Source of the DNA: Phycisphaerales bacterium
Lineage (GTDB): Bacteria; Planctomycetota; Phycisphaerae; UBA1845
Direction of reading: 5' to 3'
Assembly (NCBI GenBank): GCA_013140575.1
Contig: JABFSN010000151.1
Coordinates: forward strand, 1-64,000
DNA length: 64,000 nt
The position numbers and the translations under genes were made by a program. The notes beneath the pieces are model-generated. The model made no database searches and was not told the DNA's origin. It saw only the letters and a list, made by a program, of their open reading frames with translations. Positions 1-64,000 of this stretch are shown here, piece after piece; the stretch's first letter is position 1, and the number at the start of each line of letters is the position of its first letter.

Positions 1-708
1 GTGTTGATCGGGGGGGGCGTGGGGATCACGCCGGTGTTGAGCATGTTGAACGCGATTGCGGAGTGCGGGTCGACGCGGGAGACGTGGTTTTTCTACGGTG
101 TCCGGCACGGCGGCGAGCACATCATGCGGGATCACCTGCGACGACTGGATCAGGAACATGAGAACATTCACGTGCGGGCGTGTTACAGCGACGTGCGGCC
201 GGAAGATCGGGAGGGTGACGATTACGATATTGGCGAACGGGTGAGCGTGGAGTTGTTCAAGCGTTTGCTGCCGTCGAACAACTACGCGTTCTACATTTGC
301 GGTCCGCCGCCGATGATGAATTCGCTGACCGACGGTTTGAAGCAGTGGGGCGTCCCCGACGAGCGCATTTATTTCGAGGCGTTCGGACCGGCGAGCGTCA
401 AGCCGGCCAAACCACCGGCGGCGGCGGCGGCGGCGCTGGCGCCGGCCGCGGTTTCGGCGAAGGTGGCGTTCGCGCGGTCGGGCAAATCGTTTCCGTGGAG
501 CGGGGAGTCGAAATCACTGCTGGCGTTCGCGGAATCGAACGGGGTGGCGATGGAATCGGGCTGCCGGGCGGGGAATTGCGGGTCGTGCCTGGTGGCCGTC
601 AAGTCGGGCAAAGTACGATATTTGCAGCCACCGGGCGCGACGGTGGAGCCGGGGTCGTGCCTGACGTGTATTTCGGTTCCGGACGGCGATGTGACGATTG
701 ACGCGTGA
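1..708 (+). CDS. NAD(P)H-dependent flavin reductase with C-terminal 2Fe-2S ferredoxin domain (5' end missing)
   Basis: The frame is open from the first base, so the gene starts outside the window. The visible part begins inside the NAD-binding half of a ferredoxin-NADP-reductase-type fold (GGGVGITP at residues 4-11, CGPPPMM near 100). After an Ala/Pro linker (about 135-152) comes a plant-type 2Fe-2S domain with ligands C188, C193, C196 and C223. This resembles Hcr or phenol-hydroxylase-type reductases, which pass electrons from NAD(P)H through FAD to a 2Fe-2S centre. The FAD domain should lie upstream. Position 122 bp before the 4Fe-4S gene suggests it feeds electrons into the same chain; that role is inferred. 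Confidence 0.85.
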   Translation: MLIGGGVGITPVLSMLNAIAECGSTRETWFFYGVRHGGEHIMRDHLRRLDQEHENIHVRACYSDVRPEDREGDDYDIGERVSVELFKRLLPSNNYAFYICGPPPMMNSLTDGLKQWGVPDERIYFEAFGPASVKPAKPPAAAAAALAPAAVSAKVAFARSGKSFPWSGESKSLLAFAESNGVAMESGCRAGNCGSCLVAVKSGKVRYLQPPGATVEPGSCLTCISVPDGDVTIDA

Positions 709-830
709 AGACCGTCAGGGTGGTTTTGTCGGCTGTGCCCTCGCAAATGGCAGACGTGGAATGTTCCAGTCGATACCGATTCGAAAAATGACGCGCCACA
801 GCGCGGTGGCGTCGGCGTGAAACGGGAACG

Positions 831-2693
831 ATGAGTAAAGAGAGCGATCAGTCAAAACGGACCGGGGAGGGCTGGCGCGGGACAGAGCGCCGGATGAACC
901 GGGAGCGAGCCAAGGAGTGGTCGCACGCGGACCGGCGGAAATCGTGCGGTCTGGAGTCTTCGCGGCTGGGAATTGAGGTGCGCCGGCCGCAGCGGTGGGA
1001 CGTTTCGTTCGGGCGGGAGATGAGCGAAGCGGACGTGGACCGTTTGTTGGCCCGACCACCGTTTTGTCACATCGATGCATCGCGATTTCCGGAAGCGACG
1101 CCGTTGCGCGGCATTCTGCGGAACGACACGCGCATCCTGCGATTGAAGGAAGGGGACATCGTCGTTCGCGAAGGGGACTGGGGGCAGTCGGCATTTTTCG
1201 TGCTGTCGGGGGCGGTGCGGATCGTGATATCGCCGCCGGGGTTGCCTGCGGGAATGCTGGGGCGGCGGGAGGCGGATCGAAAAGGGTGGTTCCAGTCGCT
1301 GGCGCAGTTGTGGCGGAATTCCGAGCTGCCGGAAGTTCGGGATATCGCCCAATTCCGGTCGGACGGTCGGGTGGGCGTCCGTCAGGAGGGCGAGGACGAG
1401 GCGCGGATTTTTCTGGAGGACGTGCCCACTATTCTGGAGAAGTACGAGACGCGGCGGCTGTACGCCGGCCAGGTCAAGGAGGGCGACCTGTTCGGCGAGA
1501 TCGCGGCGTTGGGGCGTACGGAGCGAACGGCGACGGTGTTCGCGGAGGGCGAGACGGAGCTGCTGGAGATCCGCTGGCAGGGGTTGCGGGAGTTGCGGCG
1601 GCGGGACGACGCGCTGCGCGATCACATCGACAAGGTGTATCGCGAACGCAGCCTGGCCGTGCAGTTGCGGCACACGCCGTTGTTCGCCCATTTGAGCGAC
1701 GAGGCGATTCTAAACGTGGCCGTGCAAACGGTGTTCGAGACCTACGGGGAGTACGACTGGTACGGATCGTTCAAGGAGATGGTTTCGGAAGACGCGGGCA
1801 CGCGGCTGGAGCGGGAGCCGCTGATCGCGGACGAAGGGCATTACCCCAATGGAGTGAAGGTGATCCGATCGGGGTTCGCGCGCATGAGCCGGCAATTCGG
1901 CAACGGGCATCGGACGGTGAATTATCTGGGCCGAGGCCAAGTTTATGGGTTGCAGGAGGCAGCGCACAACTGGCGGACGGGTCAGCAGGCGGCGTGGCAG
2001 TATTCGCTGCGGGCGATCGGACACGTTCACATGCTGTGCATTCCGACGGCGGTGATTGAGGAATTCGTTCTGCCGACGTTGCCGGCGGATCAGATGCCGG
2101 CGTTGATCGCGGCGCCGTCGCCGACGGAGGGCGCGGCGGGGGGCTATGACACGGGGATCGCGCCGGGGATGCTGGAATTCCTGGCGGACCGGCGGTTCAT
2201 CAACGGCAAGGCCACGATGCTGATTGACATGGACCGTTGCACGCGGTGCGACGATTGCGTGCGGGCATGCGCGGAGGCGCACGACGGATCGCCGCGATTC
2301 ATCCGCCATGGTGCGCGGCACGGACGGTTCATGGTGGCCAACGCGTGCATGCACTGCGCCGACCCGGTGTGCATGATCGGGTGCCCGACGGGTGCGATTC
2401 ACCGGGATCGTTACCGCGGGCAGGTGGTGATCAACGACGCAACGTGCATCGGCTGCTCGACGTGCGCGAACAACTGCCCGTATCACAATATTCGGATGGT
2501 GGAGGCGCGGGACCGGAACGGGCAGTTCATTCTCGACGAGCACACGCATTGGCCGATTCAGAAGGCGACCAAGTGCGACCTGTGCGTGGATCAACTGGGG
2601 GGTCCGGCGTGCCAGCGGGCGTGCCCGCACGATGCGTTGAAGCGCGTGGACATGTCCGATCTGCAATCGCTGGCGTCGTGGATCAATCGATGA
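831..2693 (+). CDS. Cyclic-nucleotide-binding domain protein fused to a four-cluster 4Fe-4S ferredoxin domain
   Basis: 620 residues. Residues about 90-265 form a CRP-type cyclic-nucleotide-binding domain split by an insertion of about 100 residues; its phosphate-binding cassette reads FGEIAALGRTERTATV (221-236, R232). A second, degenerate copy follows (about 280-440) without the cassette arginine. The C-terminus has 16 cysteines in four groups (C470/473/476/480, C506/509/514/518, C539/542/545/549, C582/585/594/598), the pattern of DmsB/HybA-type electron-transfer subunits with four 4Fe-4S clusters. No helix-turn-helix is visible, so it is probably an allosterically gated redox protein rather than a transcription factor. 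Its stop overlaps the next gene's start (ATGA). Confidence 0.85.
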   Translation: MSKESDQSKRTGEGWRGTERRMNRERAKEWSHADRRKSCGLESSRLGIEVRRPQRWDVSFGREMSEADVDRLLARPPFCHIDASRFPEATPLRGILRNDTRILRLKEGDIVVREGDWGQSAFFVLSGAVRIVISPPGLPAGMLGRREADRKGWFQSLAQLWRNSELPEVRDIAQFRSDGRVGVRQEGEDEARIFLEDVPTILEKYETRRLYAGQVKEGDLFGEIAALGRTERTATVFAEGETELLEIRWQGLRELRRRDDALRDHIDKVYRERSLAVQLRHTPLFAHLSDEAILNVAVQTVFETYGEYDWYGSFKEMVSEDAGTRLEREPLIADEGHYPNGVKVIRSGFARMSRQFGNGHRTVNYLGRGQVYGLQEAAHNWRTGQQAAWQYSLRAIGHVHMLCIPTAVIEEFVLPTLPADQMPALIAAPSPTEGAAGGYDTGIAPGMLEFLADRRFINGKATMLIDMDRCTRCDDCVRACAEAHDGSPRFIRHGARHGRFMVANACMHCADPVCMIGCPTGAIHRDRYRGQVVINDATCIGCSTCANNCPYHNIRMVEARDRNGQFILDEHTHWPIQKATKCDLCVDQLGGPACQRACPHDALKRVDMSDLQSLASWINR

Positions 2694-3514
2694 CCGGCGT
2701 GCGGTTAAGACGATCGGTGGGGCTGACCGCGGTGGGTGTTTTGACCGTCGGGGCGGTCGCGCTGCACAACGCCGGGGCGGTGGCGTTGTATCAAATCAGC
2801 CTGGCGACGGGGGCGTTGTTATTCGTGATGATCGTGACGGCGACACTGCTGAATGTGCGCAAGAAGGCGCCGTTCCTGCCGCTGGGGAATACGACGGACT
2901 GGCTGACGTTTCACATGGTGGTGGGGCTGGGCACGGTGGTGGTGTACGCGATCCATACCGGGGGTCGCTGGCCGGACGGCATTCTGGAATTCGCGCTGGC
3001 GGCGACGTACTGGTCGGTGATCGCGACGGGAATGGCGGGTTGGGCGTTTTCGCGGTGGTTGGCGCCGCGGCTGGCGCGGCGCGGTGAAAACGTGCTGTTC
3101 GAGCGTATCGGACGGTTTCGCGCCCAGTTGCGCGCGGAGGCGGAAACGTTGGTGTTGCGGGCCGCGTCCGAACAGGGATCGACCACCATCCCGGATTTTT
3201 ACGCGGCGCATCTGGCGGATTTTTTTGATCGGCCACGGCATTTGGTGTCGCACGCGGTGGAGTCCGATCACCCGCGTCACGTGTTACTGGGCGAGGTGGA
3301 GTTGCTGCGGCGCTACCTGAACGCGGGCGAGCGGGGCGTGCTGGACGGTCTTCGCGAGTTGATCTGCCTGAAAGATGATCTGGATTATCAGTACAGCGGG
3401 CAGGCGATTCTGAAGTATTGGTTGTTCGTTCACATTCCGTTGACGTATGCGTTGATTCTGCTGGGGCTGGTACACGGGATTACATCCGGTGCGTTCAGCG
3501 GGGGGTTGTTATGA
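2690..3514 (+). CDS. Cytochrome b-like membrane protein
   Basis: 274 residues, start chosen at the ATGA overlap with the upstream 4Fe-4S gene. Hydrophobic segments lie near 9-31, 35-55, 71-90, 98-122 and 243-265, with a soluble stretch of about 110 residues between the fourth and fifth. Histidines H75/H89 and H248/H262 form two pairs, each 14 residues apart, the spacing of bis-haem b ligands in cytochrome b helices. The family was not recognised by name; haem b binding is inferred from that geometry. It would link the cytoplasmic Fe-S protein to the multihaem cytochrome encoded next, whose start again overlaps by ATGA. Confidence 0.75.
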   Translation: MTGVRLRRSVGLTAVGVLTVGAVALHNAGAVALYQISLATGALLFVMIVTATLLNVRKKAPFLPLGNTTDWLTFHMVVGLGTVVVYAIHTGGRWPDGILEFALAATYWSVIATGMAGWAFSRWLAPRLARRGENVLFERIGRFRAQLRAEAETLVLRAASEQGSTTIPDFYAAHLADFFDRPRHLVSHAVESDHPRHVLLGEVELLRRYLNAGERGVLDGLRELICLKDDLDYQYSGQAILKYWLFVHIPLTYALILLGLVHGITSGAFSGGLL

Positions 3515-5826
3515 CCCGCACGTTGCAGGATTTTTCGTTCGACAAGAGCGAATATGAGCGGCCGACGCAGCCCTGGATTTGCGGCCGAGCGGAATCCGGG
3601 GAACCGTGCCGAATCGGACCGGACGAGACGGGGCGGTGCCGGGCGACGTTCGAGTGCCGCCCGGTGCGCAAGGGCGACGGATGGGAATGCGCCCGGCCGC
3701 GGCAGTGGGGCGGGCCTTGCGCCGGGGGTCCATCGCCGGACGGATGTTGCGCCCGGCCGATTCCGAGATGCCAACCTGTGCGGAGCATGCGCTCGAAGCG
3801 CGGGCATGTGGTGCTGTGGACGTGCATGGCGACGGTGGGGGCGCTGGCGTGGCTGCTGGCGGTTCCGGAGCGGCGGGCGCGGGTCTTGCTGCCCGGTCCG
3901 TTGTCGGGGGCGCACAGCGCCATGGAAACCGAATGCGACAAGTGCCACCAGGTGTCCCTCGGCGACACGAGCGGGTGGCCGTCCGCGGCGCTGGTCTCGA
4001 CGCTGGGATCGGGTGTGCAGAACCTGCAATGCCAGGTGTGCCACGCGTGGGGCGCGGACGCGGACCGTCCGCACAGTCTTTCGGCGCGAGCGCTGGCCGG
4101 CATGGTGGTGGCAGCCGAACGGACCACGGGTCCGAAACGGGGCGGGTCGTGGCGGTTGTCGCTGGCCGCGGCGATTGCCGGGGGCAAGCGCTCGGCGACG
4201 GCGCCCCTGTCGTGCGTTCCGTGTCACGACGAGCATCGCGGGCGATCGCACCGGCCGGCGGAGATCAGCGACGAACAATGCCAGGTATGCCACGTCCGGC
4301 AGTTTGACGGATTCGCCGGTCATCCGGCGTTCGCGGACTATCCGTTGGAATCGGCCGTCGGCATCCATTTCGATCACGGATCGCATCGGGACCATTTCAC
4401 TGAGCGCGGGCGCGATCTGCGGAATCGTTGCGATGACTGCCATCGGCTGACTGCGGATGGTGCGGCCATGGCGCCCACCGGGTTTGCGGCGTCGTGTGCG
4501 GAGTGCCATGCCGCGGAAATTCACGGCGAGGGAGTGGAGGACGTGGCGTTGAACGTGATGAGCCTGCCCGGTCTGGATACGGAGACGTTGCGGGCCCGGG
4601 GGATCGCGGTGGGTCATTGGGCGGAAGGTCTCGATGGCATCATCACAACTACGATGAAGCTGATCCTGTCCGCCGGAAACGAATCGATCCGACGGGATCT
4701 GGATCGCACCCAGAAGATGGATTGGGAAGACCTGGCGGCCGCGGACGACGAGCAACTGGCGGCCATCGCGCGGCTGGCGTGGGCGGTCAAGGAGTTTTAT
4801 TTCGATCTGTACGTTGAAGGTCACGGCGCCCTCGGCGCCCGGCTGGCGACGGCGCTGGGGCGAGCGTCGGGGCCTGGCGAGGCCAACCTGTGGCATGGAC
4901 AACTGCCGGTCGGCTTGATTCGCGAGGGGATCGACGAATGGATGCCGAACCTGCTGGACGAAGTGCCCCGTCATCGCCGCGGGGAGCGCGTTGAATCGCG
5001 CGGCGACGCGGCCGGTGATGCGTCGCACGAGGTGGATCCGGCGATCGGGGCTGCGGGGACGGAAGGCGCTCCGACGGATGCGGCCGGCGACGATTTGTTG
5101 GGCGGCGGAGAATCGGAGCCTCCGCCCGATGATGATCTATTGGGCGGCGGTGATCCGGACGACCTGTTGGGAGGCGGTGGGCAGGAACCGGCGCCGCCGG
5201 GACCGGTTCGCGAGCCGTCGCCCGTCGCCACGTTGTCCGCCGACGAGTGGATGATCGGCGGCGGCTGGTTCCGCGAGCATTGTGTTTTCCGTTACCGACC
5301 GACCGGACATGGGGACACGTTTCTGCGGAGCTGGCTGGATCTTGCCGGGCGGCTGTCGCCGTCGGCGGAGGCGAGCGCCGATCCGGCATGGCTGCTGTTC
5401 GACTATTTCGGTGATCCGACGTCGGCCGGGTTGTGCATCCGATGCCACGGCGTGGACGAAGTTCCCGGATCGGGTCGCGTGGTGCGCTGGGAATCAACAT
5501 CGCCGGGTTCGAGCGGGCGGGCGTTTGTGCGATTCGATCACGGGCCGCACGTTCGGCTGGAGTCGCGGTTGGGATGCGATCATTGCCACGTCGCATCCGC
5601 GGATCCGCCGCCGAAGGTGGGCGAAAATCCGCGCAGGGGACGTGGGTTTGCACCAATCGAAAAATCCAAATGTGCGGAATGCCACCAACCCGAACGGGTC
5701 GGCGATTCCTGTTTGACCTGTCATCAGTATCACGCGCGTCCGGGGTACGACATTTCAGGATCGTCGCCCGTGGGTTCGACCGCCGGCGGGCGAGCGATGA
5801 CCGATGTTTCATCGGCCGGTCGATGA
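3511..5826 (+). CDS. Ten-haem cytochrome c with Cys-rich N-terminus and one membrane anchor
   Basis: 771 residues. Ten CxxCH motifs are visible between residue 142 (CDKCH) and 734 (CLTCH): CDKCH, CQVCH, CVPCH, CQVCH, CDDCH, CAECH, CIRCH, CDHCH, CAECH, CLTCH. Before the membrane segment (about 99-119) is a Cys-rich domain with nine cysteines, presumably cytoplasmic. A low-complexity Asp/Gly/Pro stretch with repeated DDLLGGG lies at about 525-565, between the haem groups. Expected topology is one anchor with the haems outside the cytoplasmic membrane. As last gene of the cluster it is the likely electron outlet; the acceptor is unknown. The Cys-rich part could hold Fe-S or zinc, which the sequence does not settle. 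Confidence 0.85.
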   Translation: MTRTLQDFSFDKSEYERPTQPWICGRAESGEPCRIGPDETGRCRATFECRPVRKGDGWECARPRQWGGPCAGGPSPDGCCARPIPRCQPVRSMRSKRGHVVLWTCMATVGALAWLLAVPERRARVLLPGPLSGAHSAMETECDKCHQVSLGDTSGWPSAALVSTLGSGVQNLQCQVCHAWGADADRPHSLSARALAGMVVAAERTTGPKRGGSWRLSLAAAIAGGKRSATAPLSCVPCHDEHRGRSHRPAEISDEQCQVCHVRQFDGFAGHPAFADYPLESAVGIHFDHGSHRDHFTERGRDLRNRCDDCHRLTADGAAMAPTGFAASCAECHAAEIHGEGVEDVALNVMSLPGLDTETLRARGIAVGHWAEGLDGIITTTMKLILSAGNESIRRDLDRTQKMDWEDLAAADDEQLAAIARLAWAVKEFYFDLYVEGHGALGARLATALGRASGPGEANLWHGQLPVGLIREGIDEWMPNLLDEVPRHRRGERVESRGDAAGDASHEVDPAIGAAGTEGAPTDAAGDDLLGGGESEPPPDDDLLGGGDPDDLLGGGGQEPAPPGPVREPSPVATLSADEWMIGGGWFREHCVFRYRPTGHGDTFLRSWLDLAGRLSPSAEASADPAWLLFDYFGDPTSAGLCIRCHGVDEVPGSGRVVRWESTSPGSSGRAFVRFDHGPHVRLESRLGCDHCHVASADPPPKVGENPRRGRGFAPIEKSKCAECHQPERVGDSCLTCHQYHARPGYDISGSSPVGSTAGGRAMTDVSSAGR

Positions 5827-6206
5827 TTCGCACGCAATCAGCGTGTCGCATTCCATTTCGTGCACCGGGCGCAGGCGCGGTAATGGAACGGCGATGGGTT
5901 TCGCACCGGGACGGCGTCCGTGGGCTTGCGCCCGCGGCTCTGATTCGGATTTTCGACGCTTATCACGTTCGACGTTTCATCGATTTCAGTTGGGGATCGG
6001 AAGACAACACCGAGCGCGACGAGGTTGTGCCTTGCGTATCGCAGTTCCCATGCGACGGTCGGCGGCGAAAGGGGCCGCAACCCCGTTGGGGTTGATTCCC
6101 CGGTCGCGACGCTTACCCAGGGTAGCCGCTGCGCGGCAACCCTGGGCTTGAAGCCGGAACGCCTTCGGCGTACGGGGTTCTGAAGTCCGTGCGGCGCGCG
6201 GAGTTG
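5827..6206. other. Intergenic region without a supported gene
   Basis: 380 bp between the cytochrome c gene and a convergent hydrolase gene. Short open frames exist on both strands but lack recognisable domains or ribosome binding sites. The right half holds a hairpin repeat (separate entry). Confidence 0.5.
6115..6182. repeat. Intergenic hairpin repeat
   Basis: Inverted arms CCCAGGGT and ACCCTGGG around a short spacer, followed by a second short palindrome (CGCCTTCGGCG). The same style of imperfect hairpin unit recurs at 13.7, 14.5-14.8 and 61.4 kb. It lies between two convergent genes and could act as a terminator, but no T-run follows. Confidence 0.5.
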
Positions 6207-7025
6207 TCAGGACGTGGGGGCGGAGCCGGCCGGTGGTGGTGGCACGTCGGATGGGGGTGATTCCTCGGCGTCGCGGATAATGGGGGCGAGGTATTCGGCG
6301 ACGAAATCGAGGGCGGACGAGCTGGAATGACCGCCGTAGTGCCCGAATTTGCCCATTTCCTTGTCCCAAGGGATATCGTGCAGTTTCGTTTCGTACGCGA
6401 TGGCGCCTTCCTCGGAAAGGTCAGCCGGCAGGCGGAACCCGACGGCGCCGGCGCTCGCTTCGTGGGTGCGGTCGATCGTACCGAACAACGTGGTGCCCAT
6501 AACCAGGAAAAAGATGTCGCGAGGGGAGTAGAAGTTCCAGAGGGCGCCGCGGGTGCGGGAGAGCGCCTTGGTGAGGTCGTGATCGGGCGAGACGGCGCCG
6601 GCCAGCAGGATGATGCCGTCGATGGGTTTGGTGTCGGGCAGTGCCTCGAGGGCGATCAGGGCGATGCCCGCGCCGCCGGAATGGGCGACGATGAAAATCG
6701 GTTCGCCGGGGTGTTTCCGCTGATAGCGAACGATGTGCCGGGCCAGGCGCATGCCCTGCACCTGGTGGTGGGTTTCGTTTGACAGATGGTTGAACCAACC
6801 GAGCGGACCGGCGCGGGTGGTCCAGTCGAATATCTCGACGGCCCCGCGGACGCCGCCGCGTTTCAGACCGTTGGCGATGCTGCGGTTGAAGTAGCCGGCG
6901 CCTTCGATTCCCGGCAATACGTAGGTGATGGACACGTCGCGTTGTTCAATCGTGATGACCGGGGGGGAGAGACAGCCGCCCGACCCGATGATCGCCAAAA
7001 CCGGAATGACGCCTCGCCGTAACAT
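6207..7025 (-). CDS. Putative alpha/beta-hydrolase lipoprotein
   Basis: 272 residues. The N-terminus is a hydrophobic stretch ending in GSGGC, a lipobox-like signal-peptidase II site (lipid-modified Cys about residue 18). The nucleophile elbow AHSGGAG lies near residue 115, after a strand (IFIVAH), as in alpha/beta hydrolases; a His in FGHYGGHSS near 235 may complete the triad. The C-terminus is Pro/Ser-rich. Substrate unknown (esterase or lipase-like). A promoter is placed so that transcription would begin on the ATG (separate entry). Confidence 0.65.
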   Translation of the reverse strand: MLRRGVIPVLAIIGSGGCLSPPVITIEQRDVSITYVLPGIEGAGYFNRSIANGLKRGGVRGAVEIFDWTTRAGPLGWFNHLSNETHHQVQGMRLARHIVRYQRKHPGEPIFIVAHSGGAGIALIALEALPDTKPIDGIILLAGAVSPDHDLTKALSRTRGALWNFYSPRDIFFLVMGTTLFGTIDRTHEASAGAVGFRLPADLSEEGAIAYETKLHDIPWDKEMGKFGHYGGHSSSSALDFVAEYLAPIIRDAEESPPSDVPPPPAGSAPTS

Positions 7026-7031
7026 GGCCGA

Positions 7032-7059
7032 ATAATAGCGTGGAACACGCGGGGTTCAA
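7032..7059 (-). promoter_or_regulatory. Sigma70-type promoter, leaderless candidate
   Basis: On the minus strand: -35 TTGAAC (7054-7059), 16-bp spacer, -10 TATTAT (7032-7037). Only six bases (TCGGCC) separate the -10 from the ATG of the hydrolase gene at 7025, so the predicted transcript starts at the initiation codon. Confidence 0.55.
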
Positions 7060-7069
7060 TGGGCGGGAA

Positions 7070-7825
7070 TCAGGCCCCGGCGTCGGCCGGCGCCGCGGGC
7101 GATCCGAATTCGAAGGGCTCCGCCTCATCGCCGGCGTAGGCCTCGGGGTGGACGATGAGGAGGGCGCGTTTGGCGGCGAGCTGTTCGGCCTCCTTTTTGC
7201 TGGCGGCCCATGCGGAGGGGAAGCGGCGGTTGCCGAGTGTGACGCAGACCTCGAAACATTTGCTGTGATCGGGGCCTTGCTCGTCAAGCTGGTCGTATTG
7301 CGGAGTCAGGGACAGCACCTTCTGGGCGTAGTGTTGCAGGAGCGATTTGTGATTGCCCTGGTGGGTGGAGCGGTCGGCCTGCTCGATGAAATCGCCGAAC
7401 TGGGACATGACGAATTCGCGGGCCGGGGCCAGTCCGCCGTCGAGGTAGATCGCGCCCACGGCGGATTCGATGACGGCGGCGCGCAACGAAGGGGGAACCT
7501 TGGAATGGTGGTTCAGCCCCTTGCCGAGGATCAGCAGGGGGGTCAGGCCCAGTTGGTCGGCCACTATGGCGCAGGTCTTGCGGGACACGACCAGGGATTT
7601 GAGCTTGGTGAGTTCGCCTTCCAGGTACTCGGGGAATCGCCGATATAGGGCGTCGCAGATGATGACGCCGAGAATGGCGTCGCCGAGGAATTCGAGGCGT
7701 TCGTTGCTGACCACGCGGGAGTCGGCCACCGATGCGTGGGTCAAGGCCGTCACCAGCAGGTCGCGGTCGTTGAATTGATACCCGATCAGTTCCTGCGCGC
7801 GGGCGATGGTTTCAGCCTGTGTCAC
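7070..7825 (-). CDS. rnc: Ribonuclease III
   Basis: 251 residues with a GTG start. The RNase III signature ERLEFLGDA lies near residues 43-51, with the second acidic cluster (ESAVGAIYLDGG) near 120-131; these supply the Mg-binding Glu/Asp residues for cleavage of double-stranded RNA. The C-terminal double-stranded RNA-binding domain (about 160-230) includes the basic helix ASKKEAEQLAAKRAL. The family processes rRNA precursors. About 25 extra acidic and Pro/Ala residues follow the dsRBD. It is transcribed away from rpmH, with 378 bp between them. Confidence 0.95.
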   Translation of the reverse strand: MTQAETIARAQELIGYQFNDRDLLVTALTHASVADSRVVSNERLEFLGDAILGVIICDALYRRFPEYLEGELTKLKSLVVSRKTCAIVADQLGLTPLLILGKGLNHHSKVPPSLRAAVIESAVGAIYLDGGLAPAREFVMSQFGDFIEQADRSTHQGNHKSLLQHYAQKVLSLTPQYDQLDEQGPDHSKCFEVCVTLGNRRFPSAWAASKKEAEQLAAKRALLIVHPEAYAGDEAEPFEFGSPAAPADAGA

Positions 7826-8203
7826 GGTTCGTGTCCCACAGGCCTATGGCGGAGATCGCATGTCCACACGGAGTGTCGAGGCGATCTTCGCGATAGGCCG
7901 GTCTGATGATGTCCACCGCACCACGGTGCGTCCCGCCCGCGGACGATTCACCAAACTTCCACCCTAGTTTAGCGAACTATCGGTGCATTTGGCCAGAAAA
8001 ATAAATCGAGGTGTCGGATGTCGTCGGGGCGGCGGCGATTTCCGCGGCGTCGCGCCGGGAGTTTTAAGGGTGCGGACGGGGGTTGCGTGGCATCGCGGCA
8101 GTTGCTATGTTGCGGGCTTGCCGTCGGGTGTGGCCCGTGGAATCGGTCGTGCGGAGACTGATCGGGTGTCGGTCAGACGGATTGTAGCGATTGTGACGAT
8201 CAG
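7826..8203. other. Divergent intergenic region rnc/rpmH
   Basis: 378 bp between the rnc start and the rpmH start. It contains the rpmH promoter (separate entry). No other gene, RNA or repeat was recognised. Confidence 0.5.
8083..8111 (+). promoter_or_regulatory. Promoter of rpmH
   Basis: -35 TTGCGT (8083-8088), 17-bp spacer, -10 TATGTT (8106-8111), 92 bp upstream of the rpmH ATG in an otherwise GC-rich stretch. Confidence 0.5.
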
Positions 8204-8341
8204 ATGCATTACCCACGACGAAACAGCAGAATCAAGCGGGCACGCAAGCAGGGGTTCCTGGCCCGCATGCGGCGGCCCGGCGGACGGAAGTTGATTAACC
8301 GCAAGCGGCGGGTGGGGCGGAAGCGGGTCAACATCGTTTGA
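8204..8341 (+). CDS. rpmH: Large ribosomal subunit protein bL34
   Basis: 45 residues, very basic. The core KRARKQGFLARM followed by GGRKLINRKRRVGRKR matches the bL34 pattern (KR.R.HGF..RM...GR.vl..RR.kGRk.L). The N-terminus MHYPRRNSRI differs from the proteobacterial MKRTFQPS form. bL34 lies in the large subunit near the peptide exit region. It is usually next to dnaA or rnpA; neither is near here, where it stands alone between two minus-strand genes. Confidence 0.9.
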   Translation: MHYPRRNSRIKRARKQGFLARMRRPGGRKLINRKRRVGRKRVNIV

Positions 8342-8353
8342 CGCGACGTCGGG

Positions 8354-10078
8354 TCACGTTCCGTTTTCATCGGCCCACGATCGCCGTCGCCATCGCGTCA
8401 CGGCGATGAAGGCGGTCGCGGAGGCAATTCCCGCCAGCCCGAATCGACGTGCGACGCCCTGCGGGGTGCGTACGATTGATGCGTGCATCACGCTCGAAGT
8501 CAGGTTGGGTTCCCCATCACCGGCGATCGCGTTGATTCGTTCTACTACCTCGCGGAATTGATCCATCAATGTGTCGCCGAATGCGTGGCGATCGCGTTCG
8601 GCGGCTGCGGCGAATTCGCGGCGCAAGCCGTCGGCCGCTTGCGGGACGGCGCTCGCGTAATCGGCGATGGAGGTCAACAGGGCGTCGGTGACCTGGTCGA
8701 TTTCCCGGCGAAGGGCTTCCCGCCGATCGAGCGACGTCCGCCGAAGTTCGGTCAGATGATTCGAACGACGATCGAGTTCGTCCCGAAGCAACAGCTCGTC
8801 AACCTCGACCATCACCTTTCGCGTGCGGTGGGCCAGCCCGGAGGCCGAACGCAGGGCGCCGTCGAGGCGCGGGTTGTTGAGCGGGTCCATGGCCGAAGCC
8901 TCGAATTCAAACCGGCGGGCGGCCGATTCGAGGAGATGAAACGCCCGTTTGGCGCGGGAGACGACGTCGCGGTGCTGGGCGGACGACGCGTCGTCAAGGC
9001 GACGCAGGGCGTCACGCATGGCATCGAGGAGTTTCGATGCGTGATGGTTGAATTCGGCCAGCAGGTCGTGCAAGCGCGCGTGGGTGTCGATCAACTGCGG
9101 AGCAAACGGGTCGATCGACGCCTGACTGAAGCGTGAAAGAGCTTCGGTCCATCGCGCCGAGAGTGTACCGACCCGCTTGCGCAAGTTTCCGGCCGACGAT
9201 TCCAGATCGCCCAATTCGGAGGTGAACGGGACGGCACCGGGATCGCCGATATCGCCGCCCATTCGCTCGACGGCCGCGACGAGGTCGTCCAGCGGAGCCG
9301 AGCTACGCTGCCAGACGTCGAGGATGCAACGCTGTCCGATGGTCAGGTGCATGGTCAGTGCGTCAAGGTCCTGCCGAAGATCATCGCGGGTCGCGTACGC
9401 CGCCCGTTTGGCGTCATCCGCGAGGAACACGTCGGCGACGGACTGGGATGCAACGGACTGCAATTCGGCAAGCGCGTGCGATTCGGCGTCACGGAGTGAG
9501 ACCAGCGTCGCGACGCGGTGATCGATGCGTTCATGTACGCCGTCGAGGACGGAGAGCGGCGGGCGCGTCGCCCGTTCGCCGTTTGTCGCGGGGGGGGCGG
9601 CCGGTGGCGCCGATCTGGTGGACCGCCATGCGGCGATGAATGTTCCCATGATTTCGTCGGCTTGATGGCGGCGACCTGCGGAATGCGCGTTGGCGCGATC
9701 GAGTTGCGTCTGGAACGCCGCCCACCATAGTGTGAACGAGGTTTCGAGGGCCTGGGGATTCGATGCAGCTAACGCGAGCAACATAGTGCCGCCGGAGTCA
9801 GCGTTGGTCAGTTGCCAGTGCCGTGGGCCGATGTCCGGTTGCGAGCACAATACGTCAAGCAGAATGCGGCGCGCGGAGTCCGTTCGGCCCGAAACCGCGA
9901 TTTCGGCAGTCATCTGGTAGGTGAATGATCCTGCAAGGGCCACCGCGGCGCCGGCGGCCAATGCGGCGGTCGCGGCGCGGGCGCGATTTCGTGGCGGTCG
10001 GCGTCGGGGGGCGGCGTTGGCGGCGCCAATTGGATTTGCCGGCGTGGACTGTCGCAGCGTCGTGGCGTTGGGGGCCAT
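8354..10078 (-). CDS. Large coiled-coil membrane protein of unknown function
   Basis: 574 residues from the ATG at 10078; an in-frame TTG at 10195 would add 39. One hydrophobic segment lies near residues 35-52, directly followed by TYQMTAEIAVSG, and another near 546-561 close to the C-terminus. Between them are about 480 mostly helical, charged residues with heptad-like runs. Two terminal membrane segments around a long coiled domain recall Wzz-type polysaccharide chain-length regulators, and the post-membrane strand also fits, but no Wzz Pro/Gly motif is clear at the second segment. No SD precedes either start. No polysaccharide genes adjoin it, so function is left open. Confidence 0.6.
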   Translation of the reverse strand: MAPNATTLRQSTPANPIGAANAAPRRRPPRNRARAATAALAAGAAVALAGSFTYQMTAEIAVSGRTDSARRILLDVLCSQPDIGPRHWQLTNADSGGTMLLALAASNPQALETSFTLWWAAFQTQLDRANAHSAGRRHQADEIMGTFIAAWRSTRSAPPAAPPATNGERATRPPLSVLDGVHERIDHRVATLVSLRDAESHALAELQSVASQSVADVFLADDAKRAAYATRDDLRQDLDALTMHLTIGQRCILDVWQRSSAPLDDLVAAVERMGGDIGDPGAVPFTSELGDLESSAGNLRKRVGTLSARWTEALSRFSQASIDPFAPQLIDTHARLHDLLAEFNHHASKLLDAMRDALRRLDDASSAQHRDVVSRAKRAFHLLESAARRFEFEASAMDPLNNPRLDGALRSASGLAHRTRKVMVEVDELLLRDELDRRSNHLTELRRTSLDRREALRREIDQVTDALLTSIADYASAVPQAADGLRREFAAAAERDRHAFGDTLMDQFREVVERINAIAGDGEPNLTSSVMHASIVRTPQGVARRFGLAGIASATAFIAVTRWRRRSWADENGT

Positions 10079-10631
10079 CGGGTCGCGAATCTGCGAATCG
10101 GCGCTGTTCGTTTTGGTCGGCGGAACCGCGGAAACGGGTCTGCCGGGGCGTGGCAAGTGACTTAAGTTGTGTCGTATCAAGAGGTTACGCTCCAAAACGC
10201 GATGCTTGCCGAGGATGGGGATTGTACGGGCGGGGCGGGATGATCACAAGCCGAGTGCTTGTCGCACACAAGTAAGGTTTACTTTATGGGCAGTCCTTTT
10301 TGGTTGGTCGTGGAATTTGCCGGTAGACGAATTGACAGGCGAATATCGGTTCCTATACTTGCGGGGCTTCTGGTCCGTCGGGACCGGGAACGTGAACCTA
10401 ATTCGGCGTTGAGCAGCGACTTGTGGATGAACGGCGCGGCCAGGCACGAACGCGTCGGGCGTCCGCGTCGAACGAGGTCTGCAAGCAGGACGCGGGCAGC
10501 GTCGCGCATCTGGATCGTGACCGGTCACCGGTTGAACGGGTGGAGTGGCGTGTTCGGGCGTCGCGACGGCGAGGGCGACGTGCTTCGGCGGGAGCGCCGG
10601 TCGTTTTCCGGCGAGGGTCGCCCTACCCAGC
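10079..10631. other. Leader region upstream of the tRNA-Thr/tuf operon
   Basis: 553 bp without a supported gene. It holds the promoter at 10332-10359. The stretch from 10360 to the tRNA (about 270 bp) would be a transcribed leader; no riboswitch or leader peptide was recognised. Confidence 0.5.
10332..10359 (+). promoter_or_regulatory. Strong sigma70 promoter of the tRNA-Thr/tuf operon
   Basis: Consensus -35 TTGACA (10332-10337), 16-bp spacer, -10 TATACT (10354-10359). It is one of the two best promoter matches in the window and heads the tRNA-Thr, tuf, rpmG, tRNA-Trp, secE, nusG series. Confidence 0.75.
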
Positions 10632-10704
<73 letters not shown>

Positions 10705-10864
10705 TTGCATGGCGGAGACGGGAGAATTGTCGAGGTCCGGCGGCGAAGGCGTGACGACGGCGCATTGAAACCGATGCGACGGCGGTCGCGGGAACGCGGC
10801 GTCGCCGGAGTGGAACGGGCAGAGCAGGGCGCGGGACGATTCTGAGTGGAGGCAAGCATCAGCG

Positions 10865-12076
<1,212 letters not shown>

Positions 12077-12142
12077 CAGGTGTTGCGACGGGATCCGCGG
12101 GCTTGGGGCGTAGACGGGCCGCGGCGGATGGAGCATTGACCA

Positions 12143-12310
12143 ATGGCCAAGGCGCTCAAGCGTGAATACGTGTGGTTGCAGTGCACGGAGTGCAACGACC
12201 TGAATTATCGCACGACGGTGAACGTTCAGGGCGGGGTTCCGAAGATTCAGTTAAAGAAGTTCTGCCCGCGGACGCGGACGCGGACCGTACACAAGATCAA
12301 GCGGAAGTAG
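12143..12310 (+). CDS. rpmG: Large ribosomal subunit protein bL33
   Basis: 55 residues. MAKALKREYVWLQCTECN starts the zinc-ribbon fold (first CxxC at residues 14 and 17), and KKFCPRTRTRTVHKIKRK ends it. The second knuckle keeps only one Cys (FCPRT instead of CPxC), so zinc binding is probably lost or altered. It lies 66 bp after tuf and directly before tRNA-Trp, a common order. Confidence 0.93.
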   Translation: MAKALKREYVWLQCTECNDLNYRTTVNVQGGVPKIQLKKFCPRTRTRTVHKIKRK

Positions 12311-12347
12311 GCGCCGAGGATGTGCGGTGGGAAGCGGTGGTGTTCGT

Positions 12348-12420
12348 AGGAGCGTAGCTCAATTGGCAGAGCACCGGTTTCCAAAACCGGCGGTTGGGGG
12401 TTCGATTCCCTCCGCTCCTG
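12348..12420 (+). tRNA. tRNA-Trp (CCA)
   Basis: 73 nt. Acceptor arms AGGAGCG and CGCTCCT pair, discriminator G. The D-arm has GCTCAATTGGCAGAGC, the anticodon loop TTCCAAA gives anticodon CCA, and the T-arm has GGTTCGATTCC. It lies between rpmG and secE as in many bacteria. Confidence 0.95.
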
Positions 12421-12499
12421 TGGAGGGATCGGGCGTCGGAGGGCGGCAGAGAAGTCGGGGGTCCGTCGTCGGCGTTCGGCGACAGGAGGCGTGACAGTC

Positions 12500-13075
12500 G
12501 TGGCGGCGCAAGACGCGGATGAGGGCGACCTGAGGGGGCACGGCGACGTCGCGATGGCGGACGACGAGGCGTCCGGTTCAGGGAGGACGGGACGTAAGGC
12601 GATGGCGGACCACGTGGAGAGGGAGTCCGGCGGCGCGCCGGCCGCGCGGCAGGGGCGGTCGTTTTTCGAGCTGTACAAGCCAAGTCAGGGGACGTACACG
12701 CGCGCGGGGACGGCGATCGGCGGGGCTATTCTGGTATTAGGAGGTGCGAATTTCCTGTACCAGAATCTGGAAGGTGCGATTGCGAACCCGCAGTGGTCGT
12801 TGGCGGTGCAGGTGGGGTTGACGCTGGCGGTGGTGGTGGTGTTCGGGTTGCTGTTGTATTGGGTGGTGGGGGTGAAGCGCGGGCCGTGCGACTTTTTCAT
12901 CGCGACCGAGGGGGAGATGAAGAAGGTGAGCTGGACGACGCGGAACGAATTGATCGGTTCGACGAAAGTGGTGATCGGGGCGACGTTAATTTTGGGTACG
13001 GTGTTGTTTCTGGTGGACTATCTGTTCATCGAGTTTTTCCAGTTGATTCACGTGCTTCACGGCACGCCTTCCTAG
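12500..13075 (+). CDS. secE: Protein translocase subunit SecE (extended, three membrane segments)
   Basis: 191 residues from the GTG at 12500, ten bases after AGGAGG; a GTG at 12491 sits too close to that SD. The C-terminal third is canonical SecE: an amphipathic helix with GEMKKVSWTTRNELIGST followed by one membrane segment (about 155-180). Upstream are two further membrane segments (about 68-85, 100-120) and an acidic N-terminal tail absent from minimal 60-residue SecE. SecE clamps SecY in the translocon. It abuts nusG with no gap (TAG then ATG), the usual pair. Confidence 0.9.
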   Translation: MAAQDADEGDLRGHGDVAMADDEASGSGRTGRKAMADHVERESGGAPAARQGRSFFELYKPSQGTYTRAGTAIGGAILVLGGANFLYQNLEGAIANPQWSLAVQVGLTLAVVVVFGLLLYWVVGVKRGPCDFFIATEGEMKKVSWTTRNELIGSTKVVIGATLILGTVLFLVDYLFIEFFQLIHVLHGTPS

Positions 13076-13672
13076 ATGGTAGAGACGTCGAGCGAAAAAC
13101 AAGCGGTTGTGTTGTGCGCGCCCGGGATGCACTGGTATGTGCTGCGCGTGGCGTCGAACAAGGAGGACCGGGTCCGCGATACGCTCGAACGGAAGATGAA
13201 GATCGAGGGGCTGACCGACCGGGTGGGACGGATTCTGGTTCCGACGGTGAAGGAGCGCAAGGTCCGGGGCGGACAGGTGAAGGTTTCGGAGCGGAAGCTG
13301 TATCCCGGATACGTGTTCGTGGAGATGGCCACCGAAGAGGACGGGTCGATTCCGGAAGACGTGTGGTTCGCGATTAAAGAGGCGTCGGGGGTGGGCGATT
13401 TCATATCGTCCGCGGGCAAGCCGACGAGCATGCCCGACCATGACGCGGCGGCGATGCTGGCGGCGTGCCAGAAGGGCGACGAAGAACCGACGCTGGCGGA
13501 CCTGAAGCTGCAAGTGGGCGACGCGGTGAAGATCACGGACGGCAGTTTCGAGAATTTCGAGGGCGAAGTGGTGTCGATCGACAAGCGCCGGGGAATGGTG
13601 ACGGTCGGTCTGGAAGTGTTCGGGCGAGCGACGCCGGTCGAGGTGGAATACTGGCAGTTGGAAAAGACCTGA
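13076..13672 (+). CDS. nusG: Transcription termination/antitermination protein NusG
   Basis: 198 residues. The NGN domain starts at WYVLRVASNKEDRVRDTLE (about 20-38) and includes KLYPGYVFVEM. The KOW domain (about 140-198) has VGDAVKITDGSFENFEGEV. NusG binds the RNA polymerase clamp and couples to Rho or to uS10. The N-terminal tail and the mid-domain insertion (about 95-130) make it slightly longer than the 181-residue E. coli protein. It is followed by a repeat-filled gap before rplK, to which it is normally close. Confidence 0.95.
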   Translation: MVETSSEKQAVVLCAPGMHWYVLRVASNKEDRVRDTLERKMKIEGLTDRVGRILVPTVKERKVRGGQVKVSERKLYPGYVFVEMATEEDGSIPEDVWFAIKEASGVGDFISSAGKPTSMPDHDAAAMLAACQKGDEEPTLADLKLQVGDAVKITDGSFENFEGEVVSIDKRRGMVTVGLEVFGRATPVEVEYWQLEKT

Positions 13673-13723
13673 TGTTCTGTCGCGTTTGCGTTCCTGGGTG
13701 GTCGGACCGCGGCGTTGTGTGCG

Positions 13724-13820
13724 GGTCTGCCGCCCCTCCGGGGCTGTTTCGTCGGCGTGACGGATCCGGGGGCTGACGCCCCCGGCTACTGACTGTCGCC
13801 CCTTCGGGGCTACCGGAAGA
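13724..13820. repeat. Triple-hairpin repeat, copy 1
   Basis: About 95 bp made of three palindromes: GCCCCTCCGGGGC, CCGGGGGCTGACGCCCCCGG and GCCCCTTCGGGGC. A near-identical copy lies at 14767-14862. The two copies bracket rplK in direct orientation. Confidence 0.8.
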
Positions 13821-13964
13821 GCGGGACGTAACGGCGTAGGGGCGCCTGTATCGAAGTCTGCCCGGCGGGAAGCCAATGAGTGGGGCGGCGCGTTTCGCGG
13901 AAACGCGGCACGTGGATGCGGTGAGTCACGCGGCATCGAACGGCACGGAAGGTGAGGATCGACG

Positions 13965-14396
13965 GTGGCGAAGAAAAAAGAATTGACGGCGACGATACGG
14001 CTGCAGGCGCCCGGCGGGCAGGCGACGCCGTCGCCGCCCATCGGACCGGCGCTGGGCCAGCACGGCGTGAACATCGGGCAGTTCATCCAGCAGTTCAACG
14101 CGGCCACTTCGTCGTTGAACGGGATGCCGGTGACGGTGGTGATTTCGGTCTTTTCCGACCGGTCGTTCACGTACGAGGTCAAGAGCCCGCCGGCCGGGGT
14201 GCTGTTACGCGATGCGGTCGGACTGGCGAAGGGCAGCGCCATTCCCAACAAGGAGAAGGTGGGAACCGTGACCATGGCGAAGGTCCGCGAGATCGCGCAG
14301 CGAAAGATGGCGGATTTGAACACGACATCGGTGGACGCGGCGGCGCGAATGATCGCGGGTAGTGCGCGATCGATGGGGATTGATATCGTTGACTAG
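13965..14396 (+). CDS. rplK: Large ribosomal subunit protein uL11
   Basis: 143 residues, GTG start in a GAGG-rich context. The N-terminal domain with PGGQATPSPPIGPALGQHGV contains the thiostrepton-region Pro-rich helix. The C-terminal rRNA-binding domain ends in ARSMGIDIVD. It forms the GTPase-associated centre with uL10/bL12. It is separated from nusG by 292 bp and from rplA by 545 bp of repeats, although rplK and rplA are normally adjacent. Confidence 0.96.
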   Translation: MAKKKELTATIRLQAPGGQATPSPPIGPALGQHGVNIGQFIQQFNAATSSLNGMPVTVVISVFSDRSFTYEVKSPPAGVLLRDAVGLAKGSAIPNKEKVGTVTMAKVREIAQRKMADLNTTSVDAAARMIAGSARSMGIDIVD

Positions 14397-14462
14397 AGGA
14401 GCGCACACAAACGGGAAACCGAGTTTCGTCCGCTCTCCGGGCGGTGGTGTTAAGTAAGCCGT

Positions 14463-14563
14463 CATCCAGGGACTGAAGTCCCTGGCTAAGATCGTGCGCC
14501 CTTCGGGCGGAAAGAAATGGGGAATCCGATCCAGGGGCTGAAGCCGCTGGCCAAGACCGTGCG
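14463..14563. repeat. Pair of direct-repeat hairpin units
   Basis: Two 36-bp units at 14463-14498 and 14528-14563 share the pattern ATCCAGGG.CTGAAG.C.CTGGC.AAGA.CGTGCG. Each is itself a hairpin (CCAGGGACT/AGTCCCTGG in unit 1). Confidence 0.7.
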
Positions 14564-14596
14564 ACCTACGAGCTTGGGAAAAAAGCGACGGAGACG

Positions 14597-14680
14597 GCGG
14601 AGCGACGCAGGCGGAGCGACGCAGGCGGAGCGACGCAGGCGGAGCGACGCAGGCGGAGCGACGCAGGCGGAGCGACGCAT
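14597..14680. repeat. 14-bp tandem repeat, six copies
   Basis: Six consecutive units of GCGGAGCGACGCAG; the last ends in AT. The array is nearly perfect, which suggests recent expansion. Confidence 0.9.
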
Positions 14681-14714
14681 AGGTGCCTGCCGTTCGGCAC
14701 GGAGAATCGACTCC

Positions 14715-14734
14715 CCCACCGCTAGAGCGGTGGG
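14715..14734. repeat. Palindrome with 9-bp arms
   Basis: Arms CCCACCGCT (14715-14723) and AGCGGTGGG (14726-14734) with a 2-base centre. Confidence 0.6.
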
Positions 14735-14766
14735 CCACCCAACGGACGCGACGTAGCCTGCGGGGC

Positions 14767-14862
14767 TGTCGCCCCTCCGGGGCTTTTGGGTGGGGGATGA
14801 CGGGTCCGGGGGCTGACGCCCCCGGCTATTGACTGTCGCCCCTTCGGGGCTGCCCGAAAAGC
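14767..14862. repeat. Triple-hairpin repeat, copy 2
   Basis: Second copy of the element at 13724-13820, same orientation and same order of three palindromes; the second and third palindromes are identical in sequence. The region between the first two differs slightly. Confidence 0.8.
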
Positions 14863-14890
14863 GAAGTGTGACAGTCTATTGGGCACCGGC

Positions 14891-14926
14891 GAAGACAGTG
14901 AAGACAGCGAAGACAGCGAAGACAGC
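14891..14926. repeat. 9-bp tandem repeat before rplA
   Basis: Four units of GAAGACAG(T/C), ending 15 bases before the rplA ATG and merging into the GAGGAG ribosome binding site. In the rplA frame it would read as Glu-Asp-Ser repeats. Confidence 0.85.
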
Positions 14927-14941
14927 GAGGAGCAGCGAGTC

Positions 14942-15667
14942 ATGCGGATCAAGAGCGTTCGGTATCGCAAGCAAGTGGAGATGCTGAAGGACGGGCGCGG
15001 GCCGATGCCGGTGGCGCAGGCCGTGGAACGGGTCAAGCAGATGGCTGCGGTGAATGTGGACCGCGGGTACAAGAACGGCAAACGTCGAAAGGGTGCGGAC
15101 CAGACGGTGGACCTGGTGATGAGCCTGGGGATTGATCCGAAGCAGGCCGATCAGATGCTGCGCGGTGCGTTAATGCTGCCCAAGGGCACGGGTAAGACGC
15201 AGCGGGTCATCGCGTTCTGCGACGCATCGATGGTGGCGGCGGCCAAGGCGGCGGGTGCGGTGGAGGCGGGGGCTGACGAACTGATCGACCGCGTGACCAA
15301 GGGGTGGATGGATTTCGACGTTGCGGTGGCCCATCCGCAGTTGATGGGGAAGGTGGGCAAGCTGGGGCGGGTGCTGGGACCGTCGGGCAAGATGCCGTCT
15401 CCGAAGTCGGGGACGGTGACGGCGGACGTGGTCAAGGCGGTGAAAGAGTATTCGGCCGGCAAGGTGGAGTTTCGTAACGATGCGGGCGGAAACATTCACA
15501 TGCCGGTGGGGCGGGTGAGTTTCGCGGCGGGCGATCTGTGCGAGAACATCGACGCGGTGATTTCGCACATACTGCGGATCCGGCCGGGGACGGCGAAGGG
15601 TCAGTTTGTGCGTTGTGCGTGCCTGTCGGCGACGTACACGCCGTCGGTGTTGTTGGAAACGGGTTGA
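14942..15667 (+). CDS. rplA: Large ribosomal subunit protein uL1
   Basis: 241 residues from the ATG after GAGGAG. The uL1 signature KLGRVLGPSGKMPSPKSGTVT (about 137-157) is recognisable, with Ser and Lys replacing the more usual Arg and Leu of LGPRGLMPNPK. It binds 23S rRNA at the L1 stalk and in many bacteria represses its own operon. An in-frame TTG at 14879 would add an acidic EDS-repeat tail; the SD favours the ATG. Confidence 0.94.
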   Translation: MRIKSVRYRKQVEMLKDGRGPMPVAQAVERVKQMAAVNVDRGYKNGKRRKGADQTVDLVMSLGIDPKQADQMLRGALMLPKGTGKTQRVIAFCDASMVAAAKAAGAVEAGADELIDRVTKGWMDFDVAVAHPQLMGKVGKLGRVLGPSGKMPSPKSGTVTADVVKAVKEYSAGKVEFRNDAGGNIHMPVGRVSFAAGDLCENIDAVISHILRIRPGTAKGQFVRCACLSATYTPSVLLETG

Positions 15668-15801
15668 TGAGGGCAGGGACGGAGGGACTAAGGGACCGAG
15701 GGACGGAGGGAAAGGCGAAACGTCGAAATGCGAAAGGCGAAATGGGGAGGGACGGAGGCGGATAGGGACGGCGGGGCGCTGTTTCGGGTGAGATTGGAAC
15801 T
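15668..15801. repeat. Low-complexity purine-rich spacer with GGCGAAA units
   Basis: Repeats of GGGACGGAGGG and GGGACCGAGGG are followed by imperfect AAAGGCGAAA units at 15711-15742. The same GGCGAAA unit is expanded inside the pyrH tail at 63878-63908 on the opposite strand. Confidence 0.6.
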
Positions 15802-16317
15802 ATGAGTAAGACCATCAAATCGATGATGAGCGAGTCGTTGAGCAGCCGTTACGCCGGGATCGCCGAGGCGGGCGTGGTGAATGTGATGGGATTGAACGTC
15901 GCGGAGACGATCAAGTTCCGGCGGGAGGTTGCGTCCAAGCAGATGCGCGTCAACGTGGTGAAGAACAGCGTGGCGCGGCGGGCATTTGCCGGGGGTCCGC
16001 TGGAGGCGTTGGGCCGGTCGCTGGAGGGGCCGTGCGCGCTGGTGACGGGCGGCAAGTCGGTGATCGACGTGGCCCGGGAGATGACGGCGCTGGCCAAGAA
16101 GTATCCGAAGGTGGAATTGAAGTTCGGATTGCTGGCGGGGGAGCGCGAGGTGATGGCGCTGAGCGATATCGCGAAGTTGAAATCGCTGGGCGAATTGAAG
16201 AGCGATATTTCGATGTTGATCGGATCGACCGGTCGGCGGTTGGCGGGTTGCGTGGCGGGACCGCAGAGCCGTCTGGCGGGTTGCATCAAGGCGATTGCGG
16301 ACAAGGAAGCGGCGTGA
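15802..16317 (+). CDS. rplJ: Large ribosomal subunit protein uL10
   Basis: 171 residues. The N-terminal rRNA-binding domain includes VNVVKNSVARRAF (about 50-62), and the C-terminal helix that carries bL12 dimers ends in AIADKEAA. It forms the stalk base. It is separated from rplA by a low-complexity spacer and followed by rplL after 163 bp, where an L10 autoregulatory leader would be expected. Confidence 0.92.
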   Translation: MSKTIKSMMSESLSSRYAGIAEAGVVNVMGLNVAETIKFRREVASKQMRVNVVKNSVARRAFAGGPLEALGRSLEGPCALVTGGKSVIDVAREMTALAKKYPKVELKFGLLAGEREVMALSDIAKLKSLGELKSDISMLIGSTGRRLAGCVAGPQSRLAGCIKAIADKEAA

Positions 16318-16480
16318 CGCGGTTGGGGCGGGCATGGCGACTGACGTTTGGGCCATGCGATTCGATGGATGAAGCACATTCCGGTGGATGATCGAGTGGT
16401 TCGCGTCGAGCGAATGAAATGACGCCGCGTGGGCGTCGCCTGTCGGTCAGGCCGGTTACAAGTTTGAGGAGACGAGGGTC

Positions 16481-16888
16481 ATGGCAGAGGCACCGGCAAA
16501 GGAATTCAGCACGGAAATCAAGTCGTTGGCCGAGAAGATCGTGGGGCTGACGATCAAAGATGCGCAATCGCTGGTGGATTGCCTGAAAGACGTTCACGGC
16601 ATCGAACCGGCGAGCGGCGGGGTGATGATGGGCGGGATGATGGCCGGCGGCGGCGAGGCGCCCAAGGTCGAGGAAAAGACGTCGTTCGACGTGGTGCTGG
16701 TGGCCGCGGGCGACAAGAAGATTCAGGTAATCAAGGTGGTTCGTGCGGCGACGGCGTTGGGGTTGAAGGAGGCGAAGGACCTGGTGGATGGAGCGCCCAA
16801 GACGGTTAAAGAAGGTCTTTCGAAAGAGGACGCCGACAAGCTGAAGAAGGAGCTGGAGGAGTCGGGGGCGGCGGTGGAGATCCGGTAG
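16481..16888 (+). CDS. rplL: Large ribosomal subunit protein bL12 (L7/L12)
   Basis: 135 residues. The N-terminal dimerisation helices (about 8-45) lead into a Gly/Met-rich hinge with repeated [10 protein letters not shown] (about 49-58). The C-terminal factor-binding domain includes [18 protein letters not shown]. Multiple copies on uL10 recruit translation factors. SD GAGGAG upstream of the ATG. Confidence 0.97.
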
Positions 16889-17426
16889 GGCGGCGGCCGG
16901 GATGAAGAGATGAAGGAAGAGTTCACCGCAGAGGCGCGGAGAGCGCGGAGAGAAGTGGCGGAGCGATTTGACGGGTGAGAAAACCGTGCAAAGGGTGAGA
17001 AGAGGGCGAGGGTTGGGGCGGTGACGGCCGGCGTGATTTGCCCGGTACAATGCCGGCGAGCTGGTGCGGGCAGGGAATCGAGAAGTGCGCCGGTTCGAGG
17101 CGGCGCCGTCGTTCGGGCGTGCGAATGGCGGCGTAGTTCGAATCCGTAGATCAGCAGGCGAGGGTGGGCCGCGGCCGGCGACGCGGTGACCCGGTATGTC
17201 GATCGCGCCGTCGGGCGGGACCGACCGATTGATCGTGAGCGGGCTGCGTCGTTTTTGCGACGGGCTTGCCCGGGGATGATCGGTCAGACAGATAGCCCCG
17301 GCGTCGGAATGAAGTCCCCGAGGTTTTTTCAAGAGGGCGAGGAGAGTCCGCGCGTGCTGCGGGCGATTCTTTGCGCGCATGGCGGAGCCGCCGTGCCGGT
17401 CAAGAGTTCGGAAGGGACGATGCCGT
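16889..17426. other. rplL-rpoB intergenic region
   Basis: 538 bp without a supported gene. At 16922-16952 is a purine-rich phrase of the type CACCGCAGAGGCGCGGAG, a simple-sequence pattern. A lone -10-like TACAAT occurs at 17046-17051 without a convincing -35. An attenuator between rplL and rpoB is common in bacteria, but no clear terminator hairpin was found. Confidence 0.4.
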
Positions 17427-21205
<3,779 letters not shown>

Positions 21206-21209
<4 letters not shown>

Positions 21210-21634
21210 CCGAAATGCCGGACGAACGACTGACGACGGCTTGGCGGGACATGGCCCAGGACAACTGCGCGACTGCAGGGGCACTGTATGGAATTCCCGG
21301 CCGGCACGACGTTGATCGCGAGCACCTGCGGAGTGTCGTCAGTCGTGCGTATTACGCTGCGTACGCCATGATCCACGCGCGATTGCTGGAGTCGGGAGTG
21401 ACGCCGCCTTCGCGAGGGAACTTCAGTCACGCCAAGCTGCCGGTCGTTCTTTATCACAGCCTGGAAGGAGACCTTGGCGGTGCGATCGCGGCGACGTTGT
21501 GGCACGTGGTCGACACACTGTACAAGTTGCGTCTGGTGGCTGATTACGACCCCCTCGCAGTCGTGGACGATGGCGATGCGCGGATGTGTCTTGCGCACAA
21601 GAGTAGAGTGTTCAAGGAACTGAAGAGGTGTTGA
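21206..21634 (+). CDS. HEPN-domain protein, first cassette pair
   Basis: 142 residues. The pattern [17 protein letters not shown] (46-62), then YKLRLVADY (106-114), then an Ala/His helix to the C-terminus is that of COG1895/PF05168-type HEPN domains. R70..H75 (RGNFSH) fits the Rx4H spacing of HEPN RNases, but the residue after R is Gly rather than polar, so catalysis is uncertain. The GTG start overlaps the rpoB stop; ATG 21215 is an alternative with better SD spacing. It overlaps the next small gene by 7 bp. HEPN proteins often act as toxins or RNases; here the role is inferred only from the fold. Confidence 0.75.
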
Positions 21635-21903
21635 AGGTGGGCGTTGCGGCCAATACGAAGATCGTCCGAATGATCGCGACGTTGCGGGAGCTCTTGAAAA
21701 AGCAGTCCCAAAACGGGGTGACATTGAGTGTGGCCGACGACGGGTATGTCGATGAGGGAAGCTGGATTTACCTGATTGTGAAGCCCGACAAGCCGGGGAT
21801 TCGCGCATACGAGTACGTGGAACGGCTCAACGATCTCGAGGCGGAATTGCGCACGATGGTGGGCGACAATAACTTGACGGTGGTCCCGGCAGTGCCGGAT
21901 TGA
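21628..21903 (+). CDS. Small HEPN-partner protein of unrecognised family, copy 1
   Basis: 91 residues with a GTG start overlapping the HEPN gene; TTG 21631 or GTG 21637 are possible starts. Predicted order: an N-terminal helix, a strand with SWIYLIVKPDKPGIRAYEY, a charged helix (VERLNDLEAELRTM) and a last strand ending TVVPAVPD. It is clearly related to the gene at 22818-23090 (shared W.Y..V.P.....R.Y.Y..RL...E..L and VPA.P). It has no GS..G...SD.D nucleotidyltransferase motif, so it is not the usual MNT partner of HEPN. An antitoxin role is plausible but unproven. Confidence 0.65.
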   Translation: MLKVGVAANTKIVRMIATLRELLKKQSQNGVTLSVADDGYVDEGSWIYLIVKPDKPGIRAYEYVERLNDLEAELRTMVGDNNLTVVPAVPD

Positions 21904-21933
21904 TGTGTTGATTCGCGTGAGGGGATCGTGCCA

Positions 21934-22422
21934 ATGAGCGAGATTCGATACGAGACGATTGACGACGCGGGCGAGATCGACGTGGCCGAGGTGATGGCGT
22001 TTTACCGCCGGCAGGGGCATCGGGCGCCGTCGTCGCCGGGACGACTGCGCGAGATGCTGAGGGGCAGTTGCTGCGTGGTGACGGCCCGGGACGGCGAGCG
22101 GTTGGTGGGGTTCGCGCGGGGGGTGACGGACGGGGTGAACGGGCAGCTGGCGGAGTGCAAGCTGGACCAGGCGTTTCAGGGTCCAGGGGCGGTGACGCGA
22201 ACGGCGGGGCGGATCGAGCACGATACGTCGGGGATCGCGCGGGAGATGGCATCGCGGGTGATCGACGGGATGCGGGCGCGAGGCGTGGAGATGATACACG
22301 TGCTGGCGTACGGGACGGAAGTGGATTTCTGCGAGGAGATGGGATTCAAGCGCGTGGGCGGAATGGTCGCGCTGCAAATGGAAGTGGAATCGCGGGTGCG
22401 TGAGACGGCGCCGGTTGGGTAG
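21934..22422 (+). CDS. GNAT-like N-acetyltransferase
   Basis: 162 residues; ATG nine bases after GAGGGG. A strand with GERLVGFARGV, the helix after HDTSGIAREMASRVIDGM (position of the acetyl-CoA pyrophosphate loop, degenerate relative to Q/RxxGxG/A), and the terminal FCEEMGFKRVGGM strand fit the GNAT fold. Substrate unknown. It sits between the two HEPN/partner pairs inside the rpoB-rpoC gap, in the same direction, 30 bp after one pair and 16 bp before the other, so it is probably co-transcribed with them. Confidence 0.65.
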   Translation: MSEIRYETIDDAGEIDVAEVMAFYRRQGHRAPSSPGRLREMLRGSCCVVTARDGERLVGFARGVTDGVNGQLAECKLDQAFQGPGAVTRTAGRIEHDTSGIAREMASRVIDGMRARGVEMIHVLAYGTEVDFCEEMGFKRVGGMVALQMEVESRVRETAPVG

Positions 22423-22438
22423 GGGACCGACGAGACGG

Positions 22439-22831
22439 ATGGCAACGTGGCAGGATATTTCACGGGAGAACTGGGAGGCGGCGAAGCTCGCGCGCGACCG
22501 CCGTTTCTGGCGCAGTTGTCAGAGTCGTTGCTACTACGCCATCTTTTCGGCGGTGACGCACCGCTTGTGCGAGAAACGTGCCGCGTTCGGCGGCGGATTT
22601 GAGACGCCGAGGCATCAGGAACTTCGCGGGTTGCTCAAGAAATGCCTGGTCGGAGAGTTGAATCCTCGCGCGATTGGCGAAATCGTGTCGGCTGTTCATC
22701 GCGTCTACATGAGTCGAATTGACGCGGACTATCGCGTCGGTGCGTTCGTTGATGAGCGGACCGCCCGGAACGCGTTGCGTGACGGACACGGTATTTGCCG
22801 AGTTCTGGGGGTGTTCGATGACGCCGGTTAG
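22439..22831 (+). CDS. HEPN-domain protein, second cassette pair
   Basis: 130 residues from the ATG at 22439. QSRCYYAIFSAVTHRL (28-43), RHQELRGLLKKCL (58-70) and YMSRIDADY (90-98) mirror the first HEPN protein, and ERTARNALRDGHGICRVLG gives the last helix. No Rx4-6H motif is evident at the site seen in the first copy (here TPRHQEL), so a catalytic role is less likely. It overlaps its partner gene by 14 bp. Sequence similarity to the first HEPN protein is low outside the motifs, suggesting an old duplication or separate acquisition. Confidence 0.72.
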   Translation: MATWQDISRENWEAAKLARDRRFWRSCQSRCYYAIFSAVTHRLCEKRAAFGGGFETPRHQELRGLLKKCLVGELNPRAIGEIVSAVHRVYMSRIDADYRVGAFVDERTARNALRDGHGICRVLGVFDDAG

Positions 22832-23090
22832 CGATCAGAGCCGTGTTGACGAGATAGTGCGACTGGTCGAACAGTACCTAAGCCCGCACCAGCCGAAGGA
22901 CGGCAGCTTCAAGCTAACGGTTATTCGCGGCGGCATTCAAGAGGAAGACGACTGGGTTTACGTCACGGTCCGTCCGGAACCCGAGTCGGTGCGCACGTAT
23001 GACTACTATGGGCGGTTGGCTGAAGCGGAATCGGATTTGGAAGAGAAGGAATCGGTGAAAGTCCTTCTTGTACCCGCAATACCGGGCTGA
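22818..23090 (+). CDS. Small HEPN-partner protein of unrecognised family, copy 2
   Basis: 90 residues from the ATG at 22818, overlapping the HEPN stop by 14 bp. The central strand DDWVYVTVRPEPESVRTYDY, helix GRLAEAESDLEEKE and end VLLVPAIPG align throughout with the partner at 21628-21903. It is acidic, which would suit binding a basic HEPN surface (inference). It is the last gene before rpoC, 64 bp upstream of it. No known domain recognised. Confidence 0.68.
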   Translation: MTPVSDQSRVDEIVRLVEQYLSPHQPKDGSFKLTVIRGGIQEEDDWVYVTVRPEPESVRTYDYYGRLAEAESDLEEKESVKVLLVPAIPG

Positions 23091-23154
23091 GTTTATCGCG
23101 AACAGCAGACGCCGGCGTCCATCGTGACGGGGTTCGGCGTCAGGAAGGAACCCA

Positions 23155-27612
<4,458 letters not shown>

Positions 27613-27643
27613 CGAGTCGTCCGCATCTGGACGGGCGCGTGGT

Positions 27644-27673
27644 CTGGCGGACGTCCGGATCGGTCGCTATAGT
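27644..27673 (+). promoter_or_regulatory. Possible promoter of the rpsL-fusA operon
   Basis: -10 TATAGT (27668-27673) with a weak -35 (CTGGCG at 27644-27649, 18-bp spacer), about 105 bp before rpsL. Confidence 0.35.
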
Positions 27674-27777
27674 GGCCGGGCTTCGGACGATGGTCGCCGA
27701 TGGGTGCAGCCCGCCGGCGGGGTTTGCGGCGCGAGGGCGTCGCGGGGAGTGGTTTTTGCCGTTAAGGTGATGCGAAT

Positions 27778-28170
<393 letters not shown>

Positions 28171-28174
28171 CATT

Positions 28175-28765
28175 ATGGGGATTGCCCGCGCAAACTCGAT
28201 TTCGTGTCGATCGCCGGTGATTTCGCCGTCGATAGTTCGGCTGGCGGCGGTATTTGGTTTCGCGGCGTTGACGGCGCTGGCGGCGCAGGTGCGCGTGCCG
28301 TTGCCGGGGACGACGGTGCCGATGACGTTGCAGACGCTGGCGGTGCTGCTGACGGGGTTCGCGCTGCCCCCGGGGGCGGCGATGGCGTCGATGGTCGTCT
28401 ATCTGGTTTCGGGGATGGCCGGGTTGCCGGTGTTCGCGGGCGGAGTCGGGACGGTGGCGATTGGCGGAGTGACGTGGGGTTATCTGGTGGGATTCGTGCC
28501 CGCCGCCGGTTTGGTATCGCTGGTTCGGGCGCGCGGGACGTCGAGCGTTCGGTTGTCGGCGGCCGGGGCGCTGGGCACGGTTGTTGTTCTCGCGTCGGGT
28601 GTGGCGTGGCAGGTGGGTTTGTCGGGTTCATGGGAGGCGACGGTGGCCCGCGGGGTCGTGCCGTTCCTGCCGGACGCGGTCGTTAAATTGGCGTTGGCGG
28701 TCGTGTTGGCCAAGGCGTGTGCCGGCGCGGCTCGGCGAACTGCCGCGGCTGCGGTGGAGTCGTAA
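28175..28765 (+). CDS. bioY: BioY-type biotin transporter, substrate-binding membrane subunit
   Basis: 196 residues, five to six hydrophobic segments. The string RVPLPGTTVPMTLQTLAVLL and the following VVYLVSGMAGLPVFAGG match the BioY signature (VP..LQTL..LL.G, YL..G..GLPVF). BioY is the S-component of biotin ECF transporters and can work with a shared energising module; no EcfA or EcfT gene is in the window. It lies between rpsL (4 bp) and rpsG (62 bp) in the same direction, so biotin uptake would be co-expressed with ribosomal proteins. This position is unusual. Confidence 0.88.
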   Translation: MGIARANSISCRSPVISPSIVRLAAVFGFAALTALAAQVRVPLPGTTVPMTLQTLAVLLTGFALPPGAAMASMVVYLVSGMAGLPVFAGGVGTVAIGGVTWGYLVGFVPAAGLVSLVRARGTSSVRLSAAGALGTVVVLASGVAWQVGLSGSWEATVARGVVPFLPDAVVKLALAVVLAKACAGAARRTAAAAVES

Positions 28766-28827
28766 CAGGCAGAGGCAGTCCGCCGATGGCGTTTTGACCG
28801 GCGGCCAAAGATGGGGATCAGTCAGCG

Positions 28828-29304
28828 ATGGGGTTCAAGCATTTCACACGGTCGGCGGAGCAGTTAATTCCGGACGCGCGTTACGGCAGCAAGGTGGTGA
28901 GCAAGTTCATCAACTGCCTGATGTGGGACGGCAAGAAGAGCACGGCGTCGCGCGTTTTTTACGACGCGATGGAGATCGTGGCGAAGAAAGTGACCGATGC
29001 GCCGCCGCTGGAGATATTTGAGACGGCGGTCAACCGGGTGAAACCGAACATTCAGGTCCGCTCGCGACGCGTGGGCGGTTCGAACTACCAAGTGCCGATG
29101 GCGGTCAACAAAAAGCGTCAGCAGTCGCTGGCGATCCGTTGGATGATCGACGCAGTGCGAGCCCAATCGGGGAAGGCGTCGTCGCATTTTTTGGCGAAGG
29201 AAATCATGGACGCCTATCGCGGTGAAGGGACGGCGATGAACACGCGAGAAAACGTGCATCGCATGGCCGACGCCAACAAGGCGTTTTCGCATTTTGCGTG
29301 GTAG
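28828..29304 (+). CDS. rpsG: Small ribosomal subunit protein uS7
   Basis: 158 residues. The signature [25 protein letters not shown] (about 16-40) and [17 protein letters not shown] at the C-terminus are typical. It nucleates assembly of the 30S head and contacts tRNA in the E site. Separated from rpsL by bioY. Confidence 0.96.
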
Positions 29305-29574
29305 CGCGTCGCCCGCCGTGGAGTTTGAACCGAACCGCCAGCGCCATCGCCGCAACCCGTCGAGCGAGCATCACGCACCCGCGCTTGGCAGCGCGGTAGC
29401 ACCGCCGTAGTGTTATCCGGGCTGATGAGTCAAGAACGGCCGAGGGCCGCGTCGTGCGATCGTGCGCCGCGGGACCGCATCTGGCGCGCCGACCGTCTGG
29501 TCGTTGATGCCGGCGAGCGTGGATTCGTCGACGGGCGTCATGGACATGGTTTTGCCGGTGGCGGGGTGTGTGCG

Positions 29575-31632
29575 ATGAGCGACGATTTATCCATTGTTCG
29601 GAACATTGGGATCGCGGCGCACATCGACGCGGGCAAGACGACGACGACGGAACGCATCCTGTACTACACCGGCCGCGTCCACCGCATGGGTGACGTGGAC
29701 GACGGCACCACGACCACTGATTTCGACGCGCAAGAGCAGGCCCGGGGCATCACGATTTATTCGGCCGCGGTCACGTGTCCGTGGAAGGGGCACACCATTC
29801 ATCTGATCGACACGCCGGGTCACGTGGATTTCACCGCGGAGGTGGAACGGTCGTTGCGGGTACTGGACGGAATGATGGCGGTGTTTGACGCGAAGGAGGG
29901 GGTGGAGGCGCAGAGCGAGACGGTGTGGCGGCAGGCGGTGAAGTACGGCGTGCCGCGGCTGTGCGTCATCAACAAGATGGACAAGGTGGGGGCGGATTTT
30001 TTTCAATCGGTGGAGTCGATTCGGGAGCGGCTGGCGGCGAACCCCGTGCCCGTGCAGATTCCGATCGGGGCGGAGGGAAATTTCGACGGACTGATCGATC
30101 TGGTGACGATGCGGGCGGTCTATTTTGTGGAGGAGGGGCAGGGCGCGCGGATCGAGGAACGCGACATTCCCGACGCGATGTCGGCGGAAGCGAAGTATCA
30201 CCGGCACATTCTGGAGGAGCGGGTGGCCGAGACGTGCGAGACGCTGATGGACAAGTACGTCCACGAACAGTTGATCGGAGTGGAGGAGCTGAATCGCGGG
30301 ATACGGAGCGCGACGATCGCGAATGCGTTGCAACCCGTGTTGTGCGCGTCGGCGCTTCGCTACAAGGGCGTTCCGCGGTTGCTGGATGCAATTTGCGACT
30401 ATTTGCCGTCGCCGCTAGATGTGCCGCCGATCCGGGCCAAGGCGGCCGGTCATCCGGAAAAAACGGTGGAGGTGAAGCCCGATCCCGATGAGCCGCTGGC
30501 GGCGTTGCTGTTCAAGATCGTGGCGGAGAAGCCGGTGGACCTGTGTTATCTGCGGTTGTACAGCGGGCGGTTGCAGAGCGGGACGCGGGTGTTGAACACG
30601 GCGACGGGAAAAAAGGAGAACATCAGCCGGTTGTTTCGGGTGTTCGCCAAGCGCCGGGAGCCGCTGGACGAGGCGGTGGCGGGGGACATCGTGGCCGTGG
30701 TGGGGTTGAAGGATGCGTTGACGGGGCACACGTTGTGCGACCCGCGCCGGCCGGTGCTGCTGGAGTCGATCCAGTTCCCGCCGACGGTGATCAGCCGGTC
30801 GATCGAGCCGAAGTCGTCGCGGGACCGGGACAAGCTGCTGGAGTCGCTGGCGGCGTTGCGGCGGCAGGACCCGACATTCGACGCGAAGATCAACGAGGAG
30901 ACGGGCGAAACGCTGATTTCGGGCATGGGGGAGTTGCACCTCGACGTGATCGTCCATCGCCTGCAAAGCGAGATGAACTTGGCGGTAAACGTCGGGCAGC
31001 CGCGGGTGTCGTTCCGGGAAACGATCACGCGGGCTGGGGAAGCCGACGGGCAATTCAATCGTCAGATCGCCGGCCGGACGCATTTCGCGAGGCTGCGATT
31101 GCGGTTGGAGCCGAAGGTGGTGGCGGGGGTCGAATCCGGGGAATTCGTGAATTCGTTGCCGGGCGACACGCCGTTGCCGCCGGAGTTCATCAAGGCGGTT
31201 GAAGAGGGCGTTCAGGAGGCGGCGTTGAGCGGCATCGTACAAGGCTGCCGGGTTATCAATTGGCGGGCGACGTTGATAGCAGCGCAGTCGCACGAGACGG
31301 ACAGTTCGGAGATGGCGTTTGGGAATGCGGGGCGAATGGCGTTCGAGGCGGCGATGCGCGCGGCCGACGCTGTCCTGTTGGAACCGATCATGCGTGTGGA
31401 GGTGGTGACGCCGGATGAGTATTTCGGGGCGGTGAACGGCGATTTGAATGGGCGAAGGGCGACGGTGACGGGAACGGATGTGCGCGGCTCATTTCGGTTG
31501 ATTCACGCGGATGCGCCGCTGCGTTCGATGTTTGGGTACACGACGGCATTGCGGAGTTTGAGCCAGGGGCGGGCGAGTGCGAGCATGGAGATGTCGCATT
31601 TTGCGGCGGCGCCGGAAGGAAGAGGGGGTTGA
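29575..31632 (+). CDS. fusA: Elongation factor G
   Basis: 685 residues from the ATG at 29575, preceding SDDLSIVRNIGIAAHIDAGKTTTTER. G1 AHIDAGKT, switch I QARGIT, G3 DTPGHVDF and G4 NKMD are intact, and domains II-V are present. Switch I upstream of RGIT reads GDVDDGTTTTDFDAQEQ rather than the E. coli-like GEVHDGAATMDWMEQEQ, which recalls the spd-type EF-G paralogues known in planctomycetes and spirochaetes; assignment to EF-G1 or EF-G2 of that group is not decided here. An in-frame upstream start at 29410 was rejected for lack of similarity. It catalyses translocation. Confidence 0.94.
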   Translation: MSDDLSIVRNIGIAAHIDAGKTTTTERILYYTGRVHRMGDVDDGTTTTDFDAQEQARGITIYSAAVTCPWKGHTIHLIDTPGHVDFTAEVERSLRVLDGMMAVFDAKEGVEAQSETVWRQAVKYGVPRLCVINKMDKVGADFFQSVESIRERLAANPVPVQIPIGAEGNFDGLIDLVTMRAVYFVEEGQGARIEERDIPDAMSAEAKYHRHILEERVAETCETLMDKYVHEQLIGVEELNRGIRSATIANALQPVLCASALRYKGVPRLLDAICDYLPSPLDVPPIRAKAAGHPEKTVEVKPDPDEPLAALLFKIVAEKPVDLCYLRLYSGRLQSGTRVLNTATGKKENISRLFRVFAKRREPLDEAVAGDIVAVVGLKDALTGHTLCDPRRPVLLESIQFPPTVISRSIEPKSSRDRDKLLESLAALRRQDPTFDAKINEETGETLISGMGELHLDVIVHRLQSEMNLAVNVGQPRVSFRETITRAGEADGQFNRQIAGRTHFARLRLRLEPKVVAGVESGEFVNSLPGDTPLPPEFIKAVEEGVQEAALSGIVQGCRVINWRATLIAAQSHETDSSEMAFGNAGRMAFEAAMRAADAVLLEPIMRVEVVTPDEYFGAVNGDLNGRRATVTGTDVRGSFRLIHADAPLRSMFGYTTALRSLSQGRASASMEMSHFAAAPEGRGG

Positions 31633-31744
31633 TCGAGTGGGATTTCGCGTGAAACCGAGCAGGCAGCGATAATTTATATTGTGCATTGAAAATGCAGCGA
31701 TCCCGAGTCAAGTGAAATGCACGTGAAAACAAGAAAAAGGTCTG

Positions 31745-31772
31745 TTGACAACGCCGGGAACGCGACTATTCT
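31745..31772 (+). promoter_or_regulatory. Strong promoter of the S10 operon
   Basis: Consensus -35 TTGACA (31745-31750), 16-bp spacer, -10 TATTCT (31767-31772), preceded by an AT-rich stretch (about 31670-31740) that could be an UP element. It lies 51 bp before rpsJ, in the 190-bp gap after fusA. Confidence 0.75.
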
Positions 31773-31822
31773 TGCCGGACTAATCGTCGGTTGACGATTC
31801 GACCCGAAAGTGACCACGACGA

Positions 31823-32134
31823 ATGTCGGCCGCACAGCGTATACGCATACGGATGGAATCGTACGATTCGACGGCGTTGGATGCGTCGGCGAAGGAGATC
31901 GTGGAGCACGCGAAGCGCACGAGTGCGAAGGTGCTGGGACCGATTCCGTTGCCGACGCGGATTGAGCGATACACGGTGCTGCGATCGCCGCACATCGACA
32001 AGAAGTCGCGGGAGCAGTTCGAGATTCGAACGCACAAGCGTGTTGTGGATATCTATGAACCGACCGCCCGAACGATCGAGTCGCTGAACCGATTGGTCGT
32101 GCCTGCCGGCGTGTTTGTGAAGATTCGAGCGTAG
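31823..32134 (+). CDS. rpsJ: Small ribosomal subunit protein uS10 (NusE)
   Basis: 103 residues. [22 protein letters not shown] near the start and [35 protein letters not shown] are canonical. It assembles the 30S head and also acts as NusE in antitermination. First gene of the S10 operon, 51 bp after a consensus promoter; tuf, often just upstream, is elsewhere. Confidence 0.97.
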
Positions 32135-32280
32135 TTTCGACCGCAGGACGAGACCGGTCACGCCGGACGGAGAGGTTCGGCACGCGAGTCGTCAGCGGAG
32201 ATTGTCGCGTCCAAGTTTGCCGTGCGTGTGCCGTTTGGGTCCGTGGCAGGCGTGGACCGTGGACGAATCGAGCAAGTGAA

Positions 32281-32928
32281 ATGAAGCCGTCATTGCTGGG
32301 CACAAAAATGGGAATGACCCGCATCTACGACGCGGGCGGGACGGTGACGCCGGTGACGGTGGTTCGGGCCGGTCCGTGCGCGGTGTTGCAGACGCGGACG
32401 ATGGAACGCGACGGCTATCATGCGATTCAGATCGGTCTGGGAGATTTGAAGCCGCATCTGTCCACCAAGCCGTTGATCGGCCACGCGGCGCGCGCGGGAG
32501 TGGGGCCGAAGCGTCATGTTCGCGAGATACGGCTGGACGGACCGGCAGAGGTGAAGGCCGGCGACGTTTTGACCGTGGAGGTTTTTTCTGAGGGCGTGAC
32601 GTTTGTGGACGTGGTGGGGACGAGCAAGGGCCACGGGTTTTCGGGGGTGATGGCGCATTACAATTTCGCGGGGCAGTGTGCGTCGCACGGCACGGAGCGG
32701 AAGCACCGTTCGCCGGGCAGCATCGGCGGACAGGCGGACCGGTTGCGTGGCAAGTGCGTCAGAAAAGGCAAGAAGATGCCCGGTCATTGGGGCGCGGCGC
32801 GGATTACGTCGCGCAACCTGCGGTTGATGGGCGTCGATAAAGCGAACGATTTATTGCTGATCAAGGGAAGCGTCCCGGGGCCAACCGGGACGCTTGTTTT
32901 TGTCCGCAAAGCGAAGACCAGGGGTTAG
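32281..32928 (+). CDS. rplC: Large ribosomal subunit protein uL3
   Basis: 215 residues. GTKMGMTRIYDAGGTVTPVTVV at the start, the KGHGFSGVMAHYNF loop in the middle (reaching toward the peptidyl-transferase centre) and KKMPGHWGAARITSRNL near 160-176 are typical. Six bases before rplD. Confidence 0.97.
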   Translation: MKPSLLGTKMGMTRIYDAGGTVTPVTVVRAGPCAVLQTRTMERDGYHAIQIGLGDLKPHLSTKPLIGHAARAGVGPKRHVREIRLDGPAEVKAGDVLTVEVFSEGVTFVDVVGTSKGHGFSGVMAHYNFAGQCASHGTERKHRSPGSIGGQADRLRGKCVRKGKKMPGHWGAARITSRNLRLMGVDKANDLLLIKGSVPGPTGTLVFVRKAKTRG

Positions 32929-32934
32929 GCCGCG

Positions 32935-33579
32935 ATGTTGCAGATCCCGCTGTACAGCGCCGAAGGGAAGCCGACGGGGCACGTGGATATCGACCCAGCC
33001 GTTTTGGGCGGTCGGATCCGGGCGCGGTTGCTGAAGCAGGCGATCGTGATGTACCAGGCGAACCGGCGGCAGAATACGAGTGCGACGAAGAGCCGGAGCA
33101 TGGTGGAGGGATCGACGCGCAAGCTGTATCGGCAAAAAGGGACAGGCAACGCACGGGCGGGCTCGATCCGCACGAATATTCGGCGAGGCGGCGGCAATGC
33201 GTTCGCCAAGGGTCCACAGAATTACGACCAGGGGATGAACAAGAAGATGCGGCGGTTGGCGCGAAACAGCGCCATCCTGGCGAAGATCCACGACGAGGAG
33301 GTTGTGGTGGTGGAGTCGCTGGGGCTGAACGGGGCGAGCACGAAGCGGTTGGTGTCGCTGCTGCGGGCGATTGGGGCGGACCGGGGCTGCGTGGTGGCGG
33401 TGGATCAGTTCAATCGCGACGCATTGTTGTCGGCGCGCAACCTTCCGAAGACGGAGTTGGGCCCGCTGGCGGAGCTGAATGCGTATGATGTGTTGCGGCG
33501 GAGGAAGCTGGTGATGACGCGACCGGCGTTCGAGGCGCTGGCAGCCGGGGTCGGCAGTCCGGCCGGCAGCGGGCGATAG
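32935..33579 (+). CDS. rplD: Large ribosomal subunit protein uL4
   Basis: 214 residues, ATG start. The exit-tunnel loop is recognisable as [20 protein letters not shown] (about 58-77), followed by RRGGGNAFAKGP. The C-terminal half is an alpha/beta fold. In some bacteria uL4 represses the S10 operon; no leader hairpin was identified here. Confidence 0.95.
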   Translation: MLQIPLYSAEGKPTGHVDIDPAVLGGRIRARLLKQAIVMYQANRRQNTSATKSRSMVEGSTRKLYRQKGTGNARAGSIRTNIRRGGGNAFAKGPQNYDQGMNKKMRRLARNSAILAKIHDEEVVVVESLGLNGASTKRLVSLLRAIGADRGCVVAVDQFNRDALLSARNLPKTELGPLAELNAYDVLRRRKLVMTRPAFEALAAGVGSPAGSGR

Positions 33580-33598
33580 CGGCAGGCACGATTGAGCG

Positions 33599-33910
33599 AT
33601 GGATATTTACCACACGATCATTCGGCCGATGGTCACCGAGAAGGGGACGCACCAGGCGGGCGTTTCGCATGGGGCGACCAAACGGATGCCGGCGCGGGGC
33701 GGGTCGTTCACGTTTGAGGTGCATCCCGCGGCGTCCAAGCCGATGATACGGCAGGCGATCGAGAAGATTTACAGCGTGAAGGTGGTGTCGGTGCGGACGT
33801 CGAATCGGCGCGGCAAGCAACGACGGGTGCGGATGAACGTGGGGACCACGCGGGACTGGAAAAAAGCGGTGGTGGTGCTGGACGCGAATTCGCACATTGA
33901 TTTGTTTTAG
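33599..33910 (+). CDS. rplW: Large ribosomal subunit protein uL23
   Basis: 103 residues. IYHTIIRPMVTEKGT opens, FTFEVHPAASKPMIRQAIEKIYSVKVVSVRT is the core, and RVRMNVGTTRDWKKAVVVL closes. It surrounds the tunnel exit and binds SRP and trigger factor. An extra basic stretch (HGATKRMPARGG) follows the first motif. Confidence 0.95.
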   Translation: MDIYHTIIRPMVTEKGTHQAGVSHGATKRMPARGGSFTFEVHPAASKPMIRQAIEKIYSVKVVSVRTSNRRGKQRRVRMNVGTTRDWKKAVVVLDANSHIDLF

Positions 33911-33952
33911 CGATTGAGGGTGCCGCGCGTCCGGGCGCGGCGGGATGAGACG

Positions 33953-34807
33953 ATGGGATTACGATCACGCAAGCCAACATCGCCGGGCCGACGGCACGCA
34001 CTGGTCAACGATTTTTCGGAATTGACCAGCAAACGAAGCCACCCGGTGAAGTCGCTGACCCAGCGGCTGACGCGGCACGGCGGGCGCAATCATTCGGGCA
34101 AGATCACGTCGTGGCAGCGCGGCGGCGGGGCGCGGCGCCTGTATCGGATCATCGATTTCAAGCGGAACAAGGATGGCGTAATCGGGGTGGTCGCGGCGGT
34201 GGAATACGATCCCAATCGATCGTGCCATATCGCCCTGTTGGATTACGCGGACGGCGAGAAGCGATACGTGCTGGCGCCGGTGGGCATCAAGCCGGGCGAT
34301 CAGCTGGAGAGCGGCCCGGGCGTCGAGCCCAAGGTGGGTAACGCGATGCCGCTGAAGAACGTGCCCACGGGGATGGACGTTCACAATATTGAGATGAATC
34401 CCGGTCAGGGCGGCAAACTGGTTCGGACGGCGGGCGGATCGGCGCGGTTGTTGGCTCGGGAAGGCGAATGGGCGACGCTGGTGTTGCCGTCGGGCGAAAT
34501 GCGGCAGGTGCGCGTGGAATGCCGGGCGACAATCGGACAACTGGGAAACAGCGATCACCAAAACCGCAACCTGGGCAAGGCGGGCACGAGCCGGCACATG
34601 GGACGCCGGCCGCACGTGCGCGGCGTGGCGATGAACCCGGTGGCGCATCCGCTGGGCGGCGGCGAAGGCCGAAGCGGCGGCGGTCGTCATCCGTGCAGCC
34701 CGTGGGGCCAGTTGGCCAAGGGCGGTCGGACGCGTAATCCACGCCGGGTCTCGCGATCACGAATTTTGCGGCGTCGCAAGAGCAGGCGCTACGGTCAGTT
34801 GAAGTAA
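33953..34807 (+). CDS. rplB: Large ribosomal subunit protein uL2
   Basis: 284 residues from the ATG before [35 protein letters not shown] (about 43-64) and the C-terminal [31 protein letters not shown] are diagnostic; the latter holds the conserved His of the peptidyl-transferase region. Confidence 0.97.
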
Positions 34808-34906
34808 TCCCATCGCGGCGCGGCGATGGGGCGTGGCGGTCGTCGGTCCTACGGGCTCGGCGGGGGTCACGGGGTGGTGTCAGCGAGTAGACGGCAGGTG
34901 ATGTGC

Positions 34907-35173
34907 ATGACACGTTCGGCGAAGAAGGGTCCGTACGTCGACGCCAAGGTATTCCGAAAGGTGATGGCCGCCAAGGAACGGGGCATGAACGCGCCGATCC
35001 GCACGTGGGCGCGGCGATGCACGATCGTCCCGGAATTTGTGGGGGCGAAGTTCGAGGTGCACAACGGGAAGAATTTCATTCCGTTTTTCGTGACCGAAGA
35101 CATGGTGGGTCACAAGCTGGGTGAGTTTTCGCCGTCACGGACGTTTAGAGGACATTCGTCGAGCAAGAAGTAG
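34907..35173 (+). CDS. rpsS: Small ribosomal subunit protein uS19
   Basis: 88 residues from the ATG at 34907, eight bases after an AGG element; ATG 34901 is also in frame. [18 protein letters not shown] and the C-terminal [20 protein letters not shown] are canonical. Confidence 0.95.
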
Positions 35174-35205
35174 GGTCAAGGGGCGGGCGACGACGGGCGA
35201 ATCCG

Positions 35206-35568
35206 ATGGCAGAAACCGTAGATAGAAAAGAATCGCCGAGCGTGTGGGTCGCGAAACATTGTTTTGCGAGAATCGCGCCGCGCAAGGCCCGGCTGGTGAT
35301 GGCGCTGATCCGGGGGCGGCGGTGCAGCGACGCGTTGACGCTGCTGCAGTTCAGCCCGCAGCGGGCGGCCGTGTTCATCGGAAAGACGTTGAAATCGGCA
35401 ATGGCCAACGCGAACGAGGCCGAAGCGGAAATGGGGCGCTTGTTCGTGTCGGAAGCGCGGGTCGATGGGGGTCCGATCATGAAACGATGGCGTCCCAAGG
35501 ACCGGGGTCGGGCGCATCCCATTCAGAAGAAGATGAGCCATTTGATCGTGAAAGTGTCGGAGCGGTAA
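35206..35568 (+). CDS. rplV: Large ribosomal subunit protein uL22
   Basis: 120 residues. ARIAPRKARLVMALIRGRRCSDAL (about 21-44) and the tunnel-loop region ending RPKDRGRAHPIQKKMSHL are typical. It lines the nascent-chain tunnel opposite uL4. Confidence 0.95.
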   Translation: MAETVDRKESPSVWVAKHCFARIAPRKARLVMALIRGRRCSDALTLLQFSPQRAAVFIGKTLKSAMANANEAEAEMGRLFVSEARVDGGPIMKRWRPKDRGRAHPIQKKMSHLIVKVSER

Positions 35569-35630
35569 GAGCCGCAAACGGGCGCGGGGAATTTTGGGCA
35601 GGACCGACGACGATAGGACGGTTTGAGCAC

Positions 35631-36335
35631 GTGGGACAAAAAGTAAATGCGCATGGGTTTCGCGTGGGGATCACCGAGGACTGGTCGTCGCGTTGGTTTG
35701 CGCCGAAGGCCGCCTACGCCGAGTTTCTGATTGAAGACAGCAAGATTCGGGCGTTCATAGACAAACAGCTGAACCGGCAGCCGCCCTACGCCGCGGTGTC
35801 GAACATCGAGATCGAGCGAACGCGAAACGACGTAAAGGTGGTGTTGCACACCGCACGGCCCGGATTGGTGATCGGTCCGAAGGGGGCCGAGGTGGACAAG
35901 CTGAAGGAATCGTTGGAAGACCTGGTCGATCGAAAGATCAGCGTCAACATCGTGGAGATCAAGGCACCGGACCGGGACGCGCAGTTGATTGCCGAGTCGA
36001 TTGGGGAACAGTTGAAGAAGCGGGGTAGTTTTCGGCGGATCATGAAACAGCGGTGTGACACGGCGATGGAGGCGGGCGCCGTGGGCATCAAGATCAAACT
36101 GAGCGGTCGGCTGGGGGGAGCGGAGATGGCCCGCCAGGAGACGCAGATTCGCGGATCGATTCCATTGCACACGCTACAGGCCAACGTGAAGTACGGGTTC
36201 GCGGAGTCGTTCACGAAGTCGGGGGCGATCGGGGTGAAGGTGTGGCTGTACCACGGTCGGTACGGTGAAGAGGCGCCTGCGGAAGGGATCATTGGCGTAC
36301 GGCGGCGCGACGGCCGGCGGATGCGGCGGGCGTAA
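35631..36335 (+). CDS. rpsC: Small ribosomal subunit protein uS3
   Basis: 234 residues from the GTG before GQKVNAHGFRVGIT. The KH domain motif VIGPKGAEVDKLKESLE lies near 83-99, and GRLGGAEMARQETQIRGSIPLHTL near 160-183 is the uS3 signature. It forms the mRNA entry channel. Confidence 0.96.
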   Translation: MGQKVNAHGFRVGITEDWSSRWFAPKAAYAEFLIEDSKIRAFIDKQLNRQPPYAAVSNIEIERTRNDVKVVLHTARPGLVIGPKGAEVDKLKESLEDLVDRKISVNIVEIKAPDRDAQLIAESIGEQLKKRGSFRRIMKQRCDTAMEAGAVGIKIKLSGRLGGAEMARQETQIRGSIPLHTLQANVKYGFAESFTKSGAIGVKVWLYHGRYGEEAPAEGIIGVRRRDGRRMRRA

Positions 36336-36377
36336 AGGGCAGGCCGCCGGGTTGCGGCGGGCGCGGGAGTTGGTTCG

Positions 36378-36797
36378 ATGCCGTTGATGCCGAAACGAGT
36401 GAAGTTCCGCAAATTCCAGCGGGGCAAGGTGCGCGGTAAGGCAGCGCGCGGCAACACGGTGGCGCTGGGCGACTACGGGTTGCAGACGCTGAAGGCGGGC
36501 TGGATCACGGCGCGGCAGATTGAGGCGGGCCGGGTGGCGGCGACGCATTTTCTGCACCGGGAGGGTCGGGTCTACGTGCGTATTTTCCCGCACAAGTCGG
36601 TTTCGGCCAAGCCGCTGGAAACGCGCATGGGCAAGGGTAAGGGCGAACCGGCGCATTGGGTGGCCTGCGTGCGGGAGGGGACGATGCTTTTTGAGATCGG
36701 CGGGGTCGAGGAGGACGTGGCCCGGCAGGCGCTGTCGCGGGTATCGGCGAAGATGCCGTGCAATTGCCGGTTCGTGGCCCGGCGCCACGGGCTGTGA
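36378..36797 (+). CDS. rplP: Large ribosomal subunit protein uL16
   Basis: 139 residues. MPLMPKRVKFRKFQRG opens; the MGKGKGEPAHWVACVREG segment (about 83-100) is the signature. Located at the A-site tRNA elbow. The second Met would give a protein three residues shorter. Confidence 0.95.
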   Translation: MPLMPKRVKFRKFQRGKVRGKAARGNTVALGDYGLQTLKAGWITARQIEAGRVAATHFLHREGRVYVRIFPHKSVSAKPLETRMGKGKGEPAHWVACVREGTMLFEIGGVEEDVARQALSRVSAKMPCNCRFVARRHGL

Positions 36798-36818
36798 TCG
36801 GCGGGAAAGGGCGAGGTC

Positions 36819-37076
36819 GTGAAAATCGACGACGTTCGAGAGATGAACACGGAGGAGTTGCACGGTGAGCTGGACCGTCTGCGGCGGCACCTGTTCGATT
36901 TGCGGGCGCAGGCGGTGACGGAGAAGCTGGCGAATCCAAATCTGGTGACGGCGACGAAGCGCGATATCGCACGGGTGTTCACGGTGTTGCGGGAGCGAGG
37001 CGAATCCATGATCGAGCAGCGGCTGCACCATTTGGAGGCGGTGGCGGTTCGACGAACGCGGACAAAGGTTTCCTAG
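36819..37076 (+). CDS. rpmC: Large ribosomal subunit protein uL29
   Basis: 85 residues, GTG start. Two helices with DDVREMNTEELHGELDRLRRHLFDLRAQ and a conserved KRDIARVFTVLRER. About 20 basic residues extend beyond the usual 65. Confidence 0.93.
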   Translation: MKIDDVREMNTEELHGELDRLRRHLFDLRAQAVTEKLANPNLVTATKRDIARVFTVLRERGESMIEQRLHHLEAVAVRRTRTKVS

Positions 37077-37109
37077 GCAGGACGATCTGTAACGATCGGT
37101 CGGACAAGC

Positions 37110-37439
37110 ATGACGCAGACGGCGATGACGATGCAAGGCGAGGGGACGACGGGGCGCACGCCCAGGCGGCGGCAGGTTGGCGTGGTGACGTCGAACCGGG
37201 GCGACAAGACGATCCGCGTGGTTTGCCGGTTCATCGTGAAACACGCGAAGTACGGCAAGTATCTGCGGCGGCGGACGGTGTTGCACGCCCACGACGAGCG
37301 CAATGAATGCGGGGTGGGGGATCGCGTGGAGGTGATGGAGTGCCGGCCCGTGTCCAAGACCAAGCACTGGCGGCTGGTGCGGATCGTGAATCGCGCGCCG
37401 GCGACGGCCGCAGTGGTCGGGTCGGGGGGTGAGCCATGA
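37110..37439 (+). CDS. rpsQ: Small ribosomal subunit protein uS17
   Basis: 109 residues. The OB-fold carries [15 protein letters not shown] and [37 protein letters not shown] short extension precedes RRRQ, and a Gly/Ala tail follows. The stop overlaps the rplN start by 4 bp. Confidence 0.95.
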
Positions 37440-37849
37440 TTTCGGCACAAACACGAGTGGACGTGGCGGACAACACCGGTGCCAAGGAGGCGCAGGTGAT
37501 CACGGTGCTGGGGGGGAGCACGTCGCGGCAGCGGACGACGTTGCGGACGGCGGGGATCGGCGATGTGGTGGTTGTGTCGGTGAAGAAGGCGTTGCCGAAC
37601 AGCGATTTTTCGGGTGGAGCGACGCGCAAGGAACGATCCACGCGGCGGAAGGCGAAGGCGGTGATCGTGCGAACACGGCAACCGACACGGCGGGCGGACG
37701 GGAGCTACGTGCGTTTTGACCGTAACGCGGTGGTGTTAATCGACGAGAATCGGGAGCCGCGGGGCACACGGATATTCGGGGCGGTGGCGCGGGAGCTGCG
37801 TGAGAAGGGATTCATGAAGATCATCTCGCTGGCGGAAGAAGTCGTGTAG
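37436..37849 (+). CDS. rplN: Large ribosomal subunit protein uL14
   Basis: 137 residues against about 122 usually. [18 protein letters not shown] opens and [26 protein letters not shown] closes. The extra length is a charged insertion near residues 58-72 ([16 protein letters not shown]) before the KAKAVIVRT strand. Confidence 0.95.
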
Positions 37850-37898
37850 CGGGCAAGGCGCGGTGTGAGCGCGGCCGAGCGAGGGCGTTGGAAACGAA

Positions 37899-38255
37899 AT
37901 GGCAACCAAGGTTCGAGAAGGTGATATCGTCGAGGTGATCCGCGGCGACCACAAGGGGGCGCGAGGCAAGGTGCTGCGCGTCAATACGAACCGCAACGTT
38001 GTGGTGGTCGAAGGCGTGAACGTCGTTTACCGGCATGTGCGACCGACGCGGCGCAATCCGCAGGGCGGGCGCATCCAGAAAGAGGCGCCGATCCATATAT
38101 CCAACGTGTTGCCGTTCGACAGCAAGGCGGGCCGGGGGCTGCGGGTTCGATTTGAGATTGAACGGGACGCGCGCGGCAGGGTTATCGCGAAGCGGCGGGT
38201 GACAACCGCCGGCACGGTTTTGAACACCGTGTCGCGAACGTCGGAAAAGGCATAA
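37899..38255 (+). CDS. rplX: Large ribosomal subunit protein uL24
   Basis: 118 residues. KOW motif [24 protein letters not shown] near the start, then [22 protein letters not shown]. It initiates 50S assembly. Confidence 0.95.
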
Positions 38256-38286
38256 TCGGCGGCAGGGAGAGCGGGAGCCGGACGTC

Positions 38287-38847
38287 ATGGCACGATTGTT
38301 GGATCGTTTTCGCAGCGAGATCGCGCCGGCGCTGGCCAAGGAATTGGCCATCGACAATCCGATGGCGATTCCACGGCTGAAGAAGGTGGTTTTGTCGATG
38401 GGCGTGGGCAAGGCGCTGCAGGATAAGAAGCGGATGGACGCGGCCGCCGACGAGCTGTCGAAGATCACCGGGCAGAAGGCGCAGGTGCGCAAGGCCAAGA
38501 AAAGCGTGTCGAATTTCAAGCTGCGGGAGGGTTACGAGATCGGCTGCAAGGTGACGTTGCGCGGACGGCGTATGTACGAATTTGTGGATCGGCTGGTGAA
38601 CGTGGCCATTCCGCGCATGCGTGACTTCCGGGGACTGAATGCGACGGCGTTTGACGGACTGGGCAACTATTCCATGGGCGTGGCCGACCAGGCCATTTTC
38701 CCGGAAGTGGACATCGATAAGGTTCAGTACCAGCAGGGAATGAATATCACGTTTGTGACCAGCGCGGAGGACGATTCGGGCGCTCGGCTGTTGCTGAAGA
38801 TGCTGGGATTGCCGTTTCGCGCGAGCGAGGAAGCGGGTCGGAACTGA
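38287..38847 (+). CDS. rplE: Large ribosomal subunit protein uL5
   Basis: 186 residues. [18 protein letters not shown] near the start, the [20 protein letters not shown] element, and the P-site loop [21 protein letters not shown] at the end. The stop overlaps the start of rpsN by one base. Confidence 0.96.
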
Positions 38848-39032
38848 TGGCAACAACGGCGTGGCGGGTCAAGGCGAAGCGGGTTCCGAAGTTCAGCACG
38901 CGGTTGGTGCGGCGGTGTGAGCGTTGCGGCCGGGTACGGGCGGTGTATCGAAAGTTCCGGTTGTGCCGGATCTGTTTCCGTATGATGGCGCACCAGGGGA
39001 TGATTCCGGGAGTTCGGAAGGCGAGTTGGTAG
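38847..39032 (+). CDS. rpsN: Small ribosomal subunit protein uS14, zinc-binding type
   Basis: 61 residues. Two CxxC pairs, CERC (24-27) and CRIC (40-43), mark the zinc-containing short form. The end [10 protein letters not shown] is canonical. Its ATG shares a base with the rplE stop (TGATG). Confidence 0.95.
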
Positions 39033-39118
39033 TACGATACGTCCCCGCCACGGAAAGGCGGGATTCGGCCGGTCCGCAGCGGACGGGCCGTGACGGCTGG
39101 AAGCAAGGAACAGGACTG

Positions 39119-39514
39119 ATGTGGAGTGATCCGATTGCGGACATGTTGACGCGGATTCGAAATGCGGCGCGGGCGCGCCGGCAGAAGGTGACGATTCCGG
39201 CGTCTAAAGTGAAGGTGGGGATCGCGGACGTGCTGAAGCGGGAGGGCTACATCAACGATTTCGATGTGGTGGAAGACGGCCTGCAGGGGACGTTGCGGAT
39301 CGCGTTGAAGTATGGGCCAAGGGGCGAGGATTTGTTTCATACGATTCAGCGGGAGTCGCGTCCGGGTCGGCGATCGTACATCGGTCATGACGAGATTCCG
39401 CGGATCCTGGACGGTCTCGGGATCGCGATTTTGTCGACCAGCGAAGGGGTGTTGAGCGACCGCACGTGCCGGGAACGACGCATCGGCGGCGAGTTGCTGT
39501 GTACGGTGTACTAG
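39119..39514 (+). CDS. rpsH: Small ribosomal subunit protein uS8
   Basis: 131 residues from the ATG before WSDPIADMLTRIRNA. The C-terminal ILSTSEGVLSDRTCRERRIGGELLCTVY is the uS8 signature. It binds the central domain of 16S rRNA and in some bacteria represses the spc operon. Confidence 0.96.
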   Translation: MWSDPIADMLTRIRNAARARRQKVTIPASKVKVGIADVLKREGYINDFDVVEDGLQGTLRIALKYGPRGEDLFHTIQRESRPGRRSYIGHDEIPRILDGLGIAILSTSEGVLSDRTCRERRIGGELLCTVY

Positions 39515-39531
39515 ACGGAGCGATTGAGGCT

Positions 39532-40128
39532 ATGTCGCGGGTGGGCAAGAAACCAGTTCCGATTCCAGGCGGGGTGACGGTGGCGGTCAGCGGCCAGAAG
39601 GTCGACGTGTCGGGCCCCAAGGGGAAGCTGAGTTGGTCGGCGCCGGCGGCGATTCGCATGGCGTCGAGTCCCGACGGGAAGTCCGTCAATGTTACGCGGG
39701 CGGACGATCTGAAGTCGTCCCGGGCGTTGCACGGGCTGTCGCGATCGCTGGTGGCAAACATGATGGAGGGGGTCAGCCGGGGCTATCAGAAGCGTTTGCT
39801 GATCTTCGGGACTGGTTACGGGTGCAACGTATCGGGCAAGACGCTGGATTTGAACGTTGGGTTCATGGGTCGGGGGACGAAGGAGACGCCGCAGTTCAGA
39901 ATCCCGATTCCTGACGGGGTTCTGGTGAAAGCGGAGGTCCCGGCGGCGCGCGGCGACAGCGAGCCGGCCCGGTTGTTGATCGAGGGCTGCGACAAACAGA
40001 AGGTCGGTCAGTTCGCGGCGACGGTGCGGCGAATACGTCCGCCGGAGCCGTACAAGGGCAAGGGTATCCGCTACGCCGACGAGCACGTGAAGCGCAAACA
40101 GGGCAAGGCGTTGGCGGGCGGACGATAG
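39532..40128 (+). CDS. rplF: Large ribosomal subunit protein uL6
   Basis: 198 residues against about 178 usually. [15 protein letters not shown] opens; the C-terminal signature [15 protein letters not shown] is intact. Small insertions in both repeats account for the length. Confidence 0.96.
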
Positions 40129-40175
40129 GTCACAGGGACGTTGAAACGGGACGCCGTGCAGCGGGTGAGCGGGCA

Positions 40176-40544
40176 ATGAATGATCAGACACGGAAACTGG
40201 CCCAACGGTTGCGGCGGAAGCGGCACGTCCGCCATCGGGTGTTTGGAACGAGTGAGCGCCCGCGGCTGACCGTATTTCGATCGAATCAGCATATTTCGGC
40301 GCAGATCATCGACGATTCGCGGGGTGTGACGTTGTGCCAGGCGTCGTCGCAGAACAAGGCGATGGCGGAAGCGGTCAAGTACGGCGGCAACAAGGCGGCG
40401 GCTGATCAAGTCGGGACGGCGTTGGCGTCGGCGGCCAAGGCGAAAGGCATTGAGAAGGTAGCGTTCGATCGAAACGGGTATCGGTTTCACGGCCGTGTGC
40501 AGGCGTTGGCGGACGCGGCGCGGAAGGCGGGACTGCTGTTTTAG
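40176..40544 (+). CDS. rplR: Large ribosomal subunit protein uL18
   Basis: 122 residues. Basic N-terminus with [27 protein letters not shown] and the C-terminal [24 protein letters not shown]. It binds 5S rRNA. Confidence 0.95.
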
Positions 40545-40559
40545 AGCCGTGGAAACACG

Positions 40560-41075
40560 GTGTGGACGGATGAGATGGATCAGGGGCCGCGTCGGGAAGG
40601 CGAAGAATCGGGACTGGAGGACAACGTCGTTCGCATCTATCGGTGCGCGACGGTGGTCAAGGGCGGGCGGCGCTTCAGTTTCGCCGCGCTGGTGGTCGTC
40701 GGCGATCGGCGCGGCCGCGTCGGGATCGGTTACGGTAAGGCGCCGGAAGTTCCGTCGGCGATCGAGAAAGGGCGTAAGATCGCCACGCGGGCGATGCGGC
40801 CGATCAAATTGCGGGGCGGCACGCTGCCGCATCGATCGATCGGCCGTTACGGGTCGGCGAGAGTGGTCCTGCTGCCGGCGTCGGCCGGAACGGGGGTCAT
40901 CGCCGGGGCCAGCGCCCGGGCGGTGCTGGAATTGGCCGGCGTCCATGATGTGTTAACGAAGTCGTACGGATCGCGCAATCCGAAGAACTTGGTGGCGGCG
41001 ACGTTCAAGGCATTGACCGGTCTGTTGAATCCCGCCGAGGTCGCCGAATTGCGTGGCGTGGCGTTGGCGAGTTAA
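40560..41075 (+). CDS. rpsE: Small ribosomal subunit protein uS5
   Basis: 171 residues from the GTG; ATG 40575 would remove five. VVKGGRRFSFAALVVVGDRRGRVGIGYGKAPEVPSAIEKG (about 34-73) is diagnostic, as is SYGSRNPKNLVAATFKAL. uS5 takes part in decoding fidelity. Next is rplO; no uL30 (rpmD) lies between them. Confidence 0.95.
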   Translation: MWTDEMDQGPRREGEESGLEDNVVRIYRCATVVKGGRRFSFAALVVVGDRRGRVGIGYGKAPEVPSAIEKGRKIATRAMRPIKLRGGTLPHRSIGRYGSARVVLLPASAGTGVIAGASARAVLELAGVHDVLTKSYGSRNPKNLVAATFKALTGLLNPAEVAELRGVALAS

Positions 41076-41093
41076 ACGAACGGACGTAACACC

Positions 41094-41555
41094 ATGTTGA
41101 TCGCAGACATCACGAAATCGGCGGGTCGGAACAAAAAGCGCAGGCGGGTCGGACGGGGTCCGGGGTCGGGTCGCGGCAAAACGGCCGGGCGCGGCACCAA
41201 GGGTGGCGGCTCGCGTTCGGGTTGGAAGGACCGCGGTCTGGCCGAGGGCGGGGCGATGCCGTTGTTCCGGCGGCTCCCAAAACGCGGATTCAGCAACGTC
41301 AATTTCACGACGCGCTACAACATCGTGAACGTGGGCGAGTTGGAGGCCCGATTCGACCAAGGGGCACACGTGACGGCGGCGGCGCTGCTGGACGCGGGGT
41401 TGATACGGCGGCGGGGTTTGCCGGTGAAAGTGCTGGGCGATGGGACGCTGTCCAAGACGATGCGGGTTGAAGCGGCCAAGTTCAGTCAGCAGGCGGCGGC
41501 GAAGATAGAGGCCGCGGGTGGTACGACCACGGTAAGCGCGGCCGTCGTGGACTGA
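41094..41555 (+). CDS. rplO: Large ribosomal subunit protein uL15
   Basis: 153 residues. GRGPGSGRGKTAGRGTKGGGSRSG (about 22-45) is the Gly/Arg-rich extension, followed by PLFRRLPKRGFSNVNF. Late-assembly 50S protein, 33 bp before secY. Confidence 0.95.
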   Translation: MLIADITKSAGRNKKRRRVGRGPGSGRGKTAGRGTKGGGSRSGWKDRGLAEGGAMPLFRRLPKRGFSNVNFTTRYNIVNVGELEARFDQGAHVTAAALLDAGLIRRRGLPVKVLGDGTLSKTMRVEAAKFSQQAAAKIEAAGGTTTVSAAVVD

Positions 41556-41587
41556 ACGCGTGGATGAACGAGCGTCGGTGAACCAGA

Positions 41588-42931
41588 ATGTTTAAGACGT
41601 TTTTGAACATATTCAAGATCCCCGAGTTGCGGAACAAGGTGTTGTTCACCGTGGGGCTGCTGTCGATTTACCGAATCGGATTCTATGTTCCGGTGCCGGG
41701 GGTCAACCAGGAGCGGATGACGGGGTCGGCGCCGTTGGGCGATTTGGCCGACTATTTCGCGATTTTCACGGGCGGCGATCTGAGCCAGAGCACGATTTTT
41801 GGCCTGGGGATCATGCCGTACATTTCGGCGTCCATTATTTTTCAGCTGTTGGTCACGGTGGTTCCGGCGTTGGAGAAACTGCACAAAGAGGGCGAGATCG
41901 GACGGCGCAAGATTCAGGAATACACGCGGTACGCCACCGTGGGGCTGTGCATCATCCAGGGAGTCATCTGGATGAACTACCTGAATGCGAACAATTTCAT
42001 TTACGCGCAGTTCCGGGGATCGATCTGGTACTGGTTGATGAGCCTGGCTGTGTTGACGTCCGGGACGATCTTCCTGATGTGGCTGGGTGAGCAGATCGAC
42101 AAATACGGGTTGGGCAACGGCGTGTCGCTGATTATCACCGCGGGCATCGTCTCGCGCATGCCCAGTGCGATCTTTTGGGTAATCCAGAACGCGGATTTCA
42201 CGGTGGCGGGGACGGACAGCGCGGCCATGGGCCCCGGAAAAATCCTGTTTATCGTCGTGGCGTTCGTGGGCGTGGTGGCCGGATCGATTCTGATTACGCA
42301 GGGACAGCGGCGAATCCCCATCCAGCAGGCGAAGCAGACGCGCGGCCGTCGCGTGTACGGCGGCCAGCGACAGTATTTGCCCTTGCGGGTGAACCACGGC
42401 GGGGTGATGCCGATCATTTTCGCCAGTTCGTTGCTGGTCTTTCCGGGGATGGTGTTCGCGCAGCTCGCGGGTGCGTTTCCGCGTGGGCCGTGGGAGTTTC
42501 TGGCGAGGTCGTTCCAGACGGGCGGATACTTGTACATTCTGACGTACGTGGCGATGGTGTTCTTTTTCGCGTATTTTTGGACGACGGTTCAGTTTCAGCC
42601 CAAAGAGATGGCCAACAACCTTCGCGACAGCGGAAGTTTCATTCCGGGTTTGCGGCCGGGGAAACGTACGGCGGACTATCTCGAAAAAGTCATGGGGCGG
42701 ATTACCTACGTCGGGGCGGCGTTCCTTGCGATCATTGCGCTGATTCCGAACATCGTGGCCGACTGGATGAATATACCGTTTATCGTGTCGGCGTTTTTGG
42801 GCGGGACGGGGCTGTTGATCGTGGTGAGCGTGGCGCTGGATCTGGTTCAGCGAATCGAGGCGAATCTGATCATGCGGAATTACCAGGGGTTCCTGGGCGG
42901 GGAGGGTCCGATCCGCGGGCGGCAGTATTAG
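41588..42931 (+). CDS. secY: Protein translocase subunit SecY
   Basis: 447 residues with ten hydrophobic segments. The plug and first helix region GFYVPVPGVNQERM, IFGLGIMPYISASIIFQLL (segment 2), and the cytoplasmic loops GQRRIPIQQAKQTRG and FIPGLRPGKRTADYLEKVM are typical SecY sites that contact the ribosome and SecA. Its stop overlaps the start of map by one base; adk, often between secY and map, is absent. Confidence 0.97.
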   Translation: MFKTFLNIFKIPELRNKVLFTVGLLSIYRIGFYVPVPGVNQERMTGSAPLGDLADYFAIFTGGDLSQSTIFGLGIMPYISASIIFQLLVTVVPALEKLHKEGEIGRRKIQEYTRYATVGLCIIQGVIWMNYLNANNFIYAQFRGSIWYWLMSLAVLTSGTIFLMWLGEQIDKYGLGNGVSLIITAGIVSRMPSAIFWVIQNADFTVAGTDSAAMGPGKILFIVVAFVGVVAGSILITQGQRRIPIQQAKQTRGRRVYGGQRQYLPLRVNHGGVMPIIFASSLLVFPGMVFAQLAGAFPRGPWEFLARSFQTGGYLYILTYVAMVFFFAYFWTTVQFQPKEMANNLRDSGSFIPGLRPGKRTADYLEKVMGRITYVGAAFLAIIALIPNIVADWMNIPFIVSAFLGGTGLLIVVSVALDLVQRIEANLIMRNYQGFLGGEGPIRGRQY

Positions 42932-43848
42932 TGCGTTTAGGCAAGCGAGAATCGGGAAAACGTCGGCGATCGGAACACGGAACGCGTTCGGATCGATCGA
43001 CGAGCGGCGGTTCAACCGGCGTCGGCGACCGTGAAGAGTCGGTGCGGTCAGGCGTCGGCGGCCGGCGGGGCGTCATACTGAAGAGCGCCCGCGAGGTCGA
43101 GTTGATGCGTCGCGCGGGACGCTTGGTGTATGACGTGCTGGATTCGGTCGCCAGGCAGGCGGTTCCCGGAGTTACGACGGGCGCGCTAAACGCCGGCGCC
43201 GAACGGATGATAAGCGATGCGGGCGCCACCCCATTGTTCAAGGGGGTGGTCAATAACCAGGCGTCGTTTCCGTTTCCGGCGGCATTGTGCATCAGCGTGA
43301 ACGACGAGGTGGTGCATGGCGTGCCAGGAGAGCGGCTGCTGTGCGACGGTGATATCGTCAGCCTCGACTGCGGCGTGCGGCTGAACGGCTATTGTGGTGA
43401 TTCGGCCCGCACGGTCGCCGTGGGTACGGCGGCCCCGGACGTTTTGCGGCTGCTCGAGGTTACCGAGGCTACGCTGAGCCTGGCGATTCGCGAGATTCGG
43501 GCGGGGCGGATGTGGAGCGAGGTGGCACTGCAGATGCAGCGATTGGTCGAGGCCGCCGGGTTTTCGGTGGTGCGGGATTTTGTCGGCCACGGAATCGGCC
43601 AGGATATGCACGAGGATCCCAAGGTGCCCAACTACTGCGATCGCAAACAGTTGCGGTCCGATTTTCGGCTACAGAAGGGGATGACGCTGGCGATTGAGCC
43701 CATGGTTACCATGGGGTCGCACGCGGTGGAATACACCGGGCCGGGGCGATGGACGGTGGTGACCCGGGACGGGAAATATGCGGCCCATTTCGAGCATACG
43801 GTGGTGGTGACGGAGACGGGTTCGGAAGTGCTGACGGCGGGCGGATAA
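42931..43848 (+). CDS. map: Methionine aminopeptidase, type I
   Basis: 305 residues from the GTG overlapping the secY stop; a later in-frame GTG (before RSGVGGRRGV) is possible. The catalytic core starts at KSAREVELMRRAGR. Metal-binding residues are in SLDCGVRLNGYCGDSART (two Asp), GHGIGQDMHEDP (His), AIEPMV (Glu) and AAHFEHTVVVTE (final Glu). It removes initiator Met. The Arg/Ser-rich stretch of about 50 residues before the core is unusual and may not be translated. infA is not found after it. Confidence 0.92.
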   Translation: MRLGKRESGKRRRSEHGTRSDRSTSGGSTGVGDREESVRSGVGGRRGVILKSAREVELMRRAGRLVYDVLDSVARQAVPGVTTGALNAGAERMISDAGATPLFKGVVNNQASFPFPAALCISVNDEVVHGVPGERLLCDGDIVSLDCGVRLNGYCGDSARTVAVGTAAPDVLRLLEVTEATLSLAIREIRAGRMWSEVALQMQRLVEAAGFSVVRDFVGHGIGQDMHEDPKVPNYCDRKQLRSDFRLQKGMTLAIEPMVTMGSHAVEYTGPGRWTVVTRDGKYAAHFEHTVVVTETGSEVLTAGG

Positions 43849-43893
43849 TCAAGCCGCGAGCATGGAGCGGAGTCAGCGGCCGGGAGCGAGAAG

Positions 43894-44007
43894 ATGAAAG
43901 TGCGTTCGAGCGTGAAGCGTATTTGTGAGAACTGCAAGATCGTTAAGCGCCGCGGCGTGGTTCGTGTGATCTGCACGAATCCGCGGCATAAACAGCGTCA
44001 GGGCTAG
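43894..44007 (+). CDS. rpmJ: Large ribosomal subunit protein bL36
   Basis: 37 residues. [20 protein letters not shown] followed by [15 protein letters not shown] gives the complete zinc form with C11, C14, C27 and H32. It is 45 bp after map and 11 bp before rpsM. Confidence 0.95.
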
Positions 44008-44018
44008 GGAGCAGGAGC

Positions 44019-44408
44019 ATGCCGCGTATTTCCGGCGTCGACATCCCGAACGACAAGCAGATTCAGTATTCGCTGCGCTACGTGTACGGCATCGGCCCGC
44101 ACACGGCGCGGGAAATCCTGAAAGAGGCGGGAATCGAAGCGGTGGTGAAAGCCCGCGACCTGACGGAGGACGAGGTGTCGCGGATCGCGACGGTGATCGA
44201 CCGCAGTTATCAGGTCGAGGGTCAGGCGCGGCGGCAAGTGGCCGCGAACATCGCGCGGTTGCGGGACATCGGATGTTACCGGGGGCTGCGTCATAGACGG
44301 GGGCTGCCGGTTCGCGGACAACGGACCCGGTCCAATGCGCGAACGCGGAAGGGCCCGAAGAAGACCGTGGCCGGGAAGAAGGGCGTGAAGGAGCTGCATC
44401 GTGGCTAA
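44019..44408 (+). CDS. rpsM: Small ribosomal subunit protein uS13
   Basis: 129 residues. [30 protein letters not shown] opens, and the basic tail [31 protein letters not shown] reaches the P site. Overlaps rpsK by 8 bp. Confidence 0.97.
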
Positions 44409-44784
44409 GGGACCGGGAAAAAAGCGTGTGCGTCGAAATGTGGCCCGGGCGATCGCCCACGTGAAGGCATCGTTCAACAACACGATGATCACCATCACGG
44501 ATACCAACGGCGAGGTGTTGTGCTGGGCGTCGGCGGGCACGGTGGGATTCAAGGGCACTCGTAAGAGCACGCCGTTCGCGGCGCAGCGGGCGGCGGAGAC
44601 CGCGGCCCACGCGGCGAAGAAGTATGGTGTGGCCGAGGTGGAAGTGCGGGTGAAGGGACCTGGTTCGGGCCGGGAATCGGCGGTGACGGCGTTGCAGGCT
44701 GCGGGGTTGCGGATTCAGTCGATCGAAGATTTGACGCCGCTGCCGCACAACGGATGCCGACCGGCGAAGCGGCGACGGGTATGA
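44401..44784 (+). CDS. rpsK: Small ribosomal subunit protein uS11
   Basis: 127 residues, GTG start. [27 protein letters not shown] and the terminal [15 protein letters not shown] are canonical. It is normally followed by rpsD; here a NYN-domain gene intervenes. Confidence 0.96.
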
Positions 44785-44800
44785 CGCGGGTTCGGACGGG

Positions 44801-45208
44801 ATGCGCATGAATGGTCTGCACCTGTTCATCGATAACCCGGACGTGTTCATCGAAGGTCAGCGGGTGGCCCGTGAGACGTTTCGGTACGACGATCCGCTGG
44901 CGTTGCGTTTTCGAATCAACTACGGTGGGCTGTTGGAGTTCGTTCGCAAGGGCAGGGAGTTGAAAGAGACGGTTCTGGTCGGGTCGCGTCCGCCGTCGAA
45001 CGACGCGCTGTGGAATCGCCTGCGAAAACTGGGCATTGAGCCGCGGATATTTGATCGAAGCTTCTGCATCGGCAAGGAAAAGCGGGTCGATGCGGAACTA
45101 ACCAATGCGATCCGGGACGCGTCGGAGGATAATCGGGAGCCGGGGACGATCGCGCTGGTTGCGGGAGACGCGGATTACATCCCGGCGTTGGAACGGTGCG
45201 CGAAGTGA
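44801..45208 (+). CDS. NYN-domain (LabA/DUF88-like) protein, interrupted by an in-frame TGA
   Basis: 135 residues to the TGA; ATG 44807 is an alternative start. HLFIDNPDVFIEG near the start supplies the first conserved Asp of the PIN-like NYN nuclease fold; KRVDAELTNAI (the DxxL helix) and IALVAGDADYIPALERC supply the other acidic positions. These are the expected order and spacing of NYN proteins, a family of putative metal-dependent RNases. The fold's last strands lie beyond the stop in the same frame (next entry). It sits between rpsK (16 bp) and rpsD in the alpha operon, an unusual site. Active or decayed status is not decidable from sequence. Confidence 0.7.
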   Translation: MRMNGLHLFIDNPDVFIEGQRVARETFRYDDPLALRFRINYGGLLEFVRKGRELKETVLVGSRPPSNDALWNRLRKLGIEPRIFDRSFCIGKEKRVDAELTNAIRDASEDNREPGTIALVAGDADYIPALERCAK

Positions 45209-45337
45209 AAGTGGGCGGTTGAGCTCTGTTTTTGGGCGCAGGCGTCATCGGAACTGAAACGAATGCCGGATATCCGTTTCGTGGATTTGGCGGACGGATT
45301 CAAGGAAATCAGTTTTCTGGATAAGGAACTGCCGTAA
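45209..45337 (+). pseudogene. In-frame remainder of the NYN gene after the TGA
   Basis: The same frame continues after the TGA at 45206-45208 with KWAVELCFWAQASSELKRMP and then IRFVDLADGFKEISFLD up to a TAA at 45335. That is how NYN proteins normally end (GW.VEv.fW....s.eL...AD.Fv.L...). The TGA replaces one residue before W, so a single substitution from CGA or GGA would explain it. Without readthrough, 42 residues are lost. Confidence 0.65.
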
Positions 45338-45386
45338 CCGGATCGCCATTGACTGCGATCCGATTCCCGCACGGGGAACCAATTGT

Positions 45387-46016
45387 ATGGCACGATACAT
45401 CGGACCGGCATGCAGGCTGTGTCGGCGGGAAGGCATCAAGCTGATGCTGAAGGGGACGCGCTGCGAGTCGGCGAAGTGCCCGATGGAGAAGCAATGGCGC
45501 AGCAACCCGCCGGGCATGCATTCGTGGCGACGGGGCAAGTCCAGCAACTACGCCGTCCGGCTGCGCGAGAAGCAGAAAGTGAAGCGCTATTACGGCCTGT
45601 TCGAAAAGCAGTTTCTGCTGACGTTTCAGACGGCGTCCAAGGCGCCGGGGAACACCGGCGAGGAGTTGCTGCGGATGCTGGAGCGGCGGCTGGACAACGT
45701 GGTGTGGAAGCTGGGATTCGCCATGTCGCACAAGGCGTCGCGGCAGGTGGTGTTGCACGGTCATCTCCTGGTCAACGGCCGAAAGGTCAATCGGCCGAGT
45801 TACCGGGTGTCCACCGGCGACGTGATCGCCGTCCGGCCATCGGAAAAGAGCCGCAAGTACATAGCGACGACGCTGGGCGACAGTCCGCCGCCGGTGCAGG
45901 CATGGCTGGAACGCGACCCGACGAAGCTGGAAGGCCGGGTGTTGGCGATGCCGTCGCGTGAGGACGTTCAGATTCCGGTGGAAGAGCAGTTGATCGTGGA
46001 AATGTGCAGTCGTTGA
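45387..46016 (+). CDS. rpsD: Small ribosomal subunit protein uS4, zinc-binding form
   Basis: 209 residues. The N-terminus keeps four cysteines (CRLCRREG... TRCESAKC), the zinc-finger C+ form. The S4 RNA-binding domain has RLDNVVWKLGFAMSHKASRQVV and HGHLLVNGRKVNRPSYRV. It nucleates 30S assembly. Confidence 0.96.
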   Translation: MARYIGPACRLCRREGIKLMLKGTRCESAKCPMEKQWRSNPPGMHSWRRGKSSNYAVRLREKQKVKRYYGLFEKQFLLTFQTASKAPGNTGEELLRMLERRLDNVVWKLGFAMSHKASRQVVLHGHLLVNGRKVNRPSYRVSTGDVIAVRPSEKSRKYIATTLGDSPPPVQAWLERDPTKLEGRVLAMPSREDVQIPVEEQLIVEMCSR

Positions 46017-46103
46017 CGGGACGGGCGGTGCCTGTGGCGAGCGGGCCGGTCCCCGGCAGCGTCGTCGATCGTCTGGGAATTCGGATCGCGGGAGGTTTCC
46101 TCG

Positions 46104-47225
46104 ATGCGCATCAGATGGCGAGGGCTGGAACTACCAAGCGAGGTCATTCGCGACGTTTCGGTCAGCACGGACACGTACGGCCGGTTCATGATCGAGCCGT
46201 TTGAGCGGGGATTCGGCACGACGGTGGGGAATTCCCTGCGCCGGATTCTGCTGTCCAGTTTGGAAGGGGCGGCGGTGACCAGCGTGAAAATCGCGGGAGC
46301 ATCGCACGAGTTCATGAGCCTGCCGGGCGTCCTGGAGGACGTGACCGACATCATCCTGAACATCAAGGGCATCGTCGTGTGCTACGATGGTGAGGAACCC
46401 CGGCGCATGCGCGTGGTCCGGCGAACCCGGGGCGAGGTCCGGGCGGGCGACATCGAGGCCGACACGCCGGTGGAAGTGCTGAACAGCGATCATGTTCTGG
46501 CGACGTTGACGGACGACGTCCATTTCGGGATTGAAATGGAAGTAAAGAGCGGCCGGGGCTACTCGCCGGCGTCGGAAAATGCGGCGCCCGAGCAGGAGAT
46601 CGGCGTCATCCCGGTGGATTCGGTTTACTCGCCGGTAGTGCGCGTACGATACCGCACGGAAGAAACGCGCGTGGGGCAGCGCACCAATTTCGACCGCCTG
46701 ATTCTGGACGTATGGACCAACGGAACGGTGGCGCCCGAAGACGCGATCGTGGAAGCGGCGCGCATTTTGCGAAAGCACCTGAATCCGTTCATTCAGTATC
46801 ACGATTTGGGTTCCAAGCTGGTGCATAGTCTGCCGGTGGTCATCAAGCCGGTGTCGGTGGTCAGTTCCGAGTTGGAGAAAACGCTGCACAAACCGGTGGC
46901 CGATTTGGATCTGTCCGTGCGGGCCAGCAACTGCCTGGAGGCGGCCCGCATCAACACCATCGGCGAGCTGGTGCGGAAGACGGAATCCGACCTGCTGCGT
47001 TTGCGCAGTTTCGGCAAGACGTCCCTGCGCGAGGTGCGACGGAAGCTGGCCGATGCGGGCCTGTCGCTGGGTATGGTTTTCGACGGCGATTCCGCCGGTC
47101 CGGCATCAGGCGGCGGTTCGACGGCGGGCGATGACGGCGGCGACGACGATGCGTCCGACGAAGGGATAACGGCCGGAATTCGGCATGACCCGCGCGAGGT
47201 GTCGGTTCACGGCGACGCTCCGTGA
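46104..47225 (+). CDS. rpoA: DNA-directed RNA polymerase subunit alpha
   Basis: 373 residues. The N-terminal dimerisation domain has RFMIEPFERGFGTTVGNSLRRILLSSLEGAAVTSVKI (about 28-64). The C-terminal domain with LDLSVRASNCLEAARINTIGELV and LLRLRSFGKTSLREVRRKLA binds UP elements and activators. After it an acidic Gly/Asp-rich tail of about 45 residues extends beyond the 329-residue E. coli length. Confidence 0.97.
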   Translation: MRIRWRGLELPSEVIRDVSVSTDTYGRFMIEPFERGFGTTVGNSLRRILLSSLEGAAVTSVKIAGASHEFMSLPGVLEDVTDIILNIKGIVVCYDGEEPRRMRVVRRTRGEVRAGDIEADTPVEVLNSDHVLATLTDDVHFGIEMEVKSGRGYSPASENAAPEQEIGVIPVDSVYSPVVRVRYRTEETRVGQRTNFDRLILDVWTNGTVAPEDAIVEAARILRKHLNPFIQYHDLGSKLVHSLPVVIKPVSVVSSELEKTLHKPVADLDLSVRASNCLEAARINTIGELVRKTESDLLRLRSFGKTSLREVRRKLADAGLSLGMVFDGDSAGPASGGGSTAGDDGGDDDASDEGITAGIRHDPREVSVHGDAP

Positions 47226-47287
47226 GCGAGAGTTTGCGGGTCGATCGGTCGGCGGCATGTTTGGCCGGCGGCAAGTGAGAGACGGAT

Positions 47288-47965
47288 ATGAACCATCGAA
47301 ACTCCCAACGAAAACTGAACCGCACGTCGGCCCATCGGACGGCGATGCAGCGCAACATGGCCCAATCGCTGTTTGAACACGGCGAGGTCCGCACCACCGT
47401 TCCCAAGGCCAAGGACCTGCGCCCGTTCGCCGAACGCCTGATCACGTTGGCCAAGCGGGCGCTGGCCGGCAACCTGACCGCCCGGCGCCGAATCCATCAA
47501 CTGATGGGCGACCGGCAGGTGATTCCCGCGGAACATCGGGAAGCCTATGCGTCCATGTCGGACGCCAAGCGGAAGCAGGTGCGCGTTTCCCGAAGCGGCC
47601 GGCGATATCGCGCCTCGACTGCCAAGGGCGGTGCGGGGTTTACGGCGGAGTCGATCAGCCATCGGCTGATCAACACCGTTGCGGCGCGTTACGGCGATCG
47701 CGACGGCGGTTACACTCGATTGATATCCCTGTCCGATCGTCGGTTGGGCGACAAAAGCTGGCTGGCGATCGTTCAATTGGTGGGCGGCGAAGTGACGCCC
47801 ACCGGCATCGCCAAACCACGCAAGAGCGCTCGAAGAGTTCGCCAGGACGCGCGCTACGCCGCGGCCGCAAAAGCGGCAAAAGACATGGCCCGGGCGAGCC
47901 GGGGACAGGGCGCTGCCGCGGACCGAACGACCGGGGATGGGGGCGCCGCGTCCGATCCGACCTGA
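47288..47965 (+). CDS. rplQ: Large ribosomal subunit protein bL17 with a large insertion
   Basis: 225 residues against about 120-130 in most bacteria. The N-terminus (NRTSAHRTAMQRNMAQSLFEHGEVRTTVPKAKDLRP) is canonical. After ARRRIHQLMGDRQV comes an insertion of about 45 basic residues (about 80-122) before VAARYGDRDGGYTRL, which resumes the normal fold; a basic Ala/Lys tail of about 45 residues follows. Located at the tunnel exit. Confidence 0.93.
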   Translation: MNHRNSQRKLNRTSAHRTAMQRNMAQSLFEHGEVRTTVPKAKDLRPFAERLITLAKRALAGNLTARRRIHQLMGDRQVIPAEHREAYASMSDAKRKQVRVSRSGRRYRASTAKGGAGFTAESISHRLINTVAARYGDRDGGYTRLISLSDRRLGDKSWLAIVQLVGGEVTPTGIAKPRKSARRVRQDARYAAAAKAAKDMARASRGQGAAADRTTGDGGAASDPT

Positions 47966-48017
47966 TCGGAGAGCCGTCGCGCGGCGTTGTCCGGGTGTTT
48001 TCCGTACGCATGCCGAC

Positions 48018-48446
48018 ATGATGGACGCGGACCATTGCATATTCTGTCGCATCGCGGCGGGGAGCGTTCCGTCCCGCCGGGTTTTTGAAACGCCGCACGC
48101 GGTCGCGTTTCTGGACGTCGCCCCGCTGGCCGACGGTCACACCCTGCTGATTCCCAAACGCCACTATGTGACCATCGACGACATGACCACCGAACACTTC
48201 GGCGAGGTGCTGCACGATCTTCCGCGGCTGGCGATGGCCATCCTGCGCACCACGGGGGCCGAGGGTTACAACCTGCTGCAGAACAACGGCCGGGTGGCCG
48301 GGCAGGTCGTCGAGCACGTTCATTTTCACATCATTCCGCGATTCGCCAACGACGGTCTGGGATACCGCTGGAACGCGAAGTCGTACGCAGAAGGTCGGGC
48401 GGACGACTTGCAGAAGCGGATCGAATCGGCGCTGGCCATCGGATAA
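48018..48446 (+). CDS. HIT-family nucleotide hydrolase
   Basis: 142 residues from the ATG at 48018; ATG 48021 is adjacent. CIFCRIAAGSVPSRRVFE opens, with a zinc-type CxxC. The catalytic histidine triad is EHVHFHIIPR (His-x-His-x-His, about 98-107). HIT enzymes hydrolyse adenosine phosphoramidates or dinucleoside polyphosphates. It follows rplQ by 52 bp. Confidence 0.92.
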   Translation: MMDADHCIFCRIAAGSVPSRRVFETPHAVAFLDVAPLADGHTLLIPKRHYVTIDDMTTEHFGEVLHDLPRLAMAILRTTGAEGYNLLQNNGRVAGQVVEHVHFHIIPRFANDGLGYRWNAKSYAEGRADDLQKRIESALAIG

Positions 48447-48511
48447 TCGAACCCCGCGCGGTTCTCGACCACGACCGCCATTCGTTTCGCAAAGCGACCG
48501 CATTCGCGAGA

Positions 48512-51250
48512 TCACGGTGACGCGGGATGTGCCGCGGACGGTGCCGCCGGCGCAAGGAGAAACCGCGGCCGCAGAGTGCACACCAGCGCCGGCAGCACCA
48601 CGAACGTGGCCAGCAGGCATGTGATCACCGCGATCATGGTCAGCGCGCCGAGGCGTTGGTTCGCCGGCACCTGCGACAGCATCAGCACGCCGAAACCCAC
48701 GGCGACGGAGATCGCGTCGATGACGATGGGCGTTCCAGTGTGCGCCGAAGCTTCGGTCAGGGCGTCGTCAAGATTGCGGCCGGCGGAAGTGAGCATTCGC
48801 GTGCGTTCCAGCAGATGAATGGCAAAATCGACGCCCACGCCGATGGTCATGCCGCTGAACATGGACGTGGCCACGCCGAGCGGGATGCCCCCGGCGCCCA
48901 TGGCTGCGAAATTGGCCAGTACCGCCAGCACGGCCGGCACGACACAAAGCAGACCCCACAGGCATGACCGGGAGAGTATCGCGGTCACCAGCCAGACCGT
49001 GGCGAGGGACGAAACCAGCGAAATCGTCTGGGTGGAAACGATGGCGGCGATCATGGATTGGCTGACGGCCACGTCGCCCGCGAAACGCAGGCGGACGCCC
49101 AGCGGCGTCAGCTCGCGGAGTTCGAAATCACGGACGGCGTGCAGCAGCCGTCCGACGGCGACGAAATTGGCGTCCTTGAGAAAGACGGTGATCGTGCAGC
49201 GGCGGCGGTCCTGATCAACAAGTTGATCCAGACGGCGCTGGCCGCGGACGTTTCGATAACGGGTCAGGCATTCGTCCACGTCGCGCTGCGACGGAGGGGT
49301 AACGCGATAAGCCTCGTTGCGAGCGCGGATGAGGCAGTACGTCGTGGCCAGGTGTTCGTGATAGCCCTGCACGCCGCCGACGGTGAGGTCCGAGCGCGAT
49401 TCGATGAACGATTCGAGACGTCCCGCGGCGTCGACCATCGCCGGGTCGAGCAACCGCGACACCGCCGGCGAGACCGAGAAAGTCCATTCGGACGGTTTCC
49501 AATCGCGCATCATCGACAGGACGGTTTGAGCGTCGGGTTCCAATCGCAGGACGAATCGGCCGCCCTGTTCCGCGACGCCGAGGATTTCCGATTGCAGACT
49601 GAATTTCATCAAATCCCCCGGCGGGGCGTCAGCGGGCGTGCCGGCGGGTTTCGGCGGGCGGGCCATGGCCACGACTTCCAACCGTTGGTGCATCAGCTGC
49701 CCGGGTTGTTCGGCGAGCCCGCGGTTGAGAAAGAGACCGTCGGGCGTCACGTCTGCGGCAGTCACCGTGCCGGAAATGTCGACCCCACCGGTGTCAAACT
49801 CGATCTTGAGCAGATGAGCGCCGAAAAAGTCGCGGTTGACCTCGTCGATGTCGCGGCGGAGCGTTGACGCCGCGGAGAAGGCATCGACCCAACTGTCCTG
49901 AACGACGACGCGACGAATCGCGAAAGGGGCTCCCATCGCAATCAACGTGGTTGCCGCGAGAACCGCCGACCGGCGTTGTATCACCCATCGGACTACGCCC
50001 CGTGCGCGCGATCGGTCCGTCGCGCGATGGCGTTGTCTCGGCGACAGGAATCGCGCGGGCTTGATAACCGCCAGCGTCGCCGGGATCACCGTCAACGACC
50101 ACAGCCAGCAGAACACGATCCCGACGGCCATGAATAGCCCGAACATGCGGACCGGCGTGATCTGCGAAAACAGGAACGATGCAAACCCAATGGCGCTGGT
50201 GATCGCCGTTGCGGTGATCGGACGCCACATTTCGAGCATGGTCGTGATTACCGCGTCGCGGCCGGTTGCGGTGGGTTCATCAATCAACGCCTGGCGGTAG
50301 CGCGTGAACACGTGCAGTTCGTCGGCCACGCCGATGGCGGTCAGAAGCACGGGCACGACGGCCGTGGTCAGATAGACCGGTATGTCCAGCCAGCCCATTA
50401 ACGCGAACGTGAAAACCATGCACGCGCCGACCTCGCCAAGCGGCAGGAGCACCGCGGACAACCGGCGAAAAGCGACCAGGAACACGCCGGCCATGATTGC
50501 CAGCGCGACCAGGACCATCGAAACGCGCGTGGGTGCGCCGGCGGCGAATGCGTCGCCGGCCGGTTCGATGAGCCCGCGCGACGCGATCCAGCGCAAGAGA
50601 CGTGTGCCCAACAAATCCTCGAGAATGTGCGTACCGAGCTGCGATTCCGCGATGGGCGGACCCGCGACGTAAATCCGCGCCGCGGGACTGCGGAAGCCGG
50701 CGATGATCCGTTCCACGGCCACGTGAAACGCGCCGCGATCGACCTCGCGGGGCGTGGGAATCAGTATCGCGAACGCCGACGCATTATGCGATGTCAGTGT
50801 TCCGTGATAAACCTTGTAAGCGTTCAGAACCGACCTAAGTTCGGCAAGGTCGTCCGGTGTTCGCGGAAATGGGTCCAGAATGGGGCGGAAATCGAGCGTC
50901 CCGCCGTGGACGCGGTCGCTCATTTCCGTGGCCAGGCTCATCACCTCGTCGGCGCCGGTGTCCAGCGGTTCCAAGGCAGCCGTCAGATCACGAAGGGTGG
51001 CCAGCGCATCCAGGTCGTAGATGCCGTCGGGGCGATCGGTATCGATCACGACGACGGTGTTGTCCTCCTGACCCCAGTTGCGGCGGAATTCCGCGTCGAA
51101 AAGCACGTCCGACGAATCGGGAGGCACGAGGGCGTTTCCATCCGTGCGTAACCGGAGACGCAGCAGGCCGGGCGAAATACCGATCACGACGGCGATGCCC
51201 GCGAGAATGATCCGTCGCGGACGGTCAACGGCGTATTTCCACATGGTCAT
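48512..51250 (-). CDS. RND-superfamily (MMPL-type) membrane transporter
   Basis: 912 residues. Two homologous halves each start with one membrane segment, have a large outer loop, and continue with five or so segments (about 245-400 and 715-895). The string GVADELHVFTRYRQALIDEP (near 310) and its second-half counterpart GVGVDFAIHLLERTRM (near 825), each with an Asp in the membrane, match the proton-relay segments of MmpL/HpnN-like exporters. Substrate unknown; this subgroup often moves lipids or hopanoids. It is divergent from the HAD gene at 51376. Confidence 0.85.
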   Translation of the reverse strand: MTMWKYAVDRPRRIILAGIAVVIGISPGLLRLRLRTDGNALVPPDSSDVLFDAEFRRNWGQEDNTVVVIDTDRPDGIYDLDALATLRDLTAALEPLDTGADEVMSLATEMSDRVHGGTLDFRPILDPFPRTPDDLAELRSVLNAYKVYHGTLTSHNASAFAILIPTPREVDRGAFHVAVERIIAGFRSPAARIYVAGPPIAESQLGTHILEDLLGTRLLRWIASRGLIEPAGDAFAAGAPTRVSMVLVALAIMAGVFLVAFRRLSAVLLPLGEVGACMVFTFALMGWLDIPVYLTTAVVPVLLTAIGVADELHVFTRYRQALIDEPTATGRDAVITTMLEMWRPITATAITSAIGFASFLFSQITPVRMFGLFMAVGIVFCWLWSLTVIPATLAVIKPARFLSPRQRHRATDRSRARGVVRWVIQRRSAVLAATTLIAMGAPFAIRRVVVQDSWVDAFSAASTLRRDIDEVNRDFFGAHLLKIEFDTGGVDISGTVTAADVTPDGLFLNRGLAEQPGQLMHQRLEVVAMARPPKPAGTPADAPPGDLMKFSLQSEILGVAEQGGRFVLRLEPDAQTVLSMMRDWKPSEWTFSVSPAVSRLLDPAMVDAAGRLESFIESRSDLTVGGVQGYHEHLATTYCLIRARNEAYRVTPPSQRDVDECLTRYRNVRGQRRLDQLVDQDRRRCTITVFLKDANFVAVGRLLHAVRDFELRELTPLGVRLRFAGDVAVSQSMIAAIVSTQTISLVSSLATVWLVTAILSRSCLWGLLCVVPAVLAVLANFAAMGAGGIPLGVATSMFSGMTIGVGVDFAIHLLERTRMLTSAGRNLDDALTEASAHTGTPIVIDAISVAVGFGVLMLSQVPANQRLGALTMIAVITCLLATFVVLPALVCTLRPRFLLAPAAPSAAHPASP

Positions 51251-51340
51251 GCTCGACCCGTCGGCGTTCCGCGATCGATCGGTTTCGGAATCGCGACACG
51301 GGCCGCGAAGGGCAAATCGAACAGGTCAGCGGCTACGCGC

Positions 51341-51369
51341 TTGGAGCCTCCCGGCGCGACGGATAGCAT
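51341..51369 (+). promoter_or_regulatory. Promoter of the HAD gene, leaderless candidate
   Basis: -35 TTGGAG (51341-51346), 17-bp spacer, -10 TAGCAT (51364-51369). The ATG at 51376 begins seven bases after the -10, where transcription would start. Confidence 0.4.
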
Positions 51370-51375
51370 CGGGTC

Positions 51376-52065
51376 ATGGCTGGACGCCGAAAGTATAAGG
51401 CCGTCCTCGTCGATTTCTACGGGACCATTGCCGACGGTGACGCCTTCGCGGTCGAGTCGGTCTGCCGGCAGCTCGTCGGCGAATTGAGCCTGCCCCTGTC
51501 GCCGGCCGAATTGGCGGTGGCGTGGGGCGAGCGTTTTTTTGAGACCATTGAAAGACGCAATCACCATGATTTTCGCACCCTGTTGGAGTGCGAATGCGAG
51601 AGCCTGATGGACCTGTTGTCGCCGCTGGTCGGCTGGGTTGATCCGGCGCCCTACGTCGAGCGGTTGAAAGATTATTGGACCGCGCCGCCGATTCACGCCG
51701 AGGCTGTGGGAGCGCTCACGGCCATCCAAATGCCAATCTGCTGCGTGTCCAATGCCGACAATACACCGCTGCGCCGTGCGATTGAGACTAACCGGTTGAG
51801 GTTCGATCATGTCATAACCAGTGAAGACGCGAGATGCTACAAGCCGGAACCGCATATTTTCATGCGTGCATTGAACGCGGTCGGCTTGGGTCCGGACGAA
51901 GTATTGCACGTGGGTGATTCACTGCATAGCGATATCGGAGGTGCGAAACGGGCCGGAATTGACTCCGCGTGGGTGTGCAGGAACGGACGGATTCATGACA
52001 TCGGACAAGATCGTGCAACGTTTAAGATCAATGACCTGAACGGGTTACATTCGATCATCGGATGA
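51376..52065 (+). CDS. HAD-superfamily hydrolase
   Basis: 229 residues. Motif I is DFYGT (13-17): the nucleophile Asp is present and the second Asp position carries Tyr, as in 2-haloacid dehalogenase-type and some nucleotidase subgroups (DxYGT). Motif II Ser/Thr is in CVSNAD, motif III Lys in YKPEPHIF, and motif IV in HVGDSLHSDIGGAKRAG. A helical cap occupies about 20-95. Substrate unknown. Confidence 0.85.
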   Translation: MAGRRKYKAVLVDFYGTIADGDAFAVESVCRQLVGELSLPLSPAELAVAWGERFFETIERRNHHDFRTLLECECESLMDLLSPLVGWVDPAPYVERLKDYWTAPPIHAEAVGALTAIQMPICCVSNADNTPLRRAIETNRLRFDHVITSEDARCYKPEPHIFMRALNAVGLGPDEVLHVGDSLHSDIGGAKRAGIDSAWVCRNGRIHDIGQDRATFKINDLNGLHSIIG

Positions 52066-52080
52066 ACGGTCACTCGTAAG

Positions 52081-52109
52081 TTGCCTGAATAGGATACAAG
52101 TGGTATTAT
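52081..52109 (+). promoter_or_regulatory. Promoter upstream of the secreted TPR protein
   Basis: -35 TTGCCT (52081-52086), 17-bp spacer, -10 TATTAT (52104-52109), 80 bp before the ATG at 52189 in an AT-richer stretch. Confidence 0.55.
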
Positions 52110-52188
52110 TTCACACGATGAAACTATTGCTGGCGTAGAACCAAAACGGCAACTCCCCACGCCGCAAATTTTGGAAAGGGCCAGGAAG

Positions 52189-54234
52189 ATGAATGCAAGT
52201 AAGCGTAGCCGGATCGTATACGCCGTAGTGGCGATGTTCGTGGGCGTCGACTGGGTGGCGCCGTCGGCGGACGCCCAACGGAGCTCCCGATCGTCGGTGC
52301 AGCGATCGTCGAACACGCGGGGCATGTCGCGCTCGCCGGGTCGGAGCGGGAATTCGGGCTTTCCGACACGTTCGATGGGCCAATCGTCGAACGGTGGGCG
52401 ACCGTCGGGAATGTCGCGCGCGACGCCGTCGTTTCAGCCGCGCAGCACTCCGTCGATGGCAAGTCGGCAGCCGGCGTTCGGCGCAAATCCGACGCATCCG
52501 CGAACCAGTCGCATGGCGACGACGACCGGGGTCAGCCGGTTCAGCCCGAAGTCAAACGCAACCGGTTTGGGAACGCCACATTCAGTCAGCCGAGCGCCTA
52601 GCCGGTCGCCGTCCACGGACGGTAATAGCCGTGTGTCGCGCGGAGCTGTGACGCGGCCGCAATTCGGCGGCAAGAGCGCGGATCGTGGGGCAACCACGGG
52701 GACGCAAGCGCCACGTCCGTCGTCGATCGATCGTTCCGCGGCGAGCGACGCACGGTCCACGAGGTCCGTCGCGCCGTCGCCATCACCGCGGAAAGAACCG
52801 GCACGGCTGGAGGGTTACGCAACGAATTCGACGCGGCGGTCTGTCGTGCCGGACGACAAGGGACGGATCGATGTTGCGTCCCGATTGGCGTCGAGGGAAT
52901 CCACGCCGGCGGCGCGTTCGATTTCAAAGAATCCCGTTGATGGACGCAAGGACGGCGTCCGCCGGCTCGATTTGCGGGATGGGCGTCCTGTGGCATCGGG
53001 CGGAAAGCCGATCGACCGCTTGCAGCGATTGCAGTCCCCGGCGGCGCGCGGTATCGCCACGCGGAGCGGCGTTGAAGGCAAGGAACTCGACGGATCGATC
53101 GGCCGCACCGGCGGTCGTTCGCGCGCGTCCGCATTCGGCGGTTCGGGGCGCGCGGGAGTCTATTCCAGCGACTGGTTACGCGGCGGGTTCCATTACCGCG
53201 GCGACCACGTTGACGCGGGGCTGTATTACGGCCAATCGGGATGGACGGCCTATTACAGCCGTGACAAGCATCGGCACGGCGGACACTTTTTCTACGACGG
53301 CTACGGGCATGGGGGATTGGGCTTTTCGTACGGCTATCGGCCGTCGTACCACGGTGAATTCTACGCGGGCGCGTTCTACCCGTACGGATACGCGAGCTGC
53401 CACGACCTGTACTACTATCGTTACCCCTATCGTTACGTCAGCTATGTGACCTACCCGACGTGGACCGTGGTCTACGACCCAACGCCAACAACGGTTTACG
53501 TCGAATCGCCGCAACAGGTGGTCTACGTGCAGGATGACGAAACCGTCGCCAACCAGACGGGCGAGGCGGCGCAAGCGGTCGCGGTTGATTTCCAGCGGCG
53601 ACCTGCCGCCCCCGTGGTGGGCGCGGGGAATTCCGAACCCGCGCATCAACACGTGCCGAGCGCGAAGACGCCGTCCGTCGATGACCAGACCGGCCGCGAA
53701 CCGGCGGCCGCCGAGCCGGCCGCCGGCGACACCATCGAGGTTCAGCCGCAGGAGCGCATTCCGGTCAACAACGACTATCTAGCCGAGGCGGAAGGACATT
53801 TCCGCGGCGGTAGCTACAACGAAGCGCGACGGTTGTTCAGCCAGGCATTGATGGACGATTCGGACAACGGTTTCGCCGAACTGGCATACGGTCTGGCGAA
53901 TTTCGCGCTGGGCGACTACCCGGCCGCGGCCAGTGCGCTTCGCCGCGGACTGGCGTTGGTTCCGGACGTGGCCGATCGGCCGATTGACGTGTCCCGCCAG
54001 TACGAGGTTTCCGGCGATTTCAACAGCCATTTGCAGGCGTTGCGGATTCACGTCGCAGCCAACCCCGAGGACGCCGACGCGTGGTTCGTGCTGGGGTACG
54101 TCGAGTATTCCAGCGGGGACGCCGAGGCCGCCGCCCGTTCATTCGCCAAGGCGGCGGAATTGAACCCGCAGGACGCGCACGCCGGCGTGTTGCGTGACGC
54201 GGCCGGTCGCGTGGAACTGCAACCGCGTCCTTGA
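52189..54234 (+). CDS. Secreted low-complexity protein with Tyr/Gly/His-rich core and C-terminal TPR repeats
   Basis: 681 residues; ATG eight bases after GGAAAGGG. A signal peptide (residues 1-30, cleavage after ADA) leads into about 280 Ser/Arg/Pro-rich residues with no fold apparent. Next is a Tyr/Gly/His-rich stretch (about 325-430, runs such as YYYRYPYRYVSYVTYP). The end (about 525-675) has three TPR-like units, e.g. YLAEAEGHFRGGSYNEARRLF. It is probably an exported structural or envelope protein. The layout is common among planctomycete exported proteins, but no function can be given. Confidence 0.75.
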   Translation: MNASKRSRIVYAVVAMFVGVDWVAPSADAQRSSRSSVQRSSNTRGMSRSPGRSGNSGFPTRSMGQSSNGGRPSGMSRATPSFQPRSTPSMASRQPAFGANPTHPRTSRMATTTGVSRFSPKSNATGLGTPHSVSRAPSRSPSTDGNSRVSRGAVTRPQFGGKSADRGATTGTQAPRPSSIDRSAASDARSTRSVAPSPSPRKEPARLEGYATNSTRRSVVPDDKGRIDVASRLASRESTPAARSISKNPVDGRKDGVRRLDLRDGRPVASGGKPIDRLQRLQSPAARGIATRSGVEGKELDGSIGRTGGRSRASAFGGSGRAGVYSSDWLRGGFHYRGDHVDAGLYYGQSGWTAYYSRDKHRHGGHFFYDGYGHGGLGFSYGYRPSYHGEFYAGAFYPYGYASCHDLYYYRYPYRYVSYVTYPTWTVVYDPTPTTVYVESPQQVVYVQDDETVANQTGEAAQAVAVDFQRRPAAPVVGAGNSEPAHQHVPSAKTPSVDDQTGREPAAAEPAAGDTIEVQPQERIPVNNDYLAEAEGHFRGGSYNEARRLFSQALMDDSDNGFAELAYGLANFALGDYPAAASALRRGLALVPDVADRPIDVSRQYEVSGDFNSHLQALRIHVAANPEDADAWFVLGYVEYSSGDAEAAARSFAKAAELNPQDAHAGVLRDAAGRVELQPRP

Positions 54235-54351
54235 CGAATCAGATTGACTCCGCGAGCGCCGTACGGTTAGACTTTTCGAATCGTGCATGGTTGGTCCATT
54301 CGGTGTGTCACCGTTTGGATGCGCCGATGTGCTCGAAATCGGAGGATTCCC

Positions 54352-54564
54352 ATGAAGCGAGGCGAAAAGGTGACGGTGATTATGGCGTTGGCGGCGGCGG
54401 CCGTCGTCGTCGTGACCGGGTTTCCCAATGCTGCGAGCGGCGGTCCGAAACTATGTCCGGAGATTTACGCGCCCGTGATATGCGATAACGGTAAGGTCTA
54501 CCCGAATCTGTGTTATGCGAACAAGGCGCACGCCAAGAACTGCGTGCCCTATGGTGATATCTAA
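54352..54564 (+). CDS. Small secreted Kazal-like protein
   Basis: 70 residues; ATG seven bases after GGAGG. Signal peptide about 1-30 (hydrophobic VIMALAAAAVVVVTG). The mature part CPEIYAPVICDNGKVYPNLC, then YANKAHAKNC, follows the Kazal pattern (C....PVC.dG..Y.N.C.A......C) with four cysteines, hence two disulfides rather than three. Kazal domains inhibit serine proteases; a minimal bacterial one could also be purely structural. Confidence 0.7.
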   Translation: MKRGEKVTVIMALAAAAVVVVTGFPNAASGGPKLCPEIYAPVICDNGKVYPNLCYANKAHAKNCVPYGDI

Positions 54565-54714
54565 GTCGCGCAGCGGCGTTTCGATGCGACCAGTTCCGGG
54601 CGTTTAAGCGGCGGACCAGTCGTGTCACGTGGGCGCCGGCGTCATACCGTACAATCGGATAGCCGAAGGAAGTGGGCGGGTCGAGTGGGACTCGCCCGCG
54701 TTCGTTTTGACCTA

Positions 54715-54883
54715 GTGGACCGATCCGTGTGAATCTGCGGGTGGCACGGGCAAGCGTACTCGCTTGCCCGTGTCGTCGGTCCATGGGTGATTGCGGCCAT
54801 CCGCGCGCCAGCCCCGCCAAAACGCGGACAACGGAGTACCGTTGTCCGTGCCACCCGCCGACTTGTGGAGCGGATCGTCCCAC
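54715..54883 (-). mobile_element. Miniature inverted-repeat element, full-length copy (reverse orientation)
   Basis: 169 bp flanked by TA on both sides within CTAG (54712-54715 and 54883-54886). Terminal inverted repeats begin GTGG(A)CCGATCC and converge on GGGTGGCACGG. Inside are two hairpins with near-perfect 12-bp arms: CACGGGCAAGCG at 54745-54772 and GCGGACAACGG at 54823-54850, each centred on GTAC. It has no coding capacity. TA flanks at CTAG recall IS630/Tc1-mariner-type insertion; the mobilising transposase is not in the window. Confidence 0.8.
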
Positions 54884-54953
54884 TAGAGGGGCCGTTCGTG
54901 GACGGGTGCGGCGGAAGCGGAAGATACCCCCGTGCGGTCGGCCCGGGTGGCCG

Positions 54954-54981
54954 TTGATGAAACCACGGATCAGGTTATACT
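54954..54981 (+). promoter_or_regulatory. Promoter of the PIN-TRAM gene
   Basis: -35 TTGATG (54954-54959), 16-bp spacer, -10 TATACT (54976-54981), 145 bp before the ATG and about 70 bp after the miniature element. Confidence 0.55.
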
Positions 54982-55125
54982 CCCAAATGTAGCGGCGTGG
55001 CCGGCGAAACTGCCGCTGGGCGCGCCGCCGTCAGGTGGACACACGTCGGGCGCTGCGTGACGGACGGTCGGCCGCTGTTGCTGACGTTTCGGTCGAGGCC
55101 GCCGACCACGGATGGAGCCGTCGCA

Positions 55126-56334
55126 ATGCTGGTGATTCTGCGAGCCGTGTTCATGCTGGCGTTGGGGGTGATCGCCATCACCTTCGTCGTGGGGCAGAGC
55201 GAAAGCGGGCTGGGGGGATTCGCGCTCTACGCCGATGTGTTTCTCGTGGCGTGCATGGGGTTCGGCCTCGTAGTCATCTCGCTGGATATTTTCATTCCGC
55301 AAAAGTCGTTGAAGGCGATTTCCGGCGTCTTTTTCGGGCTGCTCATCGGCATCGTGATTGCGTTCGGGTTGTCGCTGGTCGTCGATCTTTCCGTGGAGGC
55401 GCTCAGCCGCGAATACCCGAATCTGCGTTCGCGGGTCTACGCCAACGTGCCCGTCGAGGAAAAAGTGACCGAATTGGACGAGAACGGGCTGCCGCGGCAG
55501 GTGCCCGTCGCGGTCATGAAGAGCCGGCCGATCGGCTACACCGACCATCCGCTGATCAGCACCATCAAGCTCATCATCGGCGTCATCTGTTGTTACCTGT
55601 CGATCAGCTTCATCCTTCAGACCCGCGACGACGTACGGTTCATGATTCCCTACGTCGAGTTCTCCCGCCAGGCTCGCGGAGGGCGCCCGCTGATTCTCGA
55701 CACGTCGGTCATTATCGACGGGCGCATCGCCGACATCGCCGACACCCGGGTGTTCGAATCGGAATTCATCGTTCCCAAGTTCGTGCTCGGCGAGTTGCAC
55801 GCGGTCGCCGACAGTTCCGACAAGCTGAAGCGCAACCGCGGACGCCGCGGACTGGACGTCTTGAACACGTTGCAGGCCGGCAAGAACATCGACATCAAAA
55901 TCAAGGACGTGCGGCTGGAGCCGGGCGGGGCGACGCGCGTGGATGAACGCTTGGTCGAACTGGCCCAGCGGTTGAACGGCCGCATCGTGACCAACGACTA
56001 CAATCTGAATCAGGTGGCCCAGTTCCACGGCGTGGACGTGATCAACATCAACGACCTGGCCAACGCGCTCAAGCCCGTCTACCTGCCCGGCGAGCGGTTT
56101 CGCATCAAGGTGGTCAAGCCCGGCGAGGACGCGGGCCAGGGCATCGGCTATCTGGACGACGGCACCATGGTGGTGGTCAACGGCGGTCGCGGGTTCATCG
56201 GGCAGGCGGTCGACGTGGCCGTCACCAGTTCGTTGCAGACGTCGGCCGGCCGCATGATTTTCGGCCGCGTGGACACGCCCGGCGAGGCTCCGGGCGGCGA
56301 TCGCCCGCGCCCCGCGCAATCGTCCAACGCCTAG
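55126..56334 (+). CDS. PIN-TRAM domain membrane protein (YacL-like)
   Basis: 402 residues from the ATG before LVILRAVFMLALG. Four hydrophobic segments lie at about 1-25, 32-55, 60-90 and 145-165. The PIN nuclease domain (about 185-300) shows LILDTSVIIDGRIADI, a conserved Glu in KFVLGELHAVAD and the final RIVTNDYNLNQVA. TRAM follows (about 320-380). YacL-type proteins are putative membrane-bound RNases. The gene ends in CTAG, the target site of the adjoining element. Confidence 0.9.
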   Translation: MLVILRAVFMLALGVIAITFVVGQSESGLGGFALYADVFLVACMGFGLVVISLDIFIPQKSLKAISGVFFGLLIGIVIAFGLSLVVDLSVEALSREYPNLRSRVYANVPVEEKVTELDENGLPRQVPVAVMKSRPIGYTDHPLISTIKLIIGVICCYLSISFILQTRDDVRFMIPYVEFSRQARGGRPLILDTSVIIDGRIADIADTRVFESEFIVPKFVLGELHAVADSSDKLKRNRGRRGLDVLNTLQAGKNIDIKIKDVRLEPGGATRVDERLVELAQRLNGRIVTNDYNLNQVAQFHGVDVININDLANALKPVYLPGERFRIKVVKPGEDAGQGIGYLDDGTMVVVNGGRGFIGQAVDVAVTSSLQTSAGRMIFGRVDTPGEAPGGDRPRPAQSSNA

Positions 56335-56353
56335 CGCCCGGGGGAGTGCATTC

Positions 56354-56405
56354 ATGGCCGCCAAGGTCTCGGGAATCGTTCCCGGCGCCGGAAAGGGAAC
56401 GCGGT
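56354..56405 (+). pseudogene. Duplicated 5' fragment of ispD
   Basis: The ATG at 56354 starts MAAKVSGIVPGAGKGTR, which matches the start of intact ispD at 56571 (MAAKVSVIVPGAGKGTR) with one change. The upstream bases also correspond (TAGCGCCCG..GGAGT). The match stops at about 56403, where the inserted element begins, and the frame then runs to a stop within the element. Confidence 0.85.
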
Positions 56406-56549
56406 CGGGTGGCACGGACAACGGTACTCCGTTGTCCGTGTGCGACCTGCCGGCGCGTTGAAATCGCAGTCGAGGCCGAAAGTCGGAGATCACGGGCACG
56501 CGAGTACGCTTGCCCGTGCCACCCCGAAAGATTAGGTGTGACAGAGCAC
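56406..56549 (+). mobile_element. Miniature inverted-repeat element, left end missing
   Basis: Same family as 54715-54883 but in + orientation. Hairpin arms CACGGACAACGG at 56413-56440 and CACGGGCACGCG at 56491-56518 (second with one mismatch), then the right terminal repeat ending GAGCAC at 56549 followed by TAG. No left terminal repeat precedes GGGTGGCACGG; the duplicated ispD fragment abuts it. Confidence 0.75.
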
Positions 56550-56570
56550 TAGCGCCCGAGGAGTTTGCGC

Positions 56571-57311
56571 ATGGCCGCCAAGGTATCCGTCATCGTTCCC
56601 GGCGCCGGAAAGGGAACGCGCTTCGGCGGCGCCGAAAACAAGACCATGGCCCGTCTCGACGGCCGGCCGGTCTTTCTGCGAACGCTCGAGCATTTCATCA
56701 ACCGCGACGACGTCATTCAGACCATTCTGGTGGTGTCCGGCGGCGATCTGGAGGAGGTCAAATCCCGGTTCGCGCCGAACCTGGCCCTGATGGGTGTGGC
56801 GCTGGTCGAGGGTGGCGAACGGCGGGTCGATTCGGTGGCCGCCGGATTGAAAAAGGTGCGCGACGACGCCGATCTGGTGGCCATACACGACGCGGTTCGA
56901 CCGTGCGTCACCGCGGGCATGATCGACGCCGTCTTCGCCGAGGCGGTCAAGGCCGGCGCGGCCATTCTGGCATCGCCGCTTCACGGGACCCTCAAGCGGG
57001 TGTCGGATGCGGGCGTGGTCGATGAGACGATGTCGCGCGTCGGCATCTACGAAGCCCAAACGCCGCAGGTATTTACCCGTCAGAAGTTGTTGGACATCTA
57101 TGCCCATCTGCCCGAAGACCTCGACGCCATCACCGACGACGCGCAGCTCTTCGAATTGGCCGGACACCCCGTGTCGGTGGTGAGGTCCGATCCCACCAAT
57201 ATCAAGATCACCACCAAGGCGGACATGGTCCTGGCCAACGCCATTCTGAAAGCCCGTCCCAGCGACCGGCCGACGCGAAGCCTGGGCGCATTCGAGGAAG
57301 CCCAGTGGTGA
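56571..57311 (+). CDS. ispD: 2-C-methyl-D-erythritol 4-phosphate cytidylyltransferase
   Basis: 246 residues; ATG seven bases after GAGGAG. IspD converts MEP and CTP to CDP-ME in the non-mevalonate isoprenoid pathway. The CTP-binding loop is VPGAGKGTRFGGAENK (8-23), then IHDAVRPCV near 106, EAQTPQVF near 164 and the end motif NIKITTKADM. Length is normal. The following lipoprotein gene is unrelated; ispF is not adjacent. Confidence 0.93.
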   Translation: MAAKVSVIVPGAGKGTRFGGAENKTMARLDGRPVFLRTLEHFINRDDVIQTILVVSGGDLEEVKSRFAPNLALMGVALVEGGERRVDSVAAGLKKVRDDADLVAIHDAVRPCVTAGMIDAVFAEAVKAGAAILASPLHGTLKRVSDAGVVDETMSRVGIYEAQTPQVFTRQKLLDIYAHLPEDLDAITDDAQLFELAGHPVSVVRSDPTNIKITTKADMVLANAILKARPSDRPTRSLGAFEEAQW

Positions 57312-57376
57312 ACGGGTGCCTGCCCATTCCGGCGAGATGATTCCGCCCCGTCAGAGCTGCGGGCGCAAGCCCGCCG

Positions 57377-57398
57377 TTGACCCGCGAGCGCGGGTCAA
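57377..57398. repeat. Perfect palindrome after ispD
   Basis: Arms TTGACCCGCG (57377-57386) and CGCGGGTCAA (57389-57398) around AG. A smaller hairpin (GGGC/GCCC) precedes it at about 57361-57372. It could end ispD transcription, but no T-run follows. Confidence 0.5.
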
Positions 57399-57565
57399 CA
57401 GGCTCCTGCCCGGTGCTACGAGATGAGCCGCTCACCGATCCTGGCACGCACCCGTGATCAACCACGCCGGAATTGCCTGTCTTGACGCACGCCGTCGAGG
57501 TAGTTCTAATCGTTCCCATCAATTACCGCGGCCCCTTGGGGCGCGGCAAACGGAGGGTTTTATCC

Positions 57566-58384
57566 ATGAAGGCGGCACGATGGGCGACTGTGTTCCTGCC
57601 ACTCCTTGCGGGCTGCAACACCGATCCGGTATTTGACCCGCGCCAGGACGTCGACGGTCCGACCACGCGCATCGACCGTCCCGACGGCGTTGACGTGCCC
57701 GACATTCAGATCGCGAACGCCGACGAGGTCGATCTGGTGGAACAGGTGTTGAGCCATCGCGCCCAATACCACCGGTCGCTGAAAGCGCTGCACGACTTCT
57801 ATCAGAAGCGGGGGTCCGAAACCAAACGCACCTGGGCCGCTCACGAACTGGAAGACGTGAACCGCATCAAACCGTTCCGTTATCTGCTGTCGGCCGAGAT
57901 TCCGTCCGATCGCTTGACCGCGCGCGATTCGATCGCCGAGGCCGACGTGCTGTACGACCGCGGCGTGCGCGAACTGGAGGAAGGCGGCCACGGGATACCG
58001 TTCATCTATCGCGAAAAGAAGCTCCGCGATTCGCTGGCCACGTTCAAGGACCTGATCGAGCGATTCCCGACCAGCGACAAGATCGACGACGCCGCGTTCC
58101 AATGCGGCGAGATCCACAAGGAGTATTTCAAGAACGAGGAGCCCATTGCGCTGCGCTGGTACGAACGCGCGTTCACCTGGAATCCGCAGACCCCGCACCC
58201 CGCCCGGTTTCAAGCGGCCGTGGTCTACGACTACCGTTTGCACGACCGCGATCGGGCGTTGGAGTTGTATCATCAGGTGCTCAAGCACGAGACGTTTAAT
58301 GAATCCAACGTGTCGTTTTCGGTCGCCCGCATCGCCGAATTGACCCGCGAAGAAAAGCCGGAAGTCCTCCGCGGCCGGAGATAG
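57566..58384 (+). CDS. Lipoprotein with TPR-like repeats
   Basis: 272 residues; ATG eight bases after GGAGGG. Lipobox LPLLAGC puts the lipid-modified Cys at residue 17. After a Pro/Asp-rich linker, residues about 60-260 are helical with TPR/Sel1-like units (e.g. RDSLATFKDLIERFPTSDKIDDAAFQCGEIH and RWYERAFTWNPQT), the style of BamD- or YbgF-like periplasmic scaffolds. Function unknown. Confidence 0.75.
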   Translation: MKAARWATVFLPLLAGCNTDPVFDPRQDVDGPTTRIDRPDGVDVPDIQIANADEVDLVEQVLSHRAQYHRSLKALHDFYQKRGSETKRTWAAHELEDVNRIKPFRYLLSAEIPSDRLTARDSIAEADVLYDRGVRELEEGGHGIPFIYREKKLRDSLATFKDLIERFPTSDKIDDAAFQCGEIHKEYFKNEEPIALRWYERAFTWNPQTPHPARFQAAVVYDYRLHDRDRALELYHQVLKHETFNESNVSFSVARIAELTREEKPEVLRGRR

Positions 58385-58513
58385 ACCCCGTCGCGGGCGG
58401 CGCTCAAAAAAACGGGCGCGACAGGTGGCGCGCCGCGTGCGAGTGATCCACGGTTCAACGATGATCCCGGCCGGTCACGCTCGAACCGCATCCTTCCGGA
58501 ATCGCGAAAACCG

Positions 58514-58685
58514 GTGTTCCGTCGTACCTTATGTTTCGAGTCGGGTGGCACGGACAACGGTACTCCGTTGTCCGTGTGCGGCCGGCCGGCGCGTTGACAT
58601 CGCAGTCCACGCCGAAAGTCCGAGACCACGGGCAAGCGAGTACGCTTGCCCGTGCCACCCCGAAAAATTAGGTGCGACGGAACAC
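58514..58685 (+). mobile_element. Miniature inverted-repeat element, full-length copy
   Basis: 172 bp. Left repeat GTGTTCCGTCGTACCTTAT and the inverse of the right end (GTGTTCCGTCGCACCTAAT) match at 17 of 19 positions. Hairpins at 58549-58576 (arms CACGGACAACGG) and 58627-58654 (arms CACGGGCAAGCG) are perfect. The right end is CAC followed by TAG, which on the minus strand is the stop codon of the gene at 58685-58954. The left flank is CCG rather than CTA. Confidence 0.85.
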
Positions 58686-58954
58686 TAGGACGACGCCGAC
58701 TGATCGTCGAGCATTTTGCGAAGCTGGGCGTTTTCCCGCCTCGTGGCCTCCAGATCGAACAGCATGTACTTGATCGACAGCCGCAGGAAGTCGATGCTTT
58801 CCTGCAGGTGGCTGACCGTCTGCTTCAGTTTTTTGTGCCGTTCCTTGGTCTGCTCAGCCAACGCGGTCAGCCGTTCGCGGTCGCCGTCGGGCAGGGTGCC
58901 GATTTCGGCGACCAGTTCGGCCAGCTTGCGCTGGAAGGTTTCTTCGTTCATCAT
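58685..58954 (-). CDS. Small coiled-coil protein of unknown function
   Basis: 89 residues starting MMNEETFQRKLAELVAEIG, after a GGAGG element on the minus strand; ATG 58951 is also possible. The protein is almost wholly charged helix with a heptad-like pattern (QTKERHKKLKQTVSHLQESIDFLRLSIKYMLFDLEATRRENAQL). No known domain was recognised. A much longer frame upstream to 59665 was rejected: it is Pro/Arg-rich and lacks an SD. Confidence 0.6.
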   Translation of the reverse strand: MMNEETFQRKLAELVAEIGTLPDGDRERLTALAEQTKERHKKLKQTVSHLQESIDFLRLSIKYMLFDLEATRRENAQLRKMLDDQSASS

Positions 58955-59352
58955 GCGCTTCCCTCCTCCGGTGCCGACCGTCCTCGTTGCGGCCAACCCG
59001 TTCCCCCGTTCCTCCGGAAACCGCGGGGGCCAATCCATTGTAGGACGGCCCATCGCCACGGACCAGCGGCAACCCGCCCGCCGGATTCCCTTGAATGGCA
59101 ACCCCGGTGCCAATCCGGCCGACCGTTCCGCCGTCGAACGCGATGCGGGCAACCCCTTGTCGGCCGGTGGTTTACGTGGCCATCCCGCGAAAACGGACCG
59201 CCCCCGTCCCCGTGCCGGTTGTACGCCGGTGTCGCGGGAAATCAACACGCCCGTCGTGCGCCCGCATCGCTTTAACTCGCCGTAACTCGCTGGTGCGAGA
59301 ATCCCTTCTCGCACCCACTCTTGCGGGAATCCCTTCCCGCGAAGGAGCGGGC
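58955..59352. other. Intergenic region without a supported gene
   Basis: 398 bp between two minus-strand genes. Apart from the two hairpins at 59292-59340 nothing was recognised. Confidence 0.4.
59292..59340. repeat. Two related hairpins in tandem
   Basis: Hairpin 1: arms GGTGCGAGA and TCTCGCACC (59292-59315). Hairpin 2: arms GCGGGAA and TTCCCGC (59323-59340). Both share the TGCG.GAATCCCTTC core, so one probably derives from the other. They lie downstream of the RNase H-like gene stop. Confidence 0.6.
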
Positions 59353-60198
59353 TCATAACGAACGCAACATCGCGGCCATCACGTCCGCCGTCGTGACCAG
59401 GTCCAGGAAGTTGTGGTGCAGGACGTCGCGCATGCGCGTCGCGTCGCCGGTGCGAACGAAGTGGTGATACGTGCCCGGGATTTCGGACCCAGGGACGTCG
59501 TCGTAGCGCCGCCGGCCGCAGATGTGACGCTCCAGCGTTTGCAGCTTGCAATCCGGCAGGAGTTTCCGGTAACACCGGCGGGCCACGTGCAGCAGGTCGC
59601 AATGACCCGTTGGCCGCCGCAGCTTGATTCGATGGTGCGTCGCCCGATCCGCAAGAAACGGCCAATCGAACGTCTTTCCGTTAAACGTGACCAGATGCGG
59701 ACGCTCGTCGAGATGCCGGGCGAAGTTCTCCAGAATGGCCGGTTCCTCGGAATGGTCGCGGGCCAGCAATTGAACGACCTGAAAACCGCCGTCGGCCACA
59801 AACAGGAGACCGATCAGAAACACCGGCGTCCCCGAAAACCCGCACGTCTCCAGGTCCACGAACAAGAGCGCCGAGTCACCGGCTGACACACACGCCCCCA
59901 GCGATTCGTGCACGGCGTCGGCGCGAACGGCCGACCCGCTGTCGCGAAACGCCGACGCAAATCGATCGTAGATCTCCCCGCCGGGAGCCCAAACCGCGCT
60001 GACGTTCCGATCGGCGAGGTAGCAGGCGCTCGCACCCACCGCGACCGCCGCGCCCGGGATCAGCGTTTCCAGATCGAACGCCGGTGCCCGTCTCGGTCGA
60101 TCCGTGCCTGCCGGCAACGCCGACGCCGGTATCACCCGACCGCCGACCGGGCCGCGGTTGAGTGTTTCCAGTCGTTTACGAATGTCCTCCACGGTCAT
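59353..60198 (-). CDS. RNase H-like exonuclease-fold protein (YprB family)
   Basis: 281 residues from the ATG before TVEDIRKRLETLNRG. LLFVDLETCGFSGTPVFLIGLL (first Asp and Glu), VTFNGKTFDWPFLADRA, TGHCDLLHVARR and LHHNFLDLVTTADV give the acidic positions of a DEDD-type RNase H-like domain (PF13482). Substrate unknown; YprB-like proteins are predicted nucleases. A longer in-frame start at 60240 exists. Confidence 0.8.
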   Translation of the reverse strand: MTVEDIRKRLETLNRGPVGGRVIPASALPAGTDRPRRAPAFDLETLIPGAAVAVGASACYLADRNVSAVWAPGGEIYDRFASAFRDSGSAVRADAVHESLGACVSAGDSALLFVDLETCGFSGTPVFLIGLLFVADGGFQVVQLLARDHSEEPAILENFARHLDERPHLVTFNGKTFDWPFLADRATHHRIKLRRPTGHCDLLHVARRCYRKLLPDCKLQTLERHICGRRRYDDVPGSEIPGTYHHFVRTGDATRMRDVLHHNFLDLVTTADVMAAMLRSL

Positions 60199-60473
60199 GA
60201 TGGTGCGATTGTAACCGATCACGTCGCCGTTCCGTACCACGATCGTCCGCGGCTGTGTGACGCTTCAAGGGACTGCTCGCCGAGCCGGTCGCGCAAGATT
60301 CAGAGCCGTGGCGCCAGCCCGTGGTTTCTGAAAGCGCGGGAACCGTTTAACCGTCCGCCCACCGGGCTTGCGGCCGGCGCTCGGATTCCTGAACGCCTTC
60401 GGGCGCATCCGACGGGCGTTCGTTGCGGTCCCCCGGACGACCGCGGCCTCCGATGATATGATCCCGCTCGGCG

Positions 60474-61232
60474 ATGTTCCGTCTCCTGACCTACAACATC
60501 CACAAGGCCATCGGCGTGGACCGGCGCTTCGATCCCGATCGGATCGCCGCCGTTCTCGAATACCACGACGCCGACATCGTTCTGTTGCAGGAGGTCGATC
60601 GCGGCGTGCCGCGGTCCGACCATTTCGATCTGGCTTCGCACCTGGCCAAACGGTTGCGTTACGATTTTCGAGCGGTGGGGATGAACGTGTTTCTCAAAAA
60701 GGGCCGCTACGGCAACGCCACACTAACGCGGTTCCCCATCGGGCGGCAGCACAACCTCGATCTGACCGTCGGAGCCCGCAAACGACGCGGCGCCCAGCAC
60801 ACGCGGATCATCATTCCCGCCCACGGTCGATCGGCCGCGATGACGCTGGACGTGTTCAACGTGCACCTGGGATTGTTGGCCACGGAACGACGCCGGCAGG
60901 TCGCACGGTTGCTGGCCTCGCCCGACGTCGCCCATCTCCACGAATCCGACGCCTGCATCATCGCCGGCGACATGAACGACTGGCGGGGGATGCTCCGCCG
61001 TCAGCGATTCGCACCGGCCGGCTTTCAATGCGCCACCAATCGCCGCCCCGTCTCGCGCTGGTCGATCCGCACATTTCCCAGTTACGCGCCCACCGGCGGG
61101 CTGGACAAGGTGTTCTATCGCGGATCGCTGCGCTTGCTCCACGCCTACCGCAGCCGGCTGCGCGTGGCGAAAGTCGCCAGCGATCACCTGCCCGTCATCG
61201 TTGAGTTCGAACCGACGATTCGCGTCGGATAG
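60474..61232 (+). CDS. Endonuclease/exonuclease/phosphatase-family protein
   Basis: 252 residues. LTYNIHKAIGVDRRFDPDRIAAVL (Asn at 8), LLQEVD (metal-binding Glu), NVHLGLL, IIAGDMNDWRG and VASDHLPVIVEFE give the standard Asn, Glu, Asp/Asn and terminal DH motifs of the fold. There is no signal peptide. Related bacterial proteins are phosphodiesterases or nucleases; substrate unknown. Confidence 0.88.
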   Translation: MFRLLTYNIHKAIGVDRRFDPDRIAAVLEYHDADIVLLQEVDRGVPRSDHFDLASHLAKRLRYDFRAVGMNVFLKKGRYGNATLTRFPIGRQHNLDLTVGARKRRGAQHTRIIIPAHGRSAAMTLDVFNVHLGLLATERRRQVARLLASPDVAHLHESDACIIAGDMNDWRGMLRRQRFAPAGFQCATNRRPVSRWSIRTFPSYAPTGGLDKVFYRGSLRLLHAYRSRLRVAKVASDHLPVIVEFEPTIRVG

Positions 61233-61267
61233 ACGGGTTCGCGTCTACCGGAAGACGTCGGACTTCG

Positions 61268-61369
61268 GGTGGCACGGGCAAGCGCACTCGCTTGCCCGTG
61301 TTTTCTTGTCACCGTGCATCGCCCCGTTCAATGATGATCGCTCGCGGCACACGGACAACAGGTACCGTG
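61268..61369 (-). mobile_element. Degenerate copy of the miniature inverted-repeat element
   Basis: The GGGTGGCACGGGCAAGCG arm and its complement make an intact hairpin at 61273-61300. The second hairpin is reduced to ACGGACAACAGGTACCGTG at 61351-61369. Terminal repeats are not recognisable. Orientation is as at 54715-54883. Confidence 0.65.
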
Positions 61370-61378
61370 CATGGGTTT

Positions 61379-61498
61379 AGCGTCCCTTGGGGACGCTGTG
61401 AATGTAGCCCAGCACTTCAGTGCTGGGATGACGGCGTCGCCGGGAGCCCATAGTCCCGGAGGGACGGCTGAGGCGGCATGCCGGATTTCAGCCGTCCC
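61379..61498. repeat. Hairpin array
   Basis: Successive palindromes: AGCGTCCC/GGACGCT (61379-61397), CCCAGCAC/GTGCTGGG (61408-61427), TCCC/GGGA near 61455, and GGGACGGCTGA/TCAGCCGTCCC (61460-61498). Similar in style to the arrays around rplK. Confidence 0.6.
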
Positions 61499-61654
61499 TT
61501 CGGGACTCGGTGCCATTTGGTCTCCCGCGAACCCCGCGTTGAAAGACGGGGCTACACTCAGGCCTGCCTGCGGCGGGCGTCCCATGACGACGCTGAACGC
61601 GTAGGTACGGTTGTTGATGCCACCCCACCCGAATTATTATCGGAGACCAATCGA

Positions 61655-62920
61655 TCACCGCCGCGGTTCGTCCAATCCCAGCCGTTCCGCCAGCGTCTTC
61701 GCGATGACCCCATTCGCCAACGGCGTGGGATGGGCGTGCTGATAGACCGCACGGATGCCTTCGCTCCGTGTCAGCTCGACCAGCGCCGGCGTCAAATCGA
61801 TCGACTCGATGCCTGCCTGATTCAGGAACGTCAACAACGATTCCCAATAGCCCGCCCCGCCCTCCATGCGTTCGACGACCGTGTCCTTGTCCGGAAAGAC
61901 AACCACCAGCACGCGCTCCGCCCCGTTCGACAACGCCTCGGCCCGAAACGTCCGCAGAATTTCGCACGTCACGCGAAACGGCTCCGATTCCGTGTTGCGA
62001 TAATACAGGTGCTGATCCCGCGCCAGATTCTCGTATAACCCACAGACGATGCGATACAGTCCGGACCAGTGCAGCATCGACCGTCGATAGGCGATCGGCG
62101 CCCGCTGAACCCAATAATCCGTCTCCATCAACGTCGCCGTCAACGACCCCGACCGAACCGCTTCCCTTAATTCCTCGACCGAGGATACCGGACACGGAAT
62201 CAATTCCAGTTGCCCGGACGCGTTCAGCCGGAACCGCGGCTTGACGGCCACGTCGCCCGTACCGTGAAAATACGCGGGCCGATAGACCGACACATTGCGC
62301 AGGATGTTCTCGAGCATGAAACCGATCAGCACCACGCGCGGATGAAACGCAACGCCGTCTCGTCGATAGCGCAGCAGCACCTGGTCGGTCCCGAAACCAC
62401 TGACGCCGAAATTCAACACCTCCACGTTCGACCCCTGTTGCGCCAACAGGTACGGCCAGGTTTCGTGCTCGAACCCGTGGCAATGGGTGAACGATTCTCC
62501 AAACGCCCCGATCCGCAGCACCCCGGCCGGCGCCTCCAGTGTGTATTCCCGACCCGCCCGAATGCCCGCCGAATTCGCTCGACGCGCGCCGTCCGGCGTC
62601 GCCCCGTTCGGGTGAAACGACCAGCCCAACTCCGCGTCGAACCGACGATAAGGATCGGGGTCATGCCCCAGCCGATCCAAATGCCCGGCTTGCTCCTCGT
62701 TGAAAATCAACGAATACGGCGGCAATGGCCAATTCAACAATCGCCCGTCGCGGCAGACGATCAGCGTCAGCAGCATGTCGAGGACGACCAACGGAATCAA
62801 CGAAAACACCAAACGCTTGAACCCCCGCCGGAATGACTGCGGGGGTTTGGATTTCGCCGCCCGTGACTCCGGTTTGATCGACGGGGCCGATGGCGGGTTT
62901 GAATTTGCCGCGGACGTCAT
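61655..62920 (-). CDS. SGNH/GDSL-hydrolase-like protein with one membrane anchor
   Basis: 421 residues from the ATG before TSAANSNPP; a longer in-frame start at 63061 was not preferred. A membrane segment near 40-57 (LVFSLIPLVVLDMLLTLIV) follows a basic N-terminus. GAFGESFTH carries the SGNH block I Ser, GVSGFGTDQVLLRY resembles block II/III, and HAHPTPLANGVIA holds the block V His. The block V Asp expected three residues before that His is Gln, so activity is uncertain. Substrate unknown. Confidence 0.7.
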   Translation of the reverse strand: MTSAANSNPPSAPSIKPESRAAKSKPPQSFRRGFKRLVFSLIPLVVLDMLLTLIVCRDGRLLNWPLPPYSLIFNEEQAGHLDRLGHDPDPYRRFDAELGWSFHPNGATPDGARRANSAGIRAGREYTLEAPAGVLRIGAFGESFTHCHGFEHETWPYLLAQQGSNVEVLNFGVSGFGTDQVLLRYRRDGVAFHPRVVLIGFMLENILRNVSVYRPAYFHGTGDVAVKPRFRLNASGQLELIPCPVSSVEELREAVRSGSLTATLMETDYWVQRAPIAYRRSMLHWSGLYRIVCGLYENLARDQHLYYRNTESEPFRVTCEILRTFRAEALSNGAERVLVVVFPDKDTVVERMEGGAGYWESLLTFLNQAGIESIDLTPALVELTRSEGIRAVYQHAHPTPLANGVIAKTLAERLGLDEPRR

Positions 62921-63173
62921 GTTAATAATCCAATTGTCGGTCAATTTGCGTCCGGAACCCGATCGGCGTTTGCGGGTGGATCCATTGAACGGTTGGACGA
63001 GGTGCCGGATCACCGCTGAAATGGTGTCGGAACCGCGACCAACTCCGTCAGAACCCGCCACGGGAGTGACGGGCCGCCCGGAACTGAAGTGACTCGATTC
63101 TCGTTCGGCCCGGCCCTGCGTCCCTTGTTCTCGTGCCGGCTCCGCGATCTGAATTCTCGTCCGCGCCCCGGCG

Positions 63174-63740
63174 CTAATGCGCCTCGATCTCCTTCGCCTT
63201 GCCCGAGATCAGTTTGTCGATCTCGTCCTCGTGGTGCTTGGTGATTTTCTGGATGGCTTCCTTGGCGGCGTCGGCCTCGTCCTCGCTCAACTTCGATGCC
63301 TTCTTGTCCAGGTCGATCTGCTTGTTGACGTCGCGGCGGATGTTGCGCACCGCGATCTTCTGCGCCTCGCCCATCTTCTTGACCGAATTGGACAGTTGCG
63401 ACCGCCGCTCGCCCGACAGCGGCGGAATCGGAAGGCGGATGATCTTGCCGTCCGACATGGGCGTGATCCCCAGGTCCGACGACTGCAGCCCGCGTTCGAT
63501 GTCCTTGGTCGTCGACGGGTCGAACGGTTTGATCATGATCGTGCCCGGATCCGGCAGGCTGATCGACGCCAGTTCGCGAAGCTGCATCGTGCTGCCATAC
63601 GATGGCACTTCGATCCGCAGATGATCGACCAGCCCCGGCGTCGCCTGCCCCGTGCGCACCCCGCGCAGCTCATCCTTCAAAAACTCCACCGACTTGACCA
63701 TGCCCGCACGGGCCTTCTTTTCAATCTCCGATTCGCTCAT
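63174..63740 (-). CDS. frr: Ribosome recycling factor
   Basis: 188 residues. The three-helix bundle and small domain are complete; LRGVRTGQATPGLVDHLRIE (about 26-45), TIMIKPFDPSTTKDIERGLQ, IPPLSGERRSQL and AVRNIRRDVNKQIDLDKK are diagnostic. With EF-G it splits post-termination ribosomes. It lies downstream of pyrH on the minus strand with 78 bp between, the usual pyrH-frr order. Confidence 0.96.
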   Translation of the reverse strand: MSESEIEKKARAGMVKSVEFLKDELRGVRTGQATPGLVDHLRIEVPSYGSTMQLRELASISLPDPGTIMIKPFDPSTTKDIERGLQSSDLGITPMSDGKIIRLPIPPLSGERRSQLSNSVKKMGEAQKIAVRNIRRDVNKQIDLDKKASKLSEDEADAAKEAIQKITKHHEDEIDKLISGKAKEIEAH

Positions 63741-63818
63741 GTCCAGCCCCTTGTGCGCCGTTCGTGCAGGCGAATTCCGACGCGCCGGTCTCGGCGATTG
63801 CCATGGCGCGACGACACG

Positions 63819-64000
63819 TCAGTCTTCCAAATCCAAATTCCGTCCCACGGGCGCTTGAACTTGAATGACCCGTCCCTTTTCGCCTTTCGCCTTTCGCCTT
63901 TCGCCTTTCAACAACCGATCATTCGTCTCACTCACCAGCGTCCCCAGCGGCTCGCCCCGCACGATCGCGGACATGTGACCCGATTGCCACAGATCGAACA
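63819..64000 (-). CDS. pyrH: UMP kinase, C-terminal part (5' end outside the window)
   Basis: The frame entering from the right edge reads FDLWQSGHMSAIVRGEPLGT followed by LVS, the normal C-terminus of UMP kinase (vF......g.i.rvv.Ge..GTLV). It continues for 38 more residues, with KGERRKAKGEK encoded by a 7-bp repeat, before the TGA at 63819. UMP kinase makes UDP for pyrimidine nucleotides. Only the last 60 codons are in the window. Confidence 0.85.
   Translation of the reverse strand, partial: FDLWQSGHMSAIVRGEPLGTLVSETNDRLLKGERRKAKGEKGRVIQVQAPVGRNLDLED
63878..63908. repeat. 7-bp tandem repeat inside the pyrH tail
   Basis: Four and a half units of TTTCGCC (GGCGAAA on the coding strand). Related imperfect units lie at 15711-15742 upstream of rplJ. 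Confidence 0.85.

Follow-up and report, generated by a model that had tools for sequence, protein, structure and literature searches.

What is the function of a locus in which a cyclic-nucleotide-binding domain (CNBD), iron-sulfur clusters and two kinds of haem protein are encoded side by side? A sequence-only reading of the window, the whole stretch of 64,000 nucleotides from a Phycisphaerales bacterium, had described three ATGA-coupled genes for a cyclic-nucleotide-domain protein with four 4Fe-4S clusters, a membrane protein with two His pairs 14 residues apart and an anchored ten-haem cytochrome, with an NAD(P)H-flavin-2Fe-2S reductase just upstream. From these it had proposed NAD(P)H-to-extracytoplasmic electron transfer under a nucleotide signal. 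The features are:

1..708, + strand: 3′ part of an FNR-type reductase (FAD/NAD(P)H/2Fe-2S), from Pfam
831..2693, + strand: CNBD, degenerate CNBD and four-cluster 4Fe-4S protein, 620 aa
1491..1538, + strand: phosphate-binding cassette FGEIAALGRTERTATV, residues 221-236, from conservation
2238..2624, + strand: sixteen Cys, ligands of four 4Fe-4S clusters, residues 470-598, from conservation
2690..3514, + strand: membrane cytochrome b, 274 aa, from its His pairs
3511..5826, + strand: membrane-anchored decahaem cytochrome c, 771 aa, exactly ten CxxCH
3580..3771, + strand: cytoplasmic eight-cysteine domain of the decahaem protein, C24, 33, 43, 49, 60, 70, 80 and 87
3802..3864, + strand: its single membrane anchor, residues ~98-118, from hydropathy
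3934..4509, + strand: haem domain 1, six CxxCH, residues 142-333
5434..5724, + strand: haem domain 2, four CxxCH, residues 642-738

This gene content is borne out. The three genes are genuine, start after the 5′-truncated reductase gene and overlap as ATGA at both junctions (2690 and 3511). Pfam places NAD_binding_1 (3.9e-21) and Fer2 (7.3e-11) in 1-708, where the FAD domain is missing because position 1 of the window is also position 1 of its contig (C264); full-length relatives of the reductase carry an N-terminal transmembrane anchor, with an FHA domain after it in some cases. Across the three gene products, Pfam matches are to cNMP_binding (PF00027, 2.6e-24), Fer4 families (up to 2e-11) and Cytochrome_C7 (3.7e-10). 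Chance is excluded by motifs that vary little or not at all between phyla.

The CNBD is interrupted by an insert of ~75 residues and followed by a second CNBD-like domain that is degenerate and has no cassette. The pocket of the first domain keeps the Gly-Glu and Arg of the phosphate-binding cassette: among 92 sequences from many phyla, G222 and E223 are present in all 92, R232 in 91 and T233 in 75, and a Thr after the cassette Arg is compatible with cGMP or cAMP. The sixteen Cys fall into four sets (C470/473/476/480, 506/509/514/518, 539/542/545/549 and 582/585/594/598), each residue being kept in 92/92 sequences, and PDB matches of this module are to HycB/NrfC-type ferredoxin subunits (HycB3, 6.3e-16). 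The module shares its sixteen-cysteine, four-cluster layout with the HycB/NrfC/DmsB types; unlike theirs, it is fused behind a cNMP domain, and neither a molybdenum enzyme nor an NrfD partner is identified in the gene cluster. Neither Pfam nor NCBIfam matches the only membrane subunit of the cluster to NrfD, and this subunit bears haem-ligand His pairs; an NrfABCD-type complex was rejected for want of NrfD.

That subunit, the cytochrome b, has its His pairs at the positions first read, H75/H89 in helix 68-90 and H248/H262 in helix 212-269, and all four haem-b ligands are invariant in 49/49 sequences from many phyla. The first ~47 residues are not conserved, so the start codon is uncertain. No Pfam family scores above threshold (DUF4405 is sub-threshold, E 0.07), no sequence match is present in the PDB and no Foldseek match is found at E ≤ 0.001. 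VIA-align matches to TorS, McpS and PilJ (Z up to 11.8) lie within the range of that tool for unrelated helical models and were rejected as helical-bundle look-alikes. In the NADPH oxidase/ferric reductase family, two bis-His haems sit on helices 3 and 5 with a spacing of 13-14 residues, and an FAD/NAD(P)H reductase feeding a haem pair is found there as well; unlike in that family, the reductase here is a separate gene and four iron-sulfur clusters intervene. The Ferric_reduct fold (PF01794) matches the cytochrome b neither in Pfam nor in Foldseek at the same cutoff, a missing match that does not exclude the fold.

The decahaem cytochrome has exactly ten CxxCH and one hydrophobic segment, as claimed. 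All ten CxxCH are kept in 70/70 homologues, along with most distal-His candidates, and the complete homologues have exactly ten (69/69). Its profile matches PDB chain 6r2q_A over the N-terminal haem part (6e-8), which we take to be MtrA of the MtrCAB structure 6R2Q, the record itself labelling the chain cystathionine beta-synthase. Each Cys of the eight-cysteine domain is found in 69-70 of 70 homologues; this domain has no match in Pfam and occurs only on decahaem proteins of this kind (119 genomes).

The four-gene order is kept across phyla. Among loci with enough flank, cytochrome b is adjacent in 76/76 and the decahaem gene in 62/62, with the reductase near in 58/60, a co-occurrence too strong for chance neighbours. 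Neither outcome that the sequence-only reading had named as refuting, His pairs that vary among homologues or genes that fail to co-occur, was obtained. Loci in the order reductase-(tetrahaem)-CNBD/4x[4Fe-4S]-cytochrome b-decahaem are found in Planctomycetota, Verrucomicrobiota, Pseudomonadota, SAR324, Nitrospinota and further groups; the list is a lower bound because it comes from the best 80 of 498 relatives. The viral contigs searched held no relatives.

In many relatives the gene cluster adjoins genes for a pentahaem cytochrome and a predicted outer-membrane beta-barrel. Such seven-gene clusters include that of L072, which holds the closest relative of the window protein, and that of a named isolate, Hwanghaeella grinnelliae (L083). 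The barrel has no match in Pfam, and Foldseek matches its model to porins of the outer membrane (E 4e-12); the pentahaem profile matches PDB cytochrome c552 5ze8 (1.6e-16) and the tetrahaem profile cytochrome c554 (6.7e-14). Of the 32 loci with 8 kb of sequence to either side, only 10 show this linkage, so electrons may cross the outer membrane through different partners or through ones encoded elsewhere. In some Verrucomicrobiota the same inner-membrane module has a different pair next to it, a ~700-780 aa protein without Pfam match and a decahaem cytochrome of ~1300 aa. A barrel encoded with a multihaem cytochrome, as in porin-cytochrome conduits, is thus present in relatives and was not found in the window genome. 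The sequence-only reading had suggested extension upstream of position 1, where the contig starts. A search of the same genome for the missing genes recovered the tetrahaem gene, which lies on a different contig, and a cyclase gene of FHA type that is cut by the end of its contig; that contig possibly joins the window contig. No pentahaem, barrel or reductase N-terminus was found.

Class III nucleotide cyclases adjoin a minority of the clusters, in several lineages. Genomes G069, G181, G227, G296, G297 and G152, where a cyclase lies beside the cluster, have just two or three enzymes of this class in all; SAR324 and one alphaproteobacterium also have a cyclase beside the cluster. The verrucomicrobial cases are mostly from one clade and part of a FecR/CHASE2 module. 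One type (L042), as read from sequence, has no Lys at the substrate position, where Lys is presumably the usual residue.

On balance, we read the module as the inner-membrane half of a conduit that takes electrons from NAD(P)H to the surface without quinone and under cyclic-nucleotide control. The path probably leads from NAD(P)H over iron-sulfur clusters and haems in the direction of the cell surface, and the conserved pocket hints at a small signal molecule as the switch of the conduit; the pentahaem and barrel genes of relatives and the recurrent cyclases support the transfer first proposed. From domains, cofactor ligands, gene order, conservation, barrel prediction and cyclase linkage, we infer the flow of electrons, its direction, the pairing of haems, the ligand, its gating role and the final acceptor. 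A membrane-tethered flavoprotein would oxidise NAD(P)H in the cytoplasm, its 2Fe-2S cluster handing electrons on to the four-cluster ferredoxin part of the CNBD protein. From there they would cross the membrane from a cytoplasm-side haem b (H75/H248) to a periplasm-side haem b (H89/H262) and reach the membrane-anchored decahaem protein. Where relatives have the complete cluster, this protein would deliver them to a periplasmic tetrahaem c554-like cytochrome and to the pentahaem protein beside the outer-membrane barrel, and the last acceptor would lie at the outer membrane or beyond it. Binding of a cyclic nucleotide of the cAMP or cGMP class to the intact CNBD may adjust docking or transfer, making the conduit a controlled outlet that oxidises NAD(P)H. 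NAD(P)H-to-surface flow alone would conserve no energy, which counts against the conduit reading.

Other readings assign the same parts differently. CNBD folds also serve without ligand, and the presence of a second CNBD-like domain with no cassette fits a CNBD that is only a structural scaffold or a redox or regulatory sensor; we hold absence of gating to be somewhat unlikely, an estimate that overlaps with the electron wire and is not exclusive of it, given a cassette Gly-Glu-Arg retained in 91-92 of 92 sequences across many phyla and the recurrence of cyclase neighbours. The matches to cytochromes c554 and c552, together with the similarity of the reductase to flavohaemoprotein reductase domains, could instead point to a periplasmic system that reduces soluble acceptors (nitrite, hydroxylamine, NO or peroxide) and does not reach the surface. 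A purely periplasmic enzyme needs no beta-barrel, yet a barrel gene adjoins the pentahaem gene, and we regard this reading as unlikely.

The wire could also run inward and supply cytoplasmic carriers with electrons from outside, the donor being Fe(II), Mn(II), sulfide or partner cells. Bidirectional extracellular electron transfer has been described (PMC6295460), and a metagenome-assembled genome titled Mariprofundus has the cluster (L150). Such intake appears quite unlikely, as the cluster shows neither NrfD nor a pump, and so no subunit to couple energy to uphill transfer to NAD(P)+, and its hosts are presumably, for the most part, not known iron oxidisers. Two-haem membrane cytochromes b commonly serve quinones, so the cytochrome b might be fed by menaquinol while the reductase and iron-sulfur branch serves another purpose. 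This is quite improbable with the reductase and the four-cluster protein nearly always beside the cytochrome b; the single locus seen to lack both (L058) has H75 replaced by Gln. Returning to the NAD(P)H-fed conduit, a tentative extension is that it represents an undescribed, widespread, quinone-bypassing entrance in which a cyclic nucleotide from cluster-linked cyclases switches the protein directly, possibly with two more metal clusters in the eight-cysteine domain. We know of no earlier redox wire gated by a second messenger; this would be the first.

The proposed conduit resembles known systems in part. In MtrCAB, OmbB/OmaB/OmcB and MtoAB, a barrel gene lies beside a multihaem cytochrome gene, as in relatives here, whereas the barrel here has no Pfam match and the entrance is NAD(P)H-linked with a CNBD. 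CymA, CbcL and ImcH are membrane-bound multihaem cytochromes that link the inner membrane to outer-membrane conduits, as proposed here, and CbcL also combines c haems with a b-type membrane part; these are quinol oxidases/quinone reductases, whereas in the present module the cytochrome b is a protein of its own and would be fed by a distinct flavoprotein and a four-cluster ferredoxin. Those families carry c haems on a NapC-type anchor, or in one chain with a multi-helix membrane domain (PMC6295460). Identity with them is rejected on architecture, the c haems and cytochrome b here being on separate proteins and the decahaem protein having one transmembrane anchor. The inner-membrane entrances surveyed comprise these three quinol-linked families, which are rare in Planctomycetes (2 homologues) and Verrucomicrobia (5) (PMC6295460). 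He et al. (2017) proposed a verrucomicrobial porin-multihaem cluster for extracellular electron transfer, a porin with a multihaem cytochrome in a phylum where the present module is common; the inner-membrane step was left unnamed (‘ET in IM’) and the words cyclic nucleotide are absent from the text (PMC5615132). No description of this cross-phylum inner-membrane module was found in the literature searched, which included few subscription papers and no bioRxiv preprints.

The module is common in Planctomycetota and Verrucomicrobiota and present elsewhere, and would draw on NAD(P)H, not quinol. If the proposal is true, these bacteria have a redox outlet under regulation, with electron outflow coupled to a second-messenger pocket, and the module could fill the inner-membrane step left unnamed in the proposed verrucomicrobial conduits. 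Whether a cyclic nucleotide can gate an electron wire becomes a testable question in the isolate Hwanghaeella grinnelliae.

The first genes of the window resolve into a reductase followed by three ATGA-coupled genes, as the sequence-only reading had proposed, and in the translation of positions 1–5826 every motif it named is present with the residue numbers it gave. The features are as follows (window coordinates, forward strand).

1–708, reductase, 5′-truncated, with NAD_binding_1 and Fer2 (translation, Pfam)
831–2693, CNBD/FeS protein, with cNMP_binding and Fer4 families (translation, Pfam)
2690–3514, membrane protein (cytochrome b) (translation)
3511–5826, decahaem protein, with Cytochrome_C7 (translation, Pfam)

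ATGA overlaps link the last three genes, and the membrane protein matched zero families above threshold in Pfam, NCBIfam and PHROGs. Directly after the decahaem gene lies a dispersed, palindrome-rich, REP- or MITE-like element of ~110–140 bp (5831–5972), with 42 other partial matches elsewhere in the genome and several copies terminated by the complementary arms GTGATTAGCGT / ACGCTAATCAC. Much of the rest of the window looks like a ribosomal-protein/rpoB region, and two Acido-Lenti-1 RNAs (RF01687; 13766–13811 and 14806–14851) sit amid the ribosomal-protein genes.

All sixteen FeS cysteines of the CNBD/FeS protein occur in every one of 92 sequences, and 91–92 of these keep the Gly-Glu-Arg of its nucleotide cassette. 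The two cytochrome b His pairs prove equally constant among homologues, with H75, H89, H248, and H262 invariant in 49 cross-phylum sequences. In the predicted model (mean pLDDT 92), helix 68–90 bears H75/H89 and helix 212–269 bears H248/H262. Basic residues at 1–9 and 54–68 suggest a cytoplasmic location for the N-terminus and for the loop preceding the first His helix; both His helices would therefore point the same way, which would make H75/H248 the cytoplasmic-side pair and H89/H262 the periplasmic-side pair. A variant cluster without the reductase and FeS protein (L058:6026–8711) has Gln in place of H75, a single case in the direction that the model predicts. In the decahaem protein the ten CxxCH motifs are invariant, with exactly ten in 69/69 complete homologues, and the distal-His candidates H135, H242, H271, H289, H292, H677, H680, and H741 are likewise invariant (H188, 80%; H600, 50%), a pattern compatible with ten bis-His haems. 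An eight-cysteine domain (window 3580–3771), which would be cytoplasmic because it is placed before the anchor, keeps its cysteines in 69–70 of 70 sequences across phyla. It has no Pfam match and, across 119 genomes searched, is limited to this type of decahaem gene or equally long open frames; its cysteines could bind two more clusters, or zinc, or neither.

The four genes also co-occur elsewhere: where flanks suffice, cytochrome b is adjacent in 76/76 loci, the decahaem gene in 62/62, and a reductase is nearby in 58/60. The membrane protein is matched in 50/294 Planctomycetota genomes, and 20 neighbourhoods from that phylum yielded the recurrent order pentahaem, ~470–580 aa protein (no Pfam match), reductase, tetrahaem, CNBD/FeS, cytochrome b, decahaem. 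Full-length reductases open with a hydrophobic anchor, and those of some lineages have an FHA domain as well, a domain also present in some CNBD/FeS proteins. A scan of named genomes gave 498 relatives, and the best 80, which were retrieved, span Planctomycetota, Verrucomicrobiota, Pseudomonadota, SAR324, Nitrospinota, and Nitrospirota as well as the candidate phyla Latescibacterota, Zixiibacteriota, and Poribacteria. Cluster proteins from MAGs whose records bear the title Klebsiella pneumoniae or Akkermansia muciniphila (L094, L102, L105, L123) fall together within the verrucomicrobial clade of the tree, and the titles are probably misassigned. HbpS-like genes of a haem-degrading family lie near the cluster at L117:550–2070 and in 16 other loci, mostly verrucomicrobial.

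In the tree the window protein groups with its counterpart from L072 (98% SH-aLRT), a Planctomycetota MAG that carries the complete seven-gene cluster and, near it, an HbpS-like gene. The 467 aa L072 partner is a predicted beta-barrel (mean pLDDT 79) that resembles solved outer-membrane porins (Foldseek E 4e-12, TM about 0.5–0.6), and the short helix before the modeled barrel looks like a signal sequence. By profile, the pentahaem cytochrome matches cytochrome c552 (PDB 5ze8) and the tetrahaem matches cytochrome c554. Among the 32 loci with flanks of 8 kb in both directions, a pentahaem or barrel gene was found in 10. In some Verrucomicrobiota the adjoining genes are instead a pair of another kind, for a ~1300 aa decahaem cytochrome and a ~700–780 aa protein that lacks a Pfam match and is a putative barrel; we take the two sets to be alternative outer-membrane modules that combine with a single inner-membrane module. 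The pentahaem, barrel, and reductase N-terminus were not found in the window genome's assembly (5.05 Mb, 96% complete). The window starts at position 1 of its contig (C264). A gap in the assembly would account most simply for the missing parts; true absence is a possible, less simple alternative. The tetrahaem orthologue shares 53% identity with its L072 counterpart and lies apart from the cluster on contig C108 (L068:8518–9555).

The three quinol-linked inner-membrane families surveyed previously (PMC6295460) differ in architecture from this module, and a verrucomicrobial porin-multihaem proposal (PMC5615132) leaves its inner-membrane partner unnamed. Our literature search, whose coverage excluded preprints and most subscription journals, found no description of the module.

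The cluster has a class III cyclase gene as a neighbour in L040/L042/L044 (one genus), L052, L093, and L138. Several cyclase-linked genomes hold few such genes overall: two per 6.6–7.8 Mb in G069, G181, G227, and G297, likewise two in the 6.0 Mb G296, and three in G152. We estimate the chance of one of two cyclases falling within ~20 kb in a 7 Mb genome at near 0.6%, and therefore the four cyclase-linked Planctomycetota lineages among about twenty examined are well above the estimated expectation of 0.1–0.2. A class III cyclase also adjoins the cluster in one Verrucomicrobiota clade, in SAR324 L079, and in alphaproteobacterial L137; the last two, with 88 and 22 cyclases, carry little weight. 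An FHA-type class III cyclase in the window genome, truncated by the end of contig C196 (L070:1–1268), resembles the cluster-linked L042 cyclase along its whole length. Within the proposed NAD(P)H-to-surface conduit, the putative gating by a cyclic nucleotide would be the most surprising part.
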